From: Alphaproteobacteria bacterium
GTDB taxonomy: Bacteria; Pseudomonadota; Alphaproteobacteria; Rhodobacterales; Rhodobacteraceae
DNA: 35,839 bases
Reading direction: 5' to 3'
Assembly (NCBI GenBank): GCA_016869875.1
Contig: VGDE01000015.1
Coordinates: forward strand, 1-35,839
In this document: positions 1 through 35,839 of the stretch, one piece after another
How the letters are laid out: each line of letters begins with the position of its first letter
Numbering within the stretch: position 1 is the first letter of the stretch
The notes under the pieces: generated by a model
Seen by the model: only the letters and a program-made list of their open reading frames with translations
Told to the model about the DNA's origin: nothing
Database searches by the model: none
Made by a program: the position numbers and the translations under genes

Positions 1-140
1 GCAAGCCTTTCGGCGGTCCGCGTCCAGAAGGTGGAGGCAAGTTCCAAGGCAAGCCGCGTCCCGGCGGCGGCAAGGGCTTTGACGGGCCGCGCGGAGATCG
101 TCCCGCCGGCGGTGGCAAGCCGCGAACGCCCCGGGGGTAA
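1..140 (+). CDS. C-terminal tail of a Gly/Lys/Arg/Pro-rich protein (5' end outside window)
   Basis: An open frame enters from the left edge (codons in register with position 3) and ends at TAA 138-140. The visible 45 residues are almost only Gly, Pro, Lys and Arg, with repeats of the type GGGK and KPRPGGGK. Disordered basic tails like this occur on alphaproteobacterial RNA-binding enzymes, such as RluB-type 23S rRNA pseudouridine synthases and DEAD-box helicases. The catalytic part is outside the window, so the enzyme cannot be named. A perfect hairpin terminator follows the stop codon by a few bases. Confidence 0.6.
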   Translation, partial: KPFGGPRPEGGGKFQGKPRPGGGKGFDGPRGDRPAGGGKPRTPRG

Positions 141-142
141 GG

Positions 143-172
143 AAAGGGCCGGACCGCGATGGTCCGGCCTTT
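143..172. terminator. Bidirectional intrinsic terminator between two convergent genes
   Basis: A perfect 9-bp stem (GGCCGGACC at 147-155, GGTCCGGCC at 161-169) has a 5-base loop. It is flanked by AAA on the left and TTT on the right, so it can end transcription in both directions. The upstream plus-strand gene stops at 140, and the convergent hemP stop codon (173-175) abuts the hairpin. Confidence 0.8.
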
Positions 173-349
173 CTACTTCGTCAGGATCAACTTGCCTGCG
201 CGGGTGATGCGCAACTGGTAGACCTGCTCGTCCAGCACGATCAGCGCCTGGTTGCCCCCCTGCGTCAGCTGCGTGGCATCATGCTGCGGAAGCCGGGCCA
301 GAAGCGAGGTTCCGGGGCGAGTGAAATCTGCAGGGCGCGTGGCGGTCAT
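173..349 (-). CDS. hemP: Hemin uptake protein HemP
   Basis: This 58-residue protein is recognised by its C-terminal half. The segment around residues 38-58 (LIVLDEQVYQLRITRAGKLILTK, split here as LIVLDEQVY and QLRITRAGKLILTK) matches the HemP family hallmark, Y-x-L-R-I-T-R-x-G-K-L-I-L-T-K at the extreme C-terminus. HemP proteins are small cytoplasmic factors. In several proteobacteria they sit with haem-uptake genes and activate their expression under iron limitation. Here no haem receptor is adjacent, so it is an orphan copy. The start ATG (349) is preceded by GAGGC at a normal distance. The gene ends directly against the terminator shared with the opposing gene. Confidence 0.85.
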   Translation of the reverse strand: MTATRPADFTRPGTSLLARLPQHDATQLTQGGNQALIVLDEQVYQLRITRAGKLILTK

Positions 350-395
350 GGTTCAGCCTCTTGGGTGGAACAGGTGATACCGCAAAGGTGACAAA

Positions 396-413
396 TTGAT
401 TCAGGTTTGTCAA
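396..413 (-). promoter_or_regulatory. Candidate hemP promoter -35 overlapped by an inverted repeat
   Basis: On the minus strand a perfect TTGACA (408-413) lies upstream of hemP. It begins an interrupted dyad, TTGA-N10-TCAA (396-413). Iron-responsive operators of alphaproteobacteria (RirA/IRO type) have a TGA...TCA architecture with about nine central bases. The spacing here is ten, so the identity of the regulator is a guess. No convincing -10 is visible at 17 bases. Confidence 0.35.
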
Positions 414-456
414 AGTATTTTAGTCGGGAATGACGCTCCGCTGCGGCATCGGGCGT

Positions 457-476
457 GGTGGCCGTTGTCGGCCACC
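457..476. other. Hairpin downstream of znuA
   Basis: A perfect 7-bp stem (GGTGGCC at 457-463, GGCCACC at 470-476) with a 6-base loop lies 10 bases past the znuA stop codon. In the znuA direction it is not followed by a T-run. It may be a weak terminator or an mRNA 3'-end structure. Confidence 0.4.
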
Positions 477-485
477 TGATTTTGT

Positions 486-1502
486 CTATTCGCCTTGCAG
501 ACAAGCAGCGATCGTGTTCGCCATGTTGGTCAGCAGGGCGTCATATTGTCCAGCACCCGGCTCCAGCACGCCCCCTTCCGGGCTGAGTTCATCTCCGAGG
601 CGCACGTTTGTGCCTTCGATGACGGTGTTGATCAGGGCTTGATCATGGGCGTATTCAGGAAAGGCACAAGTCGCGCCAGAGTCCTGGATCTGGGTGCGCA
701 CCCTGTCGATCCGCGCGGCCGAAGGCGTTGCGGCATCACCCAAGGCGACGGGAACCGCAGGTTGCAGGCCGAAATGGCTGGTGAAGTAGCCATAGGCGTC
801 ATGGAAGACGACAAACTTCTCTTCGGCATGCGGGGCCAGCTGCTCGCGCAGGGTGGCGTCCAGCGCTTCGATCCGCTGCGCAGCCGCATCCGCATTGGCG
901 CGATAGGTACCGGCATTTTCGGGGTCCTGCGCGGCCAGGGACGCCACGATGGCGTCCAGCCATGGACGGGCGTTTTGCGGGGACAGCCAGGCATGAGGGT
1001 CCGTGCCGGTGTGGCTGTGGTCATCATGATCGTGCCCCCCTGCATGATCGTGATCATGGCCGTCATGGTGGTGATCATGCTCATCGCCATGGCCGGCGTG
1101 GTCATGATCGTGTGCATGGTCGTGATCGTGCCCATGATCATGATCGGGATCGTGATCCTTGGTCGGGCCGTAATCCTGCAAGGTCGTGCCCGGCGCCTCA
1201 AGCAGGCGCAGCTGCGCTGCGTTCCCCAGGTTCTCCGTGGCCCGGGCCATCCACGGCGTCAGAGCCGGCCCCATCCACACAACCAGATCCGCCAATTGCA
1301 GCGCCTGCGCGTCGGACGGCCGCATCTGGTAATGGTGAGCGCTGGCCCCACGCGGCAGCAGGACCCGGACCTGCCCCAGTTCGCCCATCACCTCTTGCAC
1401 AAGGGCGCCAGTCGGGACCAGGTCGGCCACCACCTGCGGCGCGGCAAAGGCGGGGGCGGCGGTCAGCGAAAGGATCGCTGCGGCGGATGCAGAACGGTGC
1501 AT
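486..1502 (-). CDS. znuA: Zinc ABC transporter periplasmic binding protein ZnuA
   Basis: This protein binds zinc in the periplasm and hands it to the ZnuB/ZnuC transporter. It has a signal peptide (residues 1-20, cleavage after AFA). Likely zinc ligands are H56/H57 (AHHYQM), H170 (TDPHAWL) and H234 (FHDAYGYF). C279 and C334 match the disulfide pair known in ZnuA. Residues about 116-165 form a His/Asp-rich loop, the zinc-scavenging insert typical of ZnuA but long here. The 338-residue length fits the family. The ATG has AAGGAG upstream. It diverges from zur-znuCB, and two Zur-like palindromes lie between them, so repression by zinc-loaded Zur is expected. Confidence 0.95.
   Translation of the reverse strand: MHRSASAAAILSLTAAPAFAAPQVVADLVPTGALVQEVMGELGQVRVLLPRGASAHHYQMRPSDAQALQLADLVVWMGPALTPWMARATENLGNAAQLRLLEAPGTTLQDYGPTKDHDPDHDHGHDHDHAHDHDHAGHGDEHDHHHDGHDHDHAGGHDHDDHSHTGTDPHAWLSPQNARPWLDAIVASLAAQDPENAGTYRANADAAAQRIEALDATLREQLAPHAEEKFVVFHDAYGYFTSHFGLQPAVPVALGDAATPSAARIDRVRTQIQDSGATCAFPEYAHDQALINTVIEGTNVRLGDELSPEGGVLEPGAGQYDALLTNMANTIAACLQGE
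1011..1157 (-). repeat. Low-complexity His/Asp-coding repeat inside znuA
   Basis: This stretch encodes ZnuA residues about 116-164, an irregular repeat of His-Asp units (HDHDH, HDHHHDGHDHDH). The DNA is a near-tandem array of CATGATC/GATCATG words, which are self-complementary and prone to length variation. The protein segment is the zinc-binding flexible loop. Confidence 0.85.
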
Positions 1503-1545
1503 CGGGTTCTCCTTTGAGTGTGCGTTGCGATGGCGGGGTTCTGTG

Positions 1546-1560
1546 TGTTACACGGTAACA
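1546..1560. promoter_or_regulatory. Zur-box 1
   Basis: TGTTACACGGTAACA is a perfect palindrome with 6-base arms and a 3-base centre. The known proteobacterial Zur core is TGTTATANTATAACA, with the same 6-3-6 layout. It lies between the divergent znuA and zur starts. For zur it covers the expected -35 position. Confidence 0.75.
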
Positions 1561-1572
1561 AGTCAACCCGAA

Positions 1573-1587
1573 TGTAATATAGTAACG
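1573..1587. promoter_or_regulatory. Zur-box 2
   Basis: TGTAATATAGTAACG has the same 6-3-6 plan as box 1 but imperfect arms. Its centre is 27 bases from that of box 1. A -10-like TATAGT (1578-1583) for zur is inside it, so occupancy would block zur-znuCB transcription and allow autoregulation. Confidence 0.65.
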
Positions 1588-1607
1588 AATAGGCGTGAAG
1601 GACTGCC

Positions 1608-2132
1608 GTGCCCCAGACCGATGACGGAATCGCCGCGACCTTTGCGCCTCATGACCACCAGGAATGCGCCCATCGTGCGCTGGACGAGGCGGCCGAACGG
1701 CTGGCCGGGCAGGGGGCACGCCTGACCCCCGTGCGCCGGCGCACGCTGGAGATCCTGCTGGAAAGCCATCGGGCAATGGGGGCTTACGAGGTGCTGGACC
1801 GGCTTGCCGCCGAAGGGTTCGGCCGGCAGCCCCCTGTGGCCTATCGTGCGCTGGAGTTCCTGGTCAGCCACGGGCTGGCGCACCGGTTGCAGCGGCTGAA
1901 CGCCTTTGCCGCCTGCCTGCATCCCGGCCATGACCACCACCCCGCCTTTCTGATCTGCCGCAGCTGCGACAAGGTGGCCGAGGCACCGGCCGGGCCTGTG
2001 CGCGACGCGCTGACCCAGGTGGCCGCCCAGGGCGGATTCCGGGTCGAGCGGGCGACCATCGAGGCGCTTGGCCTTTGCGCCACCTGCGCAGCGCAGGACG
2101 GGGACCCGGCCTCCGCAGAGGACGGCGCATGA
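1608..2132 (+). CDS. zur: Zinc uptake regulator Zur (Fur family)
   Basis: This Fur-family repressor binds operator DNA when loaded with zinc. An N-terminal winged helix (about residues 30-95) carries the recognition helix segment PPVAYRALEFL (75-85). The dimerisation/metal part has HPGHDHH (105-111) and two Cys pairs, CRSC (117-120) and CATC (157-160), which form the structural zinc site. Length is 174 residues. Translation starts at a GTG (1608) after GAAGGAC. The stop codon overlaps the znuC start (ATGA), so the two are translationally coupled. Position within the znu locus makes Zur the right Fur subtype rather than Fur or Irr. Confidence 0.92.
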   Translation: MPQTDDGIAATFAPHDHQECAHRALDEAAERLAGQGARLTPVRRRTLEILLESHRAMGAYEVLDRLAAEGFGRQPPVAYRALEFLVSHGLAHRLQRLNAFAACLHPGHDHHPAFLICRSCDKVAEAPAGPVRDALTQVAAQGGFRVERATIEALGLCATCAAQDGDPASAEDGA

Positions 2133-2923
2133 CCTCCTTGATCGAATCCCGCAGCCTGACCATCCACCGGCCCGGGACCACGCAGCCTGTCCTGGCGCAG
2201 GTCGATTTCCGCATTCAGCCGGGCGAAATCGTGACGGTGGTCGGGCCCAACGGCTCGGGCAAGTCCTCGTTGATCCGGGCGCTGCTGGGGCACATGCCTT
2301 TGGCCTCGGGGCAGGTGGCGCGCCGTGCCGGCCTGCGAATCGGCTATGTGCCGCAGCGCGTGCAGCTGGATACGGCCATTCCCATGACCGTACGGCGGTT
2401 CCTGTCCCTGCCGACCCGTGTCAGCAATGCCGAGGCCGAACAGGCCCTGGCGCGCACGGGGGTGCCGGGACTGGGGCCGCGGCAGCTGACCCAGCTGTCC
2501 GGCGGACAGTTCCAGCGCGTGCTTCTGGCGCGGGCGTTGCTGCGCGACCCGCACCTTCTGGTTCTGGACGAGCCGACGCAGGGGCTGGACCAGCCGGGCA
2601 TCGTCGTCTTCTACAAGCTGATCGAGGAGGTCCGCCGCGACACCGGCGCGGCCATCCTGATGGTCAGCCATGACCTGCTTGTGGTGATGCGCTCCTCGGA
2701 CCGAGTCGTCTGCCTGAACGGCCATGTCTGCTGCGAAGGCACGCCCCAGCATGTCAGCGGCGCCCCTGAATACCTTGCACTGTTCGGCGCGGGGGCGGAA
2801 GGGACGCTGGCCTTGTACCGCCACCGTCACGATCACGACCACGACCGGGTGCCGCAGGGGGACCATCTTCACGGCCCCGGCTGCCGGCATGATCATTCCC
2901 ATGCGCCGGCGGCCCCAAACTGA
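2129..2923 (+). CDS. znuC: Zinc ABC transporter ATPase ZnuC
   Basis: This is the ATPase that powers zinc import through ZnuB. In its 264 residues are Walker A GPNGSGKS (39-46), the ABC signature LSGGQ (123-127), Walker B LLVLDEP (143-149) and the H-loop histidine (181). The start is the ATG overlapping the zur stop; an upstream in-frame start would lie within zur and is not needed. The C-terminal tail (about residues 230-257) is His/Asp-rich, a feature of some ZnuC proteins that may bind zinc or sense it at the cytoplasmic face. It is followed by znuB after 30 bases. Confidence 0.95.
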   Translation: MTSLIESRSLTIHRPGTTQPVLAQVDFRIQPGEIVTVVGPNGSGKSSLIRALLGHMPLASGQVARRAGLRIGYVPQRVQLDTAIPMTVRRFLSLPTRVSNAEAEQALARTGVPGLGPRQLTQLSGGQFQRVLLARALLRDPHLLVLDEPTQGLDQPGIVVFYKLIEEVRRDTGAAILMVSHDLLVVMRSSDRVVCLNGHVCCEGTPQHVSGAPEYLALFGAGAEGTLALYRHRHDHDHDRVPQGDHLHGPGCRHDHSHAPAAPN

Positions 2924-2953
2924 GGCGCCTTTCCCCGATCCGGATCAAACCCG

Positions 2954-3736
2954 ATGCTTGACGATTTCTTCACGCGCGCCGTTCTGGCGGGACTGGGACT
3001 GGCCATGGTGGCGGGTCCCCTGGGCAGTTTCGTCGTCTGGCGGCGCATGGCCTATTTCGGCGATTCCACGGCCCATGCGGCCATCCTGGGCGTCGCGCTC
3101 GCGTTGTCCTTCGAGATCTCGATCTATGCCGGCACCCTGGCGGTGGCGACCGTGATGGCCTGCCTTGTCTCGGCACTGGTGGCGCGGGGGCAGGCGATGG
3201 ACACGATGCTGGGCGTGCTGTCGCATTCCGCCCTGGCCGTGGGCCTTGTGGCGATCAGCTTCGTGCCGTCCGCGCGATCAGATCTCAGCAGCTATCTGTT
3301 CGGCGACATCCTGGCCGTCGGCCGCGCCGACCTGGTGCTGATCTGGACCGGGGCTGCGCTGGTCCTGGGATTGCTGGTCCTGCGCTGGCAGCGGCTGGTG
3401 ACCTCCAGTCTGAACGAGGAACTGGCCATGGCCGCCGGCATCGACCCGCGGATCGAGCGGCTGGTCCTGTCGCTGGCCCTGGCCGTGGTCGTGGCCCTGG
3501 CGATCCGGGTCGTGGGATCGCTGCTGATTTCGGCACTTCTGATCGTGCCCGCAGCGGCCGCGCGCAGATGGGCCCGCACACCCGAACTGATGGCTGCGGC
3601 GGCGGCCGTGATCGCGGCCGGGGCGGTGCTGGCGGGGCTGTGGGCCAGCCTGCGACTCGACACTCCGGCAGGTCCTTCGATCGTGACCGCGGCAGCGATC
3701 TTTTTCCTTCTGTCGCAGGGCATCCGACGGGCGTAG
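2954..3736 (+). CDS. znuB: Zinc ABC transporter permease ZnuB
   Basis: This 260-residue inner-membrane protein of the ABC-3 family forms the zinc channel that accepts metal from ZnuA. The sequence is dominated by hydrophobic helices (about 7-8). Near the N-terminus is the segment WRRMAYFGDSTAHAAILGVAL, typical of this family (shown by GDSTAHAAILG at about residues 35-45). It is the third gene of zur-znuC-znuB. No clear intrinsic terminator is visible after its stop codon. Confidence 0.95.
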   Translation: MLDDFFTRAVLAGLGLAMVAGPLGSFVVWRRMAYFGDSTAHAAILGVALALSFEISIYAGTLAVATVMACLVSALVARGQAMDTMLGVLSHSALAVGLVAISFVPSARSDLSSYLFGDILAVGRADLVLIWTGAALVLGLLVLRWQRLVTSSLNEELAMAAGIDPRIERLVLSLALAVVVALAIRVVGSLLISALLIVPAAAARRWARTPELMAAAAAVIAAGAVLAGLWASLRLDTPAGPSIVTAAAIFFLLSQGIRRA

Positions 3737-3934
3737 TGCCGTTTTGCCACAGTATTTGCTGGGCCTTGCGCAAGCGGGAACGAAGCGGCGCGCAGTGTGT
3801 TGGCCAATATGCAACAGTGGCTTCGACCCCTCGGCGGATTTGATTCAATGCAGCTTTTCAACCGTACGGGTTTGTGTAACTGTCGCAGCGATGTTGCCGG
3901 AAACGGCAGCTTTCAAACGAAACGGAGCATGATC

Positions 3935-4138
3935 ATGACCAAATTCGCTACCTTCGCTGCCGCTCTCGGCCTGACCGCCACTTCGGCTCTGGCCGGTGGC
4001 TACGTCGCCCCCGTCGTCGAAGTCGAGCCGGTTGTCGTTGAAGAACGCGCCGCCACGACCAATGCTGGTCTGGTGATCCCGGCCCTGCTGCTGCTGGGCG
4101 TCATCGCCGCCGTCGCTTCGGACAACGACGACAGCTGA
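3935..4138 (+). CDS. Small secreted/membrane protein of unknown function (67 aa)
   Basis: I do not recognise a named family. The 67 residues show a signal peptide (1-20, cleavage after ALA), then a Val/Glu-rich segment (GGYVAPVVEVEPVVVEE), a hydrophobic helix (about 45-61) and a short acidic end (DNDDS). The start at 3935 is preferred over the ATG six bases earlier because ACGGAG then lies at a proper distance. It has its own intergenic leader (3737-3934) and its own terminator. It is convergent with the yjbF-type lipoprotein gene. E. coli yjbEFGH begins with a small secreted protein, YjbE, but similarity beyond size and signal peptide is not evident. Confidence 0.75.
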   Translation: MTKFATFAAALGLTATSALAGGYVAPVVEVEPVVVEERAATTNAGLVIPALLLLGVIAAVASDNDDS

Positions 4139-4176
4139 TATCGAATCGGGTCGGTTCTACGATCCGTTTCCTTAGA

Positions 4177-4202
4177 GGGCTGGCCACTGGCCAGTCCTTT
4201 TT
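4177..4202 (+). terminator. Intrinsic terminator of the small secreted protein gene
   Basis: The stem is GGGCTGGCC (4177-4185) with GGCCAGTCC (4189-4197), one G-T wobble and a 3-base loop. TTTTT follows at 4198-4202. It lies 38 bases after the stop codon at 4138. Confidence 0.85.
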
Positions 4203-4233
4203 CATTGCCGCCCCGTGCAGTCTGGCGGGCAAG

Positions 4234-4261
4234 AAAAAACCGGCCCAAGAGGCCGGTTTTT
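4234..4261. terminator. Bidirectional intrinsic terminator at the end of the yjbH-yjbF operon
   Basis: The stem is ACCGGCC (4239-4245) with GGCCGGT (4251-4257), extended by flanking A and T runs (AAAAAA left, TTTTT right). In the minus-strand direction it lies about 20 bases beyond the yjbF stop codon. Confidence 0.85.
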
Positions 4262-4280
4262 CTGCGTTGTGTCACCCGGA

Positions 4281-4937
4281 TCAGGGGCGCAGGGTCTGGA
4301 CGGTGACATAGCCAAGGCCCGGCCCGATCCACTGCCGCGACACCGGGATCTGGCCGCCCTGGACCATGTAGTTGTTCTGGAAGGTGATGCCGTGTCCTTC
4401 GCAGCTTTCCACCACCACACCGGCACTCGGACCCGGCCCGACCGAACAGGCGAACTGCAGCGGACGCTCAAGCCCGTCGCCGGCGAAATAGCGCATGGTC
4501 CGCGACCCCTGACCAGAGGCGCCGGCACGGATGGCGGCCTCGGTCCCCGCCTCGGCCACCGACAGGTCATGGCCCAGCCCGCGTGTGCCGACCAGCAGCC
4601 CGTTGCGCAGGATCAGCGCCTCTTCGGCGGGGGTCATGTAGGTCCGCATCGCGCCGTTCTGGCCCGTCATGGCCATGATCTGCGTCCGGCCAAGGTTCTC
4701 GAAGCCGGCCTGGATCAGCGGGCCGGGGTTGACGCGCAGCGCCTCGGCAACGGCATCGCGCGGGCCGCCGGCCGGCGCGGGCGCGGCCTCGGCCCGGCGC
4801 GCCGCGGCTACCTGGGTGGCGGTCTGCGCCAGGACCCCCAGGGGGCTTGCGCCGCCCTCGTCCGCGCCGCCGTTGCCGCAGGCCCCCAATCCGGCCAGCG
4901 CCGCGGCGGCCAGCATGATCTTGACGGTGCTGCTCAT
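4281..4937 (-). CDS. yjbF: YjbF-family outer-membrane lipoprotein
   Basis: This 218-residue lipoprotein has a lipobox ending at C20 (LAGLGAC). The body contains the YjbF/GfcB-type pattern: an NPGPLIQAGFENLGR segment, then TYMTPAEEALILRNGLLVGTRGLGHDL, where the 'gave rise to a new/old start' phrase GLLVGTRGLG is diagnostic (about residues 108-122), and a C-terminal YMVQGGQIPVSRQWIGPGLGYV. YjbF and GfcB lipoproteins work with YjbH/GfcD in export or anchoring of extracellular polysaccharide. The start overlaps the yjbH stop (ATGA), so it is co-translated with it. The assignment rests on this motif pattern and the partner gene. Confidence 0.82.
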   Translation of the reverse strand: MSSTVKIMLAAAALAGLGACGNGGADEGGASPLGVLAQTATQVAAARRAEAAPAPAGGPRDAVAEALRVNPGPLIQAGFENLGRTQIMAMTGQNGAMRTYMTPAEEALILRNGLLVGTRGLGHDLSVAEAGTEAAIRAGASGQGSRTMRYFAGDGLERPLQFACSVGPGPSAGVVVESCEGHGITFQNNYMVQGGQIPVSRQWIGPGLGYVTVQTLRP

Positions 4938-7126
4938 CGCCAGAACCTCCCCCAGCCTTCATAAAGATCGACGGTCTGGCTGTCGCGCACGCGGTCGTAA
5001 AGCCGTCCGTTCACGTTCAGCCGGGCACCGCCGTCGCGCGACAGCGACCGCAGGTTCGTCGCCACACGTTCGCGCGAGGCCTGGCCCGTGGCCCAGCCCA
5101 GCGGGATCGACAGCGTAACGCCCTTGTCAAAGCTGCCCTCGCCGAATTCCTCGGCGCTCAGGTCCGTCTTGGTGGCATAGGCGCCGACGCGCCAGCCATT
5201 GGCGAATTCACGTGCGAGGGTCACGGTCGCGCCCACGTCGCCGGCCAGATACTGGCCCACGTCAAGCTGCGCGGTGAAGCCTTGGGTGAATTCGTAATAG
5301 GCCGACACATGGCCAGTCGTGACCTCATAGTCGCGGAAGTCGAACAGCTGGTCGAAGTCGCGCTTGCGGACGCGGTTGACCTCGGCCCCGAAGGCCAGCG
5401 GCGAATTCGCGGGCTTCCACAAGGCTTCGGCCGACACGCCGCCATAGCTGCGCTCCAGCAGGCCGACCGTGACGCGGGAATAGACGGTGGGCGCGGGCTT
5501 GGCATACCAAGCCAGCGTCAGTTCCGGAATGACGGGGCTGGAATTGCCGGTATACATCCGCGTGTCCGACCGCACCCGCGGCACGCCCTGAGGCGTCGTT
5601 TCCAGCGTCGGTTCCGCCTCGTAAACGTCCGGCTCGTAATATTCGCCCCGCTGGCCCGGGAGGCCGATGCCGGGGCCACGCTGGCCGATATTGCCAAAGG
5701 CACGCTGGCGCAGCGCGCCCGTCGCGATCAGCCCGGGCATGATCTCATAACTGGCGCGCGCTTCGGCCCCGACCTCATGCGTCAGGCCGTCCTCGGCATC
5801 GAAGATCCCCAAGTCCAGATAAGGCTTCACCGACCAGCGCAGGCGCGGATAGATGCCGGGACTTTGCACGAGGCCGGGCGCCGAGGCCGGCGCATCCGTC
5901 AGGACCGAGGCGGCCGCGATCTGGCCGGCCTCCGTGTTTTCCAGCCGCTCGATGTCGGATCGGCGCAGGGTGACGGAGGAGGTGGGCATCCCTTCGGTGG
6001 TCGAGGTGATCACAAAGGTCTCGACCGAAGAGGGCAGGGCACGGGTCATCAGCCGTGCGGTGCGCCCGATGGCTTCGGCCTGGTTGATGTAGCGCTGGTT
6101 GCGCAGGCGCACCTCGGCCCGGTTGGCGGTCAGGGCCATGGATTCCAGCCGCTGGCCTTCCTTGGCCATCGCATCGCCCAAGGCTTTCTGGATCGCCGGC
6201 TGCGCGGTCGGATCCTGTGACCAGCTGCCCGACCAGCCTTCGGGATCGGCGGCGGGGGTGGGGCGGGGACGCACCGGCGCCGGGGCCTTCTCCAGGCCCG
6301 ACGGATAGGCGGCCTCGCGCGGGTTCAGGGCGATGGTCACCTGCGCGCCGATGGTCTTGCCGCCGATCGTATAGATCCCCGCCTCATAGTTGCGGCCCAG
6401 CTTGTAGTTGGCGGCCAGGTTCACCTTGCTGCCGAGTTCGTCGCCTTGCTGGTATTCGTTGCCGTCGCTGTAGCGGGCGAAATAGCGGTCATGCGAATAT
6501 TCGGCCACCAGGTTCAGCTTGTCGTTCACCTGCCAGCTGACCGAGCCGAAGGGCTTGGCACCGCCGCTGAACCACTGGTCGGCATTTGTGGTGCCGCCCT
6601 GGTCGGTCACGTCGATCACCCGCGACTTGCCAGCCAGGGTGCCCCAGCCCAGGCCTGCGGAGACGCGGATCGCCGGGGTCACCGACCGCGTGGCGACGAT
6701 GTATTCGCCCGAATAGACCCCCGTGCCCAGAAAGTCCTGCAATCCGACCGCCACGGCCGGCCGCCAGCCGTCCTCGCCCATGATCTGATAGCGCAGGTCC
6801 AGCGAACGGTCCGAGATGAAGCCTTCGTTCCGATAATCGTTGATGCCGTCGACCCGCGCATAGCGCAGCACACCCGTCAGCCCCGGCAGCGCCTGGAAAA
6901 AGACGTTGCCGCGACGGGCATAGTCGGACCAGGACAGCGTTGCACCCAGAGTGCCGTCCGGCAGCGTCTCGGCGGTTGGGGTGTCGATGCCGCCCGGCAG
7001 GCCATAGGTGGACATGTTGCGGCCCAGCAGCGGTTCGGCAACGGCTGTCCCGGTGCCTGATCCGACCACAAGGGCCAGGGGCAGGGTGGTGGCCATCAAC
7101 TGGCGGATAAGGCGCGGTCGGCGCAT
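4934..7126 (-). CDS. yjbH: YjbH-family outer-membrane beta-barrel protein
   Basis: This 730-residue exported protein has a signal peptide of about 30 residues (cleavage near TAVA|EP). The mature start, YGLPGGIDTPTAETLPDGTLG, is the conserved YjbH/GfcD opening (key part GGIDTPTAETLPDG). The rest alternates short amphipathic strands, as expected for a beta-barrel, and ends with aromatic residues (GWGRFWR). YjbH proteins accompany a YjbF lipoprotein in polysaccharide secretion, and the two genes overlap here. The start at 7126 is chosen because AAGGAAG precedes it and it opens directly into the signal peptide; the frame continues upstream without a signal. An 89-base spacer separates it from the upstream lipoprotein gene. 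Confidence 0.87.
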   Translation of the reverse strand: MRRPRLIRQLMATTLPLALVVGSGTGTAVAEPLLGRNMSTYGLPGGIDTPTAETLPDGTLGATLSWSDYARRGNVFFQALPGLTGVLRYARVDGINDYRNEGFISDRSLDLRYQIMGEDGWRPAVAVGLQDFLGTGVYSGEYIVATRSVTPAIRVSAGLGWGTLAGKSRVIDVTDQGGTTNADQWFSGGAKPFGSVSWQVNDKLNLVAEYSHDRYFARYSDGNEYQQGDELGSKVNLAANYKLGRNYEAGIYTIGGKTIGAQVTIALNPREAAYPSGLEKAPAPVRPRPTPAADPEGWSGSWSQDPTAQPAIQKALGDAMAKEGQRLESMALTANRAEVRLRNQRYINQAEAIGRTARLMTRALPSSVETFVITSTTEGMPTSSVTLRRSDIERLENTEAGQIAAASVLTDAPASAPGLVQSPGIYPRLRWSVKPYLDLGIFDAEDGLTHEVGAEARASYEIMPGLIATGALRQRAFGNIGQRGPGIGLPGQRGEYYEPDVYEAEPTLETTPQGVPRVRSDTRMYTGNSSPVIPELTLAWYAKPAPTVYSRVTVGLLERSYGGVSAEALWKPANSPLAFGAEVNRVRKRDFDQLFDFRDYEVTTGHVSAYYEFTQGFTAQLDVGQYLAGDVGATVTLAREFANGWRVGAYATKTDLSAEEFGEGSFDKGVTLSIPLGWATGQASRERVATNLRSLSRDGGARLNVNGRLYDRVRDSQTVDLYEGWGRFWR

Positions 7127-7215
7127 CGGCGGGCTTCCTTTCGGCAGGCGGGACGATCCAGGGCGGCGCCGCAGGCAGGGCTGGCGCCTCCGCGCGATCA
7201 CGCGCCGGGTCACGG

Positions 7216-7827
7216 TCAACTGGCTTGGGCGGTCACTTCGGCATCGGCCGCAGGGGCGGCAGGGGCGGGGGCGGGTTCCGCAGGTGCGCCGCATCCGCCG
7301 ATCGTCTGGCCACCGACGGTCAGGCGGGCCGTCAGCGGAGAACGGTCGCGCGACGGCAGGCGGAAGCGTTCGCGCGGCGCGCCGTCGCGGCAGGGAATGG
7401 CGCGCAGGTTCACGACAAAGGGGCGCCCGTCCAGAACGCCGACATATTCCACGCCGGTCGCAAAGGTCAGGCGGTTCACCTGGATCTCGCGGCCCGCCTC
7501 GTCCGGCGCCGTGCGGTAGGTGGCGGTGTTGCCGCTGATCTGGACGTTCCAGAAGGGCTCGTTGCTGCCTGCGACAAAGGCCGTGCTGCGATAGGTCACG
7601 GGCTCGACGGTCGGAATGGGTCGGGGCGCGGCCGCGCCTGTCTCGATCGGCTCGACCAGAGGAGAGACGGCGGGCGGGCGGGGACCTTCGGGCGCTTGGG
7701 GCTCCTGCTCGGCCCCTTCCATCCCGATGTTGCGGCGCAGGTCTGTCATGGCCTCGCTGTCGCAGGCGGCGACGGGCAGGGTCAGCAGCGCAAGAAGCGC
7801 CAGGCGCAAGGAGGAACGGGGAAACAT
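7216..7827 (-). CDS. Putative lipoprotein, COG3650-like
   Basis: This 203-residue protein has a lipoprotein signal with C22 in LPVAAC. A Pro/Glu-rich linker follows to about residue 80. The globular part then opens with GSNEPFWNVQISGNTATYR, contains the pair AIPCRDG and GQTIGGCG, and has two Cys that could form a disulfide. A G-x-EPFW start and a C-terminal GC-type turn are features of the small periplasmic COG3650 family, whose function is unknown. A Pro/Ala-rich tail ends it. The start at 7827 has CAAGGAGGAACGGGG-type Shine-Dalgarno material upstream (GGAGG). It is upstream of yjbH in the same direction and is probably co-transcribed. Confidence 0.75.
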   Translation of the reverse strand: MFPRSSLRLALLALLTLPVAACDSEAMTDLRRNIGMEGAEQEPQAPEGPRPPAVSPLVEPIETGAAAPRPIPTVEPVTYRSTAFVAGSNEPFWNVQISGNTATYRTAPDEAGREIQVNRLTFATGVEYVGVLDGRPFVVNLRAIPCRDGAPRERFRLPSRDRSPLTARLTVGGQTIGGCGAPAEPAPAPAAPAADAEVTAQAS

Positions 7828-8055
7828 GGTGCTATGGCCTTCTGGTGCGGTCGGTCGGATCACGGTCGAACCAGCGTTACCAACCGCAGGCGTTCCGGGC
7901 AAGCGCAACCCCCGTCCGGACCGGCGGCAGGCAGCAGGTTGCCGCGGCGCGACCTGCGGAAACCCCTACTTGCCCGCCCATATGGGGCGAAGCACGCTTT
8001 CTTCGTTGAACTTTGCACAAAAGGCAGAAATGTTGGAAAGAACCTGTCACTTGCG

Positions 8056-9153
8056 ATGCGAGCCATGAATCCTGCGCGCCCCGGTCTCCAGACGGACACC
8101 TCCTCTTCGGTGGCCAGATTTTCATGGAACGACGGGCCCATGGCGCGGGCGATCGGGCGCTTTGACTGGTCCGCGACCCCGCTTGGCCCGATGGAGAACT
8201 GGCCAGTCTCGCTGATCACGGCCGTGCGGATGATGCTGGGGCAAAGGCATGCCACCTCCATGTTCTGGGGTGCCGACCTGATCATGCTCTACAACGACGC
8301 CTATGCCCCCGTCCTGGGGCGCAAGGAGGCGCGGGCCCTGGGCCAGCCCTTTCGCCGGATCTGGGCCGATGTCTGGGAGGACGTGCGCCCGCTGGTCGAG
8401 GAAACCCTGAACGGCCGGGGCACCTATTCCGAGGAAATGCGCCTGATCATGACCCGCAACGGGTTTGACGAGGAAACATTCTGGACCTTCAGCTATTGCC
8501 CGCTTTACGACGATGACGGCACGGTGGCGGGGCTGATGAACATCACCGTGGACGTCACCCCCGTGGTGACGGCCCGGCGCGACCAGGAGGTCATGCAGGA
8601 AGAGCTGCTGCACCGGATCAAGAACATCCTGGCCGTGACCTCGACGGTGGTTTCCGCCAGTCTGCGCAACGCTGCCACCATCCAGGAGGCGCGCGACAGC
8701 GTCGGCGCCCGGATCATGGCGCTGGCCAAGGCGCAGGGCCTGTTCACCGGCCTGGGCGACAGCGCCAACATTTCCGATGTCATGGCACGATCGATCGGCG
8801 CCCATCTGGACGGAGGAGAGCGCATCCGCCTGTCTGGCCCCTCGGTCCCGCTCAGTTCGCAGCAGGCGGTGGGGCTGTCGCTGGCCCTTTACGAACTTGC
8901 GACAAATGCCGCCAAATACGGCGCGCTGACCGTCCCCACGGGGGAGGTCGATCTGTCCTGGACGGTCGATGGGGATGCCTTTGCGCTGGATTGGCAGGAA
9001 AAGGGCGGCGCGCCCGTAGCCCAGCCCCTGCGCGACGGATTCGGGTCCAAGCTGGTCAACATGATCGTGCCCGCCTATTTCAACGGCGAAGGGCAGACCG
9101 ACTTTCACCCGCACGGCCTGCATTACAGCCTGCGCGGCCACCTGACGCCCTAG
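8056..9153 (+). CDS. HWE-type sensor histidine kinase with PAS domain
   Basis: This 365-residue cytoplasmic kinase has no membrane segment. Residues about 35-170 form a PAS-like sensor (WSATPLGPMENWP, MFWGADLIMLYNDAY, DDDGTVAGLMNITVDVT). The phospho-acceptor is H186 in LLHRIKNILAV. The ATPase part has the N-box ALYELATNAAKYGAL (N284) and W-x-E in LDWQEKGGAP (313-315), both HWE-family marks. The usual His of the HWE N-box (ALHELATNA) is Tyr here (Y279). No response regulator is adjacent, so the partner is elsewhere. The start is uncertain: ATG 8056 or ATG 8065, with no strong ribosome binding site for either. It diverges from the lipoprotein gene at 7827. Confidence 0.85.
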   Translation: MRAMNPARPGLQTDTSSSVARFSWNDGPMARAIGRFDWSATPLGPMENWPVSLITAVRMMLGQRHATSMFWGADLIMLYNDAYAPVLGRKEARALGQPFRRIWADVWEDVRPLVEETLNGRGTYSEEMRLIMTRNGFDEETFWTFSYCPLYDDDGTVAGLMNITVDVTPVVTARRDQEVMQEELLHRIKNILAVTSTVVSASLRNAATIQEARDSVGARIMALAKAQGLFTGLGDSANISDVMARSIGAHLDGGERIRLSGPSVPLSSQQAVGLSLALYELATNAAKYGALTVPTGEVDLSWTVDGDAFALDWQEKGGAPVAQPLRDGFGSKLVNMIVPAYFNGEGQTDFHPHGLHYSLRGHLTP

Positions 9154-9701
9154 CGGCCGCAGGCGCTGTTCGTGCAGCCTTGAAAAATGGCGCTTCTGGC
9201 ACATCGTTCCGATCGTGGGGTGTGCTCGCCCCATATGTCGAACATCGCAAGGCAGGTGGCGGCCACCGACCTTCACGGCGCGGGGATCGGTCCGGGCAGA
9301 GGATCGAACAAGGCCGCGCATCGGGGCGGGGAGGGCGGTCGGCTGATGCTCCGGCGCGAACCGGACTGCCTTTCGCGAACTGTCAGCGGAGCCGGGTGGA
9401 ACATCTTTCCTTGAGGCCTTTGCCGGAACGTGGATATGCCCGGCTGATCGCGTGTCTCCGCACGTCCAAACCGACAGAGCAGGCCGATCAAGGACTTGTA
9501 TCGGCCTGACCGGTTTCCGGTTGATCGCCGGACTGCTTCTGGAAGCCGGACAGAAACGTTGCGAAATCCACGGGGGATGAAGCGAGAAATCGCCTTGCAC
9601 CCGACAACGTGGTTAAGCACCACCCACCTTGTGCCGCAACACCGGCTGGCCCTTCTTGCGACTCACGCAAGGCGACAGCGGCGAGGGGCAGGACAAACAC
9701 C

Positions 9702-9740
9702 ATGACTGCGTTATTTATCGGCAGCTTGATTATATTATAA
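9702..9740 (+). CDS. Possible 12-codon leader ORF upstream of dusB
   Basis: ATG at 9702 is preceded by GGGGCAGGA at an 8-base spacing and reads MTALFIGSLIIL before TAA (9738-9740). It uses TTA twice and ATA once, codons that are very rare in this high-GC genome. A large hairpin begins 13 bases after the stop, and dusB starts at 9827. This arrangement resembles a translated leader controlling a downstream structure. The same AT-rich bases could instead be a promoter -10 region (TATATTAT), so the ORF may be fortuitous. Confidence 0.3.
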   Translation: MTALFIGSLIIL

Positions 9741-9753
9741 GCAACAAGGGCTC

Positions 9754-9799
9754 GCCTGCGAAACGGGCAGGTCGGGCTGTGCGTGCCCGTCTTGCAGGC
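9754..9799 (+). other. Large hairpin in the dusB 5' leader
   Basis: The outer arms are GCCTGC (9754-9759) and GCAGGC (9794-9799). The inner arms are ACGGGCA (9763-9769) and TGCCCGT (9784-9790). They are separated by a symmetric 3x3 internal loop and closed by a 14-base loop, giving 13 paired bases. No T-run follows. It ends 16 bases before the dusB ribosome binding site (AAGGA at 9816-9820). Confidence 0.55.
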
Positions 9800-9826
9800 G
9801 GCCGGACCCAGGGCGAAGGAAAAGAC

Positions 9827-10831
9827 ATGCAGCAGCGCGACCCGATCACCCTTGGCGACACGCCCCTTGGCCCGCCGGTGTTCCTTGCCCCGATGGCGGG
9901 TATCACCGATGTTCCGTTCCGCCGTGCCGTGGCGCGTTTCGGTGCCGGGCTGATGGTCAGCGAGATGGTCGCCTCGACCGAGATGGTGACGCCGCGCCCG
10001 TCGACGCGCGCAGCGGTGCGTGCCAAGGCGCTGACCGAGGGCCGCTTGCCCGTCAGCGTCCAGATCGCAGGCCGCGAGGCGGGCCCCATGGCCGAAACGG
10101 CGCGCATCGTGCAGGGCATGGGCGCACGGATCATCGATATCAACATGGGCTGTCCGGCCAAGAAGGTGACCGGCGGCCTGTCCGGCGCGGCGCTGATGCG
10201 CGACCTCGATCACGCGCTGTCGCTGATCGACGCGGTGGTGGGGGCGGTCAGCGTGCCGGTCACGCTGAAGATGCGGCTGGGCTGGGATGCCGACTGCCTG
10301 AACGCGGCCGATCTGGCGGGGCGGGCGCGGGATGCGGGCGTGGCGATGCTGGCCGTGCACGGACGCACCCGGGCGCAGTTCTACAAGGGCCAGGCGGACT
10401 GGCGGGCCATCCGTGGCGTGGCGGACCTGCCCGGGCGGCCGCCGCTGGTGGCCAATGGCGATGTCGTGGACGCGGCCAGCGCCCAGGCGGCCCTGGCGGC
10501 ATCGGGCGCGGAGGCGGTGATGGTGGGGCGGGGCGCGCAGGGGCGGCCCTGGCTGCTGGCGCAGATCGCGCATCAGCTGTGGGACTACCCGGCTCCTGCC
10601 ATGCCGCAGGGCCGCGTCCTGGCAGAACTGGTCGAGGAGCATTACGAGGACATCCTGGACTTCTATGGTGCCGAACTGGGCCTGCGCGTCGCGCGCAAGC
10701 ATCTGGGCTGGTATGCCGAGGCGGCTGGCGCGCCCCTTCGGGCCGACCTGCTGCAGGCCGACAGCCCGACGGCCACCATTGCCCTGATCCGGCTGGCCTT
10801 TGCCGATGCACCGGGCGAGGCCGCCGCATGA
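9827..10831 (+). CDS. dusB: tRNA-dihydrouridine synthase DusB (NifR3)
   Basis: This flavoenzyme reduces specific uridines of tRNA to dihydrouridine. The 334 residues show the TIM-barrel FMN enzyme motifs APMAGITD (21-28), NMGCPAKKVTGG with catalytic C109, and GAEAVMVGRGAQGRPW near the phosphate-binding end. The ATG at 9827 follows AAGGA; the open frame extends further upstream but has no better start. In Rhodobacter this gene is called nifR3 and leads the ntrBC operon, as it does here. The stop codon overlaps the ntrB start (ATGA). Confidence 0.93.
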   Translation: MQQRDPITLGDTPLGPPVFLAPMAGITDVPFRRAVARFGAGLMVSEMVASTEMVTPRPSTRAAVRAKALTEGRLPVSVQIAGREAGPMAETARIVQGMGARIIDINMGCPAKKVTGGLSGAALMRDLDHALSLIDAVVGAVSVPVTLKMRLGWDADCLNAADLAGRARDAGVAMLAVHGRTRAQFYKGQADWRAIRGVADLPGRPPLVANGDVVDAASAQAALAASGAEAVMVGRGAQGRPWLLAQIAHQLWDYPAPAMPQGRVLAELVEEHYEDILDFYGAELGLRVARKHLGWYAEAAGAPLRADLLQADSPTATIALIRLAFADAPGEAAA

Positions 10832-11940
10832 GCTGTCCCCGGCCCCGGGATTTTGCCGTGGCGACGCCCGGGCCGGCGTGGGAGGCGCTGCCTCTGCCCG
10901 CCCTGATCCTGGACACCCGGGGACGCGTGGCGGCGATGAACGACGCGGCCGAGATCTGGCTGAACATGTCGCGCAACTCGCTGCTGGGCAAGGCGCTGGA
11001 GGGCAAGGAGATGGCTGCGCGGCTGCGCATCCGGCCCAGCCTGCGGCCGCTGATCGGGCGGGTGGGCGACGCCAGCGAGGCGCTGTATCAACCCGGCGTC
11101 AGCTTCGAGATCGGCGACCGGGCCGGGGGCCATCAGGCGCGCCGGGCCGCCGTCCATGCCGGGCCCGCCCCCGCGACGGGCGCGGCCGTCGGCATCCTGA
11201 TCGTGCCGGCCGAGGATGACGGGCTGCAAAGCCGCCACGTCCGCAGCGCTGCCCGCAGCGCCATCGGCATGGCCGAGATGCTGGCCCACGAGATCAAGAA
11301 CCCCCTGGCCGGCATTCGCGGTGCGGCGCAGCTGATGGCGATGAATGCCACGCCCGAGGACCGCGAGATGGCCGAGATGATCGTCAGCGAATCCCGCCGC
11401 ATCGTGGCGCTGCTGGATCAGGTCGAGCGGTTCGGCGACACCTCGGCCCCCCGGCTCGCGGCGCTGAACCTTCATGACGTCCTGGAGCAGGTACGGCGCT
11501 CGGCCGCGGTGGGCTTTGGCCGCGAGGTGGCGATCGTCGCCGATTACGACCCTTCGCTGCCGATGGCGATGGCCGATGCGGACCAGCTGACGCAGGTGTT
11601 CCTGAACCTGGTCAAGAACGCCGCCGAGGCGCTGGCCGGCAAGGCCGGCGGCATGATCCGGCTGCGCAGCTTTTATGATCACACCCTGCGCCTGCCGCCC
11701 GATGAAACGGACCCGACCGGCCGTGCGCTGCCCCTGCAGATCGAGATCGAGGACAACGGCCCCGGCTTTCCCCCCGCCATTGCCGACCAGGTCTTCGAAC
11801 CCTTCGTGTCCGGGCGCGAGAACGGCACCGGGCTGGGCCTGGCGCTGGTCAGCAAGATCATCACCGACCACGGCGCGCTGATCCGCGTGGACTCGCGCCC
11901 CGGTCGTACCGTGTTTCGCATCTCCCTGCCCAAGGCATAA
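10828..11940 (+). CDS. ntrB: Nitrogen regulation sensor kinase NtrB
   Basis: NtrB (GlnL) is a cytoplasmic histidine kinase, controlled by the PII protein, that phosphorylates or dephosphorylates NtrC. In 370 residues there is an N-terminal PAS domain (about 15-125), the phospho-acceptor H154 in AHEIKNPLAG, the N-box LNLVKNAAEAL, the G1 box DNGPGFP and the G2 box GTGLGLALV. The start ATG overlaps the dusB stop, so it is translationally coupled. The next gene, ntrC, begins 11 bases after the stop. Confidence 0.95.
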   Translation: MSCPRPRDFAVATPGPAWEALPLPALILDTRGRVAAMNDAAEIWLNMSRNSLLGKALEGKEMAARLRIRPSLRPLIGRVGDASEALYQPGVSFEIGDRAGGHQARRAAVHAGPAPATGAAVGILIVPAEDDGLQSRHVRSAARSAIGMAEMLAHEIKNPLAGIRGAAQLMAMNATPEDREMAEMIVSESRRIVALLDQVERFGDTSAPRLAALNLHDVLEQVRRSAAVGFGREVAIVADYDPSLPMAMADADQLTQVFLNLVKNAAEALAGKAGGMIRLRSFYDHTLRLPPDETDPTGRALPLQIEIEDNGPGFPPAIADQVFEPFVSGRENGTGLGLALVSKIITDHGALIRVDSRPGRTVFRISLPKA

Positions 11941-11951
11941 GGACCCACACC

Positions 11952-13397
11952 ATGGACGGAACCGTTCTGATCGCCGATGACGACCGCACCATCCGCACGG
12001 TGCTGACGCAGGCGCTGACCCGCGCGGGATGCCGCGTTCATGCCACGGGCAGCCTGGCGCAGCTGACGAAATGGATCGAGGAAGGGCGCGGCGATCTGGT
12101 CATCACCGACGTGATGATGCCTGACGGCAACGGCATCGACCGCATCCCCGCCATCCGCGAAGCCCGGCCCGACCTGCCGGTGATCGTCATTTCCGCCCAG
12201 AACACCATCGTGACGGCCATCCGCGCGACCGAGGCCGAGGCCTTCGAATACCTGCCCAAGCCCTTTGATCTGCCCGACCTGATGAGCAAGGCGGGCCAGG
12301 CCCTGTCGCGCCGCCCGAGAAAGTCGGACCCGGTGCCCGATCCGCTGCCCGCGCCGCGCGAGGCGGCCGATCCCGCGATGCCGCTGATCGGGCATGCGCC
12401 CAGCATGCAGGCCCTGTTCCGCATGGTCGCGCGGGTGCTGAACGCGGACCTGCCCGTCATCATTGCGGGCGAGGCAGGCGTGGGCAAGACCACCATCGCC
12501 CGCAGCTTTCACGAACTTTCGGACCGGCGCGACCGGGGGCTGGCCGTGCTGACCTCCTCCGATGCCAGCGAAGAGGCCATTGCGCGCGCGGCCGACAAGG
12601 CGCGCGGAGGTACCATCGTGATCGAGAACCCGGCCGGGTTCGAGTCCTCGGCCCAGGCCCGGCTGATCGGGCTGATCGAGGCGATGGAATCAGGACCCGA
12701 CCGGGCACAGGCGCCGCGCATCGTGTCCACCACCGGCGCCGATCCCCAGGCGGACGTGAGCAATGGGCGGTTGCGCTCGGACCTGTATTACCGCCTGGCG
12801 GGGGTGACGATCAGCGTGCCGCCGCTGCGCGCGCGCGTGGACGACATCCTGCCCCTGGCGGCGCATCTTCTGGCGCGGGCCGCGGCCCAGGGCCTGCCCG
12901 AGCGGACCTTGTCCGATGACGCGGCCGCGATGCTGCGCGCCCATCCGTTTCCCGGCAACGTGCGCGAGCTGGAAAACATGATGCGTCGCCTGGCGCTGAC
13001 CGCCAGCGGTTCCGCCATCAGCATGGCCGAGATGCGCGAAGCGCTGACCCAGCAGGCGGGCGCGCGCGTGGTGCCGCCCGCGCCCGCGAACCTGACGACG
13101 CCGGCCCCCGAACCGGCCGGCCTCATGGCGCTGCCCCCGGCCCATTCCCGCCTGTCGGATTCGATCGAGGCGCATCTGCAGCGCTACTTCGACCTCCATG
13201 GCGACGCGCTGCCACCGCCCGGCCTGTACGATCGGATCCTGCGCGAGGTCGAGCGTCCGCTGCTGCAGGTGGCGCTGGATGCGACGGGCGGAAACCAGCT
13301 GCGCTGTGCCGACCTGCTGGGGATCAACCGCAACACGCTGCGCAAGAAGCTGACCGAGCTGAATATCGAGGTGACACGCCGCCGCAAGCTGATGTAA
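11952..13397 (+). CDS. ntrC: Nitrogen regulation response regulator NtrC, Rhodobacter type
   Basis: This 481-residue activator of nitrogen-assimilation genes has a receiver domain with D53 (VITDVMMP) and K103. Its AAA+ domain has Walker A GEAGVGKT (173-180). The C-terminal Fis-type helix-turn-helix is CADLLGINRNTLRKKL. The GAFTGA loop, which contacts sigma-54, is absent: the region between Walker A and the Walker B position is shortened. The Walker B position reads TIVIENP (221-227) instead of the usual LFLDE. Rhodobacter capsulatus NtrC has the same loss and works with the housekeeping sigma factor. The same mode is inferred here. Confidence 0.94.
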   Translation: MDGTVLIADDDRTIRTVLTQALTRAGCRVHATGSLAQLTKWIEEGRGDLVITDVMMPDGNGIDRIPAIREARPDLPVIVISAQNTIVTAIRATEAEAFEYLPKPFDLPDLMSKAGQALSRRPRKSDPVPDPLPAPREAADPAMPLIGHAPSMQALFRMVARVLNADLPVIIAGEAGVGKTTIARSFHELSDRRDRGLAVLTSSDASEEAIARAADKARGGTIVIENPAGFESSAQARLIGLIEAMESGPDRAQAPRIVSTTGADPQADVSNGRLRSDLYYRLAGVTISVPPLRARVDDILPLAAHLLARAAAQGLPERTLSDDAAAMLRAHPFPGNVRELENMMRRLALTASGSAISMAEMREALTQQAGARVVPPAPANLTTPAPEPAGLMALPPAHSRLSDSIEAHLQRYFDLHGDALPPPGLYDRILREVERPLLQVALDATGGNQLRCADLLGINRNTLRKKLTELNIEVTRRRKLM

Positions 13398-13469
13398 AAC
13401 CGCCACAGGGGGCAGCGCAGATGACACGCGCCGCCCGCAGAAAAGCCGCGAAGACGGCGAGTGGGGGAT

Positions 13470-15731
13470 ATGGCAGGCCTTGCGACAGGGCTCAGCTGGG
13501 ACAGGCTGGCGCGCATCCGGTTGCCGCGCGAGATGCGCGGGACGCTTGGCTGGGGCATGGCGCTGGCTGGCCTCGGGCTGGCTGTCACGACCCTGACGGT
13601 CATGGGCCCCTTTGGCTGGGGCACGCAGGGACGGGTGCTGCGGCTGGTGCTGCTGGCCGACCTGATCTACCTGATCCTGCTGATCGGCTTTATCCTGGCC
13701 CGCATGGCGCGGCTGATCTCGGACCGGCGGCGGGCGGCCCCTGCATCGCGGCTGCATGCGCGACTGGTCGCCATCTTTGGCGGGCTGGCGCTGGTACCTA
13801 CCGTGCTGGTTGCGCTGTTCGCCGGTCTTCTGGTCAATATCGGGCTGGAGGGCTGGTTCTCGGACCGGGTTCAGCAGGTGGTCACCACGTCGCAGGCGGC
13901 GGCCGAGGCGTATCAGGCCGAGCATCGCAGCGACCTGACCGAGGATGCGCGCGCCCTGGCGGGCGTCCTGACCCAGGCCGGCCGCGCCAATCCCCTGATC
14001 GAGGATGCCGAGATGCGCCAGCTGCTGGCGCAGGGCCAGAGCCTGATCCAGCGCGGCCTCCGCGAGGCCTATATCATCAACGGCGGGGGCGAGATTCGCG
14101 CGCGGGGCGAGCGCAGCTATCTGTTCTGGTACGAGCCTCCCACCAGCGATCAGCTGGACCGTGCCCAGACGGACGGCATCGTGCTGATCGAGGACTGGAA
14201 CAACGACGAGTTCCGTGCGCTGGTGGCCCTGCCGCCCTTGGCGGACCGCTATCTTTACGTCACCCGCGACGTGGACGGCAGTTTGCTGGGGCTGGTCGAC
14301 GACACGCGCGCGACCGCCGGCGACTATCGCCAGCTGGAGGCGATGCGCAGCCAGGTGCTGTTCGAGTTCTCGCTGGTCTATCTGGGCTTTGCGCTGCTGC
14401 TGGTGTCGGCGGCGATCTGGCTGGGGCTGTGGTTCGCCAGCCGCCTGTCGCGCCCGATCGGCCTCTTGGCCCAGGCGACCGAGCGGGTCGGGCATGGCGA
14501 TCTGGACGTGCAGGTTCCCGAACCCCGCACCGGGGACGAGATCCAGACCCTGGGCCGGGCCTTCAACCGCATGACCCGTCAGCTCAAGACGCAGCGCGAG
14601 GAACTGATCGAAAGCTATCGCGTCAGCGACGAACAGCGCCGCCTGTTCGACAACGTCCTGACCTCGGTCACGTCGGGGGTGATCGGGCTGGACGCCGTCG
14701 GAGAGATCGACTTCGTCAACCGTTCGGCCAGCCGCCTTCTGGGCCTGGACCCCCGGCGCGACATCGACGCGCTGCTGTCGGATGCCGTGCCCGAGTTCGC
14801 CGCCCTCTTCGAGCGGCTGTCGGCCTCGGTCGCGGAAACCGTGCAGGACGAGGTGCGGCTGATGCGGCAAGGGCGGGTCGAGAGCCTCCTGGTCCGCATG
14901 GCTGTCCGGCGCAGCGCCGATGGCAGCCTCGAAGGCTTCGTGGTGGCCTTTGACGACGTGACCGAACTGGTCAGCGCGCAGCGCATGGCGGCCTGGGGCG
15001 ATGTGGCCCGCCGCGTCGCGCACGAGATCAAGAACCCGCTGACGCCGATCCAGCTGTCTGCGGAACGCCTGCGCCGCAAGTTCGGGCCGCTGGCGCCCGA
15101 AAGCGAACGCGCTGCGCTGGAGCAGTATACGGATGTCATCATCCGCCAGACCAACGACCTGCGCCGCATCGTGGACGAGTTCAGCCGCTTTGCCCGCATG
15201 CCCGAGCCCGATCGCGCGGAAACCGACATGGCGGCCCTGCTGCGCGAGGTGACCCTGCTGCAGCAGGACGCGCTGCACGGCGCGTTGCGCACGGACATTC
15301 CCGATCAGCCGGTGATCGTCGATTGCGATCCGGGGATGCTGCGCCAGGCGCTGACCAACCTTTTGAAGAACGCGGGCGAGGCGGTCGAGGAGCGGCGCGG
15401 CGCAATGCCGGAGGGCTGGACGCCGTGCATCCGCGTGACGCTGGAGGCCCATCCCGAGGCCGTCTGCATCCGCATCATCGACAACGGCACCGGCCTGCCG
15501 GCCGACCGGTCGCGCCTGTTCGAACCCTATGTGACGCTGAAAAGCCAGGGCACGGGCCTGGGCCTGCCCATCGTCAAGAAGATCGTCGAGGAACATGGCG
15601 GCAGCCTGTCCCTGACCGATGCGCCCGAACCGCCGGGCGCCCAGGCCGAGATCCGCCTGCCGCGCGAGCGGCATCCGGTCCGGACCCCGAAGTCCAAAAG
15701 CAGACAAGAAAAAGACGAGGCGACACCATGA
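13470..15731 (+). CDS. ntrY: Membrane sensor histidine kinase NtrY
   Basis: This is the sensor partner of NtrX, linked to nitrogen, redox and envelope control. About 753 residues carry N-terminal membrane helices (roughly the first 120 residues), a periplasmic segment, a further helix near 300-315, a HAMP domain, a PAS domain, the phospho-acceptor His in VAHEIKNPLTP (about residue 518), the N-box LTNLLKNAGEAV, and G1/G2 boxes DNGTGLP and GTGLGLPIV. The ATG at 13470 is chosen; an in-frame GTG at 13461 is an alternative and neither has a strong ribosome binding site. The stop overlaps the ntrX start (ATGA). Confidence 0.94.
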   Translation: MAGLATGLSWDRLARIRLPREMRGTLGWGMALAGLGLAVTTLTVMGPFGWGTQGRVLRLVLLADLIYLILLIGFILARMARLISDRRRAAPASRLHARLVAIFGGLALVPTVLVALFAGLLVNIGLEGWFSDRVQQVVTTSQAAAEAYQAEHRSDLTEDARALAGVLTQAGRANPLIEDAEMRQLLAQGQSLIQRGLREAYIINGGGEIRARGERSYLFWYEPPTSDQLDRAQTDGIVLIEDWNNDEFRALVALPPLADRYLYVTRDVDGSLLGLVDDTRATAGDYRQLEAMRSQVLFEFSLVYLGFALLLVSAAIWLGLWFASRLSRPIGLLAQATERVGHGDLDVQVPEPRTGDEIQTLGRAFNRMTRQLKTQREELIESYRVSDEQRRLFDNVLTSVTSGVIGLDAVGEIDFVNRSASRLLGLDPRRDIDALLSDAVPEFAALFERLSASVAETVQDEVRLMRQGRVESLLVRMAVRRSADGSLEGFVVAFDDVTELVSAQRMAAWGDVARRVAHEIKNPLTPIQLSAERLRRKFGPLAPESERAALEQYTDVIIRQTNDLRRIVDEFSRFARMPEPDRAETDMAALLREVTLLQQDALHGALRTDIPDQPVIVDCDPGMLRQALTNLLKNAGEAVEERRGAMPEGWTPCIRVTLEAHPEAVCIRIIDNGTGLPADRSRLFEPYVTLKSQGTGLGLPIVKKIVEEHGGSLSLTDAPEPPGAQAEIRLPRERHPVRTPKSKSRQEKDEATP

Positions 15732-17119
15732 GCGACATCCTGATCGTCGATGATGAACGCGACATTCGCGAACTGATCGCGGACATCCTGAAGGACGAGG
15801 GGTTCGAAACCCGTCTGGCTGCCAATTCCGACGAAGCCGTGGGCGCGCTGAACGAGCGCGAGCCCTCGCTGATGATCCTGGACATCTGGCTCAAGGACAG
15901 CCGCATGGACGGGATCGACATCCTCAAGCAGGTCAAGCGCAACAATCCCGATGTGCCGGTCATCATCATCTCGGGGCATGGCAACATCGAGATCGCGGTC
16001 GCGGCCATCAAGCAGGGCGCCTATGACTTCATCGAAAAGCCCTTCAACATCGACCAGCTGATGGTGGTCATCAACCGCGCCATGGAAACCAGCCGCTTGC
16101 GCCGCGAGAACAGCACCCTGCGTCGCGGTGGCGACCGGAGCGGAGAGATGCTGGGCCAGTCCATGGCCTTCAAGCGGCTGCGCGACGGGCTGGACAAGGT
16201 AGCGCGGTCGAATGGGCGCGTGATGCTGACGGGCGAACCCGGCACAGGCAAGGAAATGGCCGCCCGCTATATCCATGCCCACAGCCCCCGCGCCAGCGCC
16301 CCTTTTGTCACCGTCCCCTGCGCCACGATCGAACCCGAGCGCATGGAAGAGGTCCTGTTCGGCCGGGAAACGCCCGAACGGGGAATCGAGCCGGGCCTGC
16401 TGGAGCAGGCGCATGGCGGCATTATCTATTTCGACGAGGTGGGCGACATGCCCATGGGAACCCAGCCCAAGATCCTGCGGGTCCTGACCGAACAACAGTT
16501 CGTGCGGGCCGGGGGCGCCGACAAGGTGCGGGTCGATCTGCGGGTCCTGTCCTCGACCAATCGCGACCTGATGGCGGAAATCGCCGCCGGCCGTTTCCGG
16601 CAAGAGCTTTATGACCGGCTGAATGTTGTTCCCATCGCCGTGCCCTCGCTGGCGGACCGGCGCGACGACATCGCGATCCTGGCGCGCCACTTCATCGAGC
16701 ATTTCCACCGCACCCAGGGCCTGACCCCGCGCGATCTGCCCGAGGAAACCGTGGCCGCCCTGCAGTCCATGCGCTGGCCCGGCAACATCCGCCAGCTGAG
16801 GAACGTGATCGAGCGCGTGCTGATCCTGGCCGAGGAAACCGGCGCCATCCAGCCTTCGGAGCTGGAGCCTCAGGGAGCCACGCCCGACAACAGCGATACG
16901 CTGAGCCTGGGGCCCGCCGTCACCGCCATGGCGCTGCGCGAGGCGCGCGAGATGTTCGAGCGCGAATACCTGGTCGCCCAGATCAACCGCTTTGGCGGCA
17001 ATATCAGTCGCACGGCCCAGTTCGTGGGGATGGAACGCAGCGCGCTGCACCGCAAGCTCAAGTCTTTGGGTGTCGTCGGCGGCATGCGCAGCGACGACGA
17101 GATGGTGATGGGCAAATAG
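15728..17119 (+). CDS. ntrX: Nitrogen/redox response regulator NtrX
   Basis: This 463-residue response regulator is paired with NtrY. The receiver domain has D52 (MILDIWLKD) and K104. The AAA+ domain has Walker A GEPGTGKE (169-176) and Walker B IIYFDE (232-237). A C-terminal Fis-type helix (FVGMERSALHRKLKSLGV) binds DNA. At the place where sigma-54 activators carry GAFTGA, this protein reads LFGRETPERGIEPG (210-223), so the sigma-54 contact loop is missing although the ATPase motifs look intact. The start ATG overlaps the ntrY stop; long in-frame sequence before it lies within ntrY. Confidence 0.94.
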   Translation: MSDILIVDDERDIRELIADILKDEGFETRLAANSDEAVGALNEREPSLMILDIWLKDSRMDGIDILKQVKRNNPDVPVIIISGHGNIEIAVAAIKQGAYDFIEKPFNIDQLMVVINRAMETSRLRRENSTLRRGGDRSGEMLGQSMAFKRLRDGLDKVARSNGRVMLTGEPGTGKEMAARYIHAHSPRASAPFVTVPCATIEPERMEEVLFGRETPERGIEPGLLEQAHGGIIYFDEVGDMPMGTQPKILRVLTEQQFVRAGGADKVRVDLRVLSSTNRDLMAEIAAGRFRQELYDRLNVVPIAVPSLADRRDDIAILARHFIEHFHRTQGLTPRDLPEETVAALQSMRWPGNIRQLRNVIERVLILAEETGAIQPSELEPQGATPDNSDTLSLGPAVTAMALREAREMFEREYLVAQINRFGGNISRTAQFVGMERSALHRKLKSLGVVGGMRSDDEMVMGK

Positions 17120-17198
17120 CGCCCGGCTTGCGTGTCCGCGCCTCCTGGCTTAGGCCAAGGGGGCGTCCCTGCAGGCGCGGACGGCAAGAGGGCTGTGG

Positions 17199-18575
17199 AT
17201 GAAGATCATCATTTGCGGGGCCGGTCAGGTCGGGTGGCAGATTGCCCGCCACCTGTCGGGCGAGCGGAACGATGTCACCGTCATCGACAACAATCCCGAA
17301 CTGATCCGCCGCGCCACCGACGCGCTGGACGTGCAGGGCGTCACCGGCTTTGCCAGCCATCCCGACGTTCTGGACCGCGCTGGTGCCCGCGACGCCGACC
17401 TGATCATCGCCGCGACCCATTCGGACGAGGTGAACATGGTCACCTGCCAGGTCGCCCATTCCGTGTTCCAGGTGCCGCGCAAGATCGCGCGCCTGCGCAG
17501 CGGCGCCTATCTGGACGCCATCTATTCCGATCTGTACCGGACCGAACACCTGCCGATCGACGTGGTCATCAGCCCCGAGCGCGAGGTCGCGCTGGCGGCC
17601 TTGCAGCGTCTTTCGGCACCCTCGACCTTTGATGTCGAGACCTTCATGGACGGCAAGATCCAGCTGCTGGGCATCGACCTGGAGCCGGACTGTCCCGCGC
17701 TGAACACACCGCTGCGCCAGTTGACGGAACTGTTCTCCAGCCTGCGCGCCATTGTGGCCGGCGTGCGCCGCGACGGCCGGCTGTTCGCGCCCGAGGCAGG
17801 CGACCAGCTGTTCGCCCATGACCAGATCTATGTGTTCTCGCATTCGGATGACGTGGCACGCACCTTGGACATCTTTGGCAAGCCCGCGCAAAAGCAGGAA
17901 CGCGTGGCCATCATCGGGGCGGGCAACGTGGGTCTGGCCGTGGCGCAGACGCTGGAGGCGCGCGCCGACCGCATCCGCGCCAAGCTGATCGAGCGGGACC
18001 GGAGTCGTGCGGAACATGCCGCCGACCGGCTGGAGCGGACGATCGTCCTGAACGGCGACGGATTGTCGGCCGAACTGCTGGACGAGGCGGGCGTGCCGCA
18101 GGCCGATGCCGTGCTGGCGGTGACCGATGACGACAAGACCAACATCCTGGCCTCGGTCCGCGCCAAGCAGGCGGGGGCCAAGATGGCCATCGCGCTGATC
18201 AACGACCCGACGCTGGTGCCCCTGATGGCGGCGCTGGACATCGACGCCTATATCAACCCGCGCGCCACGACGGTTTCCACGATCCTGCGCCACATCCGCC
18301 ACGGGCGGGTGCGCGACATCTATTCCATCGGTGATGCCGAGGCGGAGGTGATGGAGGCGCAGGTCCTGTCCACCAGCCCCATGTCGGGTCGCGCGATCCG
18401 GGACATCGAATTTCCCGAGGGCGCGTTGCTGGGTGCGGTGCGCAAGGGCGACAAGGTGATCAGGCCCATGGCCGACACCCGGATCGAGGAAGGCGACATC
18501 GTGCTGATCTTTGCGCTGACCAAGGACGTCCCCGAGGTCGAGCGCCTGCTGCAAGTTTCGATCGACTTCTTCTAG
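17199..18575 (+). CDS. trkA: Trk potassium transporter NAD-binding subunit TrkA
   Basis: TrkA is the cytoplasmic gating subunit of the TrkH potassium channel. The 458 residues hold two RCK modules, each starting with a Rossmann motif: CGAGQVGWQIA near the N-terminus and IGAGNVGLAVAQTL in the middle. TrkA-C regulatory parts (SPMSGRAIRDIEFPEGALLGAV and similar) follow. The ATG has GAGGGCTGTGG upstream. It follows ntrX by 79 bases and precedes trkH by 12, the usual alphaproteobacterial order. Confidence 0.94.
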   Translation: MKIIICGAGQVGWQIARHLSGERNDVTVIDNNPELIRRATDALDVQGVTGFASHPDVLDRAGARDADLIIAATHSDEVNMVTCQVAHSVFQVPRKIARLRSGAYLDAIYSDLYRTEHLPIDVVISPEREVALAALQRLSAPSTFDVETFMDGKIQLLGIDLEPDCPALNTPLRQLTELFSSLRAIVAGVRRDGRLFAPEAGDQLFAHDQIYVFSHSDDVARTLDIFGKPAQKQERVAIIGAGNVGLAVAQTLEARADRIRAKLIERDRSRAEHAADRLERTIVLNGDGLSAELLDEAGVPQADAVLAVTDDDKTNILASVRAKQAGAKMAIALINDPTLVPLMAALDIDAYINPRATTVSTILRHIRHGRVRDIYSIGDAEAEVMEAQVLSTSPMSGRAIRDIEFPEGALLGAVRKGDKVIRPMADTRIEEGDIVLIFALTKDVPEVERLLQVSIDFF

Positions 18576-18587
18576 GGGCGCGCACGT

Positions 18588-20216
18588 ATGATCCGCATCC
18601 TGCACCGCCTGCCGCTCCTGATCCTGCTCAGCGGGCTGGCGGCGCTGATGATGCTGATCCCGGCCTCCTATGCCTCGGCGACCGGACATCCGGCCATCGC
18701 GCGGAACTTCTTTTACGCGTCCCTGCTGATCCTGGTGTTCTGCGGGCTGATCGGACTGGCAACCATCGCCAACCCGCGGCCGCAGCGGTCGCGCGCGATG
18801 CTGCTGACCATGATGGGCGTCTTCGGGTTCCTGCCCCTGCTGCTGGCGCTGCCCTTTGCCGAAAGCCTGCCCGACACCGGCTATCTCAACGCCTGGTGGG
18901 AGATGGTCTCTTCGCTGACGACCACGGGGGCATCGCTGTATTCGGCGGACCTTCTGCCGCTGCCGCTGCATCTGTGGCGGGCGATGACGGGCTGGATGGG
19001 CGGGTTCTTCATCCTGGTCGCGGCGGTGGCCATTCTTGCACCGCTGCGCGTGGGCGGCTTCGAGATCATGTCCAGCCCCTATGGCCGCCAGGAATATCTT
19101 CAGAAGCTGCCGCTCTCGGCCGATCCGCGCCGGCAGGTGTCGCATCTTTCCGATCCTGCCTACGAGACGCGGCAGTCGGATGCCGGGGCGCGCCTGACCC
19201 GTGCGGCGCTGGCCGTGGGGCCGCTGTACCTGACCCTGACGCTGGCCCTGTGGGTCGGGCTGCTGCTTTTGGGCGATCCGTCTTTCCTTGCGTTGACTCG
19301 GGCAATGGGCACGCTGTCCACCTCGGGGATTTCCCCGGTGATCGGCCCCCCGGGCGAGGTTTCGGGCAAGGCCGGCGAGATGCTGGTTTTCGTGTTCCTC
19401 ATCCCCGCCCTGTCGCGCCGCTTCTGGCCCGGAGGAGGAGAGTTGCGCGCGACCGAGAACCTGCGCGAGGACCCGGAGCTGCGCATGGCGATCCTGCTTG
19501 TGGTTCTGGTGGCAACGATCCTGTTCCTGCGCCACTTCCTGGGAGCCATCGAGATCGAGGATGCCGAGCCTGATGCCCTGGTGCTGCGCGATCTTGGCAA
19601 TGGTCTGTCGGCCCTGTGGGGAGTGACCTTCAACGCGCTCAGCTATCTGACCACCACGGGCTGGAACTCGGTCGATTGGCAAGGCGCGCGGGCCTGGTCG
19701 GGGCTGACCGCGCCGGGTCTGATCCTGGCCGGACTTGCCATGATGGGCGGCGGGATCGCGACCACGGCGGGCGGCGTCAAGTTGCTGCGCGTCTATGCCC
19801 TGGCGCGTCACGGCCAGCGCGAGATGGAGCGGATCATCCATCCCAGTTCGGTGTCCGGCGGCGGGCGGATCGCCCGGCGGTTGCGCCGCGAAGGGGCTTA
19901 TCTGTCCTTCATCTTCTTCATGCTTTTCGCCATGTCGATCGCAGGTGTCGTCGCCCTGGTCTCGATCCACGCGATTGAATTCGAGACGGCGACCATCCTG
20001 TCGATCGCCGCGCTGACGAACACCGGCCCGCTGGCGGGCGCGATCCCGCTGACCCCGACCTTTGAGGGAAGTGCCGGCATCGCGTCGGCCCCTTGGGAGG
20101 GATGGTCCGGCCTGCCGTCCTTTACCAAGGGTGTTCTGGCAGGCGCAATGATCCTGGGCCGGATCGAGACGCTGGCCGTTCTGGCGCTGTTCTCGCCCGA
20201 GTTCTGGCGCCGCTGA
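18588..20216 (+). CDS. trkH: Trk potassium uptake membrane protein TrkH
   Basis: This 542-residue inner-membrane potassium channel subunit has four filter-like pore loops in order: SLTTTGASLYS, GTLSTSGISPV, LTTTGWNSVDW and ALTNTGPLAG. This is the fourfold MPM repeat of the Trk/Ktr superfamily. Hydrophobic helices flank each loop. It lies 12 bases after trkA and is probably co-transcribed with it. Its length and filter residues fit the TrkH/TrkG group. Confidence 0.93.
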   Translation: MIRILHRLPLLILLSGLAALMMLIPASYASATGHPAIARNFFYASLLILVFCGLIGLATIANPRPQRSRAMLLTMMGVFGFLPLLLALPFAESLPDTGYLNAWWEMVSSLTTTGASLYSADLLPLPLHLWRAMTGWMGGFFILVAAVAILAPLRVGGFEIMSSPYGRQEYLQKLPLSADPRRQVSHLSDPAYETRQSDAGARLTRAALAVGPLYLTLTLALWVGLLLLGDPSFLALTRAMGTLSTSGISPVIGPPGEVSGKAGEMLVFVFLIPALSRRFWPGGGELRATENLREDPELRMAILLVVLVATILFLRHFLGAIEIEDAEPDALVLRDLGNGLSALWGVTFNALSYLTTTGWNSVDWQGARAWSGLTAPGLILAGLAMMGGGIATTAGGVKLLRVYALARHGQREMERIIHPSSVSGGGRIARRLRREGAYLSFIFFMLFAMSIAGVVALVSIHAIEFETATILSIAALTNTGPLAGAIPLTPTFEGSAGIASAPWEGWSGLPSFTKGVLAGAMILGRIETLAVLALFSPEFWRR

Positions 20217-20269
20217 ATTCGCAGGTGTGGCCGAAATGGTATGCCCGTTTCCTGCAAAATCCGGTGATC

Positions 20270-20298
20270 TTGCATGGTATCTTGCGACCGCTTAGATG
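20270..20298 (+). promoter_or_regulatory. Candidate hfq promoter
   Basis: TTGCAT (20270-20275) and TAGATG (20293-20298) are separated by 17 bases and lie 40 bases before the hfq start. The -10 matches the consensus at only half its positions. The trkH-hfq gap of 121 bases leaves room for a separate promoter. Confidence 0.35.
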
Positions 20299-20337
20299 TT
20301 ACAGTTGACAGGGACAGTGAAAAACGGACGAAAACAG

Positions 20338-20571
20338 ATGGCTGGCGACAAGCAGAACCTGCAGGACGCATTCCTTAACCACGTCCGAAAGGCCAAGGTG
20401 CCGGTCACCATTTTCCTGATCAACGGCGTCAAGCTGCAGGGGGTCATCACCTGGTTCGACAATTTCTGCGTTCTCCTGCGCCGCGATGGACAATCCCAGC
20501 TGGTCTACAAGCATGCCATCAGCACGATCATGCCGGGCCAGCCGATCAACCTTTATGAAGGCGAGGACTGA
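20338..20571 (+). CDS. hfq: RNA chaperone Hfq
   Basis: Hfq is a hexameric Sm-like protein that binds small RNAs and mRNAs. The 77 residues contain Sm1 ([20 protein letters not shown]) and the Sm2 core ([10 protein letters not shown]), with the YKHA motif that closes the uridine-binding pocket. The disordered C-terminal tail of enteric Hfq is absent, as usual in Rhodobacterales. ATG 20338 gives the standard N-terminus ([14 protein letters not shown]). An in-frame ATG at 20296 would add 14 atypical residues and is rejected. hflX starts directly at the next base. Confidence 0.96.
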
Positions 20572-21963
20572 TTGGCCGAACTGACGGAAACCGCAGCCAA
20601 GCCCACACGCGCCTATGTGATCCACCCCGATCTTGGACGCGCCCGCACCCAACGGCGCGAGCCCGAGCATGCCCTGGCCGAGGCCGTGGCGCTGGCCCTT
20701 GCCCTTCCGGGGATCGAGATGGTGGGCTCGGAGGTCGCGAACCTGCGCGAACCCAATCCCGGCAAGCTGTTCGGCAAGGGCAAGCTGGCCGAGATCGGCG
20801 AGCGTCTTGAGCAGGCCGAGGTGGAACTGGTCCTGATCGATGGCCCCGTTACCCCGGTGCAGCAGCGCAACCTGGAAAAGGAGTGGGGCGTCAAGCTCTT
20901 GGACCGGACCGGGCTGATTCTGGAAATCTTTGCCGACCGCGCCCGCACCCGCGAAGGCGTGCTGCAGGTCGAACTGGCCGCGCTGTCCTATCAGCGCACG
21001 CGGCTTGTGCGCGCCTGGACGCACCTTGAACGCCAGCGGGGCGGGCTGGGCTTTGTCGGCGGCCCCGGTGAGACTCAGATCGAGGCCGACCGCCGCGCCA
21101 TCGACGAACAGATGACCCGCCTGCGCCGCCAGCTGGACCGGGTGGTCAAGACCCGCACGTTGCACCGCGCCGCCCGCGCCAAGGTGCCTTATCCGATCGT
21201 GGCGCTGGTGGGTTACACCAACGCCGGCAAGTCGACCCTGTTCAACCGCATGACCGGGGCCGAGGTCTTTGCCAAGGACATGCTGTTCGCCACGCTGGAC
21301 CCGACGATGCGTGCAATCCGCCTGCCGGACGCGCAGGGGGGCAATTCCGGCCGCAAGATCATCCTGTCGGACACGGTGGGCTTTATCAGCGATCTGCCGA
21401 CCGAACTGGTTGCCGCCTTCCGCGCCACGCTGGAAGAGGTGCTGGAGGCCGACCTGATCCTGCATGTCCGCGACATCAGCCATCCTGAAACCGAGGAACA
21501 GGCCGCCGACGTGGCCGAGATCCTGGACAGCCTGGGCGTGGACGAGGACGTGGCCGCGATCGAGGTGTGGAACAAGATCGACGCGCTGGGGCCCGATACG
21601 CGGGCGGCGCTGCGGCGGACCGACGCGCGGACCGAAGGAGTGCAGGCGGTCAGCGCCCTGACCGGCGAAGGGCTGGACGACCTGATCGGAGCCATTGACC
21701 AGTTGCTGGGCGACGTCCTGGACGAGCCGCGGGTCGAGGATCAGGTGGTCCTTGATTTCGCGGAGGGCCGCAGCCGTGCCTGGCTGCACGAAGCCGGCGT
21801 GGTCGAGCGGGAAGAGGCCGCAGAGGACGGGCTGCGCCTGCACCTGCGCTGGACCGCGCGGCAGAAGGGCGCGTTTGAGGCATTCTCCGGCACGGCGGGC
21901 GGGACCGATGACGATGACGAACCCGACGAGCCACGCTCTGGCGGGTGGCATCCGGTCGATTGA
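20572..21963 (+). CDS. hflX: Ribosome-associated GTPase HflX
   Basis: HflX splits stalled or stress-idled ribosomes. The 463 residues show the N-terminal HflX domain with the glycine-rich linker GGLGFVGGPGETQIE. The GTPase domain has G1 GYTNAGKST, the G2 Thr in LFATLDPTMR, G3 DTVGFISDLP and G4 NKID. An acidic C-terminal end follows. The start is TTG (20572), directly after the hfq TGA, with GGCGAGGA inside the last hfq codons as ribosome binding site. The hfq-hflX pairing is widely conserved. Confidence 0.94.
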   Translation: MAELTETAAKPTRAYVIHPDLGRARTQRREPEHALAEAVALALALPGIEMVGSEVANLREPNPGKLFGKGKLAEIGERLEQAEVELVLIDGPVTPVQQRNLEKEWGVKLLDRTGLILEIFADRARTREGVLQVELAALSYQRTRLVRAWTHLERQRGGLGFVGGPGETQIEADRRAIDEQMTRLRRQLDRVVKTRTLHRAARAKVPYPIVALVGYTNAGKSTLFNRMTGAEVFAKDMLFATLDPTMRAIRLPDAQGGNSGRKIILSDTVGFISDLPTELVAAFRATLEEVLEADLILHVRDISHPETEEQAADVAEILDSLGVDEDVAAIEVWNKIDALGPDTRAALRRTDARTEGVQAVSALTGEGLDDLIGAIDQLLGDVLDEPRVEDQVVLDFAEGRSRAWLHEAGVVEREEAAEDGLRLHLRWTARQKGAFEAFSGTAGGTDDDDEPDEPRSGGWHPVD

Positions 21964-22041
21964 AGGCCCGCGCCGCTGAACTGAACCTGCTGCGATGGCA
22001 GCGGGGGCCGTTCTTGGGGCATGGGTAATCCCGTGAGTGAC

Positions 22042-22078
22042 TCCCGGAACGGGCAATCGGCGCCTGTTCCGGGATTTT
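22042..22078 (+). terminator. Intrinsic terminator after hflX
   Basis: TCCCGGAAC (22042-22050) pairs with GTTCCGGGA (22066-22074). The inner bases GGGC and GCCT can extend the stem. TTTT follows at 22075-22078. It separates hflX from the convergent sugar kinase gene. Confidence 0.85.
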
Positions 22079-22084
22079 CTGGCC

Positions 22085-22996
22085 TCAGGCCGGCATCTCG
22101 TGCGCCCAGGGCGGGTTGGCGCCGGGGCGGGACACCGTGATGGCCGCCGCCTGGGCGCCCAGGGTCAGGGCGGCGCGGATCTGGTCGGACGTCATGGCGG
22201 CAATGCCGTCCTTGGTCAGCAGGCCTTGGCGGTCGAGGCTGGCCAGGATGCCCGCATTGAAGGTGTCGCCGGCGCCGATCGTGTCGGCCACGCTGGTCCG
22301 AACGGCAGGGACGCTGACGGTTTCGCCCGCCCGGACGGCCTTTGCGCCCGCCTCGCCGCCGGTTTGCAGAACCAGCCTGGGACCAGTGGCCAGCAGCTTG
22401 CGCGCCGCCTCCTCTGGCGCCAGATCGGGATACAGCCATTCCAGGTCGTCGGCGGACATCTTGACGATATCCGCCAGCGGCAGCAGCCGGGCCAGACGCG
22501 CGCGATAGGCGTCGGGATCGGTGATAAAGAAGGGCCGGATGTTGGGATCGATCATCACCGGCAGGCGGGCGTGGTGCCGGGCGATCAGTGTCTCGATCGT
22601 GGCGCCACAGGGGTCGGGCACAAGGCTGATGCCGCCGGCAAAAAGCGCGGTGACGCTGTCGGGCAGGGCAGGGATGTCCTCGGGGCGCAGCATCCGCCCG
22701 GCCGAGCCTTCGTCGTAAAAGGAGTAACGTGCCTCTCCCTCGGTCAGAGTCACGAGGGCCAGCGTGGTCAGCCGGTCGCTGCGCGGGCACAGCGTGGTGT
22801 CCACGCCGGCTTCGGTCAGCGGCGCCAGGATCTGGCTACCGAACGGGTCGCGGCTGATCGGCCACAGATAGCCCGTCCGCTGGCCCAGCCGGCCCAGGGC
22901 GATGGCGGTGTTGTAGACCGCGCCGCCGGCCAGCGGACGGAAGGCGCCGTCCTGCGGCACCATGTCGATCAGCGATTCGCCTGCACACAGGATCAT
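22085..22996 (-). CDS. PfkB-family carbohydrate kinase (fructokinase-like)
   Basis: This 303-residue ribokinase-fold enzyme phosphorylates a sugar or related alcohol with ATP. It has an N-terminal CAGESLIDMVP, the substrate-lid region with GGAVYNTAIALGRLG, the signature-1-like region, and the C-terminal signature DTIGAGDTFNAGIL, with the catalytic Asp in GAGD. The overall pattern is closest to bacterial fructokinases, but substrate cannot be read from sequence. It is the last gene of a minus-strand run and lies 18 bases after the zinc-ribbon gene. The functional link to that module is unclear. Confidence 0.87.
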   Translation of the reverse strand: MILCAGESLIDMVPQDGAFRPLAGGAVYNTAIALGRLGQRTGYLWPISRDPFGSQILAPLTEAGVDTTLCPRSDRLTTLALVTLTEGEARYSFYDEGSAGRMLRPEDIPALPDSVTALFAGGISLVPDPCGATIETLIARHHARLPVMIDPNIRPFFITDPDAYRARLARLLPLADIVKMSADDLEWLYPDLAPEEAARKLLATGPRLVLQTGGEAGAKAVRAGETVSVPAVRTSVADTIGAGDTFNAGILASLDRQGLLTKDGIAAMTSDQIRAALTLGAQAAAITVSRPGANPPWAHEMPA

Positions 22997-23014
22997 GGCG
23001 GTTCCCTTTTGCCC

Positions 23015-24184
23015 CTAATATGACCCGTTCAGATACAGGAAGATTGATAGCGCAACCAGCGCCACCAGAACAGCGCCGGCGATTTTCCACATCGACCAGG
23101 GCCGCTCGCCCATGACGCGCCCCGACTGGCCGTTGACGACAAAGCGATAGCTGCGGCCGTTGTAGCGATAGGCCGCGGTCCAGATCGGCAAAAGGATATG
23201 CTTGAACGTTTCGTCGGAAAAGTCCGTGTCCAGCCGGTCGATCCGCTGCTGGTCGCCACCGATGTCGCGGCGGGCGTCGCCGGAGATGACCCGCGTCATC
23301 TGGGCGCGTGCCGCATGATGGCCCTCGGCCAGGGGAACGGTATAGCCTTCGGCCTCGAAGCCCGACAGGAAGGCCGGGTCATAAAGCGCCAGTTGCGACA
23401 GGTCCCAAGGCGTCAGCGCGTCAGTGAAGCGCGGCGGCAGGGCCGTGGAGGCCAGCACCAGAACATCGTTGAAGTCGCGAGAAACCTGCCCTGAGACGGG
23501 CCGCCACCGGATACGGGGCACCTGCTGCGCGACGCGCTGGCTGCGGCCGTTCACCTGACGGGTGACCCAGACTGTCTCGAAGTAGGTGTCGCCCCGTTGG
23601 CCGTGATAGCGGCTGCGGGTGCGGGCGTCGAAGGTCCAGAAGGGCGAATACACGCCGGTCAGGCGACGGTCCTTGCGGGCATAGGCGGTCAGGCCAGAGG
23701 GCGCGAACCATAACCCGCCCAGCCAGCGGGTCATGGCCGCACGGGCTTGGTCCTCGGTCAGGACAAAGGGCAGCACGCCTTGCGGCTTGATACGGCGCGT
23801 CTGGCCGGTATCGGTGACGACGGGCGTGGCGCAAAAGGGGCAGGCGCTGGCGTGATGCGTGTCGTCCAGATCGACCTGGGCCCCGCAGTTGGGGCAGGAC
23901 AGCGTGCGGACGACCTGCACGATGTCACCCGCCCCCGCATCCAGATGCAGGCCCCGCTCCAGCGGGATTTCGGCCAGTTCGGGGGACTTGTGGCCCGCAT
24001 CCCATTGCAGCGCCGGATCCCCCGGCGCCCCGTCGGCATGGCGTCCGGGCGCGCGGGCGGCGCCGGGACCGATCTGCTGCTGATGGCCGCAATAGTCGCA
24101 GACCAGGCTTTGCTGGCCCGGCTGAAAGCGCAGGCTGGCCCCGCATTGCGCGCAGGGAAAGCGGTGTTCGGCGGGACCCGGCAT
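23015..24184 (-). CDS. Double zinc-ribbon membrane-anchored protein
   Basis: This 389-residue protein carries two four-Cys zinc ribbons: C11/C14 with C29/C32 (CAQC...CDYC), and C97/C100 with C115/C118 (CPNC...CPFC). A middle domain of about 240 residues has a conserved look (YSPFWTFDARTRSRYHGQRG) and contains QRVAQQVPRIRWRPVSG. A single C-terminal membrane helix (about 366-386) ends in a short tail. Similar proteins are often labelled 'TFIIB-type zinc finger' or helicase-like, but no helicase motif is present. It lies one base after an SPFH gene. In Bacillus subtilis the zinc-ribbon YdjG and SPFH protein YdjI act together in membrane stress, and a similar pairing is inferred. Confidence 0.75.
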   Translation of the reverse strand: MPGPAEHRFPCAQCGASLRFQPGQQSLVCDYCGHQQQIGPGAARAPGRHADGAPGDPALQWDAGHKSPELAEIPLERGLHLDAGAGDIVQVVRTLSCPNCGAQVDLDDTHHASACPFCATPVVTDTGQTRRIKPQGVLPFVLTEDQARAAMTRWLGGLWFAPSGLTAYARKDRRLTGVYSPFWTFDARTRSRYHGQRGDTYFETVWVTRQVNGRSQRVAQQVPRIRWRPVSGQVSRDFNDVLVLASTALPPRFTDALTPWDLSQLALYDPAFLSGFEAEGYTVPLAEGHHAARAQMTRVISGDARRDIGGDQQRIDRLDTDFSDETFKHILLPIWTAAYRYNGRSYRFVVNGQSGRVMGERPWSMWKIAGAVLVALVALSIFLYLNGSY

Positions 24185-24185
24185 G

Positions 24186-25298
24186 TCAGCCGGGCAGCGG
24201 CGGCGGCATCATGGTGAACAGCTGCGCCAGTTCGGGCACCTCTTCGGCGGGCAGCCAGCCGTCCTGCCCCGGCGTCCAGACCAGCGTGTCGCGGGCAAAG
24301 TTCCCTTCGGCCACCATGCGACCCAGATGTCCGCGGCCATAGGGGCCCTGTGCCGCGCCGCCGACCGCCACGTGCCAGACGGTTTCGACCGCGCGGCCGG
24401 GCAGGGGCGGCGGCGCAGGGGCGGCCTGGGCAGGCTGTGGAACCGCCCCCCACGGCCCCGCCCGCATCGAGGCTCCCATCGCGGCCCCCATCGCCGCCCC
24501 AAAACCCGCTCCGGCGCCACCTTCGTTGCGGGCGGCCGCCAGCATCGCCTCGGAGGCGGCATACTGGCCGAAACGGTCCAGATCGCCGATGATCCCCATG
24601 CTGGTGCGCTTGTCCAGCATCCCCTCGACCTCGGCGGGCAGGCTGATGTTCTCGATATAGAATTCGGGCAGGGTCAGGCCATAGGTCTCGATCACGGGGG
24701 CGATGGCCTTGGCGACCAGCCGGCCCAGCTGGTCCGTGTTGGCGGCCATGTCCAGGACCGGGATGTTCGAGGCGGCGATGGCGCGCGAGAATTCCTGCAC
24801 GATCACGTTGCGGATCTGGTAGGCGATCTCGTCGCGAGTAAAGTCGCCGTCGGTGCCGACGATTTCGGACATGAAGCGCGCAGGATCGGTCACGCGCATC
24901 GAATAGGTGCCAAAGGCGCGCAGGCGAACCGGGCCGAACTCGGGATCGCGCGCGATGATCGGGTTGCGGGTGCCCCACTTCAGGTCGTTGAAACGCGTCT
25001 TGTTGACGAAATAGATCTCGGATTTGAAGGGGCTGCGAAAGCCGTGATCCCAGTGCTGCAACCGCGTCAGGATCGGCAGGTTGTTTGTTTCCAGCAGGTA
25101 AAGGCCCGGGCCAAAGACATCGGCCAGCTGCCCTTCATGAACAAAGACGGCGGCCTGTCCTTCGCGCACCGTCAGTTTGGCACCGTACTTGATGGCTCGC
25201 CCTACCATGTCGAAGCGCCAGACCATCGTGTCACGGCTGTCCGCCGTCCATTCGATGACCTCGATGAACTCTCCGCCCAGGATGTCGAAAATGGACAT
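24186..25298 (-). CDS. SPFH-domain protein with C-terminal GYF_2 domain (YdjI-like)
   Basis: This 370-residue protein has an SPFH/band-7-type domain at about residues 45-250 (LTVREGQAAVFVHEGQL, FGPGLYLLETNNLPIL, FGTYSMRVTDPARFM, LPEFYIENISLP). An Ala/Gly/Met-rich linker (about 260-300) follows. A C-terminal module of about 55 residues has WHVAVGGAAQGPYGRGHLGRMV and TLVWTPGQDGWLPAEEV, the GYF_2 (DUF4339) pattern. There is no N-terminal membrane helix, as in the YdjI branch rather than flotillins. Start 25298 has GGGGGAC upstream; an ATG 12 bases earlier is possible. It is followed one base later by the zinc-ribbon gene. Confidence 0.83.
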   Translation of the reverse strand: MSIFDILGGEFIEVIEWTADSRDTMVWRFDMVGRAIKYGAKLTVREGQAAVFVHEGQLADVFGPGLYLLETNNLPILTRLQHWDHGFRSPFKSEIYFVNKTRFNDLKWGTRNPIIARDPEFGPVRLRAFGTYSMRVTDPARFMSEIVGTDGDFTRDEIAYQIRNVIVQEFSRAIAASNIPVLDMAANTDQLGRLVAKAIAPVIETYGLTLPEFYIENISLPAEVEGMLDKRTSMGIIGDLDRFGQYAASEAMLAAARNEGGAGAGFGAAMGAAMGASMRAGPWGAVPQPAQAAPAPPPLPGRAVETVWHVAVGGAAQGPYGRGHLGRMVAEGNFARDTLVWTPGQDGWLPAEEVPELAQLFTMMPPPLPG

Positions 25299-25352
25299 GA
25301 TGTCCCCCATGTCATGGCCCGCCCTTATGTATGGGACGCGCAGGGTGGTGGA

Positions 25353-26402
25353 TCAAGCGCTCTCGCCCAGCAGTTCCGCGGCGATCTGGCGGACGATGGG
25401 CATGGCCTCGGCCTCGGACATGCCCGGCGACAGGCGGCGGTCATACAGGATCTGCAGCAGCAGCTCGTCATGCCGGGTCAGCAGGGCGAATTCCTCGTCG
25501 TCGTTGAACAGCGAGGGGCGCACGCCGGGATCGTCATTGGCCAGCCCCATGCCCTGCGCCAGCTCCTCGTGGATGCAGGAGCTGCGCAAGAGGCGCGGAA
25601 GTTCCGCCCGGATCACCGCGACGGCATGGGCATAGGCGTTGCTGCCCCCCTGAGAATAGGCAAAGACCGAACAGCTGATGGCTGGCGGCAAGTCCGTCAC
25701 CAGCGCCACGTCCCGTGCGGGGATCCCCGGAACCAGCTGTTCCAGCCGCGGGCCGATGGCGCGCCGCTCGTCCTCGGTCAAAACCAGGATGGTGAAGTTG
25801 CCGCGTTCGGCCGTGAGCGTGACGGGATGGCGCGTTGCGGTCGAAAGGCGCCCGGCATAATCCGCGATCTCGGACCGCCAGGCCGGACGGCTGGCCATGT
25901 CGATCGAGTTGCCAAATTCCAGCTGCATCCGGACGGGCTGTTCCCACCGTCGCAGCGGCGCCGGACGCGACCGGGCCACCAGCCCGTCGCCCGAGCGGCT
26001 GTATTCGTCGCGCAGCGCGACTGCCAGAAAGTTGCGGGTCAGCGTTTCAGCGTCGATAGGGGCATCCTGGGGGACCCGGTCGCGGCGCAGGCGGCCTTGC
26101 GCCACCAGCCGCTGTTCGACCGCCATGTAATAGTCGCGCTGCGACTGGCTGGCAGGGCTGGCGCGCTGGCTTGCCTGCTGGGCGGCGGCATTGGCGGCGC
26201 GGTTCCGCTCGGCCCGGGCGCGGCGCAACTGGGCCTGCTCGACCGGCGCGCCCTGGATCTCGGGACGAGGCGTCGGGCGTTCGGCGGGCTGCAGGGAGTC
26301 GTCCACGCCCTGTCCGCAAGCCGTCAGCGTCAGCGCCGCCAACAGGGTCGCGGCAACCGCGTGCAGATGCCGGGACATCGGCCGGGGCGAAAGCGTCTGC
26401 AT
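25353..26402 (-). CDS. DUF2927 lipoprotein, putative metalloprotease-like
   Basis: This 349-residue exported lipoprotein has a lipobox Cys at C29 (TLTAC). A Gln/Ala/Arg-rich linker runs to about residue 110. The DUF2927 domain (about 115-345) carries CIHEELAQGMGLANDD (276-291), PSLFNDDEEFALLT (296-309) and HDELLLQILYD (311-321). HExxQxxGLxND resembles the zinc-protease HExxH pattern with Gln in place of the second His; H311 might supply the other ligand. Catalysis is unproven for the family. The ATG overlaps the telA stop by one base (TGATG) and has GGAGG upstream, indicating coupling. Confidence 0.82.
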   Translation of the reverse strand: MQTLSPRPMSRHLHAVAATLLAALTLTACGQGVDDSLQPAERPTPRPEIQGAPVEQAQLRRARAERNRAANAAAQQASQRASPASQSQRDYYMAVEQRLVAQGRLRRDRVPQDAPIDAETLTRNFLAVALRDEYSRSGDGLVARSRPAPLRRWEQPVRMQLEFGNSIDMASRPAWRSEIADYAGRLSTATRHPVTLTAERGNFTILVLTEDERRAIGPRLEQLVPGIPARDVALVTDLPPAISCSVFAYSQGGSNAYAHAVAVIRAELPRLLRSSCIHEELAQGMGLANDDPGVRPSLFNDDEEFALLTRHDELLLQILYDRRLSPGMSEAEAMPIVRQIAAELLGESA

Positions 26403-27586
26403 CAGCGGCCTCCGGTTCTTCCGGGAATGGCACCGGACTGGCGCGCGGAGGCCGAGGCCAGCGCATCGCGCAGCTCGGCCTCCATCCGCGTCAGCTCGCC
26501 CTCGGCGGCGGCGCGGCGCGTGCGGCCCTCGTCCGCGATGCGCAGGCTGTCCTCGATGGTGGCGATCAGCTGGGCATTGGCGGTGCGCACGGCCTCGATG
26601 TCGAAAACGCCGCGTTCGGTTTCAGCCCGGATCGTGGCGTTGGCCTGGCGCAGGTTGTCGGCGTTGCGGGTCAGCAATTCGTTGGTCAGGTCACTGGCCT
26701 CGCGCACGGCGCGCGCGGCCTCGGCACTGCGCTGGATGGTGACGGCCTGCGCCAGCTGGGTTTCCCACAAGGGCACCGTGTTCACCAGGGTCGAGTTGAT
26801 CTTGGTGATAAGCGACTTGTCGTTTTCCTGCACCAGGCGGATCGAGGGCAGCGACTGCATCGTCACCTGCCGCGTCAGCTTGAGGTCGTGGACGCGGCGC
26901 TCCAGGTCGTCACGCAGCGCGCGCAGGTCGCGCAGTTCCTGTGCCTCCATCACCTGGTCGGGCTGGGGCTGGGCAGCGACCTCGGCCTCCTTGGCAGGAA
27001 TGGTCTCGTAATCCAGCTGATGCAGCTTTTCCGTCCCTGCAGCAATGTATAGCGCCAGTTCGTCGTAAAAGGCCAGCGTGCGGTCATAAAGCAGGTCCAG
27101 CGACTTGACGTCCTTGAGCAGCTTCTGCTCGTGCGCTTCCAGTTCGGCGGTGATGCGGTCGATCTGGGTCTGCACCTGTTCGTAATTGGCCACGAACTTG
27201 GCAAAGGGCGCGGACCGCCCCAGCAGCTTTTCCCACCAGCTGCGGCTGCGCCGCATGTCCAGCTCCGTGGTCGAAAAGCCCCGGATCGTGGTCACGACCT
27301 CGCGCAGGCTGTCGCCGGCCGGGCCTACCTCCTTGGTCCTGACATCGGCCAGCATGCGCTGGCTGATCTGTTGCAGGTCGGCCTGCGCGCGCGTCCCGAA
27401 GCGCAGGATCGAGCCCGAGTCCCTCAGGTCGATCTCGTCCATGAGGCGGCGGATCTCGGCCTGCGTTGCGGGGTCTGCCTCGACCAGCCGGGCCGGTTCG
27501 GGCGCCGGCTCGGGCAGGGCCGCGCCGGTCAGGGCGTCGATCTCGGCCTGGGTGGCCTCGGCGCGGCGGCGGGTGTCGTCGGTCAT
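26402..27586 (-). CDS. telA: TelA-family toxic anion resistance protein
   Basis: This is a 394-residue, mostly helical cytoplasmic protein of the TelA/KlaA (PF05816) family. Recognisable parts are the RFGTRAQADLQQISQRMLADVRTKEVG-type region near residue 65, GFSTTELDMRRSRSWWEKLLGRS, and the long coiled-coil that follows, then ETQLAQAVTIQRSAEAARAV near residue 300. Members are linked to tellurite and cell-envelope stress resistance, but the biochemistry is unknown. ATG 27586 is chosen because AGGGGAC lies upstream. Two earlier in-frame ATGs (27610, 27643) are possible. It begins the minus-strand run telA-DUF2927-SPFH-zinc ribbon-PfkB. Confidence 0.87.
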   Translation of the reverse strand: MTDDTRRRAEATQAEIDALTGAALPEPAPEPARLVEADPATQAEIRRLMDEIDLRDSGSILRFGTRAQADLQQISQRMLADVRTKEVGPAGDSLREVVTTIRGFSTTELDMRRSRSWWEKLLGRSAPFAKFVANYEQVQTQIDRITAELEAHEQKLLKDVKSLDLLYDRTLAFYDELALYIAAGTEKLHQLDYETIPAKEAEVAAQPQPDQVMEAQELRDLRALRDDLERRVHDLKLTRQVTMQSLPSIRLVQENDKSLITKINSTLVNTVPLWETQLAQAVTIQRSAEAARAVREASDLTNELLTRNADNLRQANATIRAETERGVFDIEAVRTANAQLIATIEDSLRIADEGRTRRAAAEGELTRMEAELRDALASASARQSGAIPGRTGGR

Positions 27587-27719
27587 CTGGAATGTCCCCT
27601 TGTCAGCCATCCGCAGGGCGGCGCTGGCGCTTTGCATCAGCATATGGCGAAATCTCGTCCGATCAACGACATGGGGCGCGGAAAGTTTCGCCGGGTGGCG
27701 GTCCGGGCACAGGGGCGGG

Positions 27720-27751
27720 GCGGATGGGCCACGACGGGGCAGCCCATCCGC
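27720..27751. other. Strong hairpin after fadB
   Basis: A perfect 10-bp stem (GCGGATGGGC at 27720-27729, GCCCATCCGC at 27742-27751) with a 12-base loop starts 6 bases past the fadB stop codon. No T-run follows on the minus strand. It is a terminator without a U-tract or an mRNA 3'-protecting structure. Confidence 0.6.
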
Positions 27752-27757
27752 GGGTCG

Positions 27758-29941
27758 TCAGGCGGCGGCCTTCTGCCCTCCAAAGCGGCCATAAAAGCTT
27801 TGATTCTCCTCGGCCATCTCGCGCAGCAGCGCGGGCGCGCGGAACCGGTCGCCATGCGCCGCCGTCAGGCGGTCGCAGATCTCGACCGCGCGCGCCGCGC
27901 CCAGCATGTCCAGCCAGCCAAAGGGGCCCCCCGACCAGGGCGCAAAGCCCCAGCCCAGGATCGCGCCCACGTCGCCTTCGCGGATGTCCTCCAGCACGCC
28001 GTCCTCCAGCGCGCGCACGGCCTCGAGGCTTTGCGCGAACATCAGGCGGTGCTGGACATCATGCAGGCCGGGCTGATCCTCGGCACGCGGATACCGTGCG
28101 TCCAGCCCCTCCCACAGGCCCTGCCGCTTGCCGTCCTCATAGGCGTAGAAACCCGCATTCGCCTTGCGCCCCATGTGGCCCTGGTCGGCCATCCAGAACA
28201 GCACCTCGTCCACCTCGTTGTCGGAATAGGCCTCTCCCATGGCCGCGCGGGTGGCCTTGGCGATCTTGACGCCCAGGTCGATCGAGGTTTCGTCGACCAG
28301 CTGCAGCGGACCCAGGGGCATCCCCATCATCTTGGCCGCGTTCTCGATCAGCGTCGGGTTCACGCCCTCGCCCACCATGCGGATGCCCTCGTTGATGTAG
28401 GGAATGATGCAGCGGTTGGCGTAAAAGAAGCGTGCGTCGTTCACCACGATGGGCGTCTTGCGGATCTGGCGCACGAAATCCAGCGCCTTGGCCACCGCGC
28501 GCGGACCGGTCGCCTGTCCCTTGATGATCTCGACCAGGGCCATCTTGTCCACGGGGCTGAAGAAGTGGATCCCGATGAACTGCTCGGGCCTGCCGCTGGC
28601 CTTTGCCAGGTCGCCGATCGGCAGGGTCGAGGTGTTGGTCGCAAAGATCGCGTCCTGCGGGATGACCGCTTCGGCCCGGCGGGTGACCTCGGCCTTGACG
28701 GCGGGGTCCTCGAACACGGCCTCGACGATCAGGTCGCAGCCCTCCAGCGCGGCGTAGTCGGTGGTGGCGGTGATGCGGGACAGGACCTCGGTCTTCTTCT
28801 CCTCGGTCGCCTTCTTGCGGCTGATGGCCTTGTCCAGCAGTCCGGCGGAATGAGCCTTGCCCCTGTCGGCGCTGTCCTGCGCCGCGTCGATCAGCACGAC
28901 CTCGATCCCGGCCATGGCGCTGACATAGGCGATGCCCGCGCCCATCATGCCCGCGCCCAGGATGCCGACCTTTTTCACGGTCTGGTCCGGCGCCTCGGGA
29001 CGGTTGGCGCCTTTCTCCAGCGCCTCCTTGTTGATGAACAGGCTGCGGATCATCGCGGTCGAGGACGGGTTCATCAGCACATGCGTGAACCACCGCGCCT
29101 CGATCTTCAGGGCGGTGTCAAAGGGCACCTGCGCGCCTTCGTAGACGGCCGACAGCAGCGCCCTGGCTGCGGGATAAACGCCCATCGTCTTGGCATGGAC
29201 CATCGCGCTGGCGCCGACATAGGTCATGAAGCCCGCGGCGTGGAACGGTTCGCCCCCCGGCATCTTGTAGCCCTTGGCGTCCCAGGGCTTGACCAGGTCG
29301 GCATCCGTGGCGCCCAGCACCCATTCGCGCGCGGCCGCGACCGGATCGGCCACGACCTCGTCGATCAGACCCGCGGCCTTGGCCTTTCTGGGCTCCGACA
29401 GCTTGCCCTCCAGCAGAAAGGGCGCGGCTGCCATGATCCCCAGCTTGCGCACCAGCCGCGTGGTGCCGCCCGAGCCGGGGAAGATGCCGACCATGATCTC
29501 GGGCAGGCCGATCTTGGCCTTGGGATTCTCGGCCGCAAAGATCCGATGCGTCGCCAGCGGCAGTTCCAGCCCGATGCCAAGCGCCGTGCCGGGCAGGGCG
29601 GCCGCAATGGGCTTGCCGCCTTTCCTGGTCTTGAAGTCCATGCCCGCCAGCTCGATCTTGCGCAACAGGTGATGCAGCATCATGACGCCGTCAAAGACGC
29701 CCTGTGCGCCGCCCTGGTCCCGCATGCCTGCGATGACATTCAGATCCATCCCGGCGGCAAAGTCTTTCTTGGCCGACGTGATGACGATGCCCTTTACCGC
29801 CTCGTCGGCCAGTGCGTCGTCGATCAGCGCGTTCAGGGCGGTCGCGCCGTCCATCGACAGCACGTTCATCGACTTGCCCGGCACGTCCCAGGTGATGATC
29901 GCGGCGCCGTCGGCGCCTTTTTCCATCGTGAAATCGGTCAT
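27758..29941 (-). CDS. fadB: Multifunctional beta-oxidation protein: enoyl-CoA hydratase / 3-hydroxyacyl-CoA dehydrogenase
   Basis: This 727-residue FadB/FadJ-type protein hydrates enoyl-CoA and oxidises 3-hydroxyacyl-CoA. The N-terminal crotonase domain has the glutamates E126 (GIGLELPLA) and E148 (GLPEIMVGIFPG). The NAD domain starts at about 323 (KVGILGAGMMGAGIA), with the catalytic His in FIGIHFFSPVDKM (H459), followed by two C-terminal helical domains. ATG 29941 gives a normal N-terminus and has GGGAAAG upstream; the frame continues further up without support. Its start overlaps the cupin stop (ATGA). It is the last gene of the GST-fadA-cupin-fadB set. Confidence 0.92.
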   Translation of the reverse strand: MTDFTMEKGADGAAIITWDVPGKSMNVLSMDGATALNALIDDALADEAVKGIVITSAKKDFAAGMDLNVIAGMRDQGGAQGVFDGVMMLHHLLRKIELAGMDFKTRKGGKPIAAALPGTALGIGLELPLATHRIFAAENPKAKIGLPEIMVGIFPGSGGTTRLVRKLGIMAAAPFLLEGKLSEPRKAKAAGLIDEVVADPVAAAREWVLGATDADLVKPWDAKGYKMPGGEPFHAAGFMTYVGASAMVHAKTMGVYPAARALLSAVYEGAQVPFDTALKIEARWFTHVLMNPSSTAMIRSLFINKEALEKGANRPEAPDQTVKKVGILGAGMMGAGIAYVSAMAGIEVVLIDAAQDSADRGKAHSAGLLDKAISRKKATEEKKTEVLSRITATTDYAALEGCDLIVEAVFEDPAVKAEVTRRAEAVIPQDAIFATNTSTLPIGDLAKASGRPEQFIGIHFFSPVDKMALVEIIKGQATGPRAVAKALDFVRQIRKTPIVVNDARFFYANRCIIPYINEGIRMVGEGVNPTLIENAAKMMGMPLGPLQLVDETSIDLGVKIAKATRAAMGEAYSDNEVDEVLFWMADQGHMGRKANAGFYAYEDGKRQGLWEGLDARYPRAEDQPGLHDVQHRLMFAQSLEAVRALEDGVLEDIREGDVGAILGWGFAPWSGGPFGWLDMLGAARAVEICDRLTAAHGDRFRAPALLREMAEENQSFYGRFGGQKAAA

Positions 29942-30408
29942 GTTCTCTTTCCCTCTGTCGGGTAGGGGGTTCCGTCCAGATGCGTATGGCCCGCAGGCGT
30001 GTCCAGCAGATCGAGCCCCGGATAATGGCAGATGTTGTCGGGGTTGCGGCTGCCCGCGATCAGATAGGTCGCGGGCGCGTCGCTGTGGTTGCGCAGGCAA
30101 TGCGCCACGGGATCACCGGCCTTCCAGCAGCAGCAGTCACCGGGATGAAGGGCCGTCTCGACCCCGTCCTCGACCACCGTCAGCTCGCCCTCCAGCAGGT
30201 AAAGGAACTCGTCCTCGCGCTCTTCCCAATGGGGCTGGCTGCTCTGCCGGCCGGGATGCAGCGTTTCCAGCGCGATGCCGAACTGCGTCAGCCCGCCCGC
30301 CTCGGTCAGGTGCCGGTAGTGCAGGAAACCCCGTCCCAGGTTCCAGGGCGCCGGATAACCCGACACCCCTTCGGTCAGGGGCACGCTGTTCTTGCGGAGG
30401 ACCGTCAT
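29938..30408 (-). CDS. Single-domain cupin protein within the fad operon
   Basis: This 156-residue protein has one cupin barrel. Motif 1 reads PHWEEREDEFLYLLEGEL (59-76) and motif 2 reads GDCCCWKAGDPVAHCLRN (90-107), with H60, E62/E63, E67 and H103 as possible metal ligands. The common second His of motif 1 (HxH) is Glu here. Three successive Cys (92-94) are unusual. The family contains enzymes and binding proteins, and no function can be assigned. The start (30408) overlaps the fadA stop by one base (TGATG), and the stop overlaps the fadB start (ATGA). The open frame continues upstream inside fadA without a better start. Confidence 0.82.
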   Translation of the reverse strand: MTVLRKNSVPLTEGVSGYPAPWNLGRGFLHYRHLTEAGGLTQFGIALETLHPGRQSSQPHWEEREDEFLYLLEGELTVVEDGVETALHPGDCCCWKAGDPVAHCLRNHSDAPATYLIAGSRNPDNICHYPGLDLLDTPAGHTHLDGTPYPTEGKRT

Positions 30409-31619
30409 CAGACCCGCTCGATGATGGTGGCCGCGCCCATGCCCGAGGCGATGCACAGCGTCGCTAGGCCCACCGTCTTGTTCTGCCGCTCCAGCTCGTC
30501 CAGCAGGGTGCCGATGATGATCGCGCCCGTCGCGCCCAGCGGGTGTCCCAGCGCGATGGCGCCGCCATTGACGTTGACGCGGGCCGGATCGACCTGGAAC
30601 GCCTGCATGAAGCGCAGCACGACGCTGGCAAAGGCCTCGTTCACCTCGAAAAGGTCGATGTCGCTGATCGACATGCCGCTGTCGGCCAGGATCTTTTCCG
30701 TCACGGGCACGGGACCGGTCAGCATGATCGTGGGGTCGGTGCCGATCTTGGCGGTGGCGCGGATGCGGGCGCGGGGCTTGAGGCCATGGGCGCGGCCGAA
30801 CTCCTCGTTGCCGATCAGCACGGCAGCCGCGCCGTCCACGATGCCGCTGCTGTTGCCGGCGTGGTGGATGTGGTCGATGTGGTCCAGATGCGGGTATTTC
30901 AGCATCGCCACCTTGTCGAATCCGGGCATGACCTCGCCCATCTCCTTGAAGGCGGGCTTCAGCCTGGCCAGATCCTCGGCGGTGGTGCCGGGACGCATGT
31001 ACTCGTCGCGATCCAGGATCGTCAGCCCGTTCTGGTCCAGGACCGGGACGACGGACCTGTCAAAGCGCCCTTCCTGCCAGGCGGCCGCCGCGCGGCGCTG
31101 GCTTTCCACCGCCAGCTTGTCGGCCTCCTCGCGGGTAAAGCCGTATTCGGTGGCGATGATGTCGGCGCTGATCCCCTGGGGCACGAAATAGGACTTCATC
31201 GCCAGGCTGGGATCGACCGCGATGGCCGCCCCGTCGCTGCCCATGGCGACGCGTCCCATCATCTCGACCCCGCCTGCGATATAGGCATGGCCCGCCCCGC
31301 CCCTGACTTGGTTGGCGGCCAGGTTCACCGCCTCCATGCCGCTGGCGCAGAAGCGGTTGATCGACAGGCCCGGAATGCGCTGATCGAGGTCCGAGGCCAG
31401 CACGGCCGAGCGTGCCAGGCAGCCGCCCTGTTCCTTGACCTGGGTGACATTGCCCCAGATCACGTCCTCGACGGCGTGACCTTCCAGGTTGTTGCGCTCC
31501 TTGACGGCGTTCAGCAGGCGCGCGGACAGGGCCAGCGCCGTGACCTCGTGCAGGCTGCCGTCGGGGCGGCCCTTGCCGCGCGGCGTGCGGGCGGCGTCAT
31601 AGATGAAGGCGTCGGTCAT
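30408..31619 (-). CDS. fadA: Acetyl-CoA C-acyltransferase (thiolase) FadA
   Basis: This thiolase cleaves 3-ketoacyl-CoA in the last step of beta-oxidation. In its 403 residues are the nucleophile C91 (INRFCASGMEA), the GGAIALGHPLGATGA box with H359, and the second Cys C389 in LCIASGMGAA. Length and motifs fit the type I catabolic thiolases paired with FadB. The start overlaps the upstream GST stop (ATGA), and the stop overlaps the cupin start, so the whole set is translationally coupled. Confidence 0.93.
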   Translation of the reverse strand: MTDAFIYDAARTPRGKGRPDGSLHEVTALALSARLLNAVKERNNLEGHAVEDVIWGNVTQVKEQGGCLARSAVLASDLDQRIPGLSINRFCASGMEAVNLAANQVRGGAGHAYIAGGVEMMGRVAMGSDGAAIAVDPSLAMKSYFVPQGISADIIATEYGFTREEADKLAVESQRRAAAAWQEGRFDRSVVPVLDQNGLTILDRDEYMRPGTTAEDLARLKPAFKEMGEVMPGFDKVAMLKYPHLDHIDHIHHAGNSSGIVDGAAAVLIGNEEFGRAHGLKPRARIRATAKIGTDPTIMLTGPVPVTEKILADSGMSISDIDLFEVNEAFASVVLRFMQAFQVDPARVNVNGGAIALGHPLGATGAIIIGTLLDELERQNKTVGLATLCIASGMGAATIIERV

Positions 31620-32257
31620 GGGTCCTCCTTGGGCGCCCGGTCCGATGGATTGCCGGGCATCAGGTCATAGGGGTGTTTCCAGCCGGGAAGGGCGGCGATG
31701 TCCTTCAACCAGCGGTCGATATGGGGCCAGTCCCCGCGGTCAAAGCCGAAGGGTTCGGGATAGAACAGATAGCCGCACAGCGCGACATCCGCGATCGTCG
31801 GGCCGCCCGGCGCGACCCAGTCCCGATCGGCAAGATGGCCGTCCAGCACCTGGTACGCGGCCTTCAGCCGCCCCTGCAGGTACTCGGCCGCGCCGGCGGG
31901 ACGCTTGGCCGCGGGCAGGAAGTTCAGCAGGAACCGGGCCGGCCCTGCCTGCCCCGACAGCTTGTGGTTGTCGAACATCAGCCACCGCAGCGTTTCGTGC
32001 CGGTCGCTTCCCATCAAACGGCCGGTCCGCTCGGCGATGTGCAGCTGGATCACGGCCGACTGGCTCAGCGTGAGGTCGCCGTCGCGCAGGACCGGCACCT
32101 CGCCCATCGGATTGAGGGCCCGGAATTCCGGGCTGCGTGCCTCGCCGTTGAAGAAGTCGACAAAGACGGGGCGCCAGTCGTAGCCCGCCAGTTGCATCGT
32201 CAGCGCTGCCTTGTAGGCATTGCCGGATTCACCAAAACACCAAAGCTGTGCCGTCAT
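31616..32257 (-). CDS. Glutathione S-transferase family protein
   Basis: This 213-residue protein has an N-terminal thioredoxin-fold domain (MTAQLWCFGESGNAYKAAL, NPMGEVPVL with the cis-Pro, and LSQSAVIQLHIAER with the Glu/Ser glutathione contact) and a C-terminal helical domain (GGPTIADVALCGYL). The active-site residue is probably Ser or Asn near residue 10-12. ATG 32257 follows GGAGGGAAG; the frame upstream is open but unsupported. It is the first gene of the fad operon here. A role in detoxifying reactive acyl or aldehyde products is inferred only from context. Confidence 0.87.
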   Translation of the reverse strand: MTAQLWCFGESGNAYKAALTMQLAGYDWRPVFVDFFNGEARSPEFRALNPMGEVPVLRDGDLTLSQSAVIQLHIAERTGRLMGSDRHETLRWLMFDNHKLSGQAGPARFLLNFLPAAKRPAGAAEYLQGRLKAAYQVLDGHLADRDWVAPGGPTIADVALCGYLFYPEPFGFDRGDWPHIDRWLKDIAALPGWKHPYDLMPGNPSDRAPKEDP

Positions 32258-32318
32258 CTTCCCTCCAGAACCACCAGGGGCCTTGTGCCCCCGGACCCAT
32301 GCGGGGCATTCGGACAAC

Positions 32319-32344
32319 GAAGAAGGAGCGTTGGCTCCTTCTTC
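32319..32344. terminator. Perfect 11-bp hairpin, probable terminator of the acyl-CoA dehydrogenase operon
   Basis: GAAGAAGGAGC (32319-32329) and GCTCCTTCTTC (32334-32344) form a perfect stem with a 4-base loop. On the minus strand the stem ends in CTTCTTC followed by GTTGTCC, mildly T-rich. It lies 185 bases beyond the acyl-CoA dehydrogenase stop and 62 bases before the GST start, so it may separate the two transcripts. Confidence 0.55.
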
Positions 32345-32438
32345 AGCGGGCCTTCCTATGATCGGTGCTGCGGTACAGGCCGAAGAGCCGATGACCGCCA
32401 CCCGAATCGTCGTCTCCGCCCCGTGCCCACAGGGCCTG

Positions 32439-32455
32439 TCCCCTGCGACAGGGGA
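32439..32455. other. Second hairpin in the acyl-CoA dehydrogenase / GST gap
   Basis: TCCCCTG (32439-32445) and CAGGGGA (32449-32455) form a perfect 7-bp stem with a 3-base loop. A competing pairing, CCTGTC (32435-32440) with GACAGG (32447-32452), is also possible. No T-run follows. It lies about 75 bases past the dehydrogenase stop codon on the minus strand. Confidence 0.45.
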
Positions 32456-32528
32456 GGGGCCGGGGCGCCACTGTGGAAGTCCTTGTTTCCCGCATATCCA
32501 ACCTGCCTCTTTGCAGCGTGATCGCGCG

Positions 32529-34307
32529 TCAGAAGGCCTCCGGCTCCAGTTCCATCACGGTGGCTGCACCCGTCTGGATGCGTGCCAGATGGGTGGCGGT
32601 CATCGGCAGCTGCCGCTTCATGTAATACCTTCCGGTGGCCAGCTTGGTCTTGTGAAAGGCTGTGTCGGCCGTACCCGCGTCCAGTGCCGCCTGCGCCGCG
32701 ACCGCCATGCGCGCCCACATGTAGCCAAGCGTGACATGACCAAAGAGGTGCATGAAGTCATAGGACCCCGCCAGCGCGTCGTCCGGGTTTTTCATGCCCC
32801 GCTCCATGAAGAACGTCGCGGCGGTCTGCAGGTCCTTGGATGCGGCCTTCAGGGGCACGATGAAGTCGGCCTGCAACGCCTCGTTCGCAGCATGTTCCTT
32901 GCAGAACGACTTGATGATCTCGAAGAAGGCCATGACATACTTGCCGCCGTCCTGCGCCAGCTTGCGGCCGACCAGGTCCAGCGCCTGCACGCCGTTCGCG
33001 CCCTCATAGATCATGGTGATGCGGGCGTCGCGCACGAACTGGCTCATGCCCCATTCCTCGACATAGCCGTGGCCCCCCAGGACCTGCTGGGCCAGGACGG
33101 TGGTCTCGAAACCCTTGTCGGTCAGGAAGCCCTTGATGACCGGCGTCAGCAGCGACACAAGCCCTTCGGCATCCGAGTCATGCGCCAGGCGGCTGCGGTC
33201 GATCAGATGTGCGCCCCACAGCGCCAGGGCGCGGGCGCCTTCCAGAAACGACTTCTGGTCCATCAGGCTGCGGCGGATGTCTGGATGCACGATCAGCGGG
33301 TCGGCGGCGCCGGCCGCATTCCGGGCACCCGTCACGGCGCGGCCCTGCAGGCGATCCTTGGCATAGGCCAGTGCGTTCTGATAGGCCGGCACCGCACCCG
33401 CATAACCCTGCAGGCCGACGCCAAGCCGCGCTTCGTTCATCATCGTGAACATCGCGCGCATGCCCTTGTGCAGGTCGCCCAGCAGCCAGCCCCGCGCCCC
33501 GTCATAGTTCATCACGCAGGTCGCGTTGCCGTGAATGCCCATCTTGTGCTCCAGCGTGCCGACGGTGACGCCGTTGCGCTCGCCCACAGAGCCGTCCTCG
33601 TTCACCAGAAACTTGGGCACGATGAAAAGGCTGATGCCCTTGGTGCCCTCGCCCCCGCCGGGCGCCTTGGCCAGGACCAGGTGGATGACGTTCTCGGCCA
33701 GGTCGTGATCGCCGGCCGAGATGAAGATCTTCTGTCCCGTGATCAGGTAGCTGCCGTCGTCCTGCGGCTCGGCCTTGGTGCGCAGCAGGCCCAGGTCGGT
33801 GCCGCAATGCGGCTCGGTCAGGTTCATCGTGCCGGTCCAGTCGCAGCTGACCATTCTGGGCAGATAGGTCTGCTTTTGCGCGTCGGTGCCGTGGGCATGG
33901 ATCGCCGAATAGGCGCCGTGCGTCAGTCCCTGGTACATGTTGAAGGCGAGGTTGGCCGACACGAACATCTCGCCCGTGGCGACGCCCATCACATAGGGCA
34001 TGCCCTGGCCGCCGTATTCGGGATCGCAGTCAAGGGAGGTCCAGCCGCCTTCCTTGACAGCCTCGAAGGCGCGGCCAAAGCCTTCGGGCGTGCGCACGAC
34101 GCCGTTCTCCAGCCGGCAGCCCTGCTGGTCGCCCACGATGTTCAGCGGCGCCAGCACCTCGGCGGCCAGCTTGCCAGCGGCCTCCAGCACGGCTTCGGTG
34201 AAATCGGGGGCAAGCTCGTCATGGCCGGGCAGGTCGCAGTGCGACAGCTTCAAGACGTCATGCAGGACGAATTGCAGGTCGCGGATCGGAGGATTGTAGA
34301 TCGGCAT
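32529..34307 (-). CDS. Acyl-CoA dehydrogenase (large FadE/DmdC-like form)
   Basis: This flavoprotein of 592 residues oxidises acyl-CoA to enoyl-CoA. It begins with the large-family opening [19 protein letters not shown] (here [10 protein letters not shown] and FVLHDVL). The FAD/substrate segments are [16 protein letters not shown] and [15 protein letters not shown]. The catalytic Glu lies in [21 protein letters not shown]-terminal extension of about 120 residues is the additional domain of this subfamily, which includes FadE-type enzymes and the methylmercaptopropionyl-CoA dehydrogenase DmdC. Substrate cannot be settled. Start 34307 has AGGAT upstream. It is 4 bases after the MerR gene. Confidence 0.9.
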
Positions 34308-34311
34308 GGCA

Positions 34312-34710
34312 TTATCCTGTGGTCTGTTCCTGGGACGCAACGGAAAGCCGGCCTTCGGCATCCGAGATCTGGGACCGGAGTTCGGTGATCGCCTCGCTCA
34401 GCTCCGCATGCTGCCGCTCCATGTCGGCCAGCCGCGCCTGACCCACCCGGATCGTTGCCGCGATCTGGGCCCGGTTCGCGCCGCCGGGCTCGTACAACTC
34501 CAGCAACTGGCGGATCTGTTCCAGGCTGAAGCCGAAGCGCTTGCCGCGCAGGATCAGCGTCAGCCGCGCCCGGTCGCGCCGGTCGTACAGGCGATGCTGC
34601 CCGCGCCGCTGCGGAAATATCAGTTCCCGGGCCTCGTAGAAGCGCAGCGTGCGCGGCGTAAGGTCATAAGCGTCGCACATCTGGCGGATGGTCATCAGAT
34701 CGTCGGACAT
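34312..34710 (-). CDS. MerR-family transcriptional regulator 1
   Basis: This 132-residue regulator has an N-terminal winged helix-turn-helix ([27 protein letters not shown], key part [10 protein letters not shown]) and the conserved [28 protein letters not shown]-terminal coiled coil mediates dimerisation. No effector-binding Cys pattern is present, so it is not a metal sensor. ATG 34710 is preferred, with GAGGAGG about 10 bases upstream; an upstream TTG at 34731 is less likely. It lies 4 bases before the acyl-CoA dehydrogenase gene, as do LiuR-type regulators of acyl-CoA catabolism, a role inferred here. Confidence 0.85.
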
Positions 34711-34762
34711 GGTGATGCGGCTCCTCCTCAAACCGGCCTTCCGTCCTTGCCCTCAAGATAGC

Positions 34763-34780
34763 CTCAAGTTGACGCGAACG
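34763..34780. promoter_or_regulatory. Candidate MerR operator, site 1
   Basis: CTCAAGTTGACGCGAACG matches the minus-strand sequence of site 2 (35218-35235) at 14 of 18 positions. It lies 53 bases before the MerR1 start, upstream of a -10-like TATCTT (minus strand, 34755-34760). A direct repeat, CCTCAAG, occurs at 34751-34757 and 34762-34768. Confidence 0.5.
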
Positions 34781-34818
34781 TAAGCAGGACGCCGCGTCAC
34801 GACCGGGCTATCGCGGCG

Positions 34819-35196
34819 TCAGGGCATCCGCGCAAGTTCATCCACGGTGGTCTGGCGCAGCTGGTCCAGGTCGGCCCGCGCGGCCTGCAAATCGGCGATC
34901 TGGCCGTCCAGCACTGCCAGCTGCCGCTCGGCCATCCCGATCCAGACCTGATACTGCTCGCGCGACCCCTGCCGGTCATAGATCTGCAGCCACTGGCGGA
35001 TCTCTTCCAGCGAAAAGCCGAAGCGGCGGCCCCGCAGGATCAGGGTCATCCGCGCCACCTCGCGCGCGCCATAAAACCGCGCGCGGCCTTCCTTTCTGGG
35101 CTTCAGCAGTTCGATGTACTCGTAATAGCGCAAGGTTCGGGGGGTGACCTCAAAGCGCGCGCACATCTCCTTGAAGCTCAGCTGATCCTCGGCCAT
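34819..35196 (-). CDS. MerR-family transcriptional regulator 2
   Basis: This 125-residue paralogue of the adjacent MerR gene has VTPRTLRYYEYIELLKP and MTLILRGRRFGFSLEEIRQWLQIYD in the DNA-binding part, then a short coiled coil (IADLQAARADLDQLRQ). Like its neighbour it lacks metal-binding Cys. ATG 35196 follows GGAGG at a 5-base spacing; the frame continues upstream without a regulator-like sequence. A 108-base gap with its own operator-like site separates it from MerR1. It is divergent from the thioesterase gene. Confidence 0.85.
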   Translation of the reverse strand: MAEDQLSFKEMCARFEVTPRTLRYYEYIELLKPRKEGRARFYGAREVARMTLILRGRRFGFSLEEIRQWLQIYDRQGSREQYQVWIGMAERQLAVLDGQIADLQAARADLDQLRQTTVDELARMP

Positions 35197-35217
35197 GCCC
35201 GCCTCCGCAAAAGTTTC

Positions 35218-35235
35218 CCTTGGCGTCAACCTAAG
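35218..35235. promoter_or_regulatory. Candidate MerR operator, site 2
   Basis: CCTTGGCGTCAACCTAAG is an imperfect palindrome (CTT...AAG ends). On the minus strand it reads CTTAGGTTGACGCCAAGG, sharing GTTGACGC with site 1. It overlaps a -10-like TAGGTT that is 17 bases from TTGAGA (minus strand), so it would control MerR2 directly. It may also affect the divergent thioesterase promoter. Confidence 0.5.
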
Positions 35236-35336
35236 CGGTCCCAGCCTTATTCTCAACCAAAACGCGCAACTGCCTTTATCGGGGGTTGAGCCGGTGCGCC
35301 CCTGACGGCTAAGCATCTGCAGGACAGGAGGCCCCG

Positions 35337-35774
35337 ATGATGGACGACACAGAGCCTGCGGACGATCACACCCGCATCGCACAGCAGTTCATCGAGGCAA
35401 TCCCCCATGCCCGCGCCCTGAGCATGCGCGTGGATGAAATCGGCGCGGGCCGCGCCGTCATCAGCATGCCTTGGGCCGCGCATCTGGTGGGCGATCCGCG
35501 CACGGGCGTCATCCACGGCGGGGTGGTGTCCGCGCTGATGGACACCTGCTGCGGCGCGGCAGTGATGGCCCACCCGTCAAACCCCCGCTCGACCGCGACG
35601 ATCGACCTGCGCATCGACTACATGCGTGGTGCGACGCCCGGCCAGCGGATCACCGCGCGGGCCGAGTGCTATCACATGACCCGCAGCGTGGCGTTCATGC
35701 GGGCGGTCGCGCTGGACGAGGACGGCGACAATCCCGTCGCCACCGCGACGGGCGCCTTTACGGCGGAAAGATAA
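35337..35774 (+). CDS. PaaI-family acyl-CoA thioesterase
   Basis: This 145-residue hotdog-fold protein hydrolyses acyl-CoA thioesters. The signature helix segment is [20 protein letters not shown] (here [14 protein letters not shown], about residues 61-74), followed by [15 protein letters not shown], the PaaI pattern. The start is ATG 35337 or the directly following ATG 35340; GGAGG lies upstream of both. It faces away from the MerR2 gene and is three bases from the next plus-strand gene, so the two are probably co-transcribed. The specific acyl group is not readable. Confidence 0.88.
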
Positions 35775-35777
35775 GCC

Positions 35778-35839
35778 ATGGCCGACCGGAACGAGCCCCT
35801 GCACCAGATCAAGTCCCGCCGCGACAGCGCGTTGAACGC
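35778..35839 (+). CDS. Start of a protein-coding gene, cut by the window edge
   Basis: ATG 35778 lies three bases after the thioesterase stop codon and reads MADRNEPLHQIKSRRDSALN to the window end. GGCGGAAAG lies upstream as ribosome binding site. The 20 visible residues are not enough to identify it. A second hotdog thioesterase is possible from position and from the N-terminal look, but this is a guess. Confidence 0.6.
   Translation, partial: MADRNEPLHQIKSRRDSALN

Follow-up and report, generated by a model that had tools for sequence, protein, structure and literature searches.

In the Rhodobacteraceae, the genes for TelA, XpaC, a YdjI-type SPFH protein and a double zinc-ribbon protein (ZnR) form a conserved cluster, to which the gene for a DUF2927 lipoprotein has been added. 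We put at even chances that this is the family's form of an inner-membrane maintenance cluster, in which two anchored pairs of proteins provide a scaffold that helps the cell survive envelope damage. The evidence consists of gene order and its conservation, joint gene loss, a gene fusion, domain content and a predicted fold, and we infer a complex, its location and its stress function. The initial annotation had proposed a membrane-stress module of four genes, telA, DUF2927, SPFH and ZnR. The clustering of telA, SPFH and ZnR stood and is conserved, DUF2927 did not hold as a core member, and xpaC, the usual partner of telA, had been missed; the stress role would fit, by analogy, the published data on relatives.

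The window, the whole 35,839-nucleotide stretch of DNA analysed (contig VGDE01000015.1, from a member of the genus Paracoccus), contains the following features:

26402..27586, minus strand: telA (PF05816), 394 aa, predicted to be all-helical, without a membrane segment
25353..26402, minus strand: gene for the DUF2927 (PF11150) lipoprotein, 349 aa, predicted matrixin/metzincin fold
25533..25577, minus strand: DUF2927 residues 276-290, C-x-x-E-E-x-x-Q-x-x-G-x-x-N-D, where metzincins have their HExxHxxG zinc motif
24186..25298, minus strand: SPFH gene (Band_7_1, PF13421), YdjI type, 370 aa, without a membrane segment
24228..24377, minus strand: GYF_2 domain at the C-terminal end of SPFH, with a PPPLPG tail behind it
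23015..24184, minus strand: gene for ZnR, double zinc-ribbon protein, 389 aa, with one C-terminal membrane segment
23027..23083, minus strand: membrane anchor of ZnR, residues 368-386, predicted from hydrophobicity
22085..22996, minus strand: pfkB family sugar kinase gene, downstream of ZnR, of doubtful membership in the module

All four open reading frames were recovered as a single minus-strand run with pfkB trailing behind ZnR, as had been described, and both close junctions can be read from the sequence: telA and DUF2927 have one base in common (TGATG), and one base separates SPFH from ZnR (TGA-C-ATG). The telA start at 27586 matches that of homologues; another in-frame start lies further upstream at 27643. 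Scans for promoters and terminators gave nothing above chance, with one promoter-like match inside the SPFH gene (mean of 0.4 in shuffled sequences) and one hairpin at 22042-22074 (mean of 2.6). The arrangement itself goes beyond chance, because the gene order is conserved across genera.

Judged by its match to PF05816 (E 1.5e-106, 356.7 bits against a cut-off of 30, profile positions 2-331 of 332), the window protein is a TelA family member, above cut-off and over the full profile length. The SPFH protein is, by its profile match above cut-off, of the YdjI type (Band_7_1, E 5.5e-99, 330.5 bits, cut-off 24), and the additional match to GYF_2 (E 1.4e-18) agrees with its earlier description as an SPFH-GYF protein. 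ZnR gave only zinc-ribbon matches in Pfam, all below the cut-offs. Its cysteines 11, 14, 29, 32, 97, 100, 115 and 118 are invariant in 41 aligned sequences, the window included, and together with the single hydrophobic segment they bear out the description of a C-terminally anchored zinc-ribbon protein. Sequence searches against solved structures linked the GYF part to a gliding-motility protein (E 0.0005), and the best matches of TelA (E 0.71) and ZnR (E 0.017) were of no use. The structure model of TelA (pLDDT 72) is nearly all helix and has no Foldseek match at E ≤0.001, a result that alone excludes nothing. No weight is given to its best VIA-align score, Z 12.2 to alpha-pore-forming toxins and ClyA, which is below the level of about 13 named in the tool's warning on helical bundles.

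The conservation of the cluster was counted over 54 Rhodobacteraceae genera, with at least one locus from each; genes were taken as paired when on the same strand and within 2.5 kb. xpaC and telA are paired, with xpaC upstream, in 51 of the 54 genera, the window's Paracoccus not among them. telA adjoins DUF2927 in 50 and has SPFH no more than 2.5 kb away in 50, and DUF2927-SPFH and SPFH-ZnR are paired in 49 and 45 genera, respectively. In genera g7 and g18, ZnR and SPFH are apart, and the clusters of g8 and g17 lack DUF2927. In the order survey the cluster genes were found in 98 to 100 of the 101 genomes; regions were drawn for one or more genomes per genus, 60 in total, and not for all 101. 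SPFH and ZnR are both absent from three of these genomes (G011, G081 and G085). G081 retains xpaC, telA and DUF2927; in G085 all that remains is a short telA of diverged sequence (301 aa, 70.5 bits) between rluB and the nitroreductase gene; and in G011, where a single weak SPFH-type match falls below the cut-off, DUF2927 adjoins TerC and rluB without telA, SPFH or ZnR. A fusion of SPFH and ZnR in one 654 aa frame occurs in a single genome of the Paracoccus genus (G054); the ZnR membrane segment is retained and the GYF match is absent.

Paracoccus has loosened the cluster. In the named set (80 loci, picked by SPFH similarity to the window), xpaC lies directly upstream of telA in 62/62 non-Paracoccus loci with more than 1.2 kb before telA, and in 0/7 such Paracoccus loci. 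In all six genomes of the genus xpaC has moved away from telA and now stands beside truA. telA also lies apart from SPFH in G048, in 3 of the 12 Paracoccus loci of the named set and at one locus outside the genus (L141), and a single transcript is therefore not required.

Beyond the family, xpaC-telA-SPFH-ZnR are contiguous, without DUF2927, in four genomes from three other alphaproteobacterial families, so the neighbourhood is conserved beyond close relatives. Among 189 Alphaproteobacteria outside the family, six have a Band_7_1 match above 240 bits (a threshold of our own, with the following match at 30 bits), and all six have TelA above its cut-off, compared with 8 of the 183 without a strong Band_7_1 match (Fisher one-sided p 5e-8, ignoring relatedness). 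In G110 and G227, the two halves of the cluster lie apart, and in other classes all four genomes with both SPFH and TelA carry them on different contigs. SPFH was found in 22 genomes belonging neither to the Rhodobacteraceae nor to G110, 21 of other classes and one (G439) of the same class. Neighbourhoods were taken for 17 of them, omitting G309, G313, G334, G342 and G440, whose genera were already covered; with the G439 locus (L206) excluded, 16 other-class loci remain. Six of these have a clear ZnR homologue next to SPFH, eight adjoin one further protein family, of which the three members tested hold DUF4178 and zinc ribbons below cut-off, and two have neither kind of neighbour. TelA stands with XpaC likewise in the telA-SBP/VWA protein-xpaC clusters of other Alphaproteobacteria (L097, L101, L105), where SPFH-ZnR is replaced by a VWA protein that also carries a solute-binding domain in two of the three clusters. 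Given these gene orders across families and classes, xpaC-telA and SPFH-ZnR are two pairs that were joined in the Alphaproteobacteria. The set is old. TelA has its constant partner in XpaC, and DUF2927 was an addition made within the Rhodobacteraceae. As a core member DUF2927 was rejected: it is absent from the contiguous cluster of the three other families and from that of g8 and g17, and 24 of the 25 genomes that carry it outside the family, in the class survey, are without TelA above cut-off.

The genes could also adjoin one another merely through the synteny of a chromosomal stretch in the Rhodobacteraceae, with no common function. Genes without an evident link are indeed common around the cluster, with rluB upstream and either pfkB or nitroreductase and dtd downstream; pfkB is a frequent neighbour behind ZnR in other genera, and nitroreductase takes that place in others. 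Paracoccus keeps xpaC elsewhere and sometimes has both halves apart. However, the four-gene order recurs in the three other families without any recognised copy of those flanking genes, SPFH and TelA co-occur above expectation, and joint loss and the SPFH-ZnR fusion tie the genes together. We consider synteny alone an unlikely explanation.

The name and history of telA are tied to tellurite, and the locus might be read as a cluster for resistance to tellurite or toxic metals in the Ter/Tel sense. TerC does occur in 12 of the 61 clustered loci, upstream of xpaC in 11 of them, but this is a minority, and SPFH, ZnR and DUF2927 are not known to be part of the Ter/Tel system, which counts against this reading. 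Disruption of lmo1967 raises susceptibility to tellurite 2-fold (PMC12791056), yet susceptibility to nisin rises 4-fold (PMC12791056, citing another paper), and the larger nisin effect therefore points to the envelope. Metal resistance thus appears a distinctly improbable reading, more so than synteny alone. The same source places lmo1966-1967 under the regulation of LiaR. In L. lactis, llmg_1115 and llmg_1116 were both induced, among putative CesSR regulon genes, and the joint deletion of this xpaC-telA pair partly impaired growth under membrane-protein overproduction (PMC3139573). These Firmicutes operons have both families in common with the window's cluster, in like order by locus number, and are reported as envelope-stress regulated in two species; the passages that describe them do not mention SPFH, ZnR or DUF2927.

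For the SPFH-ZnR half, the closest known system is pspA-ydjGHI of B. subtilis, whose SPFH protein is likewise of the Band_7_1 type and shares its operon with a membrane protein bearing a double zinc ribbon; B. subtilis scored positive in the profile search, as a control. For YdjI and its membrane partners, regulation by envelope stress and related phenotypes have been published, and the membrane localisation of YdjI is reported to require YdjG and YdjH (PMC8581546), a soluble SPFH protein thus depending on membrane partners. The B. subtilis operon has PspA and YdjH (TPM domain), both missing from the window's cluster, and lacks TelA, XpaC and DUF2927. A YpeB-related NTF2-like domain is described for YdjG (PMC11237479), whereas ZnR is known by its zinc ribbons and anchor. 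Neither PMC11237479 nor PMC8581546 mentions TelA in its main text, and none of the matches listed in our literature search was a TelA-SPFH cluster in print.

This resemblance (PMC8581546, PMC11237479), together with the nearly all-helical TelA model, underlies the earlier idea of TelA as a substitute for PspA within a phage-shock system of the YdjI/YdjG type. The absence of PspA was correctly noted, with no match in the window's own genome (G000, 81% complete) or in any of the six genomes of its genus, that one included. As a general rule, the replacement is highly improbable, above all on co-occurrence and distance: PspA is present in 38 of the 101 order genomes (above cut-off in 37), all 38 of which retain TelA and SPFH; SPFH is found in 60 of the 63 genomes without PspA (p 0.29 against PspA carriers); and in none of the 38 does PspA come closer than 15 kb to the cluster (positions compared by eye). 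Profile comparison also counts against it, within a small sample of three PspA sequences: TelA and PspA align in hhalign with a probability of 0.4% and E 0.14. No PspA structure is among the 50 matches listed for the TelA model in Foldseek or VIA-align, which is noted as an absence and no more.

The added DUF2927 protein (PF11150, E 2e-58) was rightly called a lipoprotein, with a lipobox LTAC at C29 whose cysteine is present in 35 of 37 aligned sequences. Alignments A3, A4 and A5 took every second gene of 73 telA, 74 DUF2927 and 79 ZnR genes, leaving out a telA fragment (L143) and a DUF2927 gene with a doubtful start (L140). Sequence searches against solved structures gave no match for DUF2927, and the name is absent from the literature searched. 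Its structure model (pLDDT 87.4) has three Foldseek matches at E ≤0.001 (best E 6e-4, probability 1.00) and aligns with a matrixin in VIA-align (Z 12.1, rmsd 2.7, 150 aligned), and a matrixin (metzincin) catalytic-domain fold, as in MMPs, karilysin and snapalysin, is predicted. Active metzincin peptidases bind zinc through HExxHxxGxxH/D. This motif is absent from the window's DUF2927, which has EExxQxxGxxND at its position, almost invariant throughout the window's branch; E279, E280, Q283, G286 and D290 are identical in 37/37 sequences. The glutamate of the matrixin catalytic position is thus retained, and Glu, Gln and Asp occupy the places at which the zinc-binding histidines of matrixins would be expected. 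The stretch beyond reads RPS[IL]FND, without a methionine, in the alignment of the 37. Divergent members of DUF2927 retain HExxHxxG zinc motifs; loci L228-L234 and L238 hold such HExxH members. The motif count comprised 42 rows, the window and 41 matches, among which L213 repeats the window, L239 and L241 represent a single gene, and L211 and L212 come from the cluster in other genera. Unlike matrixins, DUF2927 is a lipoprotein, and we think that its role is one of binding or sensing in the periplasm, not that of an ordinary zinc protease; pseudopeptidases are reviewed in PMC11266112. A more specific and rather doubtful proposal is that it is a lipid-anchored metzincin whose zinc site, rather than decaying, was rebuilt from His to invariant Glu-Glu/Gln/Asp, that it binds another metal or became a peptide receptor, and that, as the periplasmic member of a TelA-SPFH machine, it signals damage of the envelope to the inner-membrane scaffold.

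In the maintenance cluster that we propose, XpaC would tether the soluble, helical TelA to the membrane's inner face through its hydrophobic segments, of which XpaC proteins have up to four. For the XpaC of the window's own genome such anchoring is less certain, because its hydrophobic segments are weak (best 1.33, threshold used 1.6). ZnR, tail-anchored through one membrane helix, would likewise hold the soluble SPFH-GYF protein. SPFH subunits would form a scaffold, perhaps linked through GYF domains that bind PPPLPG tails, and TelA might act on this SPFH patch and keep the membrane tight during envelope damage. The matrixin-like lipoprotein DUF2927 would have been added in the Rhodobacteraceae as a periplasmic binding or sensing part.

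TelA, XpaC and YdjI-type SPFH proteins are widespread, and the clear pairs, natural losses and fusion seen in this cluster indicate which partners could be studied in tractable Paracoccus and Rhodobacter strains. DUF2927 gains a predicted fold and a site open to experiment, and the family may record a change from a protease to something else.

By its sequence, the window belongs to a Paracoccus-like genome: in a similarity search with its SPFH gene, the named relative with the highest score was that of Paracoccus sediminilitoris (88% identity); its own assembly is fragmented (401 contigs, 81% complete). The gene run is as follows:

26402-27586, minus strand: telA
25353-26402, minus strand: DUF2927 gene
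24186-25298, minus strand: SPFH-GYF gene
23015-24184, minus strand: ZnR, a double zinc-ribbon protein gene
22085-22996, minus strand: pfkB, last of the run, after ZnR

The gene junctions described in the initial annotation agree with the window sequence. Pfam support is strong for TelA, DUF2927, Band_7_1 (the SPFH domain) and GYF_2; ZnR has only zinc-ribbon matches, all below cut-off, and its eight cysteines are invariant across an alignment of 41 sequences. A terminator-like hairpin (22042-22074) separates pfkB from a convergent ORF (20572-21963) that is hflX-like by our own reading, without a profile call.

The cluster is widely conserved in the 101 genomes drawn from Rhodobacterales, a single family according to the tool's labels: TelA and DUF2927 are each present in 100, XpaC in 99, and SPFH (over cut-off) and ZnR each in 98. 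The immediate upstream gene of telA, absent from the initial annotation, is xpaC (PF10112). Sixty neighbourhoods, at least one per genus, were fetched and, together with the window and genome G085, cover 54 genera. With both genes on one strand and no more than 2.5 kb apart, xpaC-telA is found in 51 genera, telA-DUF2927 in 50, DUF2927-SPFH in 49 and SPFH-ZnR in 45; at a limit of 100 bases, the counts are 49, 50, 37 and 21, respectively. A cytochrome b561 gene is sometimes inserted between SPFH and ZnR. The usual neighbour 5' of xpaC is a 23S rRNA pseudouridine synthase (rluB-like) or TerC, and the 3' flank is often pfkB or a nitroreductase, followed by dtd. The same order is observed in a second set, the best 80 named loci by SPFH similarity to the window, which is hence skewed towards close relatives. 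Where these loci had enough upstream sequence, xpaC lies directly 5' of telA in 62 of 62 non-Paracoccus loci, compared with none of seven from Paracoccus. In Paracoccus the cluster is dismantled in places: xpaC lies away from it in all six genomes, with truA immediately 3' in 4/4 genomes read and lpxK 5' in three of these (e.g., locus L106:7776-11060). The window cluster has therefore lost its head gene to another site.

Natural losses have also been observed. Genome G081 keeps xpaC, telA and DUF2927, with SPFH and ZnR absent; G011 retains DUF2927, the other cluster genes being absent; and in G085 only a short, diverged telA (301 aa) is left, flanked by rluB and nitroreductase genes. SPFH and ZnR are jointly absent from all three genomes that lack either one. 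In the Paracoccus genome G054, the two are joined in one frame of 654 aa (L035:8404-10368), in which no GYF match remains and the ZnR membrane segment forms the protein end. This fusion is an isolated event in a single genome; it indicates that SPFH and the zinc ribbons share one side of the membrane.

The C-terminus of the window SPFH protein (24186-24230) reads PPPLPG and is kept in relatives with the GYF region. All five alignment rows carrying this region have a PPP[LM]P terminus, and the SPFH protein of G110 is without both the aligned GYF region and the tail. From this co-occurrence, the GYF domain may bind the PPPLP tail of an adjacent SPFH subunit, and the window tail is a candidate ligand for the GYF domain of the same protein. 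By our reading without a profile call, the G110 protein (L096:9205-10206) ends in a SHOCT-like helix pair.

Among 192 Alphaproteobacteria, TelA exceeds the cut-off in 17 (three Rhodobacteraceae), and Band_7_1 exceeds its family cut-off in 25, nine of them above 240 bits (three Rhodobacteraceae); the remaining 16 score at most 30 bits and are taken as other SPFH proteins. In the non-Rhodobacteraceae, TelA is present in 6/6 SPFH genomes versus 8/183 without SPFH (one-sided Fisher p 5e-8, relatedness ignored). The order xpaC-telA-SPFH-ZnR is found in four of the six, from three families: nothing lies between the genes in three of these clusters, and a short, doubtful opposite-strand ORF does in the fourth. 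DUF2927 is absent from all four. In the other two genomes, G110 and G227, the halves are separated. In a phylum survey of 347 genomes, SPFH (E <=1e-30) occurs in 21 genomes of other classes, four of which also have TelA (E <=1e-20), each time on a different contig. A clear ZnR homologue adjoins SPFH in 6 of 16 neighbourhoods from these classes, and in eight the adjoining protein belongs to one further family, with membership inferred from weak matches to ZnR and from BLAST hits among the proteins themselves; the three members given to Pfam all have DUF4178 and below-cut-off zinc ribbons. Neither type was found in the remaining two. The picture is that of two pairs, xpaC-telA and SPFH-ZnR, joined in Alphaproteobacteria. 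DUF4178 proteins adjoin SPFH outside the family at loci L197, L199, L202 and L206, the L199 gene also lying near spermidine synthase and amine oxidase genes. Loci L097, L101 and L105 hold a different type of cluster, telA - VWA protein - xpaC, with no SPFH or ZnR beside it; the VWA protein carries a solute-binding domain in two of the three.

The DUF2927 protein is probably a lipoprotein, as its lipobox cysteine (C29) is kept in 35/37 sequences. Its predicted model is good over approximately residues 85-349 (whole-model mean pLDDT 87.4). All 50 Foldseek matches shown were matrix metalloproteases or bacterial karilysin/snapalysin (best E 6e-4; three at <=0.001). VIA-align gave Z 12.1 against MMP-9 (rmsd 2.7, 150 residues aligned) and Z of at least 8 for 225 of 998 chains. 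Helix 270-285 bears C276-I-H-E279-E280-L-A-Q283-G-M-G286-L-A-N289-D290, in which C276, E279, E280, Q283, G286 and D290 are invariant in 37/37 sequences and N289 is kept in 36. Seven divergent DUF2927 proteins, encoded in six other genomes of Alphaproteobacteria, carry HExxHxxG in the same columns, with the same Cys three residues before; where the alignment extends far enough, the motif continues as GxxNH, GxxGH or GxxHS. All seven exceed the Pfam DUF2927 cut-off, and none matches a peptidase family at E 0.05. The 42-row alignment holds HExxHxxG in six rows, EExxQ or a near form in 29 and other forms in two, the columns being uncovered in five. Fold and sequence, as two lines, thus suggest that DUF2927 belongs with the metzincins. 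The window branch has Glu, Gln and Asp at the expected zinc-binding His positions and keeps Glu at the catalytic one, with the coincidence with the metzincin site inferred from spacing and alignment. The divergent loci are L228, L229 (also with Sel1 repeats), L230, L232, L234 and L238. A second DUF2927 paralogue (open frame of ~450-650 aa; motif C-L-[HN]-E-E-[LIV]-A-Q-A-[LI]-G-P-L-N-D) lies elsewhere in Rhodobacteraceae genomes (L239, L240, L242, L244, L246 and L247).

It had been proposed that TelA might take the place of PspA. PspA is present in 38 of the 101 genomes (37 over cut-off) and in none of the six Paracoccus genomes. All 38 PspA-bearing genomes keep TelA and SPFH; SPFH presence is independent of PspA (38/38 with versus 60/63 without, p 0.29), and no PspA was found within 15 kb of the cluster when the listed places were compared by eye. 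No match was obtained when the TelA profile was compared with one of three PspA sequences. The predicted TelA structure is almost entirely helical at moderate confidence (pLDDT 71.9), and searches with it gave no significant match. On these results, the substitution is not demonstrated; the TelA-SPFH module exists alongside PspA.

The proposed envelope-stress role of the cluster is drawn from relatives. According to PMC3139573, Lactococcus lactis membrane-protein overproduction induces xpaC (llmg_1115) 10.3-fold and telA1 (llmg_1116) 3.4-fold, both are counted among putative members of the CesSR regulon, and deleting the two together partly impairs growth under such overproduction. PMC12791056, citing other papers, describes lmo1966-1967 of Listeria monocytogenes as LiaR-regulated and lmo1967 disruption as raising susceptibility 4-fold to nisin and 2-fold to tellurite. 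In Bacillus subtilis, membrane localisation of YdjI depends on YdjG and YdjH, according to PMC8581546; band-7 and zinc-ribbon partners of PspA are described in PMC11237479, and the word TelA is absent from its main text. The gene-order evidence says that the genes belong together and nothing on their mode of action. Weighing the stress data from relatives against the hydrophobic segments of XpaC in the window's own genome, which are weaker than in relatives, and the partly dismantled Paracoccus cluster, we give an even chance to the reading that the xpaC-telA and SPFH-ZnR pairs build an inner-membrane scaffold acting in envelope stress.
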